In this document: one piece after another, positions 1-64,000 of the stretch | How the letters are laid out: the number at the start of each line of letters is the position of its first letter | Position numbering within the stretch: position 1 is the first letter of the stretch | Assembly: GCF_029027585.1 (NCBI RefSeq) | Contig: NZ_CP093397.1 | Coordinates: 2,407,405 to 2,471,404 of the forward strand | Source: Sulfurimonas sp. | GTDB lineage: Bacteria > Campylobacterota > Campylobacteria > Campylobacterales > Sulfurimonadaceae | Reading direction: 5' to 3' | Length of the DNA stretch: 64,000 bases | The notes under the pieces: model-generated | Databases searched by the model: none | What the model was told of the DNA's origin: nothing | Seen by the model: only the letters and a program-made list of their open reading frames with translations | Program-made: the position numbers and the translations under genes

Positions 1-1099
1 GAAATTTAATCTCAATTCTTCTAGAAGCGTCTTTGTCTTCTTTTTTATTTTTTGTAAGAATAGGTTGTGCAAATGAACGACCACTTGCGCTTAAATATTT
101 TTTGAAAAGTTTTCTATTTTTAGGATACTGTTTATATAAAAAACGCATAACTGCCAAAGCTCTTTGTTGAGATAAATCAAGGTTGTAAAGGTATGAGCCA
201 TCAGAGTTTGTATGTCCCTCTATCGTTATCAAGTCAATATAACGACGCATTTTAGCGTCATTTAGCAGTACATCTATATAACGACCTAATATACGACTAA
301 GCTCTTTTTTAGCACCTATTTTTAGTTCTGATTTTCCTTGATTAAAAAGAATATTTGAGCTAAAAGATAAGGCTCCTGTTTGGGGGTTTATTTGGATAGA
401 ATCACCTAGTTTTCTCTTAAGTCTTCTAACTACAGAAATTTTTATACCTGTTAAGTTTTTAATTTTAATTTTAGTTATATTTAAATCTTCAACAACTCTT
501 TGATAATCTCTTGCTTTTAGAAGTAGGGCTTTTTCAAGTTGAGCTATCTCTTCATCTTTTATTTGTATAAAACTACTATCTAGTTCATGTCTAATATTTG
601 CATTTTTAGCATAAGTCTTAAGACTTGAAACTTCTTTATTAAGTATATTTATCTTAAATCCCAACATATCTGCATCTTCTTCACTTGCAAGTAGTAACTC
701 TTTTAAAGACTGCATCTCTTTGTCATTTAGTGATAGTTTTGAAGCTTTTGTTTCTATGTTTAAATTTAAAAATGATATATCATCTTTTAATTCACTTGTT
801 TCACTCTCCAGCCTACTTATCATAAGACTTAATTTCATGTTTTTTTCTCTTGAAGCGCGGAGTTTTTTTACAAGTTCACGAAGTTTACTTTTTTTATCAA
901 AAAGTTCAGACTCACTCATTTGTAAAGCACTTTTCTCTTTTTGCAGGTTTATACGAATGGTTTCTAAGTCACTTTGCATAAGTAATGTTTTTACTACTAT
1001 CGCACCAACAACGAGTATGAAAACAAAAAGAAGACCAGCCATTAAGTCAGCATAAGACACCCAAAAGTTCTGATTTTCTTCTTTATTTTGCTTTAACAT
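1..1099 (-). CDS. MotB/OmpA-like stator or peptidoglycan-anchor protein (3' end cut by window)
   Basis: I read 366 codons from an ATG at 1099 down to the window edge. The N-terminus carries one membrane helix containing VSYADLMAGLLFVFILVVG, with the acidic residue placed as the ion-binding Asp in MotB-type stators. Roughly residues 35-215 are Lys/Glu/Leu-rich coiled coil. The last ~130 residues look like an OmpA/MotB peptidoglycan-binding domain (ITIEGHTNSDGS, then LSQQRALAVMRFL and ASRRIEIKF), so only a short tail is missing. The gene starts 6 bp after the MotA-like gene, so the two probably form one ion channel. The coiled coil is longer than in flagellar MotB, and no flagellar gene lies nearby. 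ZorB-like or another MotB-type family is possible; the exact role is unknown. Confidence 0.85.
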   Translation of the reverse strand, partial: MLKQNKEENQNFWVSYADLMAGLLFVFILVVGAIVVKTLLMQSDLETIRINLQKEKSALQMSESELFDKKSKLRELVKKLRASREKNMKLSLMISRLESETSELKDDISFLNLNIETKASKLSLNDKEMQSLKELLLASEEDADMLGFKINILNKEVSSLKTYAKNANIRHELDSSFIQIKDEEIAQLEKALLLKARDYQRVVEDLNITKIKIKNLTGIKISVVRRLKRKLGDSIQINPQTGALSFSSNILFNQGKSELKIGAKKELSRILGRYIDVLLNDAKMRRYIDLITIEGHTNSDGSYLYNLDLSQQRALAVMRFLYKQYPKNRKLFKKYLSASGRSFAQPILTKNKKEDKDASRRIEIKF

Positions 1100-1105
1100 A
1101 AGATT

Positions 1106-2194
1106 TTATTTATTCATATTTGAGAAAGCTTCATTTAGTTTACTACTATTTTCACTTAATATTTCAGCAATCATAACGGCACGGGAAAATTCAGCTGAAA
1201 GCGAATTGTGCGCTTTGTCTAAGGTGTTATGTTGAGCATTGATATTTGATGAAAAATTTTCAAATTTTTGGATTGTTTTATCAAAAATAGATGCCAAATC
1301 TTTTTGCTTTGAAGCAATATTACTAACCATGTCGGCGCTCTCTTGTAAAATTTTTGACACTTTGAGAGTAGCTTTTTGTTCTTGGTCTATGATTTGTTCA
1401 AATATATTCATTCTTTGAGCAAGTGCTTGGTTAAGGTTTTCAACAAAAGCACCAGATGCAAAGGTATCAAAAACACTATTTAATTTTTCAAAGTTTTCCA
1501 TACTCTTCTTGAAGTATGTTTGCTCAATCTCTTCTTTTTGCCAAAAATATTCACTTGTTGCTTCTTTTATAAGATTTGCATCTTTTTGAAAACGACTCAT
1601 TCCTGTTTTTTCAAAAAATATCCACCAAATAGATAAAAATATACCATAAATAGAAACATAAAAAGCTGTACCAACTCCTCCCAAAAGTTTTGAAATTTCT
1701 TCTTCAAGAACTTGTGAGGTTTGTGAAGAAAAGTCAGGCATTGAGATTGCAATACTAATAAAAGTACCTAAAATACCCAAAGTTGGAAATATGCCAGCAG
1801 CAATTGAAGAAAAATTTTCATTTCTCATTTTTTTTGCTTCTTGGCTTAAAAAATCTTCTAAAGAAGCATTTGCTTTTTCAATACCTGCAATAAATAGAAG
1901 GTTCTTGTTTATAAAAACAACTAAATTACTTTTAACTTCATCAAAATTTTTTCTAAGTTTACAAGAAGCATAATAAGCATTATGTCTTACGAAAAATAGA
2001 TAAATGACAAAAATAGCACCAAGCATTAAAATACTGTGTATCTCAACACGAAAATTTATGAGTTTTAGATAACCTGCTAGAGCAAATGCTAAAAGAAAAA
2101 TAGGTACCGAAAGTAACCATAAAAACCTAAAAGAACAATCTCGTCCTTTACCTAAAACTACTGACAGTTGATTAAACTCTTCTATATCTTGCAT
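1106..2194 (-). CDS. MotA/TolQ/ExbB-family proton channel protein
   Basis: A 362-residue inner-membrane protein. Two hydrophobic segments lie near residues 22-70. A conserved MotA/TolQ/ExbB core follows at about 130-200, with IFPTLGILGTFISIAISMP and then GGVGTAFYVSIYGIFLS. A cytoplasmic tail of about 160 residues is predicted coiled coil. Its ATG directly abuts the TAG of the preceding secreted-protein gene (TAGATG), and the OmpA/MotB-like gene follows 6 bp later, so it is the channel half of a two-component ion-driven machine. The tail is too long for ExbB or TolQ and the protein is not a flagellar MotA. The architecture resembles ZorA, but no ZorC, ZorD or ZorE is visible on the upstream side. 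The family is clear; the function is open. Confidence 0.82.
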   Translation of the reverse strand: MQDIEEFNQLSVVLGKGRDCSFRFLWLLSVPIFLLAFALAGYLKLINFRVEIHSILMLGAIFVIYLFFVRHNAYYASCKLRKNFDEVKSNLVVFINKNLLFIAGIEKANASLEDFLSQEAKKMRNENFSSIAAGIFPTLGILGTFISIAISMPDFSSQTSQVLEEEISKLLGGVGTAFYVSIYGIFLSIWWIFFEKTGMSRFQKDANLIKEATSEYFWQKEEIEQTYFKKSMENFEKLNSVFDTFASGAFVENLNQALAQRMNIFEQIIDQEQKATLKVSKILQESADMVSNIASKQKDLASIFDKTIQKFENFSSNINAQHNTLDKAHNSLSAEFSRAVMIAEILSENSSKLNEAFSNMNK

Positions 2195-3229
2195 CTAGCG
2201 AAACACCTTGTCACAATCTTTTTGAATAGCCCCTGGAATAGTAGCAATTGTCATAAACTCCGACATTGAAAGGTTTGGATACATTATTGCTATATAGTAT
2301 TTTGGTGCAAGTATTTTAGCTACATTATCTTCTATGAGAATAGGATAAGGTAGCAGTTCACTATTTTGATAACCAGTTTTTTTAACAAACTTGCTTGTTC
2401 TTCTTGATAGTTTAACACCAATGACAACTGAGCCATTATCTAAATGATGTTCATAGATAATTTTTTTTGATTTTCGAGCTTTTTTTAGAAGTTTTTTATT
2501 TTCACCAATTGCTACTTTAATCATATCTTGATAATGTGGCATATTTTGCATAAATTGGTATCTATTTAGTCTTGCAAATTTTACAATATCTTTTGAGTCT
2601 TTTAAATCACTAAAGATAGAGTGTAAATCTTTTAATGTTTTTTTAGTCACTTTTTCATCATAATTATCTTGCATAAAGGCTTTGTTGACATATAAAGGAT
2701 TTAAGATGCTGATTTGAGAATTCTTCTTATCTATTAGAAGTCTAATAGAACCAGAAAAACCTCTTTTAGTCTTTGAAGCCATCTTTGTTAGTTCGTCGTT
2801 TGTAAAAATCATGGATATATAATTTGCTTTTTTATCAACTTTATATTCACCAAGGATTTTAAAACCAGCACTTTGTAGTCTTTGTGTAAGTTCTTCTTTT
2901 GTAATGATTGAGGTCTGTAAATATGCACTAACTCTAGAGTTTTTTACTTCGCCTGCTTTAGTATTTTTTATAGTTGTATTACTCGTTTGTTTGTAATAGT
3001 TTGGAGGAACTCTTTTACTACCGCCAATAGCACTAGTCTTTGTAGTATTAGTTGTTTTGTTTACTTGTTGTGAGTTTTGTATCACAATGACAGAAGGAAC
3101 TTTTGCTTGAACCTTTGGTGCTCTTGGCACATCAATTATGATAGTTTTGTTCTGAGTAGCATATAAATTTGACATACTTAAAATAGAAAAAAGTGTTATG
3201 CATAAAACTTTAAAGAAGTTAGTTTTCAT
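2195..3229 (-). CDS. Secreted basic protein, possibly DUF302-like, in the MotAB-like cluster
   Basis: A 344-residue protein with a clear signal peptide (residues 1-24, ending NLYA). A Thr/Asn/Lys-rich low-complexity linker covers about 25-100. A globular part begins near 104, where ITKEELTQRLQSAGFKILGE and the later ISILNPLYVN resemble the DUF302 fold; I hold this assignment weakly. The C-terminal half is lysine-rich (KKLLKKARKSKK) and probably faces periplasm or envelope. It directly abuts the MotA-like gene and is probably translationally coupled to it, so I infer a periplasmic partner of the channel. No catalytic motif is visible. Confidence 0.7.
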   Translation of the reverse strand: MKTNFFKVLCITLFSILSMSNLYATQNKTIIIDVPRAPKVQAKVPSVIVIQNSQQVNKTTNTTKTSAIGGSKRVPPNYYKQTSNTTIKNTKAGEVKNSRVSAYLQTSIITKEELTQRLQSAGFKILGEYKVDKKANYISMIFTNDELTKMASKTKRGFSGSIRLLIDKKNSQISILNPLYVNKAFMQDNYDEKVTKKTLKDLHSIFSDLKDSKDIVKFARLNRYQFMQNMPHYQDMIKVAIGENKKLLKKARKSKKIIYEHHLDNGSVVIGVKLSRRTSKFVKKTGYQNSELLPYPILIEDNVAKILAPKYYIAIMYPNLSMSEFMTIATIPGAIQKDCDKVFR

Positions 3230-3280
3230 GGTATTCCTAATGCTGTAGGGAGCTAGATGCTCCCTAGATTTAAATAAGGT

Positions 3281-4165
3281 CTATTTTTTAGAAGCTTTAT
3301 ATTTTTTATACTCTTCATACTCTTTATCAGTTAACGAATGAGTAGCATCGTTTGCATTTTCTGTTGCACTAATTGTTGATTTGCGAGTATCATTTGAGAT
3401 AGTTTTCGTAGAATCATTTGCATTTTCTGTTGCACTAACTGATGATTTACGAGTATCATTTGAGATAGTCTTAGTAGAATCATTGAAGTTAGAAGAAGTT
3501 GTCTCTGTTGAATTTTTGATATCTCCAGATACAGTTTTAGTAGAATCATTGAAGTTATTAGAAGTTGTTTTAGTAGAATCATTCAAATTGTTTGAAGTAG
3601 TCTTAGTAGAGTCATTCAAGTTATTTGATGTAGTTTCTGTTGAACTTTTAAGGTCACCTGAAACAGTTTTAGTAGAGTCATTCAAATTGTTTGATGTAGT
3701 TTTAGTTGCATCATTTACATCATGAGAAACTGCTATAGTAGAATCTTTAAAATCTTTTGTAGCCATAGTTGAGCTATCTTTAAAGTCACGACTTGTATTA
3801 GAGATACTATCTTTAGAATCTTCTGCTAACTCTATTGTGCTATCACGAACATCACGACTTACACTTGTGGTAGAAACCTCTCCACTTTTAACTGTTGCAA
3901 TTTCACTAGTCTTCAGATCATCAGATGCTTTTACAGCAGTATCACGAGCGTCATGTCCTAAAGAAGTGACAGTTCTCTCACCGCTTTTACTTACTTCAAC
4001 TCCACCATCTTTCATAGAATCTGCTGTATCACGAGCATCATGACTCATAGTTGTAGTTGCGTCTTTCATGTCTTTAAACATATCACCAAAACTAAAATCA
4101 CCAGCTGACACTGTTGAAGTTAATAGACTTAATACTATAGTACTCATTAGAATTATTTTTTTCAT
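3281..4165 (-). CDS. Secreted hendecad (11-residue) repeat protein, LEA-like
   Basis: A 294-residue protein with a signal peptide (cleavage near STVSA, residue 21). Residues 72-280 form 19 consecutive 11-residue units without interruption, with consensus close to (D/N)-x-N-D-S-T-K-T-x-S-(N/G). An 11-residue period suits a straight amphipathic 11/3 helix, as in group 3 LEA proteins, here Ser/Thr/Asp/Lys-rich with almost no aromatics. The C-terminus is charged (YEEYKKYKASKK). It precedes the secreted-protein/MotA/MotB genes by 51 bp on the same strand and may share their transcript. I recognise no named family; function unknown, perhaps envelope or desiccation-type protection or a structural rod. 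Confidence 0.75.
   Translation of the reverse strand: MKKIILMSTIVLSLLTSTVSAGDFSFGDMFKDMKDATTTMSHDARDTADSMKDGGVEVSKSGERTVTSLGHDARDTAVKASDDLKTSEIATVKSGEVSTTSVSRDVRDSTIELAEDSKDSISNTSRDFKDSSTMATKDFKDSTIAVSHDVNDATKTTSNNLNDSTKTVSGDLKSSTETTSNNLNDSTKTTSNNLNDSTKTTSNNFNDSTKTVSGDIKNSTETTSSNFNDSTKTISNDTRKSSVSATENANDSTKTISNDTRKSTISATENANDATHSLTDKEYEEYKKYKASKK
3326..3853 (-). repeat. Tandem 33-bp coding repeats (16 units)
   Basis: These bases encode residues 105-280 of the hendecad protein as sixteen uninterrupted 33-bp units. The central units, about 3485-3720, are nearly identical at the DNA level. Such an array can gain or lose units by recombination without breaking frame. The low complexity also opens long spurious frames on both strands here, which I do not regard as genes. 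Confidence 0.8.
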
Positions 4166-4434
4166 TTATTCCCCTTGATTTTCACTGCATATCATTAGCC
4201 TTTTTGCCACAGCAAAATGTGATAAAAGTGTGTTATGTCATAACTATATCCCGTAAAAGCTAAAGTGTAACTTAAATTCACATTATAATATTTTATAGAA
4301 AAATAAGAAATTTTAGCTCTAAAACCTATTGTAAAGCCCAATAATACTGGACTATAAGTAAATACTATACTATCTATACTATGTGATTATAACCTTCATT
4401 TAAACCCGTTACTTGTGATGTTACAAGCTATATT

Positions 4435-4456
4435 AATGTGACAAAAATGTGACAAA
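4435..4456 (+). promoter_or_regulatory. Tandem 11-bp direct repeats, candidate activator site
   Basis: Two exact copies of AATGTGACAAA lie back to back at 4435-4445 and 4446-4456. One helical turn per copy is the arrangement used by OmpR/PhoB-type response regulators. The pair ends about 50 bp upstream of the -10 candidate at 4507 of the cytochrome/RND operon, a position suited to activation. No regulator gene is adjacent. Confidence 0.5.
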
Positions 4457-4506
4457 ATTAAATTTATAAATTTATGATTAAGTGTTACAAAAGTAAATAT
4501 TTTAGT

Positions 4507-4512
4507 TATACT
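4507..4512 (+). promoter_or_regulatory. Candidate -10 (TATACT) for the cytochrome/RND operon
   Basis: TATACT lies 40 bp upstream of the GTG start at 4553. A start site near 4519 would give a leader of about 34 nt with AAGG at 4541. There is no clear -35, as is usual in Campylobacterota. Confidence 0.4.
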
Positions 4513-4552
4513 ATTCACCAATAGATAACAAATTTTTAACAAGGTTATATAA

Positions 4553-4960
4553 GTGAAAAAAACATTAGCAACTTTATTATTAAGTACGGCACTTTTTTCT
4601 GGTGTTTATACGAAGCAAGATCGCATAAAAGATATGCAAGTTATGGCAGAAGCAATGACAACTATTGGAACTGGTTTTTTTTATAATAATAATGATATAG
4701 TTCAAAATGGTGCTTTAGCACTCTCAGATGCTATAAGAAGAGTTCAGCCACCATTGCAAGAACTAGAAGAAAAAGACCCAATGACTAGATATATGAATAA
4801 TAAAATAATATTTAGCAATAAAATAGTTAAAACTATTGATAAAAAGGCAAAGATTATTATCCAAAGATTTGCTACTGGTGATGTTCAAGCTGCAACTCAA
4901 GCATATACAAAGATAATGAAGCAATGTATGAAGTGTCATCACGAAATTCGTCAATGGTGA
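4553..4960 (+). CDS. Cytochrome c'-like periplasmic monohaem protein
   Basis: A 135-residue protein starting at GTG, with AAGG eight bases upstream. The short hydrophobic N-terminus (TLATLLLSTALFSGV) acts as export signal. The body is predicted helical and ends in CMKCHHEIRQW, a single CxxCH haem-binding site close to the C-terminus. That placement and length are typical of cytochrome c' (Cytochrom_C_2, four-helix bundle), not class I cytochromes. It lies 4 bp upstream of a membrane fusion protein gene in an RND efflux operon. This suggests a haem-based sensor, scavenger or periplasmic accessory of the pump rather than a simple electron carrier; that is inference. Distal haem-pocket residues cannot be judged. 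Confidence 0.75.
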   Translation: MKKTLATLLLSTALFSGVYTKQDRIKDMQVMAEAMTTIGTGFFYNNNDIVQNGALALSDAIRRVQPPLQELEEKDPMTRYMNNKIIFSNKIVKTIDKKAKIIIQRFATGDVQAATQAYTKIMKQCMKCHHEIRQW

Positions 4961-4964
4961 TATA

Positions 4965-5777
4965 TTGAAAAATATTTTTTTAACAATTTTTATTTTATTA
5001 AGCATTGATGTTTTGGCATTTGAGTTGCCAATAACAGGAACTGTCGTGTCTTACAATCAAAAAATGGTTGGAGCAAGGTATATGGGTTATATAAAAAACA
5101 TATATTTTGACATTGGAGATAGGGTAGAGAGAGAAGATACTCTTTTTGAAATGGAATCTGCCGAGTTTGATATCTTAAAATCTCAAGCAGATTTGGCTCT
5201 TGAACAAGCAAATTCCATTGTAAATATGTATAAGACTCGTATGGACTCTATCAACAGAGAGAGAAAAGCACTAAAAAAACAAGGTATGTTCAACCCAGAG
5301 GATATGCAAAATCTTGATATAACAGCCGATAATGTTTCAGCAGGACTAGCGTCTGCCCAAGTTCTAGTGAAAAATGCTGCTTCAAAAATAAAACAAGTTG
5401 CAACTGTTACAGGTTACTTAGAGATAAAGGCACCAAACAGTGGTATCATAGTTGAAAAAAGAATCCGAGTTGGAGATTTAGTCTCACCAGGTATGCTTGG
5501 TATGATAATTGTTGATTTAGAGCATTTACAAATTGAAGGCGAAGTTGCAGAATCAGATTTAAAATATGTAAACAAGTATCAAAAAGTAAAAATAGAAATC
5601 CCTTCTATTAGCTATCGAGATACAGGTTATATCAAATCAGTAGTACCTAGTGCAAATCCAATGGCACACACATTTAAAATAATTATAAATTTCAAAAAGA
5701 AGAGTGAAAAAATATTTCCTGGAATGTATGCAAAAATTCTCATCAAAATAGATGATAAATATTATACAAGAGATTAG
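4965..5777 (+). CDS. RND efflux periplasmic adaptor (membrane fusion protein)
   Basis: A 270-residue protein starting at TTG, 4 bp after the cytochrome c'-like gene. A signal peptide (to about residue 19, IDVLA) precedes a split lipoyl/barrel-sandwich domain (TGTVVSYNQKMVGARYMGYI and IKAPNSGIIVEKRIRVGD), a short helical hairpin at about 65-130, and a beta-barrel domain (LEHLQIEGEVAESDLKYV). It lacks the lipobox Cys seen in the second adaptor of this window and is short for the family. It should link the split RND permease encoded 4 bp downstream to an outer-membrane TolC-like channel; no such gene is in this operon. Confidence 0.85.
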   Translation: MKNIFLTIFILLSIDVLAFELPITGTVVSYNQKMVGARYMGYIKNIYFDIGDRVEREDTLFEMESAEFDILKSQADLALEQANSIVNMYKTRMDSINRERKALKKQGMFNPEDMQNLDITADNVSAGLASAQVLVKNAASKIKQVATVTGYLEIKAPNSGIIVEKRIRVGDLVSPGMLGMIIVDLEHLQIEGEVAESDLKYVNKYQKVKIEIPSISYRDTGYIKSVVPSANPMAHTFKIIINFKKKSEKIFPGMYAKILIKIDDKYYTRD

Positions 5778-5781
5778 ATAA

Positions 5782-7359
5782 ATGTCTGAGGCTTATAAAA
5801 GTAAAAATATAGCTGGATATTTAGCCCAAGCATTTTTAAACAATCCCCTTACTATGGTTTTTGCAATCTCCATCATTCTTCTTGGTTATATCACTTTAAA
5901 TATTGCACCAAGAGAAGAAGACCCTCAGATAGAGGTCAGTGGTGGTTCAATTATCATAATGATACCAGGGGCATCTCCAAAAGCGATAACAAATGTTGTT
6001 ATAAAACCACTTGAGAGAAGAATACGCGAGATTAAAGGGGTTGAGCATATTTACGGTACTGCGATGAATAATGTTGGTATGATAAATGTACAATATTTTA
6101 TAGGCGAAGATAGAGAATCCTCAAATCTTAAACTATATGATAAAGTAATGCAAAATATGGATACCTTACCTAAGGGCATAGGAATGCCGTTAGTTAAACC
6201 TTTTGATATAGATATTGATATCCCTGTTGTAACAGTTGCTTTTTATCAAAAAGACTCAACCAAACCAAGCACTTTAAAGCAATATCACATAGTAAGAGAA
6301 GTTCAGCAAGAGATAAATGCATTAAATAATGTGTCTAAAAGCACTCTAAAAGGTATGCATAAGCCACAGTTTAATATAAAAGTAGATATAGACAAACTAT
6401 CTTCTTATCATCTATCTTTAGGTCAAATAGCGGCTTCTGTTAAAGCGATTGCAACAAATGCACCAAATATTAATGCCCCAACAAGCAATAATTCTATAAT
6501 TGTTTTTGGTGTTAAAAATGCAATAGAAGATATAGATGATTTAAAAGATTTAATAATTGCACAATATATGGGTTCTCCAATTTATCTTAAAAATGTTGCA
6601 AAGATTGAATATGGATATGATATACAACATTTTCAAAATTCTCTTATTTCACAAAGAGATAATAATAGCTCTTTTGATGAACCTGTCCAGCAAGTAACGC
6701 TAACTGTGTCAAAGTTAAAAGGTACAAATGCTGTTTATGTGGCTGAGGATGTTTTAGATTTACTAAATAAAAGAAGTGAATTTTTTAATCAAGAGGGCAT
6801 AGGATACATCATTACAAGAAACTATGGAGAGAGAGCAAATGAAGCTGTTGGTGAACTTATGCATCATCTTGTCATAACCATAGGAATTATTGGTCTTATT
6901 CTTATCCCGTTTCTTGGATGGAGAGAGTCTTTAGTTGTGTCTATTGCAGTTCCTATGATTTTAGCTACAACACTTTTTATAGCTTATATGACAGACCAAA
7001 CTATAAATAGAATTACACTTTTTGCGTTTTTACTTAGTCTAGGGCTTATTGTAGATGATGCAATTATTGTTATAGAAAATATACATAGAAGAATGCACTT
7101 AAAAGAAACAAAAGATCATAGTTTTGATCGTATTATCGTTGAAGCAACAGATGAGATAGGACCTTCAACAAATATAGCAACAATAGCAATTATATTAACT
7201 ATGGTTCCTATGGGTTTTGTTGGTGGGATGATGGGGCAGTTTATGAAACCCATACCATTAAATGTGCCAGTTGCTTTGGCAGTTTCACTTTTTGTAGCTT
7301 ATGTATTTACTCCATTCTTAGCTAAAAAGATGATTAAGCGTGCAAAAGGAACGCACTAA
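5782..7359 (+). CDS. RND efflux permease, N-terminal half (TM1-TM6)
   Basis: A 525-residue protein corresponding to the first half of an AcrB-type permease of about 1,050 residues. TM1 is at about 18-38. The PN1/PN2 porter and docking region follows to about 350 (EEDPQIEVSGGSIIIMIPGA; PLERRIREIKGVEHIYGTA). TM2-TM6 occupy the rest, with the TM4 proton-relay motif GLIVDDAIIVIENIHRRM carrying both Asp residues. Translation stops just after TM6 (PFLAKKMIKRAKGTH) in a TAATG overlap with the gene for the second half. The substrate cannot be read from the sequence; HAE-like drugs or HME-like metals are both possible. Confidence 0.88.
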   Translation: MSEAYKSKNIAGYLAQAFLNNPLTMVFAISIILLGYITLNIAPREEDPQIEVSGGSIIIMIPGASPKAITNVVIKPLERRIREIKGVEHIYGTAMNNVGMINVQYFIGEDRESSNLKLYDKVMQNMDTLPKGIGMPLVKPFDIDIDIPVVTVAFYQKDSTKPSTLKQYHIVREVQQEINALNNVSKSTLKGMHKPQFNIKVDIDKLSSYHLSLGQIAASVKAIATNAPNINAPTSNNSIIVFGVKNAIEDIDDLKDLIIAQYMGSPIYLKNVAKIEYGYDIQHFQNSLISQRDNNSSFDEPVQQVTLTVSKLKGTNAVYVAEDVLDLLNKRSEFFNQEGIGYIITRNYGERANEAVGELMHHLVITIGIIGLILIPFLGWRESLVVSIAVPMILATTLFIAYMTDQTINRITLFAFLLSLGLIVDDAIIVIENIHRRMHLKETKDHSFDRIIVEATDEIGPSTNIATIAIILTMVPMGFVGGMMGQFMKPIPLNVPVALAVSLFVAYVFTPFLAKKMIKRAKGTH

Positions 7360-9113
7360 TGGAAGAACTGATATATGGTATTATAGGTTCAAAAGCTAAA
7401 AGAAGAAAGGTTATACTATATATAGTTTTAGCTTTTTTACTATCAGTTATGCTCATTCCAACAAAGTTAGTTCTGGCAAAAATGCTACCTGGGAAAAGTG
7501 CAAATACTTTTAGCATCTATGTAGATACAGCTACTAATAGTTCGATTGGAGAAACTAGCAGCGTCACAAATTGTGTTTTGTCGTATTTGAAAAAAGAAGA
7601 AGCTGTTAAAAATATTGAAATATATTTGGCTCAAGGAGCACCACTGGATTATGCAGGGTTAGTTAAAGGTAGTGCCCTGAAGAGAATGAAAAACCAAGCT
7701 GAGATGGTTATAAATCTTAGTGATAAACATTCACGAGATGAAACATCATATAAAATGGTACATAGAATTCGTCCTTTAATCCAAAAAACTTGTGGAACTT
7801 TAGTGAATTCTACATCTATTAAATTTGTAGAAATGCCTTCAGGTCCACCAACTTTTGCAACTTTAGAGATTAATATTTTTGGTAAAGATGATGAGTTGAT
7901 GCGTAGAACTGCTAATCGTGTAGCTATGATTTTAGGTCAAACAGATGGTTTAGTTGATATAGATGTTATGCAAGATGATATATATCCATACTTTGAAATA
8001 ATTCCAGACAAAGAAAAAGTTATAAAAAGTGGTCTTAGTGTTGATCAGGTAAATAATATTTTATATATTGCTTTTGAGGGTATGGTTGTTGCTGTTAAAA
8101 ACTCTAAAAAACAACAAGATCAAATTCCGATTTTTGTTCGTCTTGATGATAAAAGTCGAGAGATAATGTCAAATTCCAAATCAGCGATATACTTTAAATT
8201 GTCAAGATTAAAACTCTTAAATCAAAAGGGTATGATGATACCAATAAGAGAGGTTATAAGTGTAAATGAGATTCCATCTAGTCCAACTATTTTTAGAAAA
8301 AATTTACAAAATTTTGTGAGTATTAGTGCAGAATGTGATTTGGTTTCTCAGCTTTACCCACTCTTAGAAGCAAGAGATACAATAATAGAAAAACTATCAG
8401 ATGATTTTAATGTTACAAAAGTAGAAGGAATGTCAACTTATATGTTTGACTTAAACTTAGTAGAAAAAAATTCAGGTAAAAAAATGTTGCTTAGATGGGA
8501 TGGAGAGATGAAAGTTTCTCTTGATACTTTTCGTGACCTTGGTGGTGCTTTTATTGCAGCTCTTGTCTTGATGTTTTTACTTATGGTTATGTATTATAAG
8601 TCATTTGCCTTAAGTGGTATTATCTTATTAGCAAGTTTTTTGTCTATCATTGGGGTTATTACAGGGCATTTTATTACAGATATTATTTCGCTCTTCTTCG
8701 CAGATATAAACTTCTTTTTAACTGCTACTTCACTCATCGGTTTTATTTCTTTAATGGGTATAAGTGCTAGAAGTTCATTGTTACTTATAGATTTTTCTAT
8801 GGCACTTATAAAAAAAGGTGTAGAGAAAAGAAGAGCTATAGCAATTGCAACAGCAACAAGAGCAAAGCCAATCGTTATGACAGCAGTTGCAATTATATTA
8901 GGTTCATTATTACTCTCTACTGACCCTATTTTTGGTGGATTAGGTGTTGCTTTGATTTTTGGTTCTATTGCTTCTACGGTAGTGTCTTTGTTTTTAGTTC
9001 CTGTTTTAATAGTAAATACTGTGGCGATTTGTCCAGAGGGAATGGATCATAAACATCATGAATGTCATGGTGGGATAGCTGAACATGTGGATCCTGAAGA
9101 AATAGGCTTATAA
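7359..9113 (+). CDS. RND efflux permease, C-terminal half (TM7-TM12), His-rich tail
   Basis: A 584-residue protein corresponding to the second half of an RND permease. TM7 is near residues 20-42, the PC1/PC2 porter and docking region runs to about 385, and TM8-TM12 follow. It has its own Shine-Dalgarno (AAAAGGA at 7344-7350, 8 nt before ATG), so it is a real start and not just a remnant. The ATG overlaps the upstream stop by one base (TAATG), implying coupled translation. In TM10, where AcrB has [10 protein letters not shown], this protein has GISARSSLLLIDF, so the relay Lys appears replaced by Arg. The tail MDHKHHECHGG could bind metal. Both halves together should make the trimer-forming pump. 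Confidence 0.88.
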   Translation: MEELIYGIIGSKAKRRKVILYIVLAFLLSVMLIPTKLVLAKMLPGKSANTFSIYVDTATNSSIGETSSVTNCVLSYLKKEEAVKNIEIYLAQGAPLDYAGLVKGSALKRMKNQAEMVINLSDKHSRDETSYKMVHRIRPLIQKTCGTLVNSTSIKFVEMPSGPPTFATLEINIFGKDDELMRRTANRVAMILGQTDGLVDIDVMQDDIYPYFEIIPDKEKVIKSGLSVDQVNNILYIAFEGMVVAVKNSKKQQDQIPIFVRLDDKSREIMSNSKSAIYFKLSRLKLLNQKGMMIPIREVISVNEIPSSPTIFRKNLQNFVSISAECDLVSQLYPLLEARDTIIEKLSDDFNVTKVEGMSTYMFDLNLVEKNSGKKMLLRWDGEMKVSLDTFRDLGGAFIAALVLMFLLMVMYYKSFALSGIILLASFLSIIGVITGHFITDIISLFFADINFFLTATSLIGFISLMGISARSSLLLIDFSMALIKKGVEKRRAIAIATATRAKPIVMTAVAIILGSLLLSTDPIFGGLGVALIFGSIASTVVSLFLVPVLIVNTVAICPEGMDHKHHECHGGIAEHVDPEEIGL

Positions 9114-9149
9114 GTAATAAAACTTAAATTTAAAAAAAAAGGAAAAAAA

Positions 9150-9719
9150 ATGAATAAAAAAATAGGACTTGTTTTAGTGGCATTGTTAGCAATAACATCA
9201 CTTAACGCAGAGGTTAAAAAGACTCTGTATAAAAATGGAAAAGTAAAGTTTGAGAAAACTTATAAAAATGGAAAGTTAAACGGTCATGCAAGAGTTTATT
9301 ATAAAAGTGGGCGTATAAAAACAAAAACATATTTTGTAAATGGTAAAGTAGATGGAGTTACTTATGGTTATTATGAAAATGGTAGATTAAAAGCAAAAAT
9401 TCCTATGAAAAAAGGTAAGATAAATGGAACTCAAAAAGAGTTTTACAATAACTCACAGTTAAAGTCAGTAAGTAATTACAAAATGGATAAGCTGATTGGA
9501 AATAAAAAAATCTACTATTCAAATGGAAGTATGAAGGCAAAACTTCAGTTTGATGATAATGGAAATTTTTATGGAACTCAAAAAGAGTATTATAAAAATG
9601 GAAATATGAAATATAGAGTTTCTATGGAAAATGGCAAAGCTAAAAAAGGTCGCATTTATGAGTTAGATGGTGAAAGTAGAAAAATGAATGAAGGTGATTT
9701 TGAAAAATTAGGATTTTAA
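9150..9719 (+). CDS. Secreted MORN-variant (YwqK-like) repeat protein
   Basis: A 189-residue protein with a signal peptide ending near LNA (residue 20). The rest is about seven tandem MORN_2-type units of 21-24 residues, for example TLYKNGKVKFEKTYKNGKLN and YYKSGRIKTKTYFVNGKVDG. It follows the pump gene by 36 bp with a strong AAGGAA ribosome site and is probably co-transcribed. Such YwqK-like repeats are often labelled antitoxin component in databases, but no toxin gene is present and the signal peptide argues for an envelope role. Function unknown. Confidence 0.75.
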   Translation: MNKKIGLVLVALLAITSLNAEVKKTLYKNGKVKFEKTYKNGKLNGHARVYYKSGRIKTKTYFVNGKVDGVTYGYYENGRLKAKIPMKKGKINGTQKEFYNNSQLKSVSNYKMDKLIGNKKIYYSNGSMKAKLQFDDNGNFYGTQKEYYKNGNMKYRVSMENGKAKKGRIYELDGESRKMNEGDFEKLGF

Positions 9720-9742
9720 AAATATGAGAATAAGCATAATGA

Positions 9743-11554
9743 ATGTATTATTCCCACATGAGTAAATATAAAATACTAAAGAGTACATTTGGACATGATG
9801 AATTTAGAGCTTTTCAAGAAGAAGCGATAGATGCTATCTTGTCTAAGAAGGATTTGATAACCATTTTGCCAACAGGTGGTGGAAAATCTTTATGCTATCA
9901 GCTTCCATCTCTGATGATGGAAGGTGTTACCATCGTTATCTCTCCTCTAATCGCTCTTATGCAAGACCAAGTAAATGCTCTTGTAAATAGCTCTATAAAA
10001 GCTCAAATGATAAACTCTTCGCAAGACTATGCTGAGATACAAGAAACTATTAAAGACTTATTAGCAGGTGAGATTAAACTCTTGTATATCGCACCAGAGA
10101 GATTGAGTGCAAATGGTTTTGTTGAACTTCTAAAAAAAGTAAAGATAAACTTTTTTGTTATAGATGAAGCTCATTGTGTAAGTGAGTGGGGGCATGAATT
10201 TAGAGAAGATTATAGAAATCTTTGTTTATTAAAAAAGATTTTCCCTTCAACAAATATAGCCGCTTTTACAGCAACAGCAACTCATAAAGTTCAAGAAGAT
10301 ATAGTAAAAACTTTAAACCTACAAAATCCTCTACAGCTTCGTGGAAAAACTCTTAGAGATAATCTAAAAATATACTCAGAGCAAAGAGTTGGTAATGGAC
10401 GAAATCAATTAGTAAACTTTATATCTAAGTTTAGTGCTCAATGTGGAATAGTTTACGCCTTTAGTAGAAAAGATGTGGAAAGTGTTTCAGGCTTTTTAAA
10501 AACAAAAGGTTATAGCGTTGGAGCGTATCATGCAGGATTACCAAGTAAACAAAGAGATAAAGTATATAAAGATTTTATCTATGAAAAGATTGATATAGTA
10601 GTAGCAACTATCGCTTTTGGAATGGGTATAGATAAGAGTAATATTCGCTTTGTAGTTCATATGAGTATGCCAAAAACCATGGAAAACTACTATCAAGAGA
10701 TAGGACGGGCAGGTAGAGATGGTGTAAATGCACAAACACTTCTTTTATATACAAAATCTGATGATGTTAAGATGCGATCATTTATAGATGAAATAGAAAA
10801 TAGCGAATATAAAGAGTTGCTCTATAATAAACTTCGCAAGATGTATAGTTATTCAAACTCTAGTGAATGTAGGCATAAACTAATTGCCAACTATTTTGAT
10901 GATGATATAGATGCTTGTGAAGAAATCTGTGATAACTGTAAAAGAGGAGAGGTTAAAAAAGTAGATATAACACTTCTTGCACAAAAATTACTTTCTGGCA
11001 TCTATAGATGCGAACAAAAATTTGGTTTAATTCATGTTGTAGATGTACTTAGAGGCTCAAAAGGGCAAAAGGTTTTTCAGTTTAACCATGATAAACTCTC
11101 TGTTTATGGTATCGGAAGTGATGTTAGTAAAAATGATTGGAACGCAGTTGCCGATAGACTTTTTGAGTTAGATGCTATGGAAATAGGCGAGTTTAGAGCT
11201 ATAAAGCTTAGAAATTTCGGTATAAAAACTTTACAAAAAAAAGCAAAAATTGAGATAGATGCTCATAAGATGAATATAAAAACTAAGACCAAAAGACAAG
11301 AAAAATCAACTCCAGTTAATGATGATGTCTTTGAACTCTTTAGAGCATTAAGACTGGAAATTGCGACTAAAAATGAAATACCTGCATATATAGTATTTTC
11401 GGATAAAACACTTATAGATTTCTCTATAAAACTACCACAAAACAAAGAAGAAATGCTAGAAGTAAACGGTGTGGGAGAGGTTAAGTATGAAAGATATGGG
11501 GAAGATTTTTTAGCTCTTTGTAAAGAAATAAAAGTTAATCTAAAAATGATATAA
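9743..11554 (+). CDS. recQ: ATP-dependent DNA helicase RecQ
   Basis: A 603-residue superfamily 2 3'-5' DNA helicase for recombination and fork repair. Motif 0 (FGHDEFRAFQEEAI), Walker A (LPTGGGKSLCYQLP), the DEAH box (DEAHCVSEWGHEFR), FTATAT, and motif VI (YYQEIGRAGRDG) are all present. The RQC zinc cluster follows (SECRHKLI then CEEICDNCKRGE). An HRDC-like domain closes the protein (DKTLIDFSIKLPQNKEEMLE). The domain order and length match the family. The start may be this ATG or the one at 9758; neither has a good ribosome site. The stop codon lies inside the -10 element of the next gene. Confidence 0.93.
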   Translation: MYYSHMSKYKILKSTFGHDEFRAFQEEAIDAILSKKDLITILPTGGGKSLCYQLPSLMMEGVTIVISPLIALMQDQVNALVNSSIKAQMINSSQDYAEIQETIKDLLAGEIKLLYIAPERLSANGFVELLKKVKINFFVIDEAHCVSEWGHEFREDYRNLCLLKKIFPSTNIAAFTATATHKVQEDIVKTLNLQNPLQLRGKTLRDNLKIYSEQRVGNGRNQLVNFISKFSAQCGIVYAFSRKDVESVSGFLKTKGYSVGAYHAGLPSKQRDKVYKDFIYEKIDIVVATIAFGMGIDKSNIRFVVHMSMPKTMENYYQEIGRAGRDGVNAQTLLLYTKSDDVKMRSFIDEIENSEYKELLYNKLRKMYSYSNSSECRHKLIANYFDDDIDACEEICDNCKRGEVKKVDITLLAQKLLSGIYRCEQKFGLIHVVDVLRGSKGQKVFQFNHDKLSVYGIGSDVSKNDWNAVADRLFELDAMEIGEFRAIKLRNFGIKTLQKKAKIEIDAHKMNIKTKTKRQEKSTPVNDDVFELFRALRLEIATKNEIPAYIVFSDKTLIDFSIKLPQNKEEMLEVNGVGEVKYERYGEDFLALCKEIKVNLKMI

Positions 11555-11555
11555 T
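11547..11555 (+). promoter_or_regulatory. Extended -10 (TGATATAAT) giving a probable leaderless transcript
   Basis: TG-A-TATAAT at 11547-11555 is followed by TTCGCCT and then ATG at 11562. The usual start distance of about 7 nt puts the first RNA base on the A of the ATG. No purine-rich ribosome site is visible before this ATG. Confidence 0.5.
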
Positions 11556-11561
11556 TCGCCT

Positions 11562-12968
11562 ATGAAAAAGATACTGATAATTAGTGATGGCACTGTTGGC
11601 GAGCATTTTATACGAAGAGTCCTTCAAACTCACACTAGTGAAAATATTTACTATATAGTTGAACTCAGAGCAAAAGAGTATGAAGATATAAATCCAGCAC
11701 GATTTAAATTTTATAATTTTGACCCGACAAGTTTTTCAAAATTATCAAACCTTCTTAAAATGGAATTTGTCCAAGTAATGATTGCTATGGACAATCTAGT
11801 TGAGATTGAAAACACTATCAAAAACATTAAACTAGTAAAAGCACAGCTCCGTACAATAGTTTTAACGCAGCATGAACTACAAAGTGAAGATGCAAATGTA
11901 GTCATAGTAAATTCAAATGAAATTTTAGCATCTAGACTTCTTGACTATCTTCCAAATGTTCCAGTAATTGCTCAAAATGTTGGTTTAGGTGAGGGTGAAA
12001 TCATGGAAGTTCTTGTTCCATTTGGAAGCTCTTTTGTTTATAAGCATATAGGTGTTATAGAGCAAAAAAACTGGCGAATAGTTGCTATATATAGAAATAG
12101 AAAACTTCTTATGCCTTCAAGAAGGAGAATGATTCAACCAAATGACCAACTTGTTTTGGTGGGTGAACCAGCAGTTTTAAAGTCAGTTTATCGTGCTATT
12201 AAAAGAGAGCTTGGAGAGTTTCCAGAACCATTTGGTTCTAATCTTTACTTGTATGTTGATATGACCTTGGTTAATCTTACAACAATAGAAGAGTTAATTA
12301 CAAGAGCAGTTTTTGCACATAAAAAATTCAAACATGACCTAATCATAAAAGTAGTAAACCCGAGTAATATCCCAACACTTCAGTATATTAAAGATTTGAG
12401 AGATATCAATGTTATTGTTGATATAGAGTATGAGTCAAGGAATTTAGCAGAGGTTTTTTATAAAGATATAAAATCTTACCATATTGGACTTGTTATAGTT
12501 TCTAGCGATATGTTTGCAAATGATTATACAAGAAAACTTCTTTATGAATCTCATGTTCCTATTTTGAAACTATCAGATAAACCATTTTCTAGTATCAAAG
12601 AAGCGGCGATTATTTTAGGTGACAACAGAGATTTAGAAAAGATTTCTGCGACTATTTTTGATATTTCAGAACAACTTGGTTTTAACTTAGAAATATACAA
12701 CTATATGAATGAACATCAAGAAGAAAAAGAAGAAGTGATAGAACACTACTATAACCTTGCAACGATTTTTTCTAAAAATATTAAAGTTATCAAAGAAACA
12801 CAAAATCCTATTAGAGTGCTTAAGAAAAAAGAAAACTTTGTGCATATTTTACCTTTTACGCAAAAGTTAACTAAAAATAGAATCTTTTCTCTCTTTTCTA
12901 CCGATAGCGAAAAACTCTATTATAAACTAGATAATTACCATCAAATTTTTATACCTGTTCAATTATAA
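11562..12968 (+). CDS. COG3400-like TrkA-N/TrkA-C domain protein
   Basis: A 468-residue cytoplasmic protein. The N-terminus (KILIISDGTVGEHFIRRVLQ) is a Rossmann-like nucleotide-binding segment as in TrkA/KTN proteins. A TrkA-C (RCK_C)-like domain lies at about 145-215 (VGLGEGEIMEVLVPFGSSFV; IQPNDQLVLVGEP). The second half carries a universal-stress-like alpha/beta region and a divergent C-terminus. The combination fits the uncharacterised COG3400 family that, from memory, precedes aroB in Helicobacter and Campylobacter. It probably senses a nucleotide or cation and regulates transport, but no K+ channel gene is adjacent. The MscS gene two positions downstream is a possible functional link. 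Confidence 0.7.
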   Translation: MKKILIISDGTVGEHFIRRVLQTHTSENIYYIVELRAKEYEDINPARFKFYNFDPTSFSKLSNLLKMEFVQVMIAMDNLVEIENTIKNIKLVKAQLRTIVLTQHELQSEDANVVIVNSNEILASRLLDYLPNVPVIAQNVGLGEGEIMEVLVPFGSSFVYKHIGVIEQKNWRIVAIYRNRKLLMPSRRRMIQPNDQLVLVGEPAVLKSVYRAIKRELGEFPEPFGSNLYLYVDMTLVNLTTIEELITRAVFAHKKFKHDLIIKVVNPSNIPTLQYIKDLRDINVIVDIEYESRNLAEVFYKDIKSYHIGLVIVSSDMFANDYTRKLLYESHVPILKLSDKPFSSIKEAAIILGDNRDLEKISATIFDISEQLGFNLEIYNYMNEHQEEKEEVIEHYYNLATIFSKNIKVIKETQNPIRVLKKKENFVHILPFTQKLTKNRIFSLFSTDSEKLYYKLDNYHQIFIPVQL

Positions 12969-13005
12969 AGCCTTGTTTTAGCCTTTTTTAAGTATTATCT
13001 ATTCA

Positions 13006-13011
13006 TATAAT
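13006..13011 (+). promoter_or_regulatory. aroB: Candidate -10 (TATAAT) for aroB and downstream operon
   Basis: TATAAT lies 22 bp upstream of the aroB ATG at 13034, within the 65-bp gap after the COG3400-like gene. GGAT at 13024 is a weak ribosome site. The downstream genes aroB, mscS, mtaB, ftsH-like and bioV overlap one another and would all be served by it. Confidence 0.4.
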
Positions 13012-13033
13012 TAATTAAAATTTTGGATAAATA

Positions 13034-14083
13034 ATGCTAGTAAACATACCTCTTAAAAAAACTATTGATAACTCATATGACATAACTATTGATGCACTTC
13101 CTAAACTATATTTTGACACAAAAGTAGCTATTGTTACAAATGATACTGTGTCTGCTTTACATTTGAAATATCTTTTAAAAAATATATCTGCAAAAGAACT
13201 TCACATCATTACGCTTAAAGATGGAGAACAGTATAAAAATCAACAAAGTATAGATGCCATACTTAATTCTATGTTTGAAAAAAAGTTTAACAGAAAGTCA
13301 ATGCTCATTGCTTTTGGCGGTGGAGTTATCGGTGATATGACAGGTTTTGCTGCTAGTATTTATCAAAGAGGTATAAACTTTATTCAGATACCTACAACAC
13401 TTCTTTCTCAAGTAGATGCTAGTGTAGGTGGTAAAACAGGTATGAATAACTCTTATGGTAAAAATCTTGTTGGTACTTTTCATCAGCCTAAAGCTGTTTA
13501 TATAGACCCTTACTTTTTAACTACTTTGCCATCAAGAGAATTTAGTGCAGGTTTTGCTGAGATAGTTAAAATGGCTATAACTTTTAATAAAGAATTTTTT
13601 AAATATTTGCAAACTGCCAATTTAAAAGATAAAAAAATCTTAGAAGAGGTTATAAAAAAAGCAGTTCAAACAAAGGCTAATGTAGTTGCTCAAGATGAAA
13701 AAGAGCATGGCATACGAGCTGCTTTAAACTATGGACACACTTTTGGTCATGTTATTGAGAATGAAACAAAATATATAGAATTTTTACATGGAGAGGCAGT
13801 AGCCATAGGTATGGTTATGGCAAATGAAATATCTGTAAAGATGGGCTTGATGAGTAAAGAAGAAGCTTCAAGTATAAAAGAGTTATTGCAAAAATACAAG
13901 CTACCGATAACCTATAATGTAGAAAACTCTGATAATTTTTATGAAACATTTTTTCTTGATAAAAAAAGCTCAGATGCTAAGATAACTTTTATCATTCCTG
14001 TTGGCATCGGTGGCGTTAAAATTACTGATGCAGTAGATAAAGATTTAGTTATCTCAGTTTTAAATGAATTTGGAGAGGTATGA
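13034..14083 (+). CDS. aroB: 3-dehydroquinate synthase
   Basis: A 349-residue NAD- and metal-dependent enzyme of the shikimate pathway that cyclises DAHP to 3-dehydroquinate. The family signatures are evident: LIAFGGGVIGDMTGFAAS for NAD binding, IPTTLLSQVDASVGGKTG, NLVGTFHQPKAVYID, and the metal-ligand region RAALNYGHTFGHVIENET followed by FLHGEAVAIGMVMA. Length and motif order match AroB, with no anomaly. It heads an overlapping run; its TGA lies inside the ATGATGATG start cluster of the mscS gene. Confidence 0.96.
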   Translation: MLVNIPLKKTIDNSYDITIDALPKLYFDTKVAIVTNDTVSALHLKYLLKNISAKELHIITLKDGEQYKNQQSIDAILNSMFEKKFNRKSMLIAFGGGVIGDMTGFAASIYQRGINFIQIPTTLLSQVDASVGGKTGMNNSYGKNLVGTFHQPKAVYIDPYFLTTLPSREFSAGFAEIVKMAITFNKEFFKYLQTANLKDKKILEEVIKKAVQTKANVVAQDEKEHGIRAALNYGHTFGHVIENETKYIEFLHGEAVAIGMVMANEISVKMGLMSKEEASSIKELLQKYKLPITYNVENSDNFYETFFLDKKSSDAKITFIIPVGIGGVKITDAVDKDLVISVLNEFGEV

Positions 14084-15705
14084 TGATGAAAATATTATCA
14101 ATTTTATTACTTATTTCTTCAGTATTATTTGCAAATGAGATTACAGCCGAAGAATTAAAAGCTAATGCCGAGCTAAAAGAAAGACAAAGAGTCACAAAAG
14201 TTATAGAATATGTAAGAACTTTACAAAATCTTGAAAATGAAATATCTAAAGAGAAAGTTTGGACGAAAAGTTACGCTTCTTATATGACCTCTCTTGATGT
14301 TAGAAATTCTCTTCAAAAGATAAAAAAACGCATAAAATACCTTAAAAATAAAGCTAAAAAAAATCTAAGTCAGCAGGATGAACTAAATGCGTTGATTTCA
14401 AAAGAGAGAATTTTAGCTTCTCAAATAGAAAAACTAAAAAAGAAAAATACAGCACCCTTTTCAAAGATAATCACTCCTCCAAGTATTGAAGATAGACCAA
14501 GCATATCAAACCCTTTTGATATTTTTGCAGGAATTTCACTTAAAAAAACACTTACCTCAGGTTACAATGATTATATAAAAAGAAAAAATGAACTAACTGA
14601 TTTGATAGCTATTTTAGAAAAAGAAAAAATGATTTATAACGAATTAACTTCAATAGATATTGATAATAAATATGATATAGATTCAAGCAAAAAAACTAAA
14701 CAACTAGAACGCTTTAAAACTGCACTTGATACGATGAGTGTTACAGCAGAAGTTTATCAAAAAAGACTAGAAATTTTAGAGATAAATATCAACAAAGATA
14801 TAGAAGTTCAAGTTATCAAACTTGGTAAGATAGGGGTTGTTGTCCTTATTGTATTTTTTGTATTTTTTATTTTAAGACTTTTTGTTAAAAAATATATAAC
14901 AGACAATGAACGCTTTTATATGGCAAACAAGTTTATTACTTTTATAAATGTAACTATTATTATTTTGATTTTATTTTTTAACTATATAGAAAATGTCAGT
15001 TATTTAGTAACTATTTTGGGGTTTGCATCTGCTGGTATTGCTATTGCTATGAAAGATTGGTTTATGAGTATTTTGGGTTGGCTTGTTATCGTAATAGGTG
15101 GAAGTATTCATGTTGGGGATAGAATTAGAGTTGATATGGATGGTATGAAGTATGTTGGTGATGTGATGGATATTTCATTACTTCGTATGACAATTTTAGA
15201 AGATATTACGCTAACGGCAATTATGAAAAACAGGAGAGCAGGAAGAATAATCTTTGTGCCAAATAACTTTGTATTTACTCGTATGATAGCTAACTATACG
15301 CACTCTTCACTAAAAACTGTTTGGGATGGTGTTCATCTAACTATCACTTTTGATTCAAATCATAAAAAAGCGATGCATTTAGCTAAAGAAATAGTTAAAA
15401 AGTATTCTAAAGGTTATACTGATATTACAAGAAAACAATTAAATAAACTTAGAAATCAATATAGTCTTAAAAACACAAATGTAGAGCCTAGAATTTTTTC
15501 TTTTATAGAGCCAAACGGTATATCTATTGATTCTTGGTATTTAACAAATGCTTATGCTACTTTGACCTTAAGAAGTGTTATCTCAGTTGAGATTGTAGAT
15601 GCTTTTAACGCAGCTGATGATATAACTATCGCATACCCTACGCAAAAACTACATATTCAAAGTGAGCCAAAACAAGCTCCTTTTAATACTAACGAGATTC
15701 TATGA
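14080..15705 (+). CDS. MscS-family mechanosensitive channel with long periplasmic domain
   Basis: A 541-residue membrane protein. A signal peptide (residues 1-19) precedes a helical, Lys/Glu-rich periplasmic domain to about residue 245. Transmembrane segments follow at about 250-270 and 285-305, then the pore helix and beta domain (LGFASAGIAIAMKDWFMSIL; GGSIHVGDRIRVDMDG; IVFVPNN-like IIFVPNNFVFTRMI). Length and layout resemble larger MscS/MscK homologues. It should release solutes during hypo-osmotic shock. Three ATGs overlap the aroB stop; the third (14086) sits 7 nt after GGAGAGG and is an equally good start. The stop overlaps the mtaB start (ATGA). Confidence 0.88.
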   Translation: MMMKILSILLLISSVLFANEITAEELKANAELKERQRVTKVIEYVRTLQNLENEISKEKVWTKSYASYMTSLDVRNSLQKIKKRIKYLKNKAKKNLSQQDELNALISKERILASQIEKLKKKNTAPFSKIITPPSIEDRPSISNPFDIFAGISLKKTLTSGYNDYIKRKNELTDLIAILEKEKMIYNELTSIDIDNKYDIDSSKKTKQLERFKTALDTMSVTAEVYQKRLEILEININKDIEVQVIKLGKIGVVVLIVFFVFFILRLFVKKYITDNERFYMANKFITFINVTIIILILFFNYIENVSYLVTILGFASAGIAIAMKDWFMSILGWLVIVIGGSIHVGDRIRVDMDGMKYVGDVMDISLLRMTILEDITLTAIMKNRRAGRIIFVPNNFVFTRMIANYTHSSLKTVWDGVHLTITFDSNHKKAMHLAKEIVKKYSKGYTDITRKQLNKLRNQYSLKNTNVEPRIFSFIEPNGISIDSWYLTNAYATLTLRSVISVEIVDAFNAADDITIAYPTQKLHIQSEPKQAPFNTNEIL

Positions 15706-16946
15706 AGAAAGTCTACTTTAAGACCTTTGGATGCAGAACAAATCTCTATGATTCGCAAGTGATGATGGGTGCTTTAAAGGAGTATAAAATCACACAAAAT
15801 GAAGAAGAAGCTGATGCCATAGTTATAAACTCTTGTACGGTTACAAATGGGGCAGACACGCATGTTCGCTCATATATTTCTCATATAGAAAAAACTGTAA
15901 GTGCCAAAATCTTTTTAACAGGTTGTGGGGCACATACTAAGGGAGAGAGTCTTTTAGCATCTGGTAGAGTTCATGGTGTTTTTGGTCAAAGTGAAAAGCT
16001 TAAAATAGATTCTTTACTTTCACAAGAAAAACCTTTTTATGATGCTGGAGATTTAAACCATATAGATGAAGCGGTAGTTGATGATTTTGTAGGTAAAAGT
16101 AGAGCTTTTATAAAGATACAAGAAGGCTGTGACTTTAGATGTTCTTACTGTATCATCCCGTTTGTTCGAGGGAATGCTAGAAGTATGGATGAGAGCAAAA
16201 TCTTAGAACAAATCACAAGACTTGCTTTGAACGGTTTTGGAGAGTTTATCTTAACTGGAACAAATGTTGGTAGTTATGGACAAAAAACAGATAGTTCTAT
16301 GGCTAAATTGATGAAAAAAATATCTAAAATTAGAGGTGTAAGACGCGTAAGACTGGGAAGTGTTGAGCCTATTCAGATAGATGATGAGTTTAAAGAGCTT
16401 CTTGATGAACCATGGCTTGAAAAGCATCTGCATATTGCACTTCAGCATACTTCTCCTAAAATGCTAAAGATAATGAATAGAAGAAATGTTTACAAACAAG
16501 ATAAAGAGCTTTTTGAACTTTTAGCATCTAAAGGTTTTGCGATTGGTACCGATTTTATAACAGGACATCCAGGAGAGAGTCAGGAGATTTGGAGTGAAGC
16601 GATTCAAAATGTTAAAAAATTACCTTTAACGCATCTACACGCTTTTTCTTACTCTAAAAGAGATTCAACTTCCTCAGCACAAATGAAACTTGATGTAAAT
16701 GGCAAACTTGCAAAAGAACGATTGCATGAGCTAGAGGCTATTGTAAAGAGTAAAAATTTAGATTTTAGAAAAGCTTTTGATGGGGAACTAGAGATTTTAG
16801 TTGAGAGTCAAAAAGACTCTCTTTTTGTAGGTTATGACCAGCATTTCAATAAAATAGTTATTGATTCAAATGAAGACTTATTGGGTAACTGGATAAATAT
16901 AAAAGATTACGAAAGACGAGGAGAGTTTAACTATGCCAAATTCTAA
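15702..16946 (+). CDS. mtaB: tRNA threonylcarbamoyladenosine(37) methylthiotransferase MtaB
   Basis: A 414-residue radical-SAM enzyme converting t6A to ms2t6A at position 37 of ANN-decoding tRNAs. The N-terminal UPF0004 domain carries cluster cysteines in FGCRTNLYDSQ, INSCTVTNGAD and FLTGCGAH. The radical-SAM CxxxCxxC is in IQEGCDFRCSYCIIPFVRG near residue 143. A TRAM-like C-terminus follows at about 355 (ILVESQKDSLFVGYDQHF). FGCRTNLYDSQ and the single TRAM favour MtaB over MiaB or RimO. It overlaps mscS by 4 bp and the ftsH-like gene by 14 bp. Confidence 0.9.
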   Translation: MKKVYFKTFGCRTNLYDSQVMMGALKEYKITQNEEEADAIVINSCTVTNGADTHVRSYISHIEKTVSAKIFLTGCGAHTKGESLLASGRVHGVFGQSEKLKIDSLLSQEKPFYDAGDLNHIDEAVVDDFVGKSRAFIKIQEGCDFRCSYCIIPFVRGNARSMDESKILEQITRLALNGFGEFILTGTNVGSYGQKTDSSMAKLMKKISKIRGVRRVRLGSVEPIQIDDEFKELLDEPWLEKHLHIALQHTSPKMLKIMNRRNVYKQDKELFELLASKGFAIGTDFITGHPGESQEIWSEAIQNVKKLPLTHLHAFSYSKRDSTSSAQMKLDVNGKLAKERLHELEAIVKSKNLDFRKAFDGELEILVESQKDSLFVGYDQHFNKIVIDSNEDLLGNWINIKDYERRGEFNYAKF

Positions 16947-18576
16947 AACAAACAGAATTTTACTTTATGTTTCAGCTTTTTTTATTATAGCTTTGATATT
17001 GTTTGCGATTCTTCGAGATAATGCATCTGAGATTACTTTAAAAGATGCTAGGTCAATCTTAGAAAATCATACAGTAACTAATGTTACAGTGACAAAAGAT
17101 TTTGTCTTTTTAAAAACTGATAATAATTTTTATAAAATTGCATCTTCTCAAGTTACTCCAAAGATGTTTATAGATTACAAGGTTAAAGTAGATACAGGAG
17201 CAAATATTTTAGTATATTTTCTTTTTGGAGTGTTGATTTTAGGAAGTGGAACATTGCTTGTTAGATGGTGGCAAAAAAGAGAGCCACTTGTAGAAGGTGG
17301 TGGTGTTAGACAAAGTGCTAAAGTAGATATAGGTGAAAGTTCTCCCGTAGAAGCTACAAAAAGTGATGTTAAGTTTAGTGATATTGGTGGGATTAGCGAT
17401 GTTAAGATGGAGCTTGAAGAGATTATAGACTTTATGCGAAATCCTAAAAAATATAAAAGTTTTGGTGCAAGAATGCCTCGTGGTGTTCTTTTAGTTGGTC
17501 CTCCAGGTGTTGGTAAAACTATGATAGCTAAAGCTGTTGCACATGAAGCGGGAGTTCCGTTTTACTATCAAAGTGGTGCTTCTTTTGTTCAGATTTATGT
17601 AGGAATGGGTGCAAAAAGAGTTCATGAACTTTTTACCGCTGCAAAAAACAACTCTCCTTCTATAATTTTTATAGATGAGATAGATGCTGTTGGAAAACAA
17701 AGAGATGGCACAAGAAATGATGAGAGAGAAGCAACGCTAAATCAACTTCTAACAGAGATGGACGGTTTTGAGAGTAAGAGCGGTGTAATAGTTTTAGCAG
17801 CTACAAATAAGATAGATGTTTTAGACTCAGCACTTCTTCGTGCTGGTAGGTTTGATAGAAGAGTATTTGTTGAACTTCCTACAAAAAGAGAAAGAGCATC
17901 TATACTACAAAAGTATCTTAAAAAAGTTCCACATGAGTTAGAAGTAGATGCAGTAGCAAATATGACGGTTGGTTTTAATGGAGCTTCTTTAGCTGCTTTA
18001 GTAAATGAAGCTGCACTTTTAGCAATGCGACAAAATGATTTTCAAGTTAACATAGAACATTTTCATCAAGTAAAAGATAGAGTGATGTTTGGTAAAAAGA
18101 AGTTACAAATGTTGAGTGAAAAACAAAAAGCATTTCGTGTAACTTACCAAGCTGCAAAAGTTATATGCGCTACCTACTTTGACTTACCTTTTGAGAAGTT
18201 AATGCTTTCAAATGAAAAGTTAACTCCAAGCATCGATGAACCACTTATTCAATATGAGTTAGAATCAAGAATTAAAATGCTTTTATCTGGAATGGTTGCT
18301 TGTTCTTTGAAGTATTCACAACACGCAAGTAGTGCTAAAATAGATTTAGATGAAGCTAAAGAGTTAGTAAAAAAGATGCTACAAGAGTATGGAATGGGAG
18401 ACAATTTAATATCTAAAGAAGATGAAGAGTTGACTTTGATGAACAGATTATATGATGAAACTAAAATTTTTATTGAGTCTATGAGTAAGGCTATGAGTGG
18501 GGTTGAGTTGATTTTAAATGAAAGAGAAAGCATCTCCAAAATAGATGTAAAAAAAGAGATAGATGCTGTTCTTTAG
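16933..18576 (+). CDS. FtsH-like membrane AAA+ ATPase lacking the protease HExxH motif
   Basis: A 547-residue protein with two N-terminal membrane helices (about 10-27 and 93-112) around a short periplasmic segment. An intact AAA+ module follows: Walker A GPPGVGKT, pore loop SFVQIYVGMGAKRV, Walker B IIFIDEIDAVG, and arginine-finger region LLRAGRFDRRVFVELP. The helical region after it aligns with the M41 peptidase, but the zinc-binding HEAGH is replaced by YQAAK (in FRVTYQAAKVICATY). ATP-driven unfolding or extraction is therefore predicted without proteolysis. The true FtsH would be encoded elsewhere. It overlaps mtaB and bioV by 14 bp each. From memory, the same position is held by HP0286 and Cj1005c. 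Confidence 0.85.
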   Translation: MPNSKTNRILLYVSAFFIIALILFAILRDNASEITLKDARSILENHTVTNVTVTKDFVFLKTDNNFYKIASSQVTPKMFIDYKVKVDTGANILVYFLFGVLILGSGTLLVRWWQKREPLVEGGGVRQSAKVDIGESSPVEATKSDVKFSDIGGISDVKMELEEIIDFMRNPKKYKSFGARMPRGVLLVGPPGVGKTMIAKAVAHEAGVPFYYQSGASFVQIYVGMGAKRVHELFTAAKNNSPSIIFIDEIDAVGKQRDGTRNDEREATLNQLLTEMDGFESKSGVIVLAATNKIDVLDSALLRAGRFDRRVFVELPTKRERASILQKYLKKVPHELEVDAVANMTVGFNGASLAALVNEAALLAMRQNDFQVNIEHFHQVKDRVMFGKKKLQMLSEKQKAFRVTYQAAKVICATYFDLPFEKLMLSNEKLTPSIDEPLIQYELESRIKMLLSGMVACSLKYSQHASSAKIDLDEAKELVKKMLQEYGMGDNLISKEDEELTLMNRLYDETKIFIESMSKAMSGVELILNERESISKIDVKKEIDAVL

Positions 18577-19084
18577 CGGTTTTTCTCTACTAAATGAAGA
18601 GTATCTTTTAGAAGATTTTTTAAATACTTCATCATATAGCATCTGTGGTTTTTCTTATGGAGCGATAAAAGCATTTAAAGAGGCGAAAAAAAAGTTGGCA
18701 TCTGGACAAAGAGTTGATACTTTACAACTTTTATCTCCAGCTTTTTTTCAGTCAAAAGATGAAAAATTTAAAAGACTTCAAAAGAGAGCATACTCTAAAA
18801 ATAAGATAATATATTTAAAGAAGTTTTTAAACTCTTGTTTTGAGCCTTATGAAAAAAAAATAGTGCAAAATAGAGTTAGTAGTATAGAAGAACTTGATGA
18901 ATTACTTTTTTATACATGGAATCTTGATGAGTTAAAAGAACTTGAAGAGCAGGGTGTTAAAATAGAGGTTTATTTAGGTGGTAAAGATAGTATAGTAGAT
19001 GCTCTTAGTGTAAAAGATTTTTTTTTAGAAATAGCAACAGTTACATATATTAAAGATGCAAACCATTTTTTACAGATAAGTTAG
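18563..19084 (+). CDS. bioV: Pimeloyl-ACP methyl ester esterase BioV
   Basis: A compact 173-residue alpha/beta hydrolase. The nucleophile elbow is GFSYG (near residue 33). The acidic residue is probably in LGGKDSIVDA and the histidine in DANHFLQ at the C-terminus. Size, N-terminus FFSGFSLLNEE and catalytic layout match BioV, the short esterase that in Helicobacter releases pimeloyl-ACP for biotin synthesis in place of BioH. It overlaps the ftsH-like gene by 14 bp, so expression is coupled to it. No other bio gene is in the window. The assignment is from remembered family features; another small esterase is possible. Confidence 0.72.
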   Translation: MLFFSGFSLLNEEYLLEDFLNTSSYSICGFSYGAIKAFKEAKKKLASGQRVDTLQLLSPAFFQSKDEKFKRLQKRAYSKNKIIYLKKFLNSCFEPYEKKIVQNRVSSIEELDELLFYTWNLDELKELEEQGVKIEVYLGGKDSIVDALSVKDFFLEIATVTYIKDANHFLQIS

Positions 19085-19091
19085 AATATAT

Positions 19092-19097
19092 TATAAT
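19092..19097 (+). promoter_or_regulatory. mog: Candidate -10 (TATAAT) for mog
   Basis: TATAAT lies 43 bp before the mog ATG and just after the bioV stop. The leader ends in TTTAAAGGAAATAATAAAATG with a strong ribosome site. mog can therefore be expressed apart from the upstream overlapping operon. Confidence 0.4.
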
Positions 19098-19140
19098 AAA
19101 CAAAGTTTTTTGAGAAACTAAATTTAAAGGAAATAATAAA

Positions 19141-19674
19141 ATGAGTAAAATTAAAATAGGTGTCATAACTGCTAGTGATAGAGCTAGTAAGGGAATATAT
19201 GAAGATATTTCAGGTGTGGCAATTCAAGATACTATGAAGGATTACCTAAAGAGTGAATTTGAGATATTGTATAGATGTATCCCTGATGACCAGTATGTAA
19301 TAGAGCATACAATTAAAAAATTATGTGATGATGAAGGTTGTTGCTTGGTTGTAACAACTGGTGGAACAGGACCAGCCTTAAGAGATGTTACTCCTGAGGC
19401 AACAGAGAATGTGTGTGAGAAAATGATGCCTGGTTTTGGTGAGCTTATGCGTCAAGTAAGTTTACAGTATGTTCCAACAGCTATTCTTTCAAGACAGACA
19501 GCAGGAATAAGAGGAAAATCTTTAATCATCAACCTCCCTGGAAAACCAAAGTCTATTCGTGAATGTTTAGATGCTGTATTTCCTGCGGTACCATACTGTA
19601 TAGACTTGATTGAAGGTCCATTTTTAGAGGTGAATGAAGATGTTATAAAAGTTTTTAGACCAAAGGCTAAGTAA
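19141..19674 (+). CDS. mog: Molybdopterin adenylyltransferase Mog
   Basis: A 177-residue cytoplasmic enzyme that adenylates molybdopterin before molybdate insertion. The MoCF_biosynth domain begins with GVITASDRASKGIYEDISG. It contains the substrate loop VVTTGGTGPALRDVTPEAT and the closing signature IINLPGKPKSIRECLDAVF. Length and DVTPEAT favour Mog over MoaB. It is preceded by its own promoter candidate and ends 1 bp from the convergent xthA. Molybdoenzymes such as periplasmic nitrate reductase are likely clients but are not in this window. Confidence 0.9.
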   Translation: MSKIKIGVITASDRASKGIYEDISGVAIQDTMKDYLKSEFEILYRCIPDDQYVIEHTIKKLCDDEGCCLVVTTGGTGPALRDVTPEATENVCEKMMPGFGELMRQVSLQYVPTAILSRQTAGIRGKSLIINLPGKPKSIRECLDAVFPAVPYCIDLIEGPFLEVNEDVIKVFRPKAK

Positions 19675-19675
19675 G

Positions 19676-20452
19676 TTAAATACTTAGTCTTATCCCAACA
19701 GGACAGTGATCAGAGCCTTCTATGTAGTCTAGTATAAAGGCATCTTCTAAGTTTTCTGCTAAATCTTCACTTATAAAAAAGTAGTCTATTCTCCAACCAA
19801 CATTTTTGAGCCTAGCGCCAGAACGATAAGACCACCAGCTATATCTATCAATCTCATCACCGTTTACATATCTAAAAGTATCTATGTAGCCATGTTCTAA
19901 GAGTTTATCTATCCATGCTCTCTCTATTTCTAAAAAGCCTGATGTTTTAGAGTTTGCTTTTGGATTTTTAAGGTCAATCTCTTTGTGTGCTGTGTTTACA
20001 TCTCCACAAATTATGATAGATTTTCCTTCATCTTTTAGTTTTTCACAGTAAGTTAAAAAATCATCATAAAACTTCATTTTATATGCAAGTCTTATTTCAT
20101 CTTTTTGACCATTTGGAAAATAAACATTAAAAAGAACTATATCTTCATAATGAGTTTCAACTATTCTACCTTCTGCTAGAGTATCTATATTTTTGCAAGT
20201 AGAGTTGTAGTCACTTTTCAAAGTACTCCAAGTCATAGTGCCACTATAACCTTTTTTTGTCGCGAAATTGACTAAAATATCTTGATAGTTTTTTTCAAAA
20301 AGCTCTTGTGGTATCTGTTCTTCTAAAGCCTTTATCTCTTGGAGGCATAAAATATCAGGTTGTCTTTCATCTATCCATTTTAGAGCTTCTTTGTTGCCAA
20401 CAGCACGAATACCATTAACATTCCATGAGATTATTTCTATTGAGTTTGACAT
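19676..20452 (-). CDS. xthA: Exodeoxyribonuclease III
   Basis: A 258-residue AP endonuclease/3'-5' exonuclease of base excision repair. Family motifs are clear: IISWNVNGIRAVGNK (metal Asn), ILCLQEIKALEEQIP (metal Glu), YFPNGQKDEIRLAYK, ICGDVNTAHKEIDL, and the C-terminal WRIDYFFISEDL plus YIEGSDHCPVGIRL with the catalytic Asp-His. Length is typical. It is convergent with mog (1-bp gap) and downstream of the sdhABE-type operon, separated from it by a structured repeat. Confidence 0.95.
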   Translation of the reverse strand: MSNSIEIISWNVNGIRAVGNKEALKWIDERQPDILCLQEIKALEEQIPQELFEKNYQDILVNFATKKGYSGTMTWSTLKSDYNSTCKNIDTLAEGRIVETHYEDIVLFNVYFPNGQKDEIRLAYKMKFYDDFLTYCEKLKDEGKSIIICGDVNTAHKEIDLKNPKANSKTSGFLEIERAWIDKLLEHGYIDTFRYVNGDEIDRYSWWSYRSGARLKNVGWRIDYFFISEDLAENLEDAFILDYIEGSDHCPVGIRLSI

Positions 20453-20492
20453 TATAATTCACTTTTAAAGAGATTTTGAGGCAATATAAAAA

Positions 20493-20611
20493 GCACCAAG
20501 GTGCGTGAGTTATCCGCTGAGGAGAACTAAGCGTTAGCGTAGTCAAAGGAATTTCTAGCACTAAATGCTGACACCACCGTTGCTAAAGCAAAAGTGTGGT
20601 GCCTTCCTTTG
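20493..20611. repeat. Structured REP-like intergenic element
   Basis: This 119-bp element fills the gap between mfrE and xthA. It opens with GCACC-AA-GGTGC (20493-20504). A long nested stem follows: CAAAGGAA (20544-20551) pairs with TTCCTTTG (20604-20611), CACCAC (20572-20577) with GTGGTG (20596-20601), and TTGC (20580) with GCAA (20588) around TAAA. The block AGCGTTAGCGTAGTCAAAGG resembles AGTAAAGG-containing sequence at 51314-51358, so a dispersed family is likely. It may also terminate or stabilise the upstream operon mRNA. Confidence 0.65.
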
Positions 20612-20616
20612 GCGTA

Positions 20617-21507
20617 CTAAATAAATGTGACTTCGCTTACATGATGCTCAAGACCAAGTTCACTTGTTTCACAACCAAGTGCAAGTCCTATCATCTGTTG
20701 CATATGAAGCACAGGAAGGTTTAGTTCACGACCTACTGCATCCCCTGAGTGTTTCATTTGAGTATCAAGCTTTAGATGACATAGTGGACAAGGAGTTACC
20801 ATCCAGTCAGCATTACCATCTGTTGCACCAGCTATAGCTGTTCCTGCTAAGATAGAAGCAGTTTTAGGTGCTTGAAGCTCAACATGAAAACCACAACATT
20901 TATTTTTTTGCTCATAATCTACGGTATGACCACCACAGGCAATGATTAAATCATCAAGTGAAGTAGGGTTGTAAGGGTTTTCAGCAGTTTTATGTGTTTT
21001 GTTTTGAAGTTCAGATGGACGAATGTTATGACAACCATAAAATGGTGCAATATTAAATTGACTAAGAGGTCTAACTACCATTTCTTTTATTTTATCAAGA
21101 CCAATATCGTCTATAATAGCATAAAGAAAATGAATTATATTAGAAGTACCTTTGTATTCTAAGCCAACTTCATTTAGCTTTTCGTTTACTCTTGCTTTTA
21201 AATTTTCATCATTATCTAGACGATGTTTAGTCATTGCAGTGTTTAATTGACAGGTATTACAGATGGTAACCATTGTAAGTTCATGTTTTTCAGCGTAAGC
21301 AATATTTCTAGCATTTAAAACTAGAGATAAAAAATCATCATAATCTTGTAGATGTGAAGCACCACAGCATGAAGCTTCTGTAAGTTCAACAAGTTCTATA
21401 TCTAATTTTTTAGCAACTGCTAAAGTTGACATCATTTGCTCTGGAGTACTTTGTTTAGCAGTACATCCTGTAAAAAGTGCATATTTTAGTTTTTTCATAT
21501 TTTTCAC
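20617..21507 (-). CDS. mfrE: CCG-domain membrane-anchor subunit of SdhABE/MfrABE-type complex
   Basis: A 296-residue protein with two CCG (HdrB-like) cysteine modules. The first has FTGCTAKQ, EASCCGASHL and ICNTCQLN; the second has FYGCHNIRP, KNKCCGFH and TPCPLCHLKLD. Such subunits bind an unusual FeS cluster and pass electrons between membrane quinone and the FeS subunit in type-E succinate/fumarate complexes. It is the last gene of the operon, 2 bp after the FeS-subunit gene. No transmembrane helices are visible, as usual for this type, so attachment is peripheral. The direction (succinate oxidation or fumarate reduction) cannot be decided here. Confidence 0.87.
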   Translation of the reverse strand: MKNMKKLKYALFTGCTAKQSTPEQMMSTLAVAKKLDIELVELTEASCCGASHLQDYDDFLSLVLNARNIAYAEKHELTMVTICNTCQLNTAMTKHRLDNDENLKARVNEKLNEVGLEYKGTSNIIHFLYAIIDDIGLDKIKEMVVRPLSQFNIAPFYGCHNIRPSELQNKTHKTAENPYNPTSLDDLIIACGGHTVDYEQKNKCCGFHVELQAPKTASILAGTAIAGATDGNADWMVTPCPLCHLKLDTQMKHSGDAVGRELNLPVLHMQQMIGLALGCETSELGLEHHVSEVTFI

Positions 21508-21509
21508 CC

Positions 21510-22490
21510 TTAGAACTTTGATGTCGATGATGATTTTATAAGTTTTTGAATTTCATCAAGATTATCAGATTTTGGTACAGCCCAAGGCATAACTATTTTA
21601 CCTTTTTTGTACATCTTCATAGCTACAGGAACATGTTTAATAACACTAGGACCTTCAGAGTAAAGAACTAACTCTCCTTCATCTAAAACACCTCGTTTTT
21701 TGATAGAGTGCATGAAACCAACAGCATGACGAGTAGCTACATTTGAAGTTGCAACACCTTCACGAAATAGCATATGGTGAAGTTTAGTTATTTTATCGAT
21801 TGGATTAACATCTTTTGGACAAACTTCAGCACACTCATAACATTTTACGCAATCCCAAAGACCTTGCTTCTCTTTATGTAGTTCTACAAGTCTTTTAACA
21901 TGAGTATCATCACGCACATCTGCCTCAAAACGATAAGCTTTAGCAAAAGCAGCTGGACCAAAAAACTCTTCGTTCACTTCAACAACTGGACAGGCATAGT
22001 GACATGCTCCACATTGAATACAAAGGTCAGCTTCATTTAACTCTTCCGCTTCTTGGGGAGTAACTAGATGTTCATGCTCTGGATGCTCATCAACATCAGA
22101 GATAAGGTAAGGGTGGACAGAATCATGTTTCTCCCAAAAGTCACCCTTGTCTATAATCATATCTTTTATAGCTCTTTTAATGCTTAGTGGTTCGATGGTA
22201 AGTTCATTACCAAAAAACTCTATCATTTTGTTCATGCTTTCTTTGCATGCAAGAGTAGCACGACCATTTACTTTTATGGCACAAGCTCCACAAATTCCAT
22301 GACGACAGCTACGACGGTAAGAAAAACTACCATCATGATCCCATTTAATTCTGTTTAGTATATCTAGTACAACTTCCTCTGAAGTTACTTCCATAGTATA
22401 ATTTTCATAGTATGGAAGATAATCTTCATCCGCATTAAAACGAAATACTTTGAAGTTTACTTGTTGTGTAGTTATTTTATTGATACTCAT
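21510..22490 (-). CDS. sdhB: Succinate dehydrogenase/fumarate reductase iron-sulfur subunit (SdhB/MfrB type)
   Basis: A 326-residue electron-transfer subunit. The 2Fe-2S site is RRSCRHGICGACAIKVNG with the final Cys in ATLACKES. The 4Fe-4S and 3Fe-4S sites follow in LCIQCGACHYACPV and CVKCYECAEVCPKDVNP. The protein is longer than FrdB (239 residues) because of a C-terminal extension of about 70 residues, a trait of the E-type complexes. The gene lies 9 bp after the flavoprotein gene and 2 bp before the CCG subunit gene. Confidence 0.92.
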   Translation of the reverse strand: MSINKITTQQVNFKVFRFNADEDYLPYYENYTMEVTSEEVVLDILNRIKWDHDGSFSYRRSCRHGICGACAIKVNGRATLACKESMNKMIEFFGNELTIEPLSIKRAIKDMIIDKGDFWEKHDSVHPYLISDVDEHPEHEHLVTPQEAEELNEADLCIQCGACHYACPVVEVNEEFFGPAAFAKAYRFEADVRDDTHVKRLVELHKEKQGLWDCVKCYECAEVCPKDVNPIDKITKLHHMLFREGVATSNVATRHAVGFMHSIKKRGVLDEGELVLYSEGPSVIKHVPVAMKMYKKGKIVMPWAVPKSDNLDEIQKLIKSSSTSKF

Positions 22491-22499
22491 AAGTTCTCC

Positions 22500-24212
22500 T
22501 TAGTATGTTCTTTCTTGTAGTTCATGTTTTCCAAGTTTAACATCCATATATTCAAGTTTGATTTCACCATCTTTATCCATATAAGCCATTGTGTGTTTTA
22601 AGAAGTTTTCATCATCACGACTTTCAAAATCTTCTCTATAGTGAGCACCACGACTTTCTTTTCTTGCAAGCGCACTCTCAACTATAAAAGCACTATAATC
22701 AATCATGTGACCTAGTTCTATCGCTTCTTGAAGTTCTGTATTGAAAACACTTGATTTATCTTTAATGCGAATGTCTTTAAATCTTTGACGAATCTCTTTA
22801 ATTGTAGTCACTGCAGTATCAAGAAGTTCTTTAGTTCTAAATGCACCAGCATTATCTGTCATACATTGTTGAAGCTCTTTTCTAAGGTTTGGTACTTTTT
22901 CTTTACCGTTATTGGTAAGTACAAAATCAATCTCATTTAAAGCTACTTGCGCATCTGCCTCGGTTGCAGGACGAAGCTCGATAGTTTCTATCTCTTTAAC
23001 CATTGTTTTACCAACAAAGCGACCAAAAAGTAAAGCTTCTAAAACTGAGTTTGCGCCAAGACGGTTTGCTCCATGAACTGAAACACAAGCACACTCACCA
23101 GCAGCATAAAAACCTTCAATAAATTCATCATTATTTAAGCGAACATTACCATCGATATTTACAGGAATACCACCCATAGAGTAGTGAGCAGTAGGAGAAA
23201 TTAAGATAGGTTCTTTTATCATGTCAAGACCTAAAAAAGTGATAGCTAAATCACGAAGTTCAGGTAATTTTTCCATAATTAAATCTTTGCCCAGATGCGT
23301 TACATCTATATAAACAGCATCTTTTCTTGGACCAACTCCGCGACCTTCTCTGATTTCATTTAAAATAGCACGACTTACAACATCTCTAGATGCTAATTCC
23401 ATTGCATTAGGAGCATATTTATCCATAAACCTTTCGCCAAGAGAGTTTAGAAGATAACCACCTTCTCCTCTTGCTGCTTCAGAGATTAAAACACCATTCC
23501 CAGAAAGTCCTGATGGGTGAAACTGTACAAATTCCATATCTTCTAAAGGAAGACCATGACGAGCAACGATAGAAAGTCCATCTCCAGTATTTGCATGTGC
23601 ATTTGAGTTTATTTTATATGAACGAGCATATCCACCAGTAGCAAACATTACAGATTTTGCATTAAAAATAACAACTTGCATATCTCTAATATTAAAAGCG
23701 ACTATACCGCTTACTTTTCCATCTTTATAGATAATATCAGCAGCGTACCATTCATCCCAAAACTTTACACCAGTTCGATGAGCTTGTTCATATATAGTTT
23801 GCAGTAGAGTTAAACCTGTTCTGTCTTTTGCAAAACAAGCACGAGGAGAACTTTGTCCACCAAAAGGTCTTTGAGCGATTTTCCCATCAGGTGTACGGCT
23901 AAATGCTGCACCCATTCTCTCTATCCATCTGATAGTTTGAGGTGCTTTTTGACACATAAACTCAACAGCATCTTGATCTGCTAAATAGTCAGAACCTTTG
24001 ACTGTATCGAACTCATGTAGTTCAACACTGTCTTCATCACTAAAGGCTGCATTAACACCACCTTGAGCCGCACCTGAATGACTTCTAAGTGGGTGCAGTT
24101 TCGTAATAACAGCAACTTTTTTTCCTGCTTTTTGTAATTGTCTAGCTGCAGCACAACCCGCTAAACCAGCACCAACAATTATTGCATCGTAAGTATAAAT
24201 AGGAATACTCAT
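22500..24212 (-). CDS. sdhA: Succinate dehydrogenase/fumarate reductase flavoprotein (SdhA/MfrA type)
   Basis: A 570-residue FAD subunit. The dinucleotide fold is [18 protein letters not shown]. The covalent-FAD His is in [15 protein letters not shown]. Active-site regions include [32 protein letters not shown] and [17 protein letters not shown]. The C-terminal domain has [13 protein letters not shown]. The start has no Tat signal, unlike what I recall for periplasmic MfrA of Wolinella or Campylobacter, so this complex should face the cytoplasm. It differs from FrdA (661 residues) in the same window and belongs to a separate branch. A promoter candidate lies 38 bp upstream. Confidence 0.92.
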
Positions 24213-24249
24213 TAGCTTTCCTTAAATTAAAATTGTAAAAATAATGATG

Positions 24250-24255
24250 ATTATA
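24250..24255 (-). promoter_or_regulatory. Candidate -10 for the sdhABE-type operon
   Basis: Read on the minus strand, GGATATAATC supplies TATAAT 38 bp before the flavoprotein ATG. AAGGAAAG at about 24216-24223 is the ribosome site. The rest of the gap to 24377 shows no further feature. Confidence 0.42.
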
Positions 24256-24377
24256 TCCTTAGATGCCTTTGTATATGATAAACATTAGATTTGAAATAAG
24301 GAAGTTTTATATTGTTACTAAAAGAAACAATCAATGTGTAGTGTACCCAAAAAAAGTAACTTATTGTAACGCTTTGG

Positions 24378-25583
24378 CTATAGCTCGAGCTCTGCTAAAT
24401 CTCGTATTTGTGCGATTGAATTGTTACCATTTCTTTTTGCATGAATTAAAACTTCTTTAGCTTGTTTTAGTGCTTCATCAAGGTGCTGATTATTTGGTTT
24501 AATGATGAAACCACCTGAAACAGTGATAGTTATAGGACTTCCACCGGGTGCTTTAAATTTTATCTCAGATATACTTTGTCTAATTATTTCTATATCTTTA
24601 AAAGATTGTTCTTTTGAAGTTCTAGATAAAATAACTGTAAATTGATTATAGTCAGTTCTAGCAATAACATCCGTTGCTTGTTCGTGAAGTGACATAGTAA
24701 AAGCAACTTTTTTAAGTATAGCTTGAGTAAACTCTTGAGAAAAAGCTCTTTTTTGTTTTGAAAAATTATCTATTTCTATGATAGTCACAGAAGTAAAGTT
24801 ACTGTCTTTCATCCCTTTTTTACTACTATATGAACTTAACATTCCTTTATGATTGTTTATCTGAGTTACTGGGTCAAGCATCGCAGGATTATCTGTTACA
24901 ACTGGTTTTCGGTTCATTCTAAGCTGTATAGCATCTGCTTCTTGTGAAAATACTATATATTCTTTTTTACTTTTATCAATAGCATATAGATGCAAGATAT
25001 CTTGATAGATAGAACTTAGTCTACCTCTATACCAGACCATAGTGAAAAACACAAGTATAAATGTAAAAATAGCTAAATATTGAAGTACAAAGAATTTTCT
25101 TTCATCATATATAAGATTTTTAAATATAATTGCATCTAAGTGCTTATTTACAGTATATAGAGCATTTTGTAAATCTTTACCTTTCTCTTCTTTATTTTCT
25201 AAGTTTTTAATATAGTATTTGTGCGCTATATCATTAAATGTTGTAGTAAGTCTAGATAGAGTATCTAGGTCAGATGTATATTCATCTGTATTTCTTAAGA
25301 TAAATTTACCACTATAATCATATTTACTTAAACTGCGAAGCTTATCTATTTCAAAATGAAGTTGAGTGCCTTTGCCGTTAAACTGAATAAGCGCTAGTTC
25401 TATATCCGCTTTTTCTAAGTTTGCTAAAGAGTGAAGTATAATTTTTTGATTTTTCAGATTATTTATTTTAGAAAAAGAGCTATTTTGTTCTACTATTAAA
25501 AGTGTTAGTAGCGTAACACATAAGCTAATCAAAATTAAAGATACTGATAAGTTTGCAAATATTTTTTTAATAGAATGTTTCAT
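24378..25583 (-). CDS. Membrane protein with degenerate GGDEF domain
   Basis: A 401-residue protein. TM1 is at about 12-32, a helical sensor region runs to about 165, and TM2 is at about 168-186. The C-terminal half matches a diguanylate cyclase fold (LDPVTQINNHKGMLSSY; VTIIEIDNFSKQKRAF), but the GGDEF signature is replaced by RTDYNQF. Catalysis is therefore unlikely, and a GTP- or c-di-GMP-sensing or protein-interaction role is more plausible. It lies upstream of the sdhABE-type operon on the same strand and divergent from thiL, with which it appears to share a promoter region. Confidence 0.72.
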   Translation of the reverse strand: MKHSIKKIFANLSVSLILISLCVTLLTLLIVEQNSSFSKINNLKNQKIILHSLANLEKADIELALIQFNGKGTQLHFEIDKLRSLSKYDYSGKFILRNTDEYTSDLDTLSRLTTTFNDIAHKYYIKNLENKEEKGKDLQNALYTVNKHLDAIIFKNLIYDERKFFVLQYLAIFTFILVFFTMVWYRGRLSSIYQDILHLYAIDKSKKEYIVFSQEADAIQLRMNRKPVVTDNPAMLDPVTQINNHKGMLSSYSSKKGMKDSNFTSVTIIEIDNFSKQKRAFSQEFTQAILKKVAFTMSLHEQATDVIARTDYNQFTVILSRTSKEQSFKDIEIIRQSISEIKFKAPGGSPITITVSGGFIIKPNNQHLDEALKQAKEVLIHAKRNGNNSIAQIRDLAELEL

Positions 25584-25602
25584 ATATTTCTTCCTAAAAT
25601 GA

Positions 25603-25612
25603 TATAATTATA
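25603..25612. promoter_or_regulatory. Overlapping divergent -10 elements (TATAATTATA)
   Basis: TATAAT at 25603-25608 faces thiL, and on the other strand TATAAT at 25612-25607 faces the GGDEF-like gene. Only one polymerase could occupy the site at a time, so the two genes may compete. The thiL leader (about 59 nt) contains a small hairpin around GCCTTTAA/TTAAGGC at 25630-25651. Confidence 0.42.
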
Positions 25613-25673
25613 GGTATTTTATATTTATAGCCTTTAATCCTTACTTAAGGCACATCTAAAGAAGTTGATTTAA

Positions 25674-26489
25674 ATGAAAGAAAGTTATTTTATATCTCAG
25701 TTTAATAATAAACACATAGGCGATGACGGTGCTTTGATAGATGGAAAAGTCTACTCAAAAGATGCTTTTTTTCAAGATGTACATTTTAAAATAGAGTGGA
25801 TGAACCATTATCAAATTGCTACAAAAGCTATGATGATTAATATCTCAGATGCTATTGCGATGAATGCTAAACCAAAATATGCACTCTTAAGTGTAGCAAT
25901 GCCAAACAATATCACAAAAGCACAGATGCGAGAGTTAGCATCTGGATTTAAAGATGTGGCATCTAAGTTTGGTATCGAGATTATCGGTGGTGACACTATT
26001 AGTAATACTAAACTAGACATTACGATTACGATAATTTCACATACAAAAAAACCTCTTTTAAGATCAGGTATGAAAAATGGATATTTACTTGCCTACACAG
26101 GTAACCTAGGGAAAAGTAAAAAAGATTTACAATTACTTTTTAACTTAGGTAAGTTACATAAAAAATCTAAATTTGTAAACATACAACTAAGAGATAAATT
26201 TATTCATGCTTCACAAAGATTTTTAAGTAGTGGTATGGATATATCAGATGGTTTGTTTAGTGATTTGGGTAAACTATCACAAGTAAATAACCTTGGCTAT
26301 AAGTTTTATAAAAAGCTATCAAATAATCTTGCTTGTAGTGGGGAAGAATATGAAATGTTGGTAGCTTTTGATAAAAGAAATAAAAAAGCTTTAATAAGAA
26401 GAGCAGAACAAACAAGAACACCACTTAATATTTTTGCAAAAGCCTCAAGAGGTAGATATAGTGCAAAATGTAAACAACATCATTTTTAA
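25674..26489 (+). CDS. thiL: Thiamine-monophosphate kinase
   Basis: A 271-residue enzyme that phosphorylates thiamine phosphate to thiamine diphosphate. Family features include the early acidic substrate/Mg site IGDDGALIDGKVYSKDAFFQ, the SDAIAMNAKPKYALLSVAMP segment, GGDTISNTKLDITITIISH, and the late SSGMDISDGLFSDLGKL and GEEYEMLVAF motifs. It is shorter than the roughly 320-residue enterobacterial enzyme, a length I recall as usual in Campylobacterota. It heads a plus-strand cluster with truD (10-bp gap) and psd. Confidence 0.87.
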   Translation: MKESYFISQFNNKHIGDDGALIDGKVYSKDAFFQDVHFKIEWMNHYQIATKAMMINISDAIAMNAKPKYALLSVAMPNNITKAQMRELASGFKDVASKFGIEIIGGDTISNTKLDITITIISHTKKPLLRSGMKNGYLLAYTGNLGKSKKDLQLLFNLGKLHKKSKFVNIQLRDKFIHASQRFLSSGMDISDGLFSDLGKLSQVNNLGYKFYKKLSNNLACSGEEYEMLVAFDKRNKKALIRRAEQTRTPLNIFAKASRGRYSAKCKQHHF

Positions 26490-26499
26490 AGGTAAATAA

Positions 26500-27573
26500 T
26501 TGGACAGATTTTATTCGTTAGAGCATTCTAGTATAGACTTTCATTTTAAGCAAAGTCCTCGTGATTTTGTCGTAGAAGAGATACCTCTTTATGAGTTTTC
26601 AGGAGAAGGGGAACACTTAATTCTTTTTGTAAGAAAGAAAAATCTTACAACTCCTGAGCTTATTGGGATATTTGCAAGGTTTTTAGGTATTAAAAATAGA
26701 GATATTGGTTATGCAGGTTTAAAAGATAAACATGCAATGACTAAACAATACATCTCAATTCATAAGCAACATGAAGAAAAATTAGAAGCCTTTGAGCATG
26801 AAGGTATAAAAATAGTTTCTAAAACTTACCATAATAACAAGATAAGAATAGGGCATCTAAAAGGAAATAGGTTTTTTATAAAGGTTAAAAAAGTCAATCC
26901 AACAAGTGCTGTTAAAATGGATGAAGCCTTAAAAAATATAGCTAAATTTGGGATGCCAAACTATTTTGGTTATCAGCGATTTGGTAATGATGGAGATAAT
27001 CATATCATAGGCGAAAAGATTGCTAAAGGACAGGCAAAAGAAAGAAATCCTAGAGTAAGAAAACTGCTTATAAATTCATATCAAAGTCATCTTTTTAACC
27101 TTTGGCTCAGTCGAAGATTGGAGATAAATAGACTTGTAAGTAGTTTTGAGGTTTCAGAACTTGAGTCTGTTTTAAATATGCCAAATGATGAAGTGAGAAA
27201 ACTAAAACAACAAAAGCATCCATTTAAGCTTGTAAGTGGCGATATTATGGAGCATTATCCTCATGGAAGACTTTTTGATTTTCTTGGTAATGAAGAAGAT
27301 TTAGAAAGGTTTGATAAAAGAGGTATCTCGATTACAGGGCTTTTATGCGGTAAAAAAGTCAAAATATCATCAGGAATATCAAGAACAATAGAAAAAGATT
27401 TTGATGATGAGATAAACGCAGATGGAGCGAGAAGATATGCTTGGGTTTTCCCAGAGGATATAGAAGGAAGACATAAGCCCATAGAAGCTCACTACGAGAT
27501 GAATTTTACGCTTCCAAAAGGTTCATACGCAACAGTTTTAATAGAAGAGATTGCTAAAAGAAAAATAAACTAA
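26500..27573 (+). CDS. truD: tRNA pseudouridine(13) synthase TruD
   Basis: A 357-residue enzyme isomerising U13 of tRNA. The catalytic Asp is in DIGYAGLKDKHAMTKQYIS; other family blocks are DFVVEEIPLYEFSGEGEHLI, FGMPNYFGYQRFGNDGDNH and LINSYQSHLFNLWLS. The start is TTG, seven bases after AAAGG, and no in-frame ATG is closer to that site. It follows thiL by 10 bp and precedes psd by 12 bp, so co-transcription is likely. Confidence 0.93.
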   Translation: MDRFYSLEHSSIDFHFKQSPRDFVVEEIPLYEFSGEGEHLILFVRKKNLTTPELIGIFARFLGIKNRDIGYAGLKDKHAMTKQYISIHKQHEEKLEAFEHEGIKIVSKTYHNNKIRIGHLKGNRFFIKVKKVNPTSAVKMDEALKNIAKFGMPNYFGYQRFGNDGDNHIIGEKIAKGQAKERNPRVRKLLINSYQSHLFNLWLSRRLEINRLVSSFEVSELESVLNMPNDEVRKLKQQKHPFKLVSGDIMEHYPHGRLFDFLGNEEDLERFDKRGISITGLLCGKKVKISSGISRTIEKDFDDEINADGARRYAWVFPEDIEGRHKPIEAHYEMNFTLPKGSYATVLIEEIAKRKIN

Positions 27574-27585
27574 CAAAGGTAAAAA

Positions 27586-28407
27586 ATGAACAAAAGACAT
27601 ATAACATCTTTAATTTCACAACAATTTGGTAAATTTGCGAGTAAAGAATTTTCTCCAAAAATTCAAGGTATTGTTAATAATACTTATGTTGGTTTAATGG
27701 GTTTAGATATGAGTGATTTTTATGACCGCTCAACATATAAATCTTTAAATGCACTCTTTACAAGAAAACTAAGAGAAGATAGAGAATTTTCTAAAAGAAA
27801 GGTTGATTTTATTTCTCCATGTGATTCTTATATATCAGAATGTGGTGATTTAAATGACGAAGACGCACTTCAAATAAAAGGTATGAGATATGATTGTCAT
27901 ACTTTACTTGGAGATAATTTTAGTGATGAAGAAAAAAGCATAGTTGACAATGGAAAATTTATAAATTTTTATCTTTCTCCAAAAGATTATCATCGTTATC
28001 ATATACCAACTGATTTACAAGTTTTAAAAGCAGTCCATATCCCTGGTAAGTTCTATCCTGTAAATATTTCATCTCTTAAAATGCGAGTTAATCTTTTTAT
28101 AGAAAATGAGAGAGTAGTTTTACTTTGTGAAGCTACAAATTGTAAGAGATTTTATATGATTTTAGTAGCTGCGCTTAATGTAGGTGTTATGCAGGTTTCT
28201 TTTGAACCAAATATAAAAACAAATACAAGTTCTCTGCAGCCAACGCTTTATAAGTATGAAGACTTACATCTAAAAAAAGGTGATGATTTTGGATGTTTTG
28301 AGATGGGTTCAACTATTGTTGTTTTAGCGCAAGAAGGTATGCTAGAACTAGAAGAAATAGCTTATACAGATGTTAAATATGGACAAACAATAGCCAAAAA
28401 TGTATAG
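27586..28407 (+). CDS. psd: Phosphatidylserine decarboxylase proenzyme
   Basis: A 273-residue self-processing, pyruvoyl-dependent membrane enzyme making phosphatidylethanolamine. The N-terminus is ISQQFGKFASKEFSPKIQG; conserved blocks are SPCDSYISECGDL and FYLSPKDYHRYHIPTD with the catalytic Asp-His pair. The self-cleavage site is the Gly-Ser of CFEMGSTIVVL (family LGST), giving a short pyruvoyl alpha chain. It overlaps the next gene by 8 bp. Confidence 0.92.
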   Translation: MNKRHITSLISQQFGKFASKEFSPKIQGIVNNTYVGLMGLDMSDFYDRSTYKSLNALFTRKLREDREFSKRKVDFISPCDSYISECGDLNDEDALQIKGMRYDCHTLLGDNFSDEEKSIVDNGKFINFYLSPKDYHRYHIPTDLQVLKAVHIPGKFYPVNISSLKMRVNLFIENERVVLLCEATNCKRFYMILVAALNVGVMQVSFEPNIKTNTSSLQPTLYKYEDLHLKKGDDFGCFEMGSTIVVLAQEGMLELEEIAYTDVKYGQTIAKNV

Positions 28408-29188
28408 ATGCCAAGAAGAAAAAGAAGAGTATATAGAGAAAATATTTAGCGATAAAACTCTTTTTGAGTGGGAAGTTTTACATGTTTCTTCTCATTATGA
28501 TAGAGTTGAAATAATGCAAATAATCTCAAATATACTTGTAAGAGAAAAGTTAAAATATGAGCTAAACTTTTTACATATAAAAGAGTATAGAGATTTTAAA
28601 TTTTCTCAAATTGTAAATATAATTTTTCATGAAATAGCAAATGAATGGCTAACTTTTGCTACAAATATATTATACTGCTCCAAAAAAGAAGCAATAGAAG
28701 CTTTGCAAGATAAAACTAGAGTAATCTTTATCCATTCTCTATCAGTAACTTACTATAAAAAATATAAAAGACAAATATTTGAAGAAGTGGCAAACACTTT
28801 TATAGAGTTAGTCTCAAGTGCAAAAAACGATAAAGCCACCAGCGTACTTATAGAAAAAGTTCTAAAAAGTGATATGATAAAAAATAAACAAATTTTATCG
28901 ATGCATGATTTCTCTCAACTTTACAAAAGAGTAAAAATAGCCCAAGGTGTAAAAAATAAAGAAGTAGAACGAGCAGATGCTAGACTAATGGAATTAAAAA
29001 GAAAATATGAAAGCCAAAAAAATAAAAATGAAAAGAATGAAGATGAAATAAAAAGACTTTTCAAACTTTTTAAAAAAGCTAAGATAGAGTTTGAAAAACT
29101 ACAAAATAAAAGTTTAAATAATTTTGATGCGGGTGTGAGCAGACTTAAAGATACAATGGTTCATACTATGATGCGTATGAACCATTAG
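28400..29188 (+). CDS. Hypothetical cytoplasmic protein with C-terminal coiled coil
   Basis: A 262-residue protein that I do not recognise. No signal peptide or transmembrane helix is apparent. Residues 1-190 are mixed helical and residues 195-245 are a strongly charged coiled coil (KEVERADARLMELKRKYESQ followed by Lys/Glu repeats). It overlaps psd by 8 bp, so it is the last gene of the thiL-truD-psd run. The final codons lie inside a 12-bp perfect inverted repeat, so the coding end doubles as a hairpin. Confidence 0.6.
   Translation: MYRCQEEKEEYIEKIFSDKTLFEWEVLHVSSHYDRVEIMQIISNILVREKLKYELNFLHIKEYRDFKFSQIVNIIFHEIANEWLTFATNILYCSKKEAIEALQDKTRVIFIHSLSVTYYKKYKRQIFEEVANTFIELVSSAKNDKATSVLIEKVLKSDMIKNKQILSMHDFSQLYKRVKIAQGVKNKEVERADARLMELKRKYESQKNKNEKNEDEIKRLFKLFKKAKIEFEKLQNKSLNNFDAGVSRLKDTMVHTMMRMNH
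29155..29186. terminator. 12-bp perfect hairpin between convergent genes
   Basis: AATGGTTCATAC (29155-29166), an 8-nt loop, then GTATGAACCATT (29175-29186). It overlaps the last codons of the upstream plus-strand gene and lies just beyond the stop of the minus-strand carbonic anhydrase gene (convergent, 4-bp gap). The downstream T-run is weak on both sides, so a processing or stabilising role is equally possible. Confidence 0.55.
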
Positions 29189-29192
29189 TTAG

Positions 29193-30068
29193 TTATTTAC
29201 TGATTTTTGAAAGTAAATCAGGGTTTATAACAAGATTTCGTACACCATGTGCATGGTTTTCATTAAAAGTATTACCTTTACACCAATCATTTAGAGAATC
29301 TATGTTAACCTTTGCTACTTTAGGACGAACACTCCATGTAACTTGAAATGGAGATCCTTTCTCATTATAAGAAGGACCAGTGGTTGACCCAGCATATTGA
29401 ATAGGAGTACCTGTATTTGATGGTATATTTGTAGCTTGATGCAGACCATTAACTACTTCATGTTTAGTTAAGTTATTAAAATTAAGAGCATTTTTATCAT
29501 TAACAAGAACATAAACTTGAGTTTCTACGCGTAATTGAGGGTTTTTAATTGAGTCACTTAAGCATGAGCCTAATGTTGGACCAGGTTTTACTTTTGCAGT
29601 TGAGTACACATAGTGAACTTCAATAGTGTCGCCAGAGCTAAGCCCACCATGCTTACTTTGACAAGCTTCATGTTTAGTTGGTTTTAGTTCAGATTTACTT
29701 AGTTTAAATGAATATTTATATCCACTTTGGTAACCGTGACCATCTCCATTACCTGCATAAAGAGTAAATTCTCCACCTTTATGCTCTGCATTTTTATGAA
29801 AATGAATATTACATAAATTCATTTTTTTATAAGTAGGTGCTGAGCCGAATGCTCTTTCATTTTTACCCGTAAGTGCATCTATATCGCGAGGTGATTGTGG
29901 TCCAAAGCCTACATTTTTAGTATTTTTTGCTAGTGAAGTTCGTTGTGAAACAATTACACTATCTGTAACAGTATTATGAACACCATGATTCATATCTTTG
30001 GCGCTTAGGCTAAATGGCACCATAGCAGCTATGGCGCATAACATTAAAGGGTTTATTCGTTTTTTCAT
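29193..30068 (-). CDS. Periplasmic delta-class carbonic anhydrase
   Basis: A 291-residue protein with a signal peptide ending near SLSA (residue 23). The block NLCNIHFHKNAEHKGGEFT, with several candidate zinc His residues, and VGFGPQSPRDID match the delta-type (TWCA1-like, putative CA) family as I remember it. Paired cysteines (LCNIHF, HEACQSKH, GSCLSD, DWCKG) suggest disulfides in the periplasm. It would hydrate CO2 or dehydrate bicarbonate outside the cytoplasm and supply CO2 to an autotroph. The gene is isolated, convergent with the thiL run. The class assignment rests on recall of motifs and needs a profile search. Confidence 0.72.
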   Translation of the reverse strand: MKKRINPLMLCAIAAMVPFSLSAKDMNHGVHNTVTDSVIVSQRTSLAKNTKNVGFGPQSPRDIDALTGKNERAFGSAPTYKKMNLCNIHFHKNAEHKGGEFTLYAGNGDGHGYQSGYKYSFKLSKSELKPTKHEACQSKHGGLSSGDTIEVHYVYSTAKVKPGPTLGSCLSDSIKNPQLRVETQVYVLVNDKNALNFNNLTKHEVVNGLHQATNIPSNTGTPIQYAGSTTGPSYNEKGSPFQVTWSVRPKVAKVNIDSLNDWCKGNTFNENHAHGVRNLVINPDLLSKISK

Positions 30069-30114
30069 TCTATTTCTCCTATTTTGATAGGAAGAAGTAT
30101 ATCAGAATTAACTG

Positions 30115-31215
30115 TTAATTATTAAACCTAAAGTGCATAACATCACCATCATTAACGATATATTCTTTTCCTTCTAATCTCATCTTGCCAGCTTCTTTAG
30201 CTTTATTTTCACCACCAAGTTCTACAAAATCATTATAAGCAATAACTTCTGCACGGATAAAACCTTTTTCAAAGTCATTATGTATAACTGCTGCGGCTTT
30301 TGGTGCTGTTGTGTTTTTACGAATTGTCCAAGCACGAACTTCTTTTACGCCGGCGGTAAAGTAAGACATTAGACCAAGTTTATCAAAGCCTTTATGGATT
30401 ATTTGTTCAAGCCCAGACTCTTTAACGCCTAATTCATCTAAAAATTCTTTTGCTTCATCTTCTTCTAAATCAATTAGTTCTTCTTCAACTTTAGCACAAA
30501 GTTTTATGATTTCACAGTTGTTTTCATGGGCATGTTTAGTCAATACCTTAACATATTCACTATCTTCTAAGAGACCATTTTCATCAACATTAGCACCATA
30601 CATAATCTCTTTATCTGTTAAAAATCTAACTTCATTATTGAGTAGTTTATATGTATCAGTATCAGCTTTAGGGAAGTTTCTAGCTAAGTTTCCATCAGCT
30701 AAAAACTCAACAAGAACTTCTGCCATTTCTAATGAAGTTTTCGCATCTTTGTCCGCTTTTGCTTGTTTTTTTAGTCTTTGTATCCTGTTTTGTAAAACTT
30801 CCACATCAGCTAAGATTAGTTCAGTTTCTATGATTTCTACATCTCTTAAAGGGTCTATACTTCCTTCATTATGAACGATATTTTCATCATCAAAACATCT
30901 TACTATCTGTAAGATAACTTCTGTTTCGCGAATGTTAGATAAAAACTTATTTCCTAAACCTTCACCTTTAGAAGCACCTTTTACTAAACCTGCAATATCT
31001 ACAAAATCTAAAGTAGAGTATTGAAGTTTTTCAGGATTAACAATTTTTGCTAACTCAATTAATCTTTTGTCAGGAACAGGAACGACTGCCTTGTTTGGCT
31101 CGATTGTGCAAAACGGGTAGTTTGCCGCTTCTGCATTTTGTGCTTTTGTTAGTGCGTTGAAAGTTGTTGATTTACCTACATTTGGAAGTCCTACAAGACC
31201 TATACTTAAACCCAT
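30115..31215 (-). CDS. ychF: Redox-regulated ATPase YchF
   Basis: A 366-residue Obg-family P-loop protein that prefers ATP and interacts with the ribosome. It begins [20 protein letters not shown] (G1). [20 protein letters not shown] is the G3/switch region, and the coiled-coil arm lies at about 130-170. The C-terminal TGS/ubiquitin-like domain has [20 protein letters not shown] and [11 protein letters not shown]. Length is standard. It is the last gene of the long folD-to-ychF minus-strand run, 56 bp after pepA. Confidence 0.95.
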
Positions 31216-31271
31216 GATTAACCTTTAAAATAATTTTGTAATAATATCTAAATAATCTTTATTTACAGATA

Positions 31272-32684
31272 TTATAAATTTCTCAGATATTCGCTCATTA
31301 AACGAACACCAGCCCCAGTTCCACCATAAACATTACAATCCCAAGAACTCTCGGTGTAAGCTGAACCTGCTATATCAAAATGCATCCATTTGTTTTTGTT
31401 TTCTTCTTTAATAAACTTATCTAAAAATAGACCTGCTGTTATTGCCCCACCATAAGGTTTTGAAGATACATTCGATATATCCGCTATTTCACTTTTTAGA
31501 AGTTTTTTAAGATGTCTATTGAATGGAAGTGAGCCTATGAGCTCTCCAGATGCACTTCCTGCTTTTGAGAAGTCATGTTTTAGTTTATGAGAATGTCCCA
31601 TAAGTCCTGTTGTGTATTGTCCAAGAGCTACCATACAAGCACCAGTAAGCGTTGCAAAGTCAAAAATACCATCGGCTTTAACATTATCTTGAGCATAAGT
31701 TAAAACATCTGCTAAAACTAAGCGACCTTCAGCATCTGTATTTCTAACTTCAATAGTAGTTCCACTGCGTGATACTAAAATATCATCAGGTTTATAAGCA
31801 TTTCCACCAATCATATTTTCAACAGCACCAACAAAAGCGTGAATCTCAACATCTAGTTTTAATTCACTTGCCGCTTTTATCATTCCAAGTACCGCACAAG
31901 CACCTGCTTTATCCATTTTCATAGTTACCATAGAAGTTGCGGATTTTAGGCTTAGCCCACCACTATCATATGTCAAACCTTTTCCAACAAGAGAGATGAT
32001 TTTTTTAGGGTTGGCTGGTTTGTATGTTAGATGAATGAGTTGACTTTCATGGATAGATGCTCGACCAACTGCAAGCATTGAATGCATATTTTCTTCTTTA
32101 AGTCTATCTTCGCCAAATATTTCACATTCTAAGTTATTATCACTTGCTAGTTTACTAGCTAAAATAGCTAAAGTTTCAGGGTTTAATTCTTGAGGAGCGG
32201 TATTTACAATATCACGAGTAAAACAAGTTGCTTTAGAGATTATAACTGCTTCATCAAAAGTCTTTTTGAGTTCATCAAAATCAAGTTCATTTGTTGCAAG
32301 TGAAATATTTTTTAGACTTATTTCTTTTACAGAAGATTTATAATTGTTAAATTCATAAGAACCTAAAATAATGCCTTCAACCATTGCTTGAAGCGTACTG
32401 TTTTTTAATACACTAAGTTTAGCATCTGTGTAGTTTGAAGCTTTAAGAGCCTTTATCATGCTTACAGTAGCGCTTCTTACGGCATCACTTTTTTTACTCT
32501 CTATACCACAAAATAAAATCCCTTTTTCATGTAAAAAACAGATAGAATCTTGTTCTGCTTTGAATCCTGCTTTATTTAATATGTCAGCATCTAGATGCCC
32601 CTCTAAGTTTTGGCTTGTTAAAAACTCTACTAATATTTCTGTTTTTATATCTGTTATATTTTTATTTAATAGTTCTATATTCAT
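31272..32684 (-). CDS. pepA: Leucyl aminopeptidase (M17)
   Basis: A 470-residue two-metal cytosolic aminopeptidase. Metal-binding and catalytic motifs are LVGKGLTYDSGGLSLKSA, MKMDKAGACAVLGMI and the family signature NTDAEGRLVLADVL. The divergent N-terminal macro-like domain covers about 1-165. Length fits the family. The start is the ATG after AAAGGTTAAAAAATA, 14 bp after trpB. Peptide turnover is the expected role; the DNA-binding function of E. coli PepA should not be assumed. Confidence 0.93.
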   Translation of the reverse strand: MNIELLNKNITDIKTEILVEFLTSQNLEGHLDADILNKAGFKAEQDSICFLHEKGILFCGIESKKSDAVRSATVSMIKALKASNYTDAKLSVLKNSTLQAMVEGIILGSYEFNNYKSSVKEISLKNISLATNELDFDELKKTFDEAVIISKATCFTRDIVNTAPQELNPETLAILASKLASDNNLECEIFGEDRLKEENMHSMLAVGRASIHESQLIHLTYKPANPKKIISLVGKGLTYDSGGLSLKSATSMVTMKMDKAGACAVLGMIKAASELKLDVEIHAFVGAVENMIGGNAYKPDDILVSRSGTTIEVRNTDAEGRLVLADVLTYAQDNVKADGIFDFATLTGACMVALGQYTTGLMGHSHKLKHDFSKAGSASGELIGSLPFNRHLKKLLKSEIADISNVSSKPYGGAITAGLFLDKFIKEENKNKWMHFDIAGSAYTESSWDCNVYGGTGAGVRLMSEYLRNL

Positions 32685-32698
32685 TATTTTTTAACCTT

Positions 32699-33898
32699 TT
32701 AATCAAAATGTAGTATATCTTTAGCTTGAATCATATCTTTGTCCCCTCGACCTGAAAGGTTTACTATAATGAGTTTATCTTTTATATTTGGTAGTTTTTT
32801 AAGATATGCAACTGCATGAGAACTTTCAAAAGCGGGGATAATTCCCTCTTTTTGTGAAAGCCAAACAAATGAGTCTAGTGCTTCTTGGTCTGTTATGTTG
32901 TCATAAGTTATAGTTTTATTGTCATTATGAAAAGAGTGTTCTGGTCCGATGCCAGGGTAATCAAGTCCTGCTGAAATAGAATGAGCCTCAAGTATTTGCC
33001 CATCTTCATCTTGAAGTGTATAACTCATCTGCCCATGTAAAACTCCAGGGCGACCTTTTTTCAAAGAACATCCATGTTTATTAGTTTCTATTCCTAGTCC
33101 ACCAGCTTCAATGCCAATACACTCAACCCCATCATCTTCTAAAAAATGTTGAAACATACCAATAGCGTTTGAACCACCACCAATACAAGCAATAACATAA
33201 TCAGGAAGTCTATTTTCTTTTTCAAGAATCTGTGCTCTTGCTTCATAACCAATAATAGCTTGAAAATCTCTAACCATCATAGGGTAAGGGTGCGGACCAG
33301 CAACAGTTCCAATAATGTAAAAAGTATCTCTAGCATTTGTAACCCAGTGGCGAATAGCATCATTCATCGCATCTTTTAGAGTTTTTGAACCACTCTCAAC
33401 CGCATTTACTTTAGCACCAAGCAATTTCATACGAAAAACATTTAACTCTTGCCTGTGAACATCCTTTGCACCCATAAACACTTCACACTCTAAACCAAGT
33501 AAAGCACAGATAGTAGCAGTTGCAACGCCATGTTGTCCAGCACCTGTTTCAGCTATGACTTTTTTATATCCAAGTCTTTTTGCCATTAAACCTTGAGCTA
33601 TAACATTATTAATTTTATGCGCACCTGTATGGTTTAAATCTTCTCTTTTTAAGTAGATTTTAGCGCCAAGTTCATCAGATATGTTTTTTGCATAGTATAA
33701 AGGGGAGGGACGACCTACATAATCTTTCAGATAGTAGTGAACTTCAGACCAAAATTCTTTGTCAAATCTTATTTTTTCATATTCATCTTTTAGTTCTAAA
33801 AGTGCTGGCATAAGTGTTTCAGGAACATAACGCCCTCCAAAAATTCCAAAGTGACCATTTTCATCTGGGTCGTATTTTGACGCAGTTGGTATGTACAT
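32699..33898 (-). CDS. trpB: Tryptophan synthase beta subunit
   Basis: A 399-residue PLP enzyme joining indole and serine. The N-terminus has [17 protein letters not shown]. The PLP lysine is in [16 protein letters not shown], the catalytic Glu region is [15 protein letters not shown], and the phosphate loop is [13 protein letters not shown]. This is a TrpB1-type sequence. Its ATG overlaps the apt stop (TAATG). No trpA or other trp gene is adjacent, so tryptophan genes are dispersed. Confidence 0.95.
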
Positions 33899-34446
33899 TA
33901 ATTAACCTCTATTAAAGAATAAACAGGAGTTTTTTCTTCAAGTGTTTTAATGCCCTTTAAAAAAGTTAAACCGATTATGAAACAAGACTCTATACATTTT
34001 GCACCAGTTTGGTTTATAAGTGTTGCTGCTGCATTTGCAGTTCCACCAGTTGCAATGAGATCATCTATCATAAGAACTCTTGCGTTTTGAACACCGCTAA
34101 AAGCATCTATATGAACTTCAATCTCATCGATGCCATACTCAAGAGCATATTTTTCACTATAAGTTGTATATGGAAGTTTACCTTTTTTGCGAATAGGTAC
34201 AAAACCGAGTCCAAGCATCTGTGCTAAAGCCGCACCAAATATAAAACCTCTAGCATCTATACCTGCTATGTAGTCTAAGTTATACTCTTTATATCTTTGG
34301 TAAAGATGATTCATTAAAACGCCATAAGCTTCTTTATTATTAAGAAGAGTTGTTATATCTTTAAAAACTATTCCTTCTTTTGGAAAATCTTTTATATTTC
34401 TTATAGAGTCTTCTATTATTCTTCTTTCTGTATTGCTTAATGTCAT
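33898..34446 (-). CDS. apt: Adenine phosphoribosyltransferase
   Basis: A 182-residue purine-salvage enzyme forming AMP from adenine and PRPP. Family blocks are [32 protein letters not shown] and the PRPP loop [18 protein letters not shown]. Length is typical. It overlaps trpB by one base (TAATG) and follows the small membrane/coiled-coil gene by 11 bp. Confidence 0.95.
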
Positions 34447-34457
34447 CTTATTGTCCT

Positions 34458-34790
34458 TTATAGTAGAGCGTCTATACGACTCTCAAGTGCTTTTATTTTT
34501 CCGTTTAATCTATCTGTTTCTTGTCTATGTTTAGTGTTTCTTTGTTTTAAAACTTTAAGTTCATTTCTTAGTTTACTTAACTCATCACTTAAAATATCAA
34601 CATTTCCTAAAGCGCGTTGTAGCTGTATTTGGTATTTTCTTATGAGGATTTCAGCCTCTTGAAGTGTTAGCTTCATTAAGTCATTACCTCTTTGTTCTTT
34701 ATTTGTAATGCTTTTAAAGTAAAACATTTTAACAAATAAATAAATTGACAATATAGATAAAAGTGTTAAAAGTGACCATTCCCAAAACAT
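34458..34790 (-). CDS. Small membrane-anchored coiled-coil protein
   Basis: A 110-residue protein with one N-terminal helix ([19 protein letters not shown], about 7-25). A charged coiled coil follows from about residue 40 to the end ([20 protein letters not shown]). It overlaps rpiB by one base (TAATG) and precedes apt. The layout resembles septal or scaffold-type small proteins such as FtsB, but no specific motif supports that. Function unknown. Confidence 0.65.
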
Positions 34791-35230
34791 TATTGTTTGT
34801 CTCCGATTTCTATTTTGGCTACGCGACCGATATGTCTTCCACCATCAAAACTTCCACCTATCCATGCATCTAAGATAGACTCCATTACACCTTTTCCAAC
34901 TATTCGTTCGCCAAAACACAAAACATTAGCGTCATTATGTCCTCTTGCAACTGTTGCAGTATAAGCATCGTGACAAAGTGCTGCTCTTATGCCTTGGTGT
35001 CTATTTGCTGCCATACTCATTCCGATTCCAGAGCCACAGATTAAGATGCCTTGAGTTCTCTCATCATCTAAAACTTCCTCGCAAAGTTTATGCGCATAAT
35101 CAGGATAATCAACTCTATCTGTTGAGCATGGACCCAAATCTATGACTTCATGCCCCTTTTGTTTTAAAAGTTCCACTGTATAGTCTTTTAAGTCGACTCC
35201 AGCGTGGTCTGTTGCTACAAAAAATTTCAT
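34790..35230 (-). CDS. rpiB: Ribose-5-phosphate isomerase B
   Basis: A 146-residue LacAB_rpiB-family isomerase interconverting ribose 5-phosphate and ribulose 5-phosphate. The N-terminus FVATDHAGVDLKDYTVELLK, the Cys-containing active site ILICGSGIGMSMAANRHQGI and ARGHNDANVLCFGER are diagnostic. Length is standard. It lies 10 bp after the M50 protease gene and shares a TAATG overlap with the next small gene. Confidence 0.94.
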   Translation of the reverse strand: MKFFVATDHAGVDLKDYTVELLKQKGHEVIDLGPCSTDRVDYPDYAHKLCEEVLDDERTQGILICGSGIGMSMAANRHQGIRAALCHDAYTATVARGHNDANVLCFGERIVGKGVMESILDAWIGGSFDGGRHIGRVAKIEIGDKQ

Positions 35231-35240
35231 TTTTCTTCCT

Positions 35241-35918
35241 TTATGATATTAGTAGATTCAATATTGTTTGTACAGGCAGTAACAATAGATAATCTTTTAG
35301 TGGCGTCATTAAAAGAATAAGAACCATAAAAATTCCATATCTTTCATTTTTGTAAAAAAACTCTGCTACAGTGTTTACTTTGTACTTTAGCGATAGATGC
35401 ATTAAAAAATGTGCTCCATCAAACTGAGGGATAGGAATAAGGTTAAATACTCCTAAAACAACATTTATAATTAGCAGTTGTGTAACAAAAAGATATGCAA
35501 AAAGATAAGCATCTAGGCTTGTTGGTTTACCCATAGAAACTAAAACTATAGATGCTAAAGCAGCTAATGTAAAGTTGTAAACTATACCAGCTAAATCAAC
35601 TTGCATTGCAGCGTTATATCCACCTCTTCTTATGACAGTAGCTGTATTTATAGGTACAGGTTTTGCCCAACCAAACAAAAATCCACTATCTCCACCAAGA
35701 AGCATAGGTATAAAGTACATAGATGCTGGAACCAAGATAGTACCAACTAAATCAACATGAGTGAGTGGGTTTATAGATAATCTTCCAGCGTTTTTGGCTG
35801 TTGTATCGCCATACATGTAAGCTACCAATCCATGCATGATTTCATGCCCGATAATAGCCACTCCAAGAGCTAAAACTGCTGCTAATATTTTTAGTAAATC
35901 AATAGATTCCATGGTCAT
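35241..35918 (-). CDS. Site-2 protease family (M50) membrane metalloprotease
   Basis: A 225-residue, largely hydrophobic protein of the minimal S2P-M50 group. The zinc motif is IGHEIMHGLVAYMYGD in the first helices, and the third ligand is probably in NLIPIPQFDGAHFLMHL. The LNPLTHVDLVGT-like segment INPLTHVDLVGTILVPA is also present. It has no PDZ domain, so it is not RseP. It overlaps lepB by 20 bp; linkage to signal peptidase suggests clearance of membrane peptides, which is inference. Confidence 0.87.
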   Translation of the reverse strand: MTMESIDLLKILAAVLALGVAIIGHEIMHGLVAYMYGDTTAKNAGRLSINPLTHVDLVGTILVPASMYFIPMLLGGDSGFLFGWAKPVPINTATVIRRGGYNAAMQVDLAGIVYNFTLAALASIVLVSMGKPTSLDAYLFAYLFVTQLLIINVVLGVFNLIPIPQFDGAHFLMHLSLKYKVNTVAEFFYKNERYGIFMVLILLMTPLKDYLLLLPVQTILNLLIS

Positions 35919-36708
35919 CTTTATCTAGTTTAAGTCTTTCTTTTATTGCAAGGTCTAGATGCCTCGGTTCTTCAAGATCGCTTGGAGTTTTACCTATTCT
36001 GTCCCATCTTATTTCCCAGTTCTCATCTACTGAGAAGTAAATAAACCAAGGTGTTCCTTCAATATTTTCATAAGGAACTGGACCCCAAAAACGGCTGTCA
36101 TTTGAATGATCGCGATTATCACCCATCATAAAATAAGTGTCTTTTTGAACTGTTGTTGGTGGAAAATAAAAAAGTTGCATAGGGTATCTACCATTATTTA
36201 TGATTTTTTCATCATTGTGAATCCCTGGATGCGCTTTTTTGTAAGGATTTTTAACCCAAAGTTTTCCAGAAAAAACTATAATTTCAAAATCTTTAAAATT
36301 CTCTTTTATCCACTCATCACCTTCACTATGATGTACAAAAAGATTTTTTTCTGAAACAAAAAGTTCATCACCGGGAAGAGCTACGCATCTTTTAACAAAG
36401 TGCTGCTTAGTATTGTGAGGATATCTAAATATAACTATATCTCCACGCTTAGGAGTATCTCCATCTATTAGACGAAGTCTATCACTCCAAGGCATGATGG
36501 ACATCTCAATAAAAGGAATATGAGGCATAGCTAAGCCATAAGCAAATTTTTTAGCAAAAAGATGGTCACCTATTAAAAGAGAGTCTTTCATACTTCCTGA
36601 TGGAATTCTAAAGGCTTGAGCTATAAAAAATATGATAAAAAGAACTATGGTTACAGTTCCAGTCCAAGAGTTTGAAAATTTATAAATTTTTAGTAAAAGT
36701 TCTTTCAT
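35899..36708 (-). CDS. lepB: Signal peptidase I
   Basis: A 269-residue membrane-bound Ser/Lys protease that removes signal peptides. One N-terminal helix (about 15-35) precedes the catalytic Ser in RIPSGSMKDSLLIGDHLF. The general-base Lys is in TKQHFVKRCVALPGDELFV, and the closing family block is MMGDNRDHSNDSRFWGPV. Length is typical. The gene abuts folD with no gap and overlaps the M50 protease gene. Confidence 0.95.
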   Translation of the reverse strand: MKELLLKIYKFSNSWTGTVTIVLFIIFFIAQAFRIPSGSMKDSLLIGDHLFAKKFAYGLAMPHIPFIEMSIMPWSDRLRLIDGDTPKRGDIVIFRYPHNTKQHFVKRCVALPGDELFVSEKNLFVHHSEGDEWIKENFKDFEIIVFSGKLWVKNPYKKAHPGIHNDEKIINNGRYPMQLFYFPPTTVQKDTYFMMGDNRDHSNDSRFWGPVPYENIEGTPWFIYFSVDENWEIRWDRIGKTPSDLEEPRHLDLAIKERLKLDKDDHGIY

Positions 36709-37566
36709 TTATACTCTTTCTTTTGCGTGAGCTTTTGCAGCTTTTAGTGTGTTTCTTAGAAGCATTGCTATTGTCATTGGACCAACTCCACCGGGAACGG
36801 GAGTTATATATGAGCATTTTTCACTAACATTAGCAAAATCAACATCACCAACAAGTTTACCATTGTCTGCTCTGTTTATGCCAATATCTATAACAATAGC
36901 ATCTGACTTTATCATATCTTCCGTTATAAGGTTAATAACACCAACTCCTACTAGTAATATATCAGCATCTAGGGTATGCTTTTTTAAGTTATCAGTATGA
37001 ATATGACAAATTTCAACAGTTGCATCTGCATTTAAAAGTAGAGAAGCCATAGGTTTTCCTACGATATTTGAAGCACCAACAACTACACAGTTTTTACCCT
37101 TTATATCGATATTGTATTCTTTAAAAAGTTCCATAACACCAAGTGGAGTACAAGGCACGAAACCATCAAGTCCTGTTGTTAATCTACCAACATTAAAAGG
37201 ATGAAAACCATCTACATCTTTGCTTGGAGCTACTAATTCTAAAATCTTTGTTTCATCTATTTGTGATGGAAGGGGAAGTTGAATAAGAATACCATCTATG
37301 CTTGGGTTGTCATTCATCATTGATATTGTATTTTCAATGGTTTCTTGAGAAATATCTTCTGGCATCTCGTGTGTGACAGAGTAAAAGCCTACTCTATCGC
37401 AAGCCTTTTTTTTCATATTTACATAAGCTGCACTTGCTGGATCTTGTCCAACTAAAACTACTGCTAAACCAGGTACGCTATTTGTTGCTTTTTTAAAGTT
37501 TTTTACTTCATCTGCTACTATTATTTCTATCTTTTTTGAAAGTGTTTTACCATCGAGAAGTTGCAT
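36709..37566 (-). CDS. folD: Methylenetetrahydrofolate dehydrogenase/cyclohydrolase
   Basis: A 285-residue bifunctional one-carbon enzyme. The catalytic region is PGLAVVLVGQDPASAAYVNM with the essential Lys in YVNMKKKAC. GILIQLPLPSQID, the NADP fold CVVVGASNIVGKPMA and the C-terminal TPVPGGVGPMTIAML follow. Length is standard. It is the first gene of the minus-strand run through lepB to ychF and is divergent from the cytochrome gene at 37625. Confidence 0.95.
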   Translation of the reverse strand: MQLLDGKTLSKKIEIIVADEVKNFKKATNSVPGLAVVLVGQDPASAAYVNMKKKACDRVGFYSVTHEMPEDISQETIENTISMMNDNPSIDGILIQLPLPSQIDETKILELVAPSKDVDGFHPFNVGRLTTGLDGFVPCTPLGVMELFKEYNIDIKGKNCVVVGASNIVGKPMASLLLNADATVEICHIHTDNLKKHTLDADILLVGVGVINLITEDMIKSDAIVIDIGINRADNGKLVGDVDFANVSEKCSYITPVPGGVGPMTIAMLLRNTLKAAKAHAKERV

Positions 37567-37624
37567 TTAAACCTCTTAAATTATTTTTTTGTTATTATAC
37601 CACTATATATTAAAGGATCGCTTT

Positions 37625-37969
37625 ATGAAATATTTATTGCTTTTTATTTTTCCGATTTTTCTCTTTGGAGAAACTACTTTTATAACTCCTATGGAGTATG
37701 CTTCACAGTTATATAAAAACCCAAGAGGCATAGGCTGTCATCTTTGTCATGGAGCTAAAGGTGAAGGTAAACTAATTGCAAAATATATAGATAAAAATGA
37801 ATCAAAAACTTTTATGGGACCTGCAATAAATGAACTTGATTTCGCACTCTTTTATAAAGCTTTAAATAAACGAAAAAATGGAATGCCAAGATACTTTTTG
37901 ACAAAAAAAGAACTTCAGGCACTTTACTTATATTTACAAGAAAATAAAGGCAAAAAAAATGCTAAATAA
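37625..37969 (+). CDS. Small periplasmic c-type cytochrome
   Basis: A 114-residue protein. I choose the ATG at 37625, seven bases after AAAGGA, because it starts a clean signal peptide (MKYLLLFIFPIFLFGE); an upstream in-frame ATG at 37589 would spoil it. The haem site is GCHLCHGAKGEGK, and the distal Met is probably in KNGMPRYFLTKKE, so this is a class I monohaem cytochrome. It overlaps the next gene by 11 bp and is divergent from folD. The electron partner is unknown. Confidence 0.82.
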   Translation: MKYLLLFIFPIFLFGETTFITPMEYASQLYKNPRGIGCHLCHGAKGEGKLIAKYIDKNESKTFMGPAINELDFALFYKALNKRKNGMPRYFLTKKELQALYLYLQENKGKKNAK

Positions 37970-38687
37970 CTTAGAAGAACTTTATAATAGCAAAGATATA
38001 GAAGCCCTTGATAAATTAGCTATACCTTCGTTTAGAGTTTTGAACACTTCGAGTAACTTTTCTAAAGTAAGAATACTAGATTGTAGTGATATACAACAAT
38101 TAAACACTATAGATACTATAGATGCTCAGTGTATAATGCTAGACTTAACAAAGACACCAGCGGAAGAAAACAGACATTTTTCTTTAGTCCTTTGTGCCAT
38201 ATATCTAACTCAATATAAAGAGTATGAAAAAAAAATAATAGTAAAAGTAAATTCTTTAAATGATGGTGGATATGAAGAGATAACATACTTAAATCAGTTT
38301 ATGCCAGATGCTATAGTTGTTTCAAATATCAATAATGATAAAGAAGTTAAAAATGTTTTAGCTTTGTTAAATGAGGATATAGAGTTGCATTTAAATATTC
38401 AAACCTCAGAGTCTTGGCATAATTTATCAACTCTTAGATGCGAGCTTAGAGTTAGCACTTTTTATCTTGATGTTGAAAATTTACTAGAAGATATGCAGTT
38501 GAGTAATTCTATAATAGACTTGCAAAATCCTACTATGAAGTATATGCTTTCTCATTTTTTAGTGACTTGTAAAGCAATGGGAATCAAACCTGTTTCTTTT
38601 CTTTGCAAGAACTCAAGCCAAGAAAATTCTTGGTTAGAGCTTGAAAAAAGTATGGGTTATGATGCTAAGTTAAGTAATGGAGTATAA
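37959..38687 (+). CDS. HpcH/HpaI aldolase or CitE-like protein, divergent
   Basis: A 242-residue protein with a possible TIM-barrel layout like citrate lyase beta subunits. KIIVKVNSLNDGGYEEITYL and the downstream strands DAIVVSNINNDKEV and LHLNIQTSESWHNL take the places of the CitE R-N-P, P-K and I-E-T motifs. Several expected catalytic residues are not evident, so it may be a degenerate or regulatory member. It overlaps the cytochrome gene by 11 bp and is convergent with tolC (1-bp gap). The family call is tentative. Confidence 0.5.
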   Translation: MLNNLEELYNSKDIEALDKLAIPSFRVLNTSSNFSKVRILDCSDIQQLNTIDTIDAQCIMLDLTKTPAEENRHFSLVLCAIYLTQYKEYEKKIIVKVNSLNDGGYEEITYLNQFMPDAIVVSNINNDKEVKNVLALLNEDIELHLNIQTSESWHNLSTLRCELRVSTFYLDVENLLEDMQLSNSIIDLQNPTMKYMLSHFLVTCKAMGIKPVSFLCKNSSQENSWLELEKSMGYDAKLSNGV

Positions 38688-38688
38688 G

Positions 38689-39975
38689 TTACTTTCCAAT
38701 AGCGTTGTCTAAGGTAGCAATTGCAGCATAATAGTTGTAATAATCAACCACTAGAGATGATTTAGCATCTATGTAGCCTTGTCTTGCTTGTTGAAGCTCT
38801 ATGTAGTCAGATAAGCCGTGTTCATATCTTTGTTGGGCTTGTCCAAATTTTTCTTTAGAAACTTCTAATAGACTTTGAGATAACTCTACTGAGTCTTTTG
38901 TTTTATGTATATTTATATAAGCTTGTGTAATATCTTTTTTGATAGATAGTTTAGAACTTTGAAGTTGTGATTTGGAAATACTTAGGTTGATTTGTTGTTC
39001 TTGAGTAAAAGCAGAGGTAGCTCCACCTTGATAGATGTTCCAGTCTAGGTTTAACATAGCATTCCATTGTTGCTCTGGCATTAAAACTTTTAATTTATCA
39101 ACTTCTTGTTTTGTATAATCAGCATTAAAATATAACTGTGGATAGTACTCAGACGAAGCAATTTCGCCACTAGCTTTAGTTGATTGTATATTTGATAGAT
39201 ATTTTTTTAACTCATATCTATTTTTATATGCAAAATTTATGGAGTCAATAAGTGTTAAATCATAATCCGATAAAGACTCATAAATAGTTTCTAAAACTAA
39301 CTCTTTAGAGTAAACTTTATATCTTTTATCTACTTCTTCAAAGCCTACAACTTCGTCAAGATCAGCATAGGAAAGTTTTAAGTCATAAAGACTTTTTTTC
39401 AAGTCTAGTTGAGATTTTATGAGTTCAACTTTTGCGTCTGAAACATCAATCTTTGTTCGTATCCCAGCTTCAAAATATTTTTTTGAACGGTAAAGTTGAA
39501 TCTCATTTAGTTTTACATTTTCTTTGTTTACATTTATTAGTGCGATGGATTGTAAAACTTGATAATAAGTTGTTTTAACATCCATTTTCTTATCAGATAT
39601 TTTTTGCTCATTTGCATTTAGATAAGAGTCCGAATCATATTTAAAACTATCTACACTACCGCCTGTCTTACCGAAATCATAAATGATTTGCTTTAGAGAT
39701 AATTTTCCCAACATAAGAGTATCATCTATCATATTATTTGGGTTATTAGCCATGTCACTCATACTAGTTTGACCAGCATTTAGATGTAAATCAAGTTTAG
39801 GCAGATAACCTGAAAAAGCCTTGTCATATCTACTTTGTGAAGCTTTGTACTCTGAAGCACTTATATCTAAGTCAGGAGAGTTTTTCAATGCTTCCAAAAT
39901 TAGCTTGTCAACACTGTATATCTCTTTAGCATCTATGCTTAAAGTTAGTAAAATTATTAGTATTAGTTTATACAT
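38689..39975 (-). CDS. TolC-family outer-membrane efflux protein
   Basis: A 428-residue protein with a signal peptide (about 1-16). Two outer-membrane efflux (OEP) repeats lie at about 20-210 and 235-425, rich in long amphipathic helices with Gln/Ser/Lys. It is the last gene of the MFP-RND-TolC operon and begins directly after the RND stop. It should trimerise as the outer-membrane duct (CmeC/TolC equivalent). It may also serve the split RND system at 4965-9113, which has no channel gene of its own. Confidence 0.88.
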   Translation of the reverse strand: MYKLILIILLTLSIDAKEIYSVDKLILEALKNSPDLDISASEYKASQSRYDKAFSGYLPKLDLHLNAGQTSMSDMANNPNNMIDDTLMLGKLSLKQIIYDFGKTGGSVDSFKYDSDSYLNANEQKISDKKMDVKTTYYQVLQSIALINVNKENVKLNEIQLYRSKKYFEAGIRTKIDVSDAKVELIKSQLDLKKSLYDLKLSYADLDEVVGFEEVDKRYKVYSKELVLETIYESLSDYDLTLIDSINFAYKNRYELKKYLSNIQSTKASGEIASSEYYPQLYFNADYTKQEVDKLKVLMPEQQWNAMLNLDWNIYQGGATSAFTQEQQINLSISKSQLQSSKLSIKKDITQAYINIHKTKDSVELSQSLLEVSKEKFGQAQQRYEHGLSDYIELQQARQGYIDAKSSLVVDYYNYYAAIATLDNAIGK

Positions 39976-42900
39976 TTATATAGATTCCCTTCTTTTTATT
40001 TCATCTTCAACGCTAACAAATTTCTCTCTCATAGTTTCAAGTAGGACATAAAGAACTGGTACAAAAAGAGTAGATATAAAAGTTGCAGCAATCATACCAA
40101 ACATTAAAACTATACCGATAGATTGTTGGGTTATAGCTCCTGCTCCTGTTGCAAAAGCAAGAGGAAATATACCAAAAAGAAAAGAAAGAATAGTCATCAT
40201 AATAGCACGAAAACGAAGACTTCCTGCATTTATGGCAGCTTCAATAATTCCTACTCCTGCTTCTCGTTGTTCTTTTGCAAACTCTACTATTAAAATGGCA
40301 TTTTTAGCGGCCAGAGCTACGAGTAAGACAAGTCCAACCTGAGCAAATGTATTTAGTGGTAAACCTGACCAATGAAGTCCAGCAATAGCACCTGCCACAA
40401 CCATAGGCACTGAAAGTAAAATCATAAGTGGCAGTATCCACGATTCATATTGAGCTGAAAGAACTAAGAAAACTACGAGAAGTACAAAAAACACTACATA
40501 TATTTGTGCATTTCCAGCAAGGGTTTCTTGATAACTCATACCAGCCCATTCATAACCATACGATGGAGGGAGAATTCTTTTAGCAATTTCATCCATAGCG
40601 GTCATTGCATCTCCAGAACTATACCCAGGAGCGGCAGCCCCATTTATTTGTATACTTCTATACATATTGAAGTGAGTTAAATTTTGTGGACCTATCATCT
40701 CCTTAACTTCAAGTATGGCATCTAGAGGTATCATCTTATCTGCTCTATTTTTAACGAAGAGTTTACCTATGTCTTCTTTAGAACTTCTGTAGTTCTTATC
40801 TGCTTGAACAAAAACTCTAAAAACTTTACCAAATTTTGTAAAATCATTTACATAAATAGAACCCAAATAAGCTTGCATAGTTGTAAAAAGATCACTCATA
40901 TTTACCCCAAGAGCATTTGCTTTTTCTCTATCTATTGTAATATCATACATAGGATAATTAGTAGCAAAAGTTGTGAAAGCATACGCAATTCTAGGGTCAG
41001 CAAATGCTTCTTTTATCATCTCATTTGCAAAATGCTCAAAAGTATTTAAATCACTAGATAGATAATCTTGAAGTCTAAAATCAAAGCCACCAACATTACC
41101 AACACCAGGAATACCAGGAAGATTAAATGCCGCTATATTAGCTTCACTTACAGTTGCTGTTTTTTGCCGAATTTGCCGAATGATACCAAAGGCACTATTT
41201 TGTTTTGTTGTTCTTTCTTTCCAATCTTTTAAAGAAACGAACATTGCTAGAGCTGAGCCATCTATTGAAGATGTAATAATATTATACCCTTCAATACTTA
41301 CAATATTTTCTACACCGTCAATAGAATAGATGATATCTTCTACTTCTTTTCTTATTTTTGTTGTTTGTGCAATAGAAGTACCTGGTTTTCCATTAACAGA
41401 TACCATCAACATACCTTTGTCCTCAGAAGGAACAAAACCTGTAGGTGTAATGGAAAAGAGATAGTACATAAGATAAAAAATTCCACCCATTACGAGTATC
41501 ATAAAGTATCTAATTTTTATTAGCATAGTTATTGCTATCTTGTACTTGGCTGTAAGTGCCTTGAAAAATATATCAAATGCTCTAAATATGATAAACTTTT
41601 CCTCTCCTTTTTTACGCCTTTTGATAATAATAGAACTAATCGCCGGAGAAAGAGAAAGTGCATTTAAAGATGACACTAGAACTGCAAAGGCAATAGTTAG
41701 AGCAAATTGTTGATAAAGAGCACCAGTAATACCTGGTAGGAGAGAAACAGGGATAAAAACAGCCACTAAAACGAGGGTGGTTGAGATAATCGGTCCAATG
41801 AGTTCTATCATAGCCTTTTTTACAACCTGAGCCATTGTCAATTCTGGTTCTCTATACATGATAACTTCAACATTCTCAACAACAAGAATAGCATCATCAA
41901 CAACAATACCGATGGCTAAAATAAGTCCAAAAAGTGTTAAGAAGTTGATACTAAATCCACCTGCAATTTGCATTGCAGCAAAAGCACCAACAAGTGAAAC
42001 AGGAATAGTTGCTGCAGCAATAACAGTAGGTCGCCATGAGCCCAAAAATATAAAGATAATTAGAATAACAAGAGCTATAGCCATAAAAAGATTGTTTACA
42101 ACATTATTGATAGCCACTTTAACATATTTTGTCGTATCGTAAGGAACTGCATATGTTATGCCATCTGGAAAACGGCTTTGAAGTTTTTGCATTGTTTCTT
42201 CAACTTTTTCTCTAATTTCAAGAGCATTTGCTTCTCCAAGTTGATATACTCCGATAAGTCCAGCTGGTTTTTTTGCACTTATAGCATTCCAATCATAAAA
42301 TTCGCTTCCAAGTTCTACTCTTGAAACATCACTTAAATAGACAAGTGAGCCATCTTTTTTATATTTAAGTACAATTTTTTCAAATTCTTTAACATCTGTT
42401 AACCTACCTTTTGTAGAGAGAATAAACTCCTGTTTTTGGTCATCAAAAGTAGGTGTTCCACCAATTTTACCAATAGAAGCTTGTTTATTTTGGCTTTTAA
42501 CAGCAGATATTACTTCCATTGGGGTCATATTTAAAGCTTTTAGTTTATCGGGGTTTAGCCAGATACGAATAGAGTATTTTTTCTCACCCATATTTTCAGC
42601 TTTACCAACACCAGGAATTCTTTTAATCTCATCAAGTATATTAATGTTCACAAAGTTTGAAAGGAAACTTCCATCATATCTATCATCTCCACTTATCGCA
42701 ATTAGACAAACAATAGAAGGAGATTTTTTATCTACTATAACTCCTTGTGCTGTTACTTCTGTAGGAAGAGAAGCTGTAGCCGTAGAAACTTTATTTTGAA
42801 TATCAACTGCTCCAATATCAATATCGTAACCAGGTTCAAAATAAACATTTATACTAGAACTACCATTTGCAGCCGATGAAGACTCCATATAAATAACACC

Positions 42901-43122
42901 CTTGATGCCATTGAGTTTATCTTCTAAAACACGAGTAACAGTATCTTCAACAACAAAAGCATTGGCACCAGTATATGTAGCACTTACATTTACAGTAGGA
43001 GGGGCAACATCAGGATATTCTGATATAGGAAGAACAAGCATTGAAACAAGTCCGCCAGTCATTATGATGAGCGAAATTACTATCGCAAGTATAGGTCTTT
43101 TTATAAAAGTTACAGAAAACAT
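39976..43122 (-). CDS. HAE1-type RND multidrug efflux permease (AcrB/CmeB-like)
   Basis: A 1,048-residue full-length inner-membrane transporter with 12 TM helices and two large periplasmic loops. The N-terminus is [22 protein letters not shown]4 has [16 protein letters not shown] with both Asp, and TM10 has [15 protein letters not shown] with the relay Lys, so the proton path is intact. Porter-domain signatures include [20 protein letters not shown]. Length is typical of HAE1 pumps. It lies 4 bp after the adaptor gene and abuts the TolC gene. Drugs, bile-like compounds or solvents are likely substrates. Confidence 0.93.
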
Positions 43123-43126
43123 TTAT

Positions 43127-44293
43127 TTAGTTACCTTTTGGAATAAGGTTATTCTTTTGTAAAACTGATTTTATCCCTTGGGTTGAACTAACATCAGTTA
43201 TTTTTATCTTACGACCACTTTTTAGCTTAACAAGCGCAGAAACTATAACTTTATCACCATCTTTAAGACCACTATGAACGCTTACATAGTATTTACTTGA
43301 ATAATCAGTAGTTATATCAACTCTTTTAATAGTTGAGTTTTTATCTGCAATATAAACATAACTTCCAAGTTGATCATTAAAAATAACTTCTGGTGGAATC
43401 ATAAGGAATTTGTATTTATTATTTATGAACATATTTATATAAACAAAAGTACCAGGTAAAACTTTTCCTTTTGTATTTTTAATTGTTGCACGCATTGTTA
43501 TAGTAGAAGTTAAAGGATCGACTATATTATTTGAAAAATCTATATACCCGTTAAGCCTACTTTGCTCTACACTTCCAGCAACTTCAATAAAAGCATCTGG
43601 TTTATCTTTGTTCCTGTATTTTTGGAACATTTTTACATCTTTTTGTGAAGGAGAAAAATATGCATATATTGGATTAGTGTTCACTATAGTTGTCAGAAGA
43701 GTTGACTCTCCTTGACCAACAAGATTCCCAATATCTACGCGTCTTGCACTAGCATATCCGCTGATTGGTGCAGTTATGATTGTATAACTAAGTTCTATTT
43801 TTGCTCTATTTATTTGAGCAAGATCACCAGCAATAGCTGCTCTAAGACCAGCTTGCTGAGCTTGGTATTGTTCTAGGGTAGCACGAGGAGCCAGCCCTTC
43901 ATCAACTAAAGGTTGGTATCTATTAACATCAGCTGTAGCAAGCGCTAAAGATGCTTCATCTTGTCTTTTCTTTGCTTTTGCTGCATTTAGAGATGCTATG
44001 TATTCACTCTGTTGGATTTTAAAAAGTTTTTGACCTTTTTTAACTGCTTGTCCATCTTTGAAGTATATTTTTTCAAGTATTCCAGCTACTCTTACTCTTA
44101 CATCTTGGTCACTACTTGCTTTTGTCATTCCTGTATATTGTTTCCATATGGGAACAGCTTCTTTTTTTACAGTTATCGTATTTACCGCAAGTGCTGGCAT
44201 CTCTTTTTTTGCTACAACTTGTTTTTCATCAGAACAAGCCGTGAAAAAAACAAGTGATGAAATCAGAAGAGTAGATAAAATTTTAATGTGCAT
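43127..44293 (-). CDS. RND efflux periplasmic adaptor lipoprotein (AcrA/CmeA-like)
   Basis: A 388-residue adaptor. The signal sequence ends in a lipobox-like FFTAC with Cys at about residue 20, so it is probably lipid-anchored. The order is lipoyl half (RVRVAGILEKIYFKDGQAVK), helical hairpin (about 95-165), second lipoyl half (IITAPISGYASARRVDIGN), beta-barrel and membrane-proximal domains (GRKIKITDVSS). It is first in the efflux operon, after a -10 at 44317-44322. No TetR-type repressor gene adjoins it. Confidence 0.92.
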   Translation of the reverse strand: MHIKILSTLLISSLVFFTACSDEKQVVAKKEMPALAVNTITVKKEAVPIWKQYTGMTKASSDQDVRVRVAGILEKIYFKDGQAVKKGQKLFKIQQSEYIASLNAAKAKKRQDEASLALATADVNRYQPLVDEGLAPRATLEQYQAQQAGLRAAIAGDLAQINRAKIELSYTIITAPISGYASARRVDIGNLVGQGESTLLTTIVNTNPIYAYFSPSQKDVKMFQKYRNKDKPDAFIEVAGSVEQSRLNGYIDFSNNIVDPLTSTITMRATIKNTKGKVLPGTFVYINMFINNKYKFLMIPPEVIFNDQLGSYVYIADKNSTIKRVDITTDYSSKYYVSVHSGLKDGDKVIVSALVKLKSGRKIKITDVSSTQGIKSVLQKNNLIPKGN

Positions 44294-44316
44294 GTAATCG
44301 CCTTATATTTTTTTAA

Positions 44317-44322
44317 ATTATA
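44317..44322 (-). promoter_or_regulatory. Candidate -10 (TATAAT) of the MFP-RND-TolC operon
   Basis: On the minus strand AGCT-TTT-AGCT-ATAATTT places TATAAT 24 bp before the adaptor ATG. AAGGCGATTAC provides the ribosome site. The small inverted repeat AGCT-N3-AGCT (44321-44331) overlaps the -10 and could be an operator or the end of the SMR transcript. Confidence 0.4.
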
Positions 44323-44333
44323 GCTAAAAGCTC

Positions 44334-44642
44334 TTAAGTTTTTTTTGTTGAAACAATTTTAAGTCCAACTATTCCAACAACGATAAGACTAATAAAAAAG
44401 ATTCTTGGAATACTAGCTGTTTCTCCAAAAAGTAAAATACCCAGAACAAAAGTTCCAACGGCACCGATGCCTGTCCAAATAGAATAAGCAGTTCCCATAG
44501 GAATACTTCTTTGAGCAATAAGTAAAAGTGCTCCACTTATAAAAATACTAAATCCTGCATCTGTAACACCGAGTTTTAAACCAACTGGCCAACCCCATTC
44601 TAATATTCCAGCTATGATTAAATATATCCATGCTAAACTCAA
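44334..44642 (-). CDS. Small multidrug resistance (SMR) transporter, SugE/Gdx-like
   Basis: A 102-residue protein with four transmembrane helices. The membrane Glu is in IIAGILEWGWPVGLKLG, and TM3 carries the SMR pattern GTAYSIWTGIGAVGTFVLGI. The Trp/Pro-containing TM1 and GLKLG resemble the SugE/Gdx (guanidinium exporter) branch more than EmrE, but I hold that loosely. It functions as an antiparallel dimer exchanging substrate for protons. It lies 11 bp after the TonB gene and no guanidine riboswitch precedes it. Confidence 0.85.
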   Translation of the reverse strand: MSLAWIYLIIAGILEWGWPVGLKLGVTDAGFSIFISGALLLIAQRSIPMGTAYSIWTGIGAVGTFVLGILLFGETASIPRIFFISLIVVGIVGLKIVSTKKT

Positions 44643-44653
44643 ATTTAATTCTT

Positions 44654-45526
44654 CTAATATCTTGCTAAATTATAATATACAACATATCTAATCAATGTTT
44701 TTTCTTTTGGTCTAGGGTATCTGCTGTATGCGTAACTTATAGTTTCTCTTGTTGTATCATCAAGAACAAAGTATCCACTTTTTTCTAAAAATTTAAAATC
44801 GCTCATATCCCCATTTGGATGCAAATAGAATTCTATGACATTACTTCTGTTCACTCTAATATCTCTTGAAAGATTTACACCTGCTACACGAGTAAGAACT
44901 TGCTGGGTTATTCTTCTCATTATTTCTTGATTATCAATAATGTACTTTTGTTGTCCTTGACTTAGTTTGCCAAATTCTTCGCCATACAACTCTTTTACAT
45001 TTTGACTAACACTACTGCCTCTGTATGTTTTAGTTTCTTTTTGAGTTTTTTCTTCGCTTGATTTGTCTTCATACATCCATGACATAGCATCTTTTGGTTT
45101 CTTTACCGGCTTTTTTTTGCTTACATTCTTATCTAGCAGTGGAATATATGGCTTTTTAGAAGGTATCGGTTCTACTTTGGGCTTTGGTTTAGGTTTGGGC
45201 TTTATAGGCTTGGGATTAGGATTTAACTTTGGTTTTTTAGGTTTAGCTTTTGGTTTTAGCTTAACAAGTGGTTCTTTTATTATTTTTTTAAGTTGAGAAC
45301 CTTTTGGCATCGGAGGTGCTATCTCGGGTGGTTTAATTTTCTTTTTTGTCATGCCTGATTTTTTATCTGTTTTTGGCATCTCTTTTAGAGATATTTTTAT
45401 CTTTTTTTCTTGTGTTTTTATAGGTTTTTTTATTTCATTTGCAAAATTACCAAGTAACCAAAATAAAAGTACAAGTAGCAAATGAATAAGTAGCGCTACA
45501 AATAGAGCAAAAGAAGATCTCTGCAA
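44654..45526 (-). CDS. TonB-family energy transducer
   Basis: A 290-residue protein with an N-terminal inner-membrane anchor (about 8-27, FALFVALLIHLLLVLLFWLL). A long Pro/Lys spacer (about 55-140, with PKPKPKPK) spans the periplasm. The C-terminal TonB/TolA-like domain is near 200-290 (RVNRSNVIEFYLHPNGDMSD; YSRYPRPKEKTLIRYVVYY). It should couple the proton gradient to an outer-membrane receptor through ExbB/ExbD, which are not adjacent. It is divergent from hemL and followed closely by the SMR gene. Confidence 0.82.
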   Translation of the reverse strand: MQRSSFALFVALLIHLLLVLLFWLLGNFANEIKKPIKTQEKKIKISLKEMPKTDKKSGMTKKKIKPPEIAPPMPKGSQLKKIIKEPLVKLKPKAKPKKPKLNPNPKPIKPKPKPKPKVEPIPSKKPYIPLLDKNVSKKKPVKKPKDAMSWMYEDKSSEEKTQKETKTYRGSSVSQNVKELYGEEFGKLSQGQQKYIIDNQEIMRRITQQVLTRVAGVNLSRDIRVNRSNVIEFYLHPNGDMSDFKFLEKSGYFVLDDTTRETISYAYSRYPRPKEKTLIRYVVYYNLARY

Positions 45527-45547
45527 GTTATGCCTTTATTTTTTTGA

Positions 45548-45553
45548 TATAAT
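45548..45553 (+). promoter_or_regulatory. hemL: Extended -10 (TGATATAAT) for hemL
   Basis: TATAAT preceded by TGA lies 28 bp before the hemL ATG at 45581, with AAGG at 45569 as ribosome site. It sits in the 54-bp gap to the divergent TonB gene. Confidence 0.45.
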
Positions 45554-45580
45554 AACAAAAAAAATATTAAGGTCAAATAT

Positions 45581-46873
45581 ATGAGTACAGAATTATCATC
45601 AAAAGCATTTACACAAGCCCAAAAACTAATCCCAGGTGGAGTAAACTCTCCAGTAAGAGCATTTTCAAGTGTTGGTGGAACGCCACTTTTTATAAGTGAA
45701 GGAAATGGAGCTTACTTAACAGATGTAGATGGAAATAAATATGTTGATTTTGTACAAAGTTGGGGACCACTTATCTTTGGTCATAGAGATGAAGCGATAG
45801 AATCAGCTGTTATAGATGCTGTGAAACGAGGACTTAGTTTTGGTGCTCCAACTCAAGCAGAAACTGATTTAGCATCTCTGGTTGTTTCTATGTTTGATTC
45901 CATTGATAAGATAAGATTTGTAAGTAGTGGAACAGAGGCTGTGATGAGTGCAATTCGTCTAGCTCGTGGATTTACAGGTCGAGATGATATTGTTAAGTTT
46001 ACGGGTTGTTATCATGGTCATAGCGATTGTCTTTTAGTGGAAGCTGGAAGTGGCGCTGTAACTTTTGGAAACCCATCTAGCCCAGGCGTTCCTGCTGATT
46101 TTACAAAACACACGCTGTTAGCTTCATATAATGACATTCAAAGTGTAAAAAAATGTTTTGAAGACTCTAAAGATATCGCTTGTATTATCATAGAGCCAAT
46201 TGCAGGAAACATGGGTTTAGTTCCAGCAGATAAAGAGTTTTTAATAGAGTTGAGAAAGCTTTGTGATGAAAATGGAGCTTTGTTGATATTTGATGAAGTT
46301 ATGAGTGGTTTTAGAGCATCCATAAATGGTGCTGAGTCTATTACAGGTACAAAGCCTGACATCGTTACTCTCGGTAAAGTTATTGGAGGGGGTATGCCTG
46401 TTGGTGCTTTTGGCGCAAGAGCAGAAATAATGGCTAAACTTTCTCCTGAGGGACCAGTATATCAAGCTGGAACTCTTAGTGGCAATCCAGTTGCAATGGC
46501 AGCAGGACTTGCAGCCTTAACTAAACTAAAGAAAAATGCACAAGTTTTAAATGTTTTAAATGCAAGAGCAACTCGTTTAGTTGAAGGAATGCAAGAAGAA
46601 GCTAAGGCTTGTGGCATAACTATGCAAGTAGATACAAGAGGAAGTATGTTTGGCTTTTTCTTTAATGAAAAGGAAGTTAAAAACTTCTCAGATGCTTGTA
46701 ACTCAGATGCTAAACTTTTTGCATCTTTTCATTCACAGATGCTCAAAGAGGGCTTTTACTTTGCTTGTTCACTTTATGAAACAGGTTTTATCTCAACTGC
46801 TACTACTGATGAGATGATAGAAGATACTATTGAAGCAAGTGCAAAAGTTTTTAAGGCTATAAAAAATGGCTGA
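45581..46873 (+). CDS. hemL: Glutamate-1-semialdehyde 2,1-aminomutase
   Basis: A 430-residue PLP enzyme of the C5 haem pathway producing 5-aminolevulinate. Signatures include [53 protein letters not shown] and the PLP Lys in [16 protein letters not shown]. Length and motifs match HemL. It has its own promoter, and its stop overlaps the atpZ-like start by 8 bp. It serves the cytochrome-rich physiology suggested elsewhere in the window. Confidence 0.95.
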
Positions 46874-47261
46874 TAAGGTGAATGGCGAAGCCAGAGAGAA
46901 TGCCCTGGGGCAAAATATAGATAAGCAAACTAAAGACAACGAGTTAAGCCAAAAGCCAGAACGCAAACCAAGAATAAAACCAATAATTGAAGCAGCTGAT
47001 AGCCTTTCTTTAGGTATCTCAATGGTAGTGGCAGTTGTTATGGGTGTTGGTATTGGCATACTTCTTAAAAATTTAACAGGTATAAGCTGGCTCTTTTGGA
47101 TAGGAGTAGGAGTAGGAATTGGAGCTGCTATATTAAATGTTTATAAAGCTTACTCCAAACAACATAAAGTAATGTTAGACTTAGCGAAAGAACCACGATA
47201 TGCGATAAAAAAACAACTTGATGAAGATGATGATGAGGATTACGGTGAAAAGAGTTATTAA
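46866..47261 (+). CDS. AtpZ/AtpI-like membrane protein carrying an inserted repeat
   Basis: A 131-residue protein. Two helices at about 55-100 ([40 protein letters not shown]) match AtpZ/AtpI-type ATP synthase accessory proteins. The N-terminal ~45 residues are polar; residues 3-15 ([13 protein letters not shown]) are encoded by a GC-rich palindromic element that recurs in the next gene. The start is the ATG overlapping the hemL stop; if the element is an insertion, the ancestral N-terminus was shorter. No atp operon is adjacent. Confidence 0.75.
46872..46910. repeat. In-frame palindromic element, copy A
   Basis: A 39-bp GC-rich sequence that is 34/39 identical to copy B at 47479-47517. It contains the hairpin TGGC-GAA-GCCA and the palindrome GCCC-TG-GGGC (the latter one base longer than the aligned repeat). 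It is read as [13 protein letters not shown] in the AtpZ-like protein. GCC, CTG and GGG codons here are unlike the AT-rich surroundings. Confidence 0.75.
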
Positions 47262-47802
47262 ACTTATTACTATATCTGAGATTATTATTTTAGCTACTAA
47301 TTTTATATCTTTTAGTTTTTATATGAATGTGCAAATTGCATTTTTAAGTAGTTTATTTATTATTATTGGTTCTTCTTTTGCATATAGAAGATTAGTGAAT
47401 ACTCAAGTATCATCAGATATGGTAGAAGAAAAAAGAGATTTATTAGATGAGATAGAAGACCCTTACGAACTTTATGATGACAAGGTGAATGACGAAGTCA
47501 GAGAGGGTGCCCTGGGGTATGAACCAATAAATAATGCTCCAGCTGAAGAGTTAGACTTAAAAGCTATTGTAAAAGAAGAAAGAAAAAAGATTAAAACTTT
47601 AAGTATTGCAAGTATGAAGCAAGGTTTAAAAGGTGGTGCTTCACTCTTTAGGCTTGTACCTTATCTGTTTTTAGTTTTAGGATTTATCGCACTTAAAAAT
47701 AATGAACTTTTAGATATTGCCGTCTATCTTCCTTCTCTACTTTTTGGCATAATTGTAGGCTCCATAAGCTCAAAAGAGATTTTTTCTAAGAAGTTATCAT
47801 AG
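47245..47802 (+). CDS. Hypothetical membrane protein carrying an inserted repeat
   Basis: I place the start at the GTG at 47245, seven bases after GAGG, giving 185 residues; upstream in-frame TTG and ATG codons lack a ribosome site and lie deep in the AtpZ-like gene. Two helices lie near residues 7-45 and two near 130-170. The hydrophilic middle (about 55-115) contains DKVNDEVREGALG encoded by copy B of the palindromic element. It is co-directional with hemL and the atpZ-like gene and convergent with the next gene (17-bp overlap). I do not recognise the family. Confidence 0.65.
   Translation: MKRVIKLITISEIIILATNFISFSFYMNVQIAFLSSLFIIIGSSFAYRRLVNTQVSSDMVEEKRDLLDEIEDPYELYDDKVNDEVREGALGYEPINNAPAEELDLKAIVKEERKKIKTLSIASMKQGLKGGASLFRLVPYLFLVLGFIALKNNELLDIAVYLPSLLFGIIVGSISSKEIFSKKLS
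47479..47517. repeat. In-frame palindromic element, copy B
   Basis: The second copy of the 39-bp element, in the same reading frame as copy A. Its hairpin is TGAC-GAA-GTCA: relative to copy A, G-C has become A-T with both partners changed, preserving pairing. All codon third positions except one are identical between copies (AAG GTG AAT, GAA, AGA GAG, GCC CTG GGG). Confidence 0.75.
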
Positions 47803-48469
47803 GTATATTTATAGTTATCTTTTTTTGTATATCAACATAAAAGTTAGTATTTGCTACTATAACTTCAAGCTCGTTGCTTTTTGTCTTATTGATATTATCT
47901 GCTTTTATCTCTACTGAAAATATACTATATTTCTTTTTATCAAACTTAATATGTTCACCCACTCTATAAAAGATTTTTGTACAGATAGTTTCATTTTCTT
48001 TAAAACAAAAATAGACTTTATTTAAAAGTTTTATAAAGCTGTTTGTGTCTATGATGATTTCTGGTATCGTTGGGTCAAAGTCTTTTAAATATTTTGTAGT
48101 TGAACTTATGGAGTTTGTCGAGATGCATAAATCTACTAGTGTGTAAATATTTGTCAATTCTCCACTAGGTTTTGGCTTATTGAGTTTAAATGATGGAACT
48201 TGATATAACTTGATACCTATTTCATTTTCATTTTCATAACCAATAGTTAATGCAAAAAATTTATATCTGCCAAATTCTAATTCTAAAAATGTTGTTTTAA
48301 AGCCAAAAGTTACATTGGCATAAGTAGTTGCAAGTTCAAAAAGTTCATGCGTAGATGCTGAACCTAAAAGAAATTGAGCTTCAGAGTTAAGAGATAAAAC
48401 TTTACCTTTTGAGCTAAAAAGTACGAAAGGGTTATAATCGTACTCTAGCCATTGCTGCTCAAAGGTCAT
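47786..48469 (-). CDS. Hypothetical protein with possible N-terminal PAS-like segment
   Basis: A 227-residue cytoplasmic protein with no signal peptide or TM helix. The N-terminus (EYDYNPFVLFSSKGKVLSLN followed by SEAQFLLG) resembles a PAS domain as found at the start of sensor kinases; no kinase domain follows. The rest is mixed alpha/beta without known motifs. It starts 5 bp after rpoD on the same strand and is probably co-transcribed. It overlaps the convergent membrane-protein gene by 17 bp. Function unknown. Confidence 0.6.
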   Translation of the reverse strand: MTFEQQWLEYDYNPFVLFSSKGKVLSLNSEAQFLLGSASTHELFELATTYANVTFGFKTTFLELEFGRYKFFALTIGYENENEIGIKLYQVPSFKLNKPKPSGELTNIYTLVDLCISTNSISSTTKYLKDFDPTIPEIIIDTNSFIKLLNKVYFCFKENETICTKIFYRVGEHIKFDKKKYSIFSVEIKADNINKTKSNELEVIVANTNFYVDIQKKITINIPMITS

Positions 48470-48474
48470 AATCT

Positions 48475-50331
48475 TTACTCTTCTATATAGCTTTTAAGTT
48501 TTCTACCAACTTTAGGGTGTTTTAGTTTTTTAATAGCACTTGATTCTATTTGACGAACGCGTTCACGAGTAACACTAAGTTCTTTTCCGATTTCTTCAAG
48601 TGTTCTATCGCTTTCATCGTCCATGATTCCAAAACGAAGTTTTATAACAGCTTTTTCTCTTTCATTTAACTGCTCTAGCACATTTTCTATTTGAGCTCTT
48701 AAGTCATCTTTTAGGATTGATTCTGCTGGAGATACTGAAGATTTATCTTCTATAAAGTCACCAAACCTACCATCTTCTTCGTTACCAATAGGTGCTTCAA
48801 GAGAGATAGGCTCTTTTGTGATTTTAATAACATTTTTAACTTTCTCAACAGACAAGCCAACTTCCTCAGCAATTTTATCTACATCAGGCTCTTTACCATG
48901 TTCTTGAAGGTGTTTACGCATGATTTTATTGATACGGTTAATAGTTTCAATCATATGAATTGGGATACGAATAGTTCTAGCTTGATCAGCAATAGCACGG
49001 CTAATTGCTTGACGAATCCACCAAGTTGCATAAGTTGAAAATTTATAACCTTTTTGATATTCAAACTTATCAACTGCTTTCATAAGTCCAATATTTCCTT
49101 CTTGAATAAGGTCAAGGAAAGGTAATCCACGGTTTGTATATCTTTTAGCGATAGAAACAACAAGTCTAAGATTTGATTTTGCCATTTTAGTTTTAGAAAT
49201 TTCACTAATATTTTTTCCGCGTTTTATTTGCTCTAAAATATCTGAAAGTTTGTCGGGTTCCATATCAAAACTATTTTTACTTGCCTCTTTTGTTTGAACA
49301 AGTTTTTTAATTTCCATATATGTGCTAACCATCGTTGCTTCTGGAACCATTCCGGCAATATTTTCTTTATTAAGCTCTTGGATTTTATCTACCAATACTT
49401 TGTGATTAGCTTTTAGTGTCGCATTGAAAAGTGGTAGTTTATATTCTAGTCTTTTTAGCTCTTTATCAAAACCATCATCACTCTTAAGTGCTGTTTCCAT
49501 AGCTTTAACAAGTTCATTGATAAGTTTAGATGTTGGTCCTAAATCTAGTAGTTTATTTTTTAAAACAGCTTTTTTAAATGTCATGCTAAGAAAATAATGA
49601 ACAACATCTTGGGTAATCTCTATATCTACACCCTGAGGAGCTTTTTCAGATATTTTTAACCAGTCTTTTTTTGCTTTTTCTAATGCTTTAAAACAAAAAG
49701 TAACTTTTTCAACTCTATTTTTATCTTTTGCTGTTAAAACTTTCTTTTCATCTTCAGGAGAGGTTTCTGGTGCATCGACACCATCATCAGTATCTTCTTT
49801 TTCATCTTCAAAACTTTTGAAAAGCTCTTTTACTCTTCTTTCTCGATTGATTAAAGGTTCTCTGTAGTCCAAGATAAATTTTATTAAATAAGGAACAGAG
49901 CAGATAGCATCTATAATTATACTCTCTCCACCTTCTATTTTTTTACTTATTTCTATCTCTTCTTCTTTTGTTAAAAGAGGGATTTGTCCCATCTCACGAA
50001 GATACATACGAACAGGAGAGTCAGAGCGAGACCACTCTAATAGTTCATGTTCTTTGAGTATGTCAAACTTGTCAGACTCGTTATTTGCAAGCATTTTTCT
50101 TTGAGCATCTTGTCTTGCTTTTGCTTCTTTATCATTTAATTTTTTTGCATGTTCACTTGAAGTATAAAGACAAGTTTTATGCTTTGTCATTAAATTAAAT
50201 ATATTTTTTGCTTGTGAAGTAGTTGGTTGTTTTTCAAAAAGTTCTATCAAAGATTCGTAGGTTGCGCAATCTTTTGATTTTCGTTCGCTAAAAAATGAAT
50301 CAATAGCTTTGTTTAGTTCTTTTGCTGTCAT
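48475..50331 (-). CDS. rpoD: RNA polymerase primary sigma factor (sigma-70)
   Basis: A 618-residue housekeeping sigma factor. Region 1.2 is [20 protein letters not shown]. Region 2 has [40 protein letters not shown] and [20 protein letters not shown]. Regions 3 and 4 follow, with [20 protein letters not shown] and the -35 recognition helix near [21 protein letters not shown] non-conserved insert of about 230 residues sits between 1.2 and 2. It is divergent from flgF. Confidence 0.96.
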
Positions 50332-50382
50332 TATAAAAGAAGTCCTTAGTAAGTGTAGTATTTAAGTTATTTTAAAGAGTGG

Positions 50383-50388
50383 ATTATA
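50383..50388 (-). promoter_or_regulatory. rpoD: Candidate -10 (TATAAT) for rpoD
   Basis: On the minus strand GGTATAATCC lies 52 bp before the rpoD ATG, with AGGACTTC as a plausible ribosome site. It lies back to back with the sigma54-type flagellar promoter in a 153-bp gap. Confidence 0.4.
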
Positions 50389-50431
50389 CCGAAAACAGAT
50401 TAAATGAGTCTTAAATTTCATATATTATTTT

Positions 50432-50448
50432 TTGGAACATAGTTTGCT
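50432..50448 (+). promoter_or_regulatory. Sigma54-type -24/-12 promoter upstream of flgF
   Basis: TTGGAAC at 50432 and TTTGCT at 50443 give the invariant GG-N10-GC spacing of sigma54 promoters (GG 50434-50435, GC 50446-50447). Transcription would start near 50459, 26 bp before the flgF ATG. Rod genes of Campylobacterota are known to be in the sigma54/FlgR class, which supports this site. Confidence 0.65.
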
Positions 50449-50484
50449 AGAACATTAAAAAATATTGCTAAATAAAGGGATTTT

Positions 50485-51306
50485 ATGCAAAGTGGATATT
50501 ATAGCGCGGCAGCAGGAATGGTTACTCAGTTTAATCGTTTGGATACTATCGCCAATAATCTTGCTAATGTTAATACCGTTGGCTTCAAGGAAGATAATTT
50601 AATTGTAGGCGATTTTATGCGTATATATAAAGAAGCAAGAGATAAGTTACCTCATGATAATCATAGTGAAAATGGTGCAGCTTTTTTAAATAGAACAATA
50701 ACAAAGGCGCCTCAGGTTGTAGATGCTTATACAAACCACTCTGTTGGTAATATGCAACTCACAGATAATCCAATGGATTTCGCGCTTTCAAGAGAAGGAT
50801 TATTCTTTTTGGTAAAAACTCCTCAAGGTGTAAGACTTACAAGAGATGGTTCTTTTACTAAAAATGAAGATGGAGTACTTGTAACAAAACAGGGTCATGA
50901 AGTTTTACCTAGCGATTATTTTGAAGCAGGTGGAAATATCGAATTTAATGAAGATGAAAATATCATAGAAGTTGACAAAAATGGTCAACTATATAAAAAC
51001 ATTCCAAATAGTACAAATCTTGTTTTAGCATCTAAGCTTTTTATTGCAAATCCTGATAATGTTGCATTTTTGAAAAAAGAAGCAGATGGACTTTATCGAT
51101 ATGATGGGATGGATGACTTATTTAGCTTAGAAGAAACAGGGGCAGTTTTGCAAGGTTTTACTGAAAAGAGTAATGTAAATGCTGTAAAAATGATGACACA
51201 GATGATAGAAACAAATCGTTTAGTTGAAATGTACCAAAAAGCTATGAAAGTACAAATGGACGATATGAATAGCGATGCAATTAACAAAATAGCAAGAAAA
51301 GCGTAA
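50485..51306 (+). CDS. flgF: Flagellar basal-body rod protein FlgF
   Basis: A 273-residue rod protein exported by the flagellar type III system. The N-terminal rod motif is GYYSAAAGMVTQFNRLDTIA followed by NNLANVNTVGFKED, and the C-terminal helix has LVEMYQKAMKVQMDDMNSDA. The FlgE/F/G core is present in between (REGLFFLVKTPQGVRLTRDG). Its partner flgG follows after a 77-bp gap containing a repeat. Expression is probably driven by the sigma54-type site upstream. FlgF rather than FlgG is inferred from divergence and position. Confidence 0.87.
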   Translation: MQSGYYSAAAGMVTQFNRLDTIANNLANVNTVGFKEDNLIVGDFMRIYKEARDKLPHDNHSENGAAFLNRTITKAPQVVDAYTNHSVGNMQLTDNPMDFALSREGLFFLVKTPQGVRLTRDGSFTKNEDGVLVTKQGHEVLPSDYFEAGGNIEFNEDENIIEVDKNGQLYKNIPNSTNLVLASKLFIANPDNVAFLKKEADGLYRYDGMDDLFSLEETGAVLQGFTEKSNVNAVKMMTQMIETNRLVEMYQKAMKVQMDDMNSDAINKIARKA

Positions 51307-51313
51307 CTTTAGT

Positions 51314-51358
51314 CGCCTCAGTGGCGCAAGCGGAGTAAAGGGACTTGTTCCTTTGCGG
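51314..51358. repeat. Short structured element between flgF and flgG
   Basis: Two hairpins lie in the gap: CGCC-TCAGT-GGCG (51314-51326) and AAAGGGA-CTTG-TTCCTTT (51337-51354). GGCGCAAGCGGAGTAAAGGG resembles the AGCGTTAGCGTAGTCAAAGG block at 20530-20549, and both end in TTCCTTTG, so the two are probably members of one REP-like family. Confidence 0.55.
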
Positions 51359-51383
51359 GAAAAATAGACAAAAGGATTTTAAG

Positions 51384-52172
51384 ATGATGCAATCACTCTA
51401 TACTGCTTCAACAGGAATGTTGGCGATGCAGACACAGATAGATACAACAGCAAATAATATTGCCAATGTAAACACAATAGGGTTTAAAAAATCTCGTGCA
51501 GAATTTTCTGACTTGATGTATAAGGTTATGTCTTATGCAGGAACTGCTACAAGTGATGTTACAAAAAGTCCTACTGGTATAGAAGTCGGACTTGGTGTAA
51601 GACCAACAGCAATTAACAAAATATTTTCAGAAGGAAGCCTGAAGCAAACTAACAATCAACTAGATATTGCCATAACAGGTAAAGGGTTTTTTAAACTTGA
51701 ACTTCCAGATGGAACAGAAGTTTATACAAGAAATGGTGCTTTTAAGATAGATGATAACGGAACAATGGTAAACAGTGATGGATATACTCTTGTTCCTCAA
51801 ATTGTGATACCTGAAGATGCAACAAATGTTAGTATAGCAACTGACGGAACAGTTACAGTTATTCAACCAGGACAAACTCAAGCAGCAGTTGTTGGACAAA
51901 TATTAACTACAAACTATATAAACCCAGCAGGACTTCACTCTCTTGGAGATAACTTGTATCTAGAAACAGACTCTTCTGGTCAGCCAGTTGAAGGAACTCC
52001 AGGGGTAGATGGCTTAGGCATACTTAGACAAGGTTTTGTGGAACTTAGTAATGTTGAGTTAGTTGTTGAATTAACAGACCTTATAACTGGACAACGCGCT
52101 TATGATTCTAACTCAAAAGTTATCACAACAAGTGATGAAATGTTACAAACAACAAATAACCTCAAAAGATAG
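51384..52172 (+). CDS. flgG: Flagellar distal rod protein FlgG
   Basis: A 262-residue protein starting at ATG 51384, seven bases after AAAGGA; an upstream in-frame TTG at 51345 lies in the repeat and is unlikely. The N-terminus is QSLYTASTGMLAMQTQIDTT followed by ANNIANVNTIGFKKSRAEF. The middle has KGFFKLELPDGTEVYTRNGA and the C-terminus GFVELSNVELVVELTDLITG. Length is the FlgG standard. It completes the rod beneath the hook and is probably co-transcribed with flgF. Confidence 0.95.
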   Translation: MMQSLYTASTGMLAMQTQIDTTANNIANVNTIGFKKSRAEFSDLMYKVMSYAGTATSDVTKSPTGIEVGLGVRPTAINKIFSEGSLKQTNNQLDIAITGKGFFKLELPDGTEVYTRNGAFKIDDNGTMVNSDGYTLVPQIVIPEDATNVSIATDGTVTVIQPGQTQAAVVGQILTTNYINPAGLHSLGDNLYLETDSSGQPVEGTPGVDGLGILRQGFVELSNVELVVELTDLITGQRAYDSNSKVITTSDEMLQTTNNLKR

Positions 52173-52205
52173 TACAATTTTTAACTAAATTTACTATTTT
52201 TATTA

Positions 52206-52277
52206 CCTTTCGTGATACTTTTATGATACAATGAAAAAAGTTTTAAAAAATTGGGTGCCCGAATATCATACGAAAGG
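52206..52277 (+). promoter_or_regulatory. Inverted repeat covering the chemoreceptor Shine-Dalgarno, with internal -10
   Basis: CCTTTCGT (52206-52213) is the exact reverse complement of ACGAAAGG (52270-52277), extended by GATA (52214-52217) and TATC (52264-52267). The second arm contains most of the ribosome site AAAGGAG of the chemoreceptor. A -10 (TACAAT, 52227-52232) lies between the arms, so its transcript would lack the first arm, while read-through RNA from flgG would fold and hide the site. Confidence 0.5.
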
Positions 52278-52284
52278 AGTTGTT

Positions 52285-54396
52285 ATGTCTGTTAAAATGA
52301 AAATTATTGTTTTAATCATTGTTACAATTATTGCTGTTTCTATAGCTATTATATTACAGTCTGTATATAATATTAATGCTATGACAGAAGCCAATATTGT
52401 CAAGTATAAAAAAGAAGCTTATGCTAGTAAAGAGCATGAACTTAAAAACTATGTAAGTGTTGCTATTAAATCTATTGAATCATTTTACAAAAGAACAGCA
52501 GCAGATAAAATAAAAAAAGAGGTTGAAGCTGATCTTAAAGGTCAAACTAACTTTTTATTTGGAATAATCACAAAAGCTTACAATCAAAATAAAAACAAAA
52601 TGTCAAAAACAGAACTTCAAAAATATCTAAAATCCATAGTAGCATCTGCTAGATATGGAAAAAGTGGATATTTTTGGATAAACGATAGTGTCTCCAGAAT
52701 GATAATGCATCCAATAAAACCAGCACTTGATGGAAAAGACCTTTCAAGATTTAAAGACCCTAATGGTGTTTATCTTTTTAATAACATGGTTAAAGCGGTA
52801 AAATCAGGAGGAGAAGGTGTTGTTGACTATCACTGGGCAAAACCTGGCTTTGAAAAACCACAACCAAAAGTTTCATTTGTTAAAAAGTTTAAACCTTATG
52901 GATGGATAATTGGAACGGGTGCTTATGTTTCAGATGTTACGATGGGTATGAAAAAAGAAGCTTTAAAAACAATAGCTGCTATGCGTTTTGGAAAAAGTGG
53001 ATACTTTTGGATAAACGATACAGCTCCTAAAATGGTTATGCATCCGATAAAACCAGCACTTGATGGAAAAAATTTGTCAAAAGTAAAAGACCCTAATGGT
53101 GTTTATCTCTTTAATGAGATGGTTAGAGTAGCAAAAGCTAAGGGAGAAGGAATGGTTGAGTATAGCTGGTCAAAGCCAGACTCAGACAAACCAGTACCTA
53201 AAATGTCTTATGTTATTTTATTTAAGCAGTGGAATTGGATAGTTGGTACTGGAGAATATATTGATAATATTGAGGCTCAAGTACAACAGATGCGTCAAGA
53301 TTCAAATAATCAAATAACGGCTTTAACTATGAAAATAATTATTACCTCTTTAGTTTTAGCAATAATTATTGGTTTAATAGTTAGTTTTATAGCAGATAGA
53401 ATAATAGTAGGACCGATCAGAAGCATACTTGGTATAACTAAAGATTTAGCAAAAGGTGAGGGTGATTTAACTAAAAGAATTATTATCAATAGTACAGATG
53501 AGATAAAAGATGTTGCTGATTACATAAATGAATTTATAAGAAAGGTTCATGATAGCGTAGATGGGGCTAAGAAATCAAGTTTTGAGAACTCATCTGTATC
53601 AAATGAACTTTCAGTTACTGCTCTTCAAGTTGGCTCAAATGTTGAAAAATCTGTAAAAATTGTAGATGAAACAACTGAAAATGCTTCAAGTACACAAAAG
53701 CAAATAAAAATTGCCATTAACGACGCACTGGAATCAAAACAAGAGATGCTTGAAGCTAATGATATGTTAAATAATGCTAGAGATGAAATTATAATTCTTA
53801 CATCAAAAGTTCAAAGAAGTGTTGAATCAGAAATTGAACTAGCTATGAAAATAGAAGAGCTTTCTCGCGACACAGAACAAGTTAAAGATGTTCTTGTTGT
53901 TATCTCTGATATTGCAGAACAAACAAATTTACTTGCACTAAATGCTGCCATAGAAGCTGCTCGAGCAGGAGAACATGGGAGAGGTTTTGCTGTTGTTGCT
54001 GATGAAGTAAGAAAACTAGCTGAGAGAACTCAAAAATCATTGGCTGAGATAAATGCAACTATTAATGTAATTGTTCAATCAACAGCATCTGCTAGTGATG
54101 AGATGAATGCAAATTCTAAGCAGATGGAAGAGTTGTCTGGTATATCAACAGATGTTGAAGGTAAAATAAATTCAACAACAGAATTAGTTCATAAAGCTAC
54201 TGTAGCAAGTGATAAAGTTGTTGAAGATTTTGAAATTACAGGAAATCAACTAAATAAAATAGTTGATGGTATAAAAGAGATAAATTCTATATCTTCAGAA
54301 AATGCAAGAAGCGTTGAAGAGATAGCAAGTGCGGCTGAACATCTAAATAGCTTAACAGATGAACTTTCTACTAAACTAGAGCAGTTTAAAACATAA
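52285..54396 (+). CDS. Methyl-accepting chemotaxis protein with duplicated Cache module
   Basis: A 703-residue chemoreceptor. I start at ATG 52285 after AAAGGAG; an upstream in-frame ATG at 52231 has no ribosome site. TM1 is at about 5-27. The periplasmic region holds two near-identical Cache units beginning near residues 123 and 234 (each with [21 protein letters not shown] and [10 protein letters not shown]). TM2 is at about 350-372, followed by HAMP and the signalling hairpin with [20 protein letters not shown] and [19 protein letters not shown]. Cache_2 units of this type often bind small carboxylates; the ligand here is unknown. Confidence 0.9.
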
Positions 54397-54406
54397 AGAG
54401 CTTAAG

Positions 54407-54989
54407 ATGATGATGTATATTATATCTGTATTAGTAGTTTTACTTTTTACTAGTCTTTACTTTAACTTTCATCAAAGTCGTACCATAAAAAGGTATGACG
54501 AAAACAAATCTATCCTAATTAAAAAAGCATACTATAATCCAGTTACAGAATTACCAAACAGAAGTAATATTGATATAGTTATAAGTGAACAAATATCAAG
54601 AGCGCACAGACATAAAAAAATATTTTTTATTAGCTGTTGTTAAAGTTATGAATTTTCAAGAAGTAAAATTAAGAAATGAGCAAAGAGCCAATGAATTTAT
54701 AGTTGAAGTAGGGGATAGGCTTTTAGAGTCTATTCGTGATGAAGATATGCTATCTCACATCTCACAAAATGGTTTTTTAATTGTTTTTAACGAGTATTTA
54801 GAAGATAAAAATTCTGATATCTTATTTGAGAGAATTTTAAATGCTTTCAAAGAGCCTTTTGTAGATGCAAAAGGTAGTATAAAGATAGATATAAAAATAG
54901 GTAAAAGTACCTATCCAAAGGATTCAGAGGACTCAGCAGGTTTGATTAATGAAGCCACGAGAGTGGCTTTAAACTCAACTGATTCGTAG
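54407..54989 (+). pseudogene. Frameshifted, degenerate GGDEF-domain protein
   Basis: The first frame (54407-54643) encodes a TM helix and the start of a GGDEF domain (AYYNPVTELPNRSNIDIVIS) and stops shortly after. The rest of the domain continues in the next frame to 54989 (YFLLAVVKVMNFQEVKLRNE and onward). The frames join if one base is removed at the A7/T6 tract near 54618-54632. Even when restored, the signature is SQNGFLI rather than GGDEF, so it would not make c-di-GMP. It lies 11 bp after the chemoreceptor gene. Real decay, slippage or a sequencing error are all possible. Confidence 0.7.
54952..54970. terminator. Hairpin AAGCCAC-GAGA-GTGGCTT between convergent genes
   Basis: A 7-bp perfect stem with a GNRA-type GAGA tetraloop (54952-54969) is followed by T. 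It overlaps the 3' end of the GGDEF remnant and lies just past the stop of the minus-strand dynamin-like gene, so it may end transcription in both directions. The U-tract is short. Confidence 0.55.
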
Positions 54990-56981
54990 TTCTTTTAAAA
55001 TACTTATATTTTTGTTATGACGCTCTTTTCTTTGTTGTAAAAAGTCATGCTTTTCACTGTTTATATGCTTAAACTCTTCCACTAATCTATCGTAGTTTTT
55101 ATTTAAAAATGTATTGTTTGTGTTCATCATATTTTGAAGTTCATACAGATGAAAACTAATCTTTAACCTTTCTTTTATCTCTTGTAGTTTTGGCTGATAA
55201 AGAGAAAATTTTGTAGGATTTTGTTCATAAAGCTCTATAGACTGCTCAACTTTTTTTTCTAAAAATCCAACACAAACTCCAGTTGCATTTTGGTAGTTAA
55301 AACTTACAGCAGAACTTAAATGATTAAACTCTGAGCTTATTTTTGCATAAGATGAGTGGATTTCATCACTATATGGTTTTAGTATGTTTTCATAAGCCTT
55401 AGACGCAAATTTACGAATATTAGCAAACTCTATATCAGAATCAACTTGTTTTGATTTTCTTATAAACTCATATGGATTTTGCCATCTTCTGATTTTCTTT
55501 TTAAGCATTTCATAAACTAAAGCATTATTTTCATTCACTTCATCTTGAATCTCTTTTAAATTCCGAACATATTTTTTAAACATTTTTCCGACGATATCAT
55601 CATCATAAAACAGATGCTTATAAATAGCGTCTGAGGCAATTTTAGATACTTTGTACTCAACAGGTTCAAATACAGTTTTGTTCTTCAATAAGCCTGCTTT
55701 TTGTTTGGAGTATCTAGTTTTGGTGACTTGTTCGATGTGATTATATATATCATTGGCAATAGTGTCTATGATTTCTTCTATTCTACTATAAGCGTCTTTT
55801 AATTTTCTTGTAAATCTATTTTTCAAATCTGCAAATTTTTCATCTGCTTCAACTTCAAACTCTTTAAGTTCTGCATCTAGCTCATTGTAGATTTTTAAAA
55901 ATAATTTATGCTGCTCTATTAAATCTGTGCAAATCAAGTCTATATCTTTTTTTATAGCAAAATCTTTTGAGCTGTTTGCCAAAGGGCGAATATTTTCATC
56001 AATAAAGTTTAAAACAAGTTCGATATTAGACTCTTTTAGTAGGTCTATATTTTTACTCAAATCACTACTCAAAATACTTTCTATTTTTTGTTGATACTTT
56101 TCATACTCTTTTTGAATATTAATTGAGTTAGAAGATTTTAAACTAGTTGAAAGTGATTTTAAAAACTCTTCAAGTTCTTCTTGAGTTTGTGTGTTTTTAT
56201 CATGACTTCTTGATTCAAGTGCTTGAATCGCTGAGATAGGAATAACATCACTAAAATACTCCCCAAAGCTTTTTTTAACATACTCAACACTCTGTTGAAC
56301 TTGAGAAGGCTCAAACTTATCTTTTTGGTTTAAAACACAAAGTGATTTTCCTTGATACTCATTTAGGTACTGTTCTAAAACCTTTGCTTCACTAAGTTTA
56401 CCAGCATTATCAATGAGAGATAACCAGATGATTCCATCTACTTCTTTTAGCACTCTTTGCGTTGTTGTTGTATCAGTAATGGCTTGAGAATTAAGACCCG
56501 GAGTATCAACAAAAACTATATCTTTTAAAAGTTCTAGTGGAACATAAAGGGTTAGGTATTCTATCTCCTCTACAACTTCTCTTTGGTCAGTAAACTTTGA
56601 AATATTTTCAACACTTTGATACTCATCTCGTCCATCTTTATATCGTATGCGAATTTTTAATTCATCAGCATATCGTATATAGTTTACTTTTGATGTAACA
56701 GGAGTTATTCCTGTTGGTAGTATGTTTTTTGAAAGAAGCGCATTTAAAAAAGTTGATTTACCACTAGAAAATTGTCCTGTAATAGCAACCTTCATAGGCT
56801 CTTTAGCTCTGATTTCTAGTTTCAAAAGTGCATCTCGCAACTCTTTGCTAGGTGACATTTTTTCATCAAGCATAGCGTAACTTGTTTTTTTGATTAGTCC
56901 TAAAAGATTTTCATCAAACTCTGGAGTGATTTCAATAAATTTATCTTTGTAAGAGGCGATAAACAGATCTAACTTACTCAT
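54975..56981 (-). CDS. Dynamin-like GTPase (second of a pair)
   Basis: A 668-residue large GTPase. G1 is ITGQFSSGKSTFLNALLSK (about 68-85), the G2 Thr is in LPTGITPVTSKV, G3 is VFVDTPGLNSQA, and G4 is VLNQKDKFEPSQ. The remaining ~430 residues are helical and coiled-coil stalk, ending in a basic segment (FLQQRKERHNKNISILKEL). It overlaps the upstream dynamin-like reading frame by 4 bp. From memory, Campylobacter encodes an adjacent pair, DLP1/DLP2, that assemble together and remodel or tether membranes; this pair is the likely equivalent. Confidence 0.87.
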   Translation of the reverse strand: MSKLDLFIASYKDKFIEITPEFDENLLGLIKKTSYAMLDEKMSPSKELRDALLKLEIRAKEPMKVAITGQFSSGKSTFLNALLSKNILPTGITPVTSKVNYIRYADELKIRIRYKDGRDEYQSVENISKFTDQREVVEEIEYLTLYVPLELLKDIVFVDTPGLNSQAITDTTTTQRVLKEVDGIIWLSLIDNAGKLSEAKVLEQYLNEYQGKSLCVLNQKDKFEPSQVQQSVEYVKKSFGEYFSDVIPISAIQALESRSHDKNTQTQEELEEFLKSLSTSLKSSNSINIQKEYEKYQQKIESILSSDLSKNIDLLKESNIELVLNFIDENIRPLANSSKDFAIKKDIDLICTDLIEQHKLFLKIYNELDAELKEFEVEADEKFADLKNRFTRKLKDAYSRIEEIIDTIANDIYNHIEQVTKTRYSKQKAGLLKNKTVFEPVEYKVSKIASDAIYKHLFYDDDIVGKMFKKYVRNLKEIQDEVNENNALVYEMLKKKIRRWQNPYEFIRKSKQVDSDIEFANIRKFASKAYENILKPYSDEIHSSYAKISSEFNHLSSAVSFNYQNATGVCVGFLEKKVEQSIELYEQNPTKFSLYQPKLQEIKERLKISFHLYELQNMMNTNNTFLNKNYDRLVEEFKHINSEKHDFLQQRKERHNKNISILKELRIS

Positions 56982-57466
56982 GAATTTTCTCCAAGATGTT
57001 TTAAATCATCTGTGACTTTTTGAATTAACATTATTTTTTGCTCAATATTAGATAATCTTTTAGCGGTATCAAAGGACTTGTCTTGCACTCTTTGTCTAGC
57101 TTTTTTTATGTTTTCTTCTTTTGTGTTCATATCAAACTCTATCTTTTTAACAGGTTCTTTACAAGTTGCTTCAAACTGGTTAACTAAATCAATATTTATT
57201 TTTTTTATTTTTTTATTAAATTTTTCATATAAGTCATTAAAAGCTTGAGTGAAAAATTCTTCACACTTCTTATCTAAGGCATCTATATCTTTTTTTGAAG
57301 ATGATTTGATGGCACTATTTACTTGTTCTATTAAGATTAAGTTGCTGCTTACTAGATTTAAGGCTCCAAAATGTTTTTCAAAAAACTCTTTTGCATCTCC
57401 TGTGTTATCATCAGCTTCTTTAAATTCTTCAAAATCTCTTTGTATTTTTTCAAAAGAGTTTTGCAT
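56978..57466 (-). pseudogene. C-terminal part of the first dynamin-like protein, displaced by a frameshift
   Basis: This 162-codon frame is helical and coiled-coil rich (EFFTQAFNDLYEKFNKKIKK) and continues the stalk of the upstream GTPase in the next frame. At about 57466-57475, minus-strand CAAAAAAG reads FQKRCKTL in the GTPase frame and FQKKMQNS if one A is added, after which a sensible helical sequence follows. Its apparent ATG is internal to that join and has no convincing ribosome site. It is best read as the tail of one broken gene of about 790 codons. Confidence 0.65.
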
Positions 57467-59346
57467 CTTTTTTGAAATTGGTATCTATAATCTCGAAGCA
57501 AATCAATAAAACCATCTTTTATGCCAGTTTCTATGATAGAGGATATTCTACTCTGCTCAGGTTTTGTTTTGTTTTTTCGTATCTCATAAGATACATCATC
57601 TAAGACTCTTCTTTTTATAATATTTTGCAAGGAAGTCATCTTATTTTTAGACATATTTTTAAGAGTTGAGAAGTAGCTTATCAACTCTTCTTTTGATTCA
57701 TTTATATCTTGATTAAGTTTTGTGATTTTTGTTTTTATTTCTACTATTTCTTCTTGATATTTCGTATGCTCATTTTCAATCTCACTAGCACTTTTGCCTA
57801 GTAGTTTTTTCTCTATCTCTAAAGTTTCTTGTGAACTTTTTGCTATGACTATGAGTTCTTTTGTATTTGACTCTATTACTAAAAGAGCCTTTTGTGAATT
57901 ATCTCCAAAAAGTACATCACTTAGATAACTCTCAATTTCTAAAATTCCTGTTTTTTCAAGTGGATAGCCGATTTTTGTAGCTTCTTCACCTTTACCTATG
58001 CGATGCATAAGTGCCATTTTCCCCGCAATTGGAATGAAATCAATCTTATTTATTATTGAATTAAATTGTGCTTCTTTATTTAAATTTTTAAGTTTTGTTT
58101 TTATACTTTGTTTTGTATATTCAATAACTTCATCTAGCTCTTTTTTACTTACGGTATCTATGCGAGTTATAACGATTAAGAGTCTCGCAATGCTTTGATA
58201 GAGCAGGGTGTCAGTTATAAACTCTATATCTTTTTGTGTCGCTGATTGATTTACATTCATTAGGTGACACATCAAGTCACACTCATAAAGATAGCCTTTT
58301 GTTATCTCTTCTCTTTGGATTACAGGGTCATCTAATCCGGGAGTATCAACAATTTCTACTCCATTTTCCACAAACTTTAAATCTGTGTATAGCTCAACAC
58401 TTTTAACTAAGTTACATTTTTTACCTGAATGTTCTGCTGAAGTATAAGAAGGGAGTTCGTCTATGCTTATCTTAGCACTAAAACCATCACTTGTAATATA
58501 GGTATTCAAATTATCTTTGAAGTGTTCTTTTGTTTCTTTTATAAAAGGTTTCATACTCTCAAGAGTAAGGGCACTTTTTTCTATATTTTCCCATTCACTT
58601 TTAGTCCAAAAGTTAACCTTTGCACTTGGTTTTTTTGCGTACTTTATAATACTTAAATTTGCTGTTTCAGGTATAACAGAAGTCCCCAATATCTCCTTGC
58701 CCAAAAGAGCATTTAAAAGTGTAGATTTACCAGCATTCATAACACCTGTTATTCCGATAGAAAATTTTTCACTTCTTATCTTTTTAGGTATGATTGTTAA
58801 TCGTTCATACAGATACTCATCTTCTACGCCATTTTTTAGATTATCAACCGCAGTACAGAGTGAGTTTAAAGCACTTTCAAAGAAGTTTGAACCAGTTTTA
58901 GCTTTTACTACATGAATGGGTTGAATTTCTTCTTCTTTTACTTCTATGAGAGCTAATAAGCTTATAAGTCGTCTACTTATTTCATAACCTATAATGTTTT
59001 CTTTTCTTAGTCTGTCAAATCTTTGTTGTATCTCTTTATTTAGTTTGATATTGCCATTTGCATTTAAAAAGAAGAGAAGCTCTTTTTGAATATACTGAAC
59101 TCTTTGCTTATCCCATTCATTTAGACCAACAAGAAACTTCATAGCCTCTCGTGCCTCAGATATATCTGAAAAATTATCTATATTTGATGGAGTTACGATA
59201 AGTAAGATGGAAGTATAATCACAAAAAGCTTCGTGATTTGATTTTAAAGTAGATGTTAAAAATGTTTTAATATCACCAAGACTCGAAAACAGTTGTTTTG
59301 CATCTTCTTTCCAAGTTAGAAGAAAAAAATCATTTATTATATGCAT
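57358..59346 (-). CDS. Dynamin-like GTPase (first of a pair), N-terminal part; frameshifted
   Basis: This frame gives 662 residues. An N-terminal helical extension covers about 1-195, followed by a GTPase domain: G1 GITGVMNAGKSTLLNALLGK, G3 IVDTPGLDDPVI, and G4-like VITRIDTVS. Stalk helices follow at about 490-620. The last ~37 residues (KRCKTLLKKYKEILKNLKK) are a wrong-frame Lys-rich tail created by a one-base shift in an A6 tract near 57470. The true C-terminus is encoded at 56978-57466. The start is ATG, just downstream of the frdB hairpin. If expressed as is, the protein keeps the GTPase but loses part of its stalk. Confidence 0.82.
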   Translation of the reverse strand: MHIINDFFLLTWKEDAKQLFSSLGDIKTFLTSTLKSNHEAFCDYTSILLIVTPSNIDNFSDISEAREAMKFLVGLNEWDKQRVQYIQKELLFFLNANGNIKLNKEIQQRFDRLRKENIIGYEISRRLISLLALIEVKEEEIQPIHVVKAKTGSNFFESALNSLCTAVDNLKNGVEDEYLYERLTIIPKKIRSEKFSIGITGVMNAGKSTLLNALLGKEILGTSVIPETANLSIIKYAKKPSAKVNFWTKSEWENIEKSALTLESMKPFIKETKEHFKDNLNTYITSDGFSAKISIDELPSYTSAEHSGKKCNLVKSVELYTDLKFVENGVEIVDTPGLDDPVIQREEITKGYLYECDLMCHLMNVNQSATQKDIEFITDTLLYQSIARLLIVITRIDTVSKKELDEVIEYTKQSIKTKLKNLNKEAQFNSIINKIDFIPIAGKMALMHRIGKGEEATKIGYPLEKTGILEIESYLSDVLFGDNSQKALLVIESNTKELIVIAKSSQETLEIEKKLLGKSASEIENEHTKYQEEIVEIKTKITKLNQDINESKEELISYFSTLKNMSKNKMTSLQNIIKRRVLDDVSYEIRKNKTKPEQSRISSIIETGIKDGFIDLLRDYRYQFQKRCKTLLKKYKEILKNLKKLMITQEMQKSFLKNILEP

Positions 59347-59359
59347 GGACTCTCTTTTT

Positions 59360-59387
59360 AAAGGATGATAAATTCATATCATCCTTT
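59360..59387. terminator. 10-bp perfect hairpin after frdB
   Basis: AAAGGATGAT (59360-59369), 8-nt loop, ATCATCCTTT (59378-59387). It lies in the 50-bp gap between frdB and the dynamin-like gene, both on the minus strand. U-run beyond the stem is limited, so it may attenuate or stabilise the abundant frd mRNA and lower dynamin expression. Confidence 0.6.
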
Positions 59388-59396
59388 AGGTAAGTT

Positions 59397-60116
59397 TTAA
59401 CGAAGTGCTACTAGTTTACGGCGCATATACGCTATTTTACTTTGTAACGGTAAGTGTTTAGGACAGTTGTCTTCACAAGCAAGTAGTGACATACAACCAA
59501 AGATACCATCATCATCACCAATTAGCTCATAATAATCTTCATCAGTTCTATTATCATGTGGATCAGCGTAGAACCTTGCTACTCTGTTTAGTCCAACAGC
59601 ACCAACAAAATCAGGACGCATAAGCTTAGTTCCACAAGCTGCAACACAGATACCACATTCGATACAACGATCGATTTCAAAAACTTCTTCTGCAATCTTA
59701 GGGTCAGATGGAGCTTCTAGTTTTGAGATATCAACATCTTCATTTGTATGAATCCAACTCTCGATTCTTTTACTCATATCATTCATCCAGTTACCAGTAT
59801 CAACTGATAAATCTTTTAGAAGTTTAAAAGCTGGCATTGGAAAAAGTTCAAGAACGCCATCATCATAATCTTTTGTAAGAGTACGACAAGCAAGTTGAGG
59901 AGTTCCGTTTACCATCATTCCACAACTTCCACAGATACCTGCACGACATACAAAGTCAAAAGATAAATCTGGGTCCATTGTTTCTCTGATTTTACTTAGA
60001 GCAATAAATAGAGTCATTCCTTCAGTTTCTTCTAGCTTATACTCAACCATGTGAGGCTTAGATGCTACTGAGTTAGGGTTGTATTTTAATGCTTTTATAG
60101 TTACTGTTCTGCTCAT
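59397..60116 (-). CDS. frdB: Fumarate reductase iron-sulfur subunit
   Basis: A 239-residue subunit. The 2Fe-2S cluster binds [15 protein letters not shown] with the final Cys in QLACRTLTK. The 4Fe-4S and 3Fe-4S clusters bind [14 protein letters not shown] and [16 protein letters not shown]. It transfers electrons from haem b of FrdC to FAD of FrdA. Its start overlaps the frdA stop by 4 bp. Length and motifs match the Wolinella/Campylobacter enzyme. Confidence 0.96.
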
Positions 60117-62098
60117 TTTTTATCTCCAAGTCTTTCATTTTCAGCTTTAAAAATTGGTTGTAGTTCAAAAGGCATAATAGCATCTTGAATTTCGATTCTA
60201 TCTTTACCATCTGCTTCCATATCTTCGCGCATCTTATCTACTTCTTCTTGACGCTTAACACTTAAGTCATTCTCAATCATCATACCTTTTGCACCATAAC
60301 CACGAAATGCTGGAGGCATTTCCATTTTCATAATATCTAAGTCTTCATAAGTTAGAGTTGGTAAAGTATCACCTTCATTCCATGAAGCAAGAGTTCTTTT
60401 TAACCAGTTTGCATCATCACGCTTTAGGTAATCTTCTCTGTAGTGAGCACCACGACTTTCTTTTCTCTCTTTTGCACCAAGAGCTACACAAAGAGCAAGT
60501 TTAAGCATCATTGGAACTCTGTACGCTTCTTCAAGTTGAGGATTAGCGCAAAGAGTTTTTGACTCTACTTTAACATCAAGTGATTTTTTATAAAGTTCTT
60601 CTAATTTATGAACTGCCTCTGTAAGACCTTCTTCATCACGGAAAATCGCAACTTTGTCCCACATGATAGCTTTCATCTCATTTTTAATTTCAAATATATC
60701 ATTTTTACCTTCTTTATTAACAAGGTCATGCATATATTTTTCTTTATCATCAATACTTGCTTGAAGAGTTTTTGAACTAATATCTATGTCATTAGAAGAA
60801 CAAAAATCAGCGAAATAATCACCAACAATCATACCAGCAACAACTGTTTCACTAACTGAGTTTCCACCAAGTCTGTTAAAACCATGCATATCCCAGCAAG
60901 CAGCTTCTCCACAAGAGAAAAGTCCATCTAGTTTTTGAGATTCACCTGTTGCTTTTGTTCTAATTCCACCCATTGAATAGTGTTGCATAGGAAGAACTGG
61001 AGCCCAACCTTTTGGACCTTCATCAGCAGGATCAATTCCATTAAAAATTTGACAAATTTCTTGAACATCACGCAAGTTCTTTTCAATATGCTCACGACCT
61101 AAGATAGAAATATCTAACCATAAGTGGTCACCATAAGGAGATTTAACACCCTTGCCGTTTCTAATATGCTCAAGCATTCTACGACTTACAACATCACGAG
61201 AAGCAAGTTCTTTTTTCTCTGGTTCGTAGTCTGGCATAAATCTGTAACCATCTACATCTCTAAGAATACCACCATCACCACGACAACCTTCAGTAAGAAG
61301 GATTCCTGATGGAACGATTGGTGTTGGGTGAAATTGTACAGCTTCCATATTTCCAAGTGTTGCTATTCCTGTTTCAAGAGCGATTGCTGCACCGATACCT
61401 TCACAAATAACAGCATTTGTAGTTTGCTTGTAAAGTCTTCCATATCCACCAGTTGCGATTAAAGTACCTTTTGCAACATAAGCACTAAGCTCACCAGTAA
61501 CTAAATCTCTTACGATTGCACCATAACAGCGATTGTTTTCGTGTATAAGTGAAATGGCTTCTTTTCTGTCTTCAATGTTTACATTGTGCTTTAAAGCTTC
61601 ATTAGCAACACCAAAAAGCATTGTATGACCTGTTGCATCTGCTGTATAACAAGTTCTCCATTTTTTAGTTCCACCAAAGTCACGGGAGTGAATGTAACCA
61701 TGCACTTCTTCATCTTCAACTAAAGTAGTTCTCTCAGCATTCATTACAACTTCTCTTGGACCTTTTGTGATTCTTGTCCAAGGCACTCCCCAAGCAGCTA
61801 ATTGACGAATAGCCTTTGGTGCAGTAGTAACAAACATACGAGCTACTTCTTGATCACAACCCCAATCGCTTCCCTTTACAGTATCTGCAAAGTGAACATC
61901 TTCATTGTCACCTCTACTCATTTTAGAGTTACCTAAACTCGCTTGCATACCACCTTGAGCAGCAGCTGAATGAGAACGCTTAACAGGAACAAGACTTAAA
62001 ACTGTTGTACTTAAACCTTTTGACTGTGAAGCAACCGCAGCTCTAAGACCTGCTAATCCACCACCGATTACTAACGCATCGCAATATTTTACATTCAT
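60113..62098 (-). CDS. frdA: Fumarate reductase flavoprotein subunit
   Basis: A 661-residue catalytic subunit. The FAD fold is [20 protein letters not shown], and the covalent-FAD His is in [17 protein letters not shown]. Active-site regions are [31 protein letters not shown] and [20 protein letters not shown]. It has no signal peptide, so it faces the cytoplasm. It reduces fumarate with menaquinol, either for anaerobic respiration or as the rTCA fumarate step. It overlaps frdC and frdB by 4 bp each. Confidence 0.96.
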
Positions 62099-62877
62099 GC
62101 TTTTACCTCTGTGTTTACATTATAATTTTTTTCTATTTGTGTAGTTGGATGGTATCTTTCACCCGCTCTATCTGAATGGTCCATACCGATTTTTAAGTAT
62201 GCTAAAAGAGTAGCAAGACCAAGAACTAAGAAAAAGACAGTTATTATCCATTTTACTTTTTTCAAAGTTTTTCTTGTTTTCTTTGCATCCTCACCTTCAA
62301 ACCATCCCCACTTAATACAGAGACGATAAAGACCTATACTTCCATGTAGTTCTACTGCAAAAAGAAGCATAAGATAAAAAGGCCACAGTGTTAACATTCT
62401 GTCGCCTGAACCGTATGGTCCAATTGTGCCAGGTTGAGTTAACATAAGGAATAAATGAGCTGAACCAAGGAAGAACATTGAAAAACCAGTAACAGCTTGG
62501 ATAAACCACATGCTAGTTTCGTCATGCTTCATCATTTTCATGTGAGTTCTATAAATTTGCCATTGTCTAAAGTTTGCTGGAAGTTTTCTTAACCCCATAG
62601 CAGCATGAATGATGAATATAATAAAAATAGTACCAACAGCAAGAGATACTAAACCTGGTTTAGGCTCATCAAAAAACATACTTCCTTCCATAAACTTTGT
62701 AAGTGTGTACATAAAGTCTTTACTTATCAAAATTGTTGATACAAAAAACATATGCCCCCACATAAATAAACCTAAAAACAACCCTGTTGCACTTTGAATA
62801 TAATCTAACTTTGCTGGTAATCTACTCTTTTTACCATCCACAGACTTACCTAAAAACCCTTCAATAAGGTCACTCAT
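62095..62877 (-). CDS. frdC: Fumarate reductase dihaem cytochrome b subunit
   Basis: A 260-residue membrane anchor. I choose ATG 62877, seven bases after AAAAGGA; a longer frame back to a TTG at 62937 exists, but its AAGGAG lies only 2 nt from that codon and the extension is not hydrophobic. Five TM helices carry the haem-ligand histidines in [25 protein letters not shown] and [10 protein letters not shown]; the last also holds the Glu linked to the E-pathway in Wolinella. It oxidises menaquinol. [20 protein letters not shown] matches the Wolinella protein start. Confidence 0.93.
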
Positions 62878-62968
62878 GTATACATCCTTTTGTGTTTTTA
62901 CCCAAGATTTAACTCTTTTGGGGAATTTATGGAACAATACTCCTTTTTTGATTAAAAATAAGTTAATT

Positions 62969-62974
62969 ATTATA
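62969..62974 (-). promoter_or_regulatory. Candidate -10 (TATAAT) of frdCAB
   Basis: On the minus strand ACTTATAATAAT supplies TATAAT 91 bp before the chosen frdC ATG, giving a leader of about 85 nt. AAGGAG at 62940-62945 within that leader is an unused or upstream-start ribosome-like site. Confidence 0.38.
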
Positions 62975-63038
62975 AGTATTTGTGAACTTGATAACTATGT
63001 GATGGTCAAAAAATCTTACTTTATATGATTGAAATATC

Positions 63039-63060
63039 ATTTTGGATATAATCCCAAAAT
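63039..63060 (+). promoter_or_regulatory. leuD: Inverted repeat ATTTTGG-N8-CCAAAAT enclosing the leuD -10
   Basis: ATTTTGG (63039-63045) and CCAAAAT (63054-63060) are exact inverse complements flanking TATAAT (63047-63052). A dimeric repressor bound here would block the promoter. Transcription would start near 63059, 26 bp before the leuD ATG (ribosome site AGGAA). Confidence 0.45.
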
Positions 63061-63084
63061 ATTATATAAAATCTAGGAATTTAT

Positions 63085-63588
63085 ATGCAAAAAGCAAATA
63101 TTAGCGGAAAAGTTTGGACATTTGGAAAAGATATTGATACGGATTTAATTATAGCTGCGAGATATCTTAATACTTCTGTACCAGAAGAACTAGCACTTCA
63201 TGTTATGGAAGATTCTGCTCCAGACTTTGTAAGTAAACTGGCTAAAGGCGACATCATAGTAGCTGGCGATAATTTTGGTTGTGGAAGTTCAAGAGAACAC
63301 GCTCCCATAGCACTAAAAGCTGCTGGAGTTGCTGCTATCATCGCTCCAACTTTTGCAAGAATTTTTTATAGAAACGCTTTTAATATGGGTCTTCCTATTT
63401 TTGAACTTGAACAAAGTAGTGAGATTAGTGAAGGTGATGAAGTGAGCGTAGATATGAATGCTGGAACAATCACAAATAAAACAACAAATAAAACATATAA
63501 ATTTAGTCCTATTCCTGAGTTTATGCAAGAACTAATAGATGCTGGTGGATTAATGAACTTTGCACAAAATGAGATTAAAGGTAAATAA
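63085..63588 (+). CDS. leuD: 3-isopropylmalate dehydratase small subunit
   Basis: A 167-residue swivel-domain subunit for the second step of leucine synthesis. It starts [20 protein letters not shown]. The conserved block is [20 protein letters not shown], followed by [20 protein letters not shown]. This short type resembles the archaeal/HACN-like LeuD. Its TAA overlaps the leuB ATG (TAATG), so the two are translationally coupled. The large subunit gene is not in the window. Confidence 0.94.
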
Positions 63589-64000
63589 TGAAAAACTATA
63601 AAATTGCAATAATAAAAGGTGACGGGATAGGTCCTGAAATAATAGATGAGGCAGTGAAGGTTTTAGATGCTGTTTCAGCTTGTTCAGGTTTTCATTTTAA
63701 GTATGAAGAGGCTCTTATGGGTGGTATCGCTTACGATATGACAGGAAACCCTCTTCCAAACGAAACTATCAATATTTCACTTAACTCAGATGCTGTACTT
63801 TTTGGTGCTATTGGTGGAGATAAATGGGATAATCTTGCTCGAGAGTTAAGACCAGAAAGTGGACTCTTAAGATTTAGAAAAGAGCTTGGTGTTTATGCAA
63901 ATCTCCGTCCTGCTATCGTTTATGATGAACTTATAAATGCATCTTCGCTTAAACCATCTGTGATTAAAGGTGTTGATTTGATGGTTGTTCGTGAGCTTAT
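63588..64000 (+). CDS. leuB: 3-isopropylmalate dehydrogenase (3' end beyond window)
   Basis: I read 137 codons to the window edge. The protein starts [20 protein letters not shown], the NAD-dependent decarboxylating dehydrogenase signature, followed by [12 protein letters not shown] and the substrate Arg region [20 protein letters not shown], then RPAIVYD and VDLMVVREL. These features identify LeuB rather than isocitrate dehydrogenase. It starts at the leuD stop (TAATG). Confidence 0.95.

Follow-up and report, generated by a model that had tools for sequence, protein, structure and literature searches.

The gene cluster at the left edge of this Sulfurimonas sp. sequence raises the question of what kind of envelope machine is encoded by a MotA/MotB-like pair, and whether the two secreted proteins encoded beside the pair are parts of that machine. 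The window, a stretch of 64,000 nucleotides analyzed as a whole, had been interpreted in a sequence-only reading as carrying a MotA-like channel, a MotB-like protein with an OmpA domain and an abutting secreted protein in one tight unit, preceded by a secreted repeat protein. An ORF check gave a minus-strand gene order of Hend, Sec2, the MotA-like gene and the MotB-like gene (Table 1). The Sec2 and MotA genes abut at a TAGATG junction, the MotA and MotB genes are 6 bp apart, the Hend and Sec2 genes are separated by 51 bp, and a search for terminator-like sites between the four genes found none, in good agreement with the proposed tight unit. The MotB gene leaves the window at its left edge. 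Extension of the locus past position 1 recovered the end of MotB (about 60 bases, 20 further codons, in locus L021), followed on the opposite strand by flagellar motA, motB and fliP (L021 10772–13068) and other unrelated genes, without Zorya effectors. A scan of a collection of genome contigs gave two close relatives only. Relatives of the second half of the RND permease, which is present here as two ORFs, were found in 107 of the 120 genus genomes, mostly as ORFs of similar length.

Table 1. Features at the left end of the window, with the evidence for each assignment.
Feature	Position	Strand	Evidence and remarks
MotB/ZorB-like subunit	2–1099	-	OmpA (Pfam) 3.6e-12; best solved relative ZorB 8qyd_F, E 5.5e-25
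MotA/ZorA-like channel subunit	1106–2194	-	362 aa; MotA_ExbB (Pfam) 1.4e-9; AlphaFold model; Foldseek
Sec2, secreted basic protein	2195–3229	-	344 aa; disordered N-terminal part, then two predicted DUF302-fold domains (model)
Hend, secreted 11-residue-repeat protein	3281–4165	-	294 aa; period analysis; synteny
Secreted c-type cytochrome (cytochrome c'-like, CytC')	4553–4960	+	CxxCH motif; Cytochrom_C_2 5.6e-4, weak, under the Pfam cut-off; synteny
RND-type periplasmic adaptor (HlyD/CusB-like)	4965–5777	+	HlyD_D23 3.3e-25; TIGR01730 7.9e-25, slightly under the cut-off
RND permease as two ORFs	5782–7359 and 7359–9113	+	525 and 584 aa; NCBIfam RND permease models match each half
MORN_2-repeat protein	9150–9719	+	MORN_2 3.4e-19

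The assignment of the pair as a MotA-like channel with a MotB-like/OmpA partner was confirmed by the Pfam matches in Table 1, together with a weak match to MotB_plug. The MotA-like protein has transmembrane (TM) helices followed by a C-terminal helical cytoplasmic tail. In the AlphaFold model, the stretch between TM2 and TM3 contains three short helices (residues 73–82, 84–97, and 112–123) and a beta hairpin at residues 99–108 (strands 99–102 and 105–108). The MotB-like protein starts with a TM helix carrying Asp18, continues with about 170 residues that are likely to form a coiled coil, and ends in an OmpA peptidoglycan-binding domain. Asp18 of MotB was invariant in the 27 homologues aligned, and Thr144 of MotA was invariant among its aligned homologues. 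Profiles built from 28 MotA and 27 MotB homologues were searched against the PDB. The MotA profile matched ZorA (8vvi) at 6e-10, and the MotB profile placed ZorB (8qyd_F) ahead of flagellar MotB (8ucs, about 4e-9). In a Foldseek search with the MotA model, the seven best matches were all ZorA, followed by ExbB and TolQ. Among solved structures, the sequence profiles and the predicted fold place the pair closest to ZorA and ZorB, with MotAB, TolQR, and ExbBD more distant. The B subunits of TolQR and ExbBD are short, lack an OmpA domain, and belong to Tol or Ton operons, whereas the MotB-like protein has such a domain; no tol or ton genes were evident among the adjacent ORFs, and no GldLM match to the pair was obtained in Pfam and NCBIfam scans. 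The earlier statement that the pair is neither flagellar MotAB nor TolQR nor ExbBD was thus upheld by sequence and fold, by the OmpA domain on the B subunit, and by the occurrence of the pair where no FliP was found (see below). The suggestion of a structurally new type of machine was not, because ZorA and ZorB are the nearest relatives by both profile and fold.

We compared the pair with ZorAB of the Zorya system (PDB 8QYD, 8VVN, and 8VVI). Both have a MotA-like channel with a cytoplasmic helical tail and a beta element before TM3, and a MotB-like partner with a conserved Asp and an OmpA peptidoglycan-binding domain. A subunits of the Zorya type carry a beta-sheet element in their cytoplasmic domain (PMC12505986), and the hairpin between TM2 and TM3 of the MotA model corresponds to it; the PDB profiles, the fold search, and the PADLOC models all pointed to a ZorA/ZorB-type motor core. 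In contrast to the roughly 460 residues of the tail in type I ZorA, the MotA tail here comprises about 165–235 residues, and MotB is about 120–140 residues longer than the 246-residue ZorB of 8qyd, the extra part being mostly periplasmic coiled coil between the TM helix and the OmpA domain. The kinship with ZorAB and the 183 bits scored on this MotB by the PADLOC ZorB1 model would also suit an anti-phage Zorya motor that has diverged or become an orphan and whose effectors are of another type or lie elsewhere. However, the ZorB1 model scored about equally on the Campylobacter-type pair described below, so its name is not diagnostic for Zorya. Moreover, the models for ZorC, ZorD, and ZorE (PDLC00631, PDLC00617, and PDLC00643) gave no match in the genome of this organism (G000), in a search that covered the effectors of Zorya types I and II. 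As controls, ZorC and ZorD were recovered in the relative G058, whereas the sole positive for ZorE was the named E. coli control, so the sensitivity of the ZorE search among the relatives is less certain than that of the other two. The local neighbors of the pair are unrelated to Zorya effectors. In addition, unlike ZorAB of Zorya, the pair is spread over the whole order, with one match per genome and ordinary genes around it, and in this genome it stands without detected ZorC, ZorD, or ZorE. Identity as a Zorya system was therefore dropped, in line with the sequence-only reading, which had named such downstream effectors as a finding that would speak against its own proposal, and we regard the orphan-motor explanation as unlikely. 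G058, a Campylobacterales relative, carries ZorABCD, a full type I Zorya system (L035 1185–8437).

An accessory flagellar stator was also considered, as flagellar MotAB and PomAB likewise combine an ion channel with a peptidoglycan-anchored B subunit, and the true flagellar motA-motB-fliP genes lie about 2 to 4 kb downstream of the pair, similarly close in the related genomes G091, G085, and G096. The two gene sets are, however, on opposite strands and convergent. No FliP match was obtained in 10 of the 27 pair-bearing genomes searched, five of these ten being single-contig assemblies; they include the close relatives G304 and G375, both single-contig, whose MotA is 53–54% identical to that of the window. 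These FliP-negative carriers indicated that the pair is independent of a flagellum, whereas a flagellar stator occurs only with one. A torque interface of at least four A-subunit helices, as in flagellar stators, was not seen in the model, which has three short helices and the hairpin in this stretch, and similarity to flagellar MotAB and PomAB is weaker in both sequence and fold, the pair being nearer to ZorA than to MotA or PomA. The accessory stator, dropped on the absence of FliP, is barely credible.

The distribution of the pair was examined across Campylobacterales. MotA relatives were found in 121 of 299 genomes and in 27 of the 81 genera sampled, with one match per genome. Outside Sulfurimonas, the pair was a two-gene unit without a common secreted partner in the neighborhoods examined. 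The Campylobacter-type pair (G046), for example, shows about 38% and about 41% identity to the two proteins and the same gene order; it follows fba, in the fba/peb4 neighborhood, and differs from the pair in the window in having no secreted partners. We take its position to be that of Cj0598-Cj0599 of C. jejuni. Cj0598 is listed as of unknown function (PMC5841378), and Cj0599 has been called the major outer membrane protein (PMC2672935), which is probably a mislabel; a literature search on Sulfurimonas with DUF302, Cj0598, and Cj0599 found no function. In the MotA tree, the protein of G081 groups with family f20, which is likely to reflect one horizontal transfer of the pair, so that its inheritance is not purely vertical. 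The broad conservation in Campylobacterales suggests a standing envelope function.

Other MotAB lineages were encountered in the same survey. A second lineage in Sulfurimonas (33–35% identity) usually follows a MORN_2 protein gene, with the split RND genes facing it; the MORN_2 protein of the window shares its Pfam family with the secreted protein preceding the second-lineage MotA. MORN_2 repeat proteins thus recur beside RND genes (9150–9719) and beside the second MotAB type (L034 4528–5145). In G394 (L193 5596–9770), a second-type MotAB is located directly downstream of mreB and mreC, an adjacency that may hint at a role in the cell wall. A third type (L187–L191) has a MotA of 580–615 aa and a MotB of roughly 250 aa, without Zorya effectors nearby. 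The MotAB genes of G107 (L141 12097–14132) appear to be split by frameshifts or stops.

The relation of the secreted proteins to the pair was assessed by gene order. MotA-MotB lies directly downstream of Sec2 in the window species, G091, G085, and G096, whose MotA proteins group as a single clade in the tree; in G097 the contig ends inside MotA. Beyond this one small Sulfurimonas clade the four-gene order was not found, and neither Hend nor Sec2 was present beside the pair in the other families examined, or in G103, G066, and G081. Hend usually has a different neighbor. Among 31 Hend loci, 27 had a visible upstream gene and were therefore testable, and in 24 of these Hend stands head-to-head, about 170–390 bp apart, with the CytC' gene of a CytC'-HlyD-RND operon; in one further locus (G019), Sec2 lies between Hend and the cytochrome gene. 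This head-to-head order reaches another family (G394, G244, G255, and G317) and also occurs in genomes without a detected MotAB pair. In G394, Sec2, three Hend copies, and CytC'-HlyD are found together, with MotAB on another contig. The sequence-only reading had called the link of Hend to the motor only positional; the position stands, and the wider comparison added no support beyond it.

Hend had also been described as a secreted hendecad-repeat protein. An 11-residue period was evident, with a self-identity of 45% at a shift of 11 and 65% at a shift of 22. The repeat is rich in Ser, Thr, Asn, and Asp. With even partial hydrophobicity confined to about 2 of the 11 positions, a classical hendecad coiled coil is doubtful, while the periodicity of the description was retained. 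The length of Hend varies among species. In G096 (L128 8296–9181), Hend appears to be split by frameshifts or stops.

The sequence of Sec2 gave no significant match in Pfam, NCBIfam, PADLOC, or the PDB, and the Pfam DUF302 model (PF03625) matched neither Sec2 nor its short relative; the family was therefore placed by fold alone. The structural model has pLDDT values mostly above 90 for residues 95–344. Its residues of about 100–208 matched the DUF302 protein 1q9u (Z 10.8 over 108 residues) and those of about 237–344 matched the DUF302 protein 1j3m (Z 9.3 over 102 residues), and on this model Sec2 is a tandem DUF302-fold protein. Compared with DUF302 proteins (PDB 1Q9U and 1J3M; PF03625), both halves of Sec2 have the same predicted fold, and members of its family usually adjoin DUF302 proteins or are fused with them, but Sec2 falls below the Pfam model and has an additional disordered N-terminal part. 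Relatives of Sec2 were found in 59 of 299 genomes of the order. Some are shorter lipoproteins whose genes overlap the end of a DUF302 gene, and other families carry a fusion of the two. Sec2 probably belongs to the DUF302/efflux module rather than to the motor. A MotB-like neighbor of Sec2 in G113 and G036 disappeared on reannotation and was given no weight. We also observed a recurring set of a FadL-like outer membrane protein, a DUF302 protein, and a Sec2-family lipoprotein (L144 5958–9235, L055–L065). DUF302 genes have been reported in sox clusters of other sulfur oxidizers (PMC5037610), which we note as a lead only.

One four-gene system, in which MotAB would move the secreted helical Hend with Sec2 as a connector, was weighed against these data. 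Such a system would be consistent with the tight operon without a detected terminator, with the identical order in G091, G085, and G096 (and in G097 as far as its contig reaches), and with co-occurrence within the genus. Among 120 genus genomes, and with kinship uncorrected, the genes were found together more often than expected: Hend and Sec2 shared 17 genomes (of 26 and 19, p 2e-12), Hend and MotB shared 18 (of 26 and 32, p 2e-7), and Sec2 and MotB shared 16 (of 19 and 32, p 1e-8). Nevertheless, the pair occurs order-wide without the secreted genes, which are found at the other locus even in pair-negative genomes, as in the case of Hend, or with MotAB on a separate contig, as in G394. The notion of the secreted proteins as conserved motor partners was thus not sustained: secreted genes and channel pair are largely not conserved together, the within-genus co-occurrence, with kinship uncorrected, being the exception. 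The single-machine reading was dropped because its parts separate in relatives, and we consider it very unlikely. A functional link may exist, since two MotAB lineages in Sulfurimonas adjoin Hend and RND genes and the genes co-occur in the genus. Its strongest form, a Sulfurimonas motor mechanically coupled to the DUF302/Hend/efflux module, with ion-driven rotation or pull acting on the long secreted repeat protein, appears highly improbable; if it were true, function would explain why two MotAB lineages have repeatedly come to lie beside the same neighbors.

A feature peculiar to this organism was found in MotA. Compared with the sister genome G091 (92% identity), MotA carries a 204-bp in-frame deletion, with the loss of 68 residues including the conserved tail tip (the region of window positions 1106–1110 against L126 8402–8610). 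The tip is kept in most other aligned homologues, and its loss may have altered or impaired the motor of this organism. The deletion could mark a decaying copy, in which removal of the tip uncouples the motor in this organism only. The size of the loss relative to so close a sister argues for such decay, but the reading frame, the distance to MotB, and the rest of the core are all preserved, and the deletion might instead be an artefact of assembly or a shortening that leaves a working protein. We regard decay as a tentative explanation, possible though less than probable, and it is compatible with a ZorAB-type motor.

Taken together, a peptidoglycan-anchored ZorAB-type envelope motor beside a periplasmic module is the best account of the locus. 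We consider it probable that the pair is a ZorAB-type ion-driven motor, distinct from both Zorya and flagellar stators, and that Sec2 and Hend belong mainly to a separate DUF302/cytochrome/RND-efflux locus. This account is based on homology, conserved key residues, gene order, and the non-detection of effectors, from which we infer stoichiometry, rotation, direction of force, and function. ZorAB forms a 5:2 complex (PMC11890865), and by homology MotA and MotB are presumed to assemble likewise. Driven by ions passing Asp18 of MotB and polar residues of MotA, the MotA pentamer would rotate about the MotB dimer, which the OmpA domain would fix to peptidoglycan via a periplasmic coiled coil of unusual length. 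As it turns, the MotA tail, whose tip is conserved in most relatives, may pass force or a signal to a cytoplasmic or membrane partner. The location of Sec2 and Hend upstream of MotAB would be a lineage-specific placement that may give co-transcription, with no physical link implied.

If this account is correct, this motor, widespread in the order to which Campylobacter belongs, lacking Zorya effectors and present also in species where no flagellar export gene was detected, would be a non-defense member of the ZorAB-type class. Labels taken from Zorya gene models alone will be wrong for such pairs. The predicted tandem DUF302 fold of Sec2 offers a structure for an unnamed family tied to a cytochrome/RND locus in sulfur-oxidizing bacteria. 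The pair itself would be a candidate for the ancestral role behind the recruitment of such motors into Zorya, or for motor action that needs no effector.
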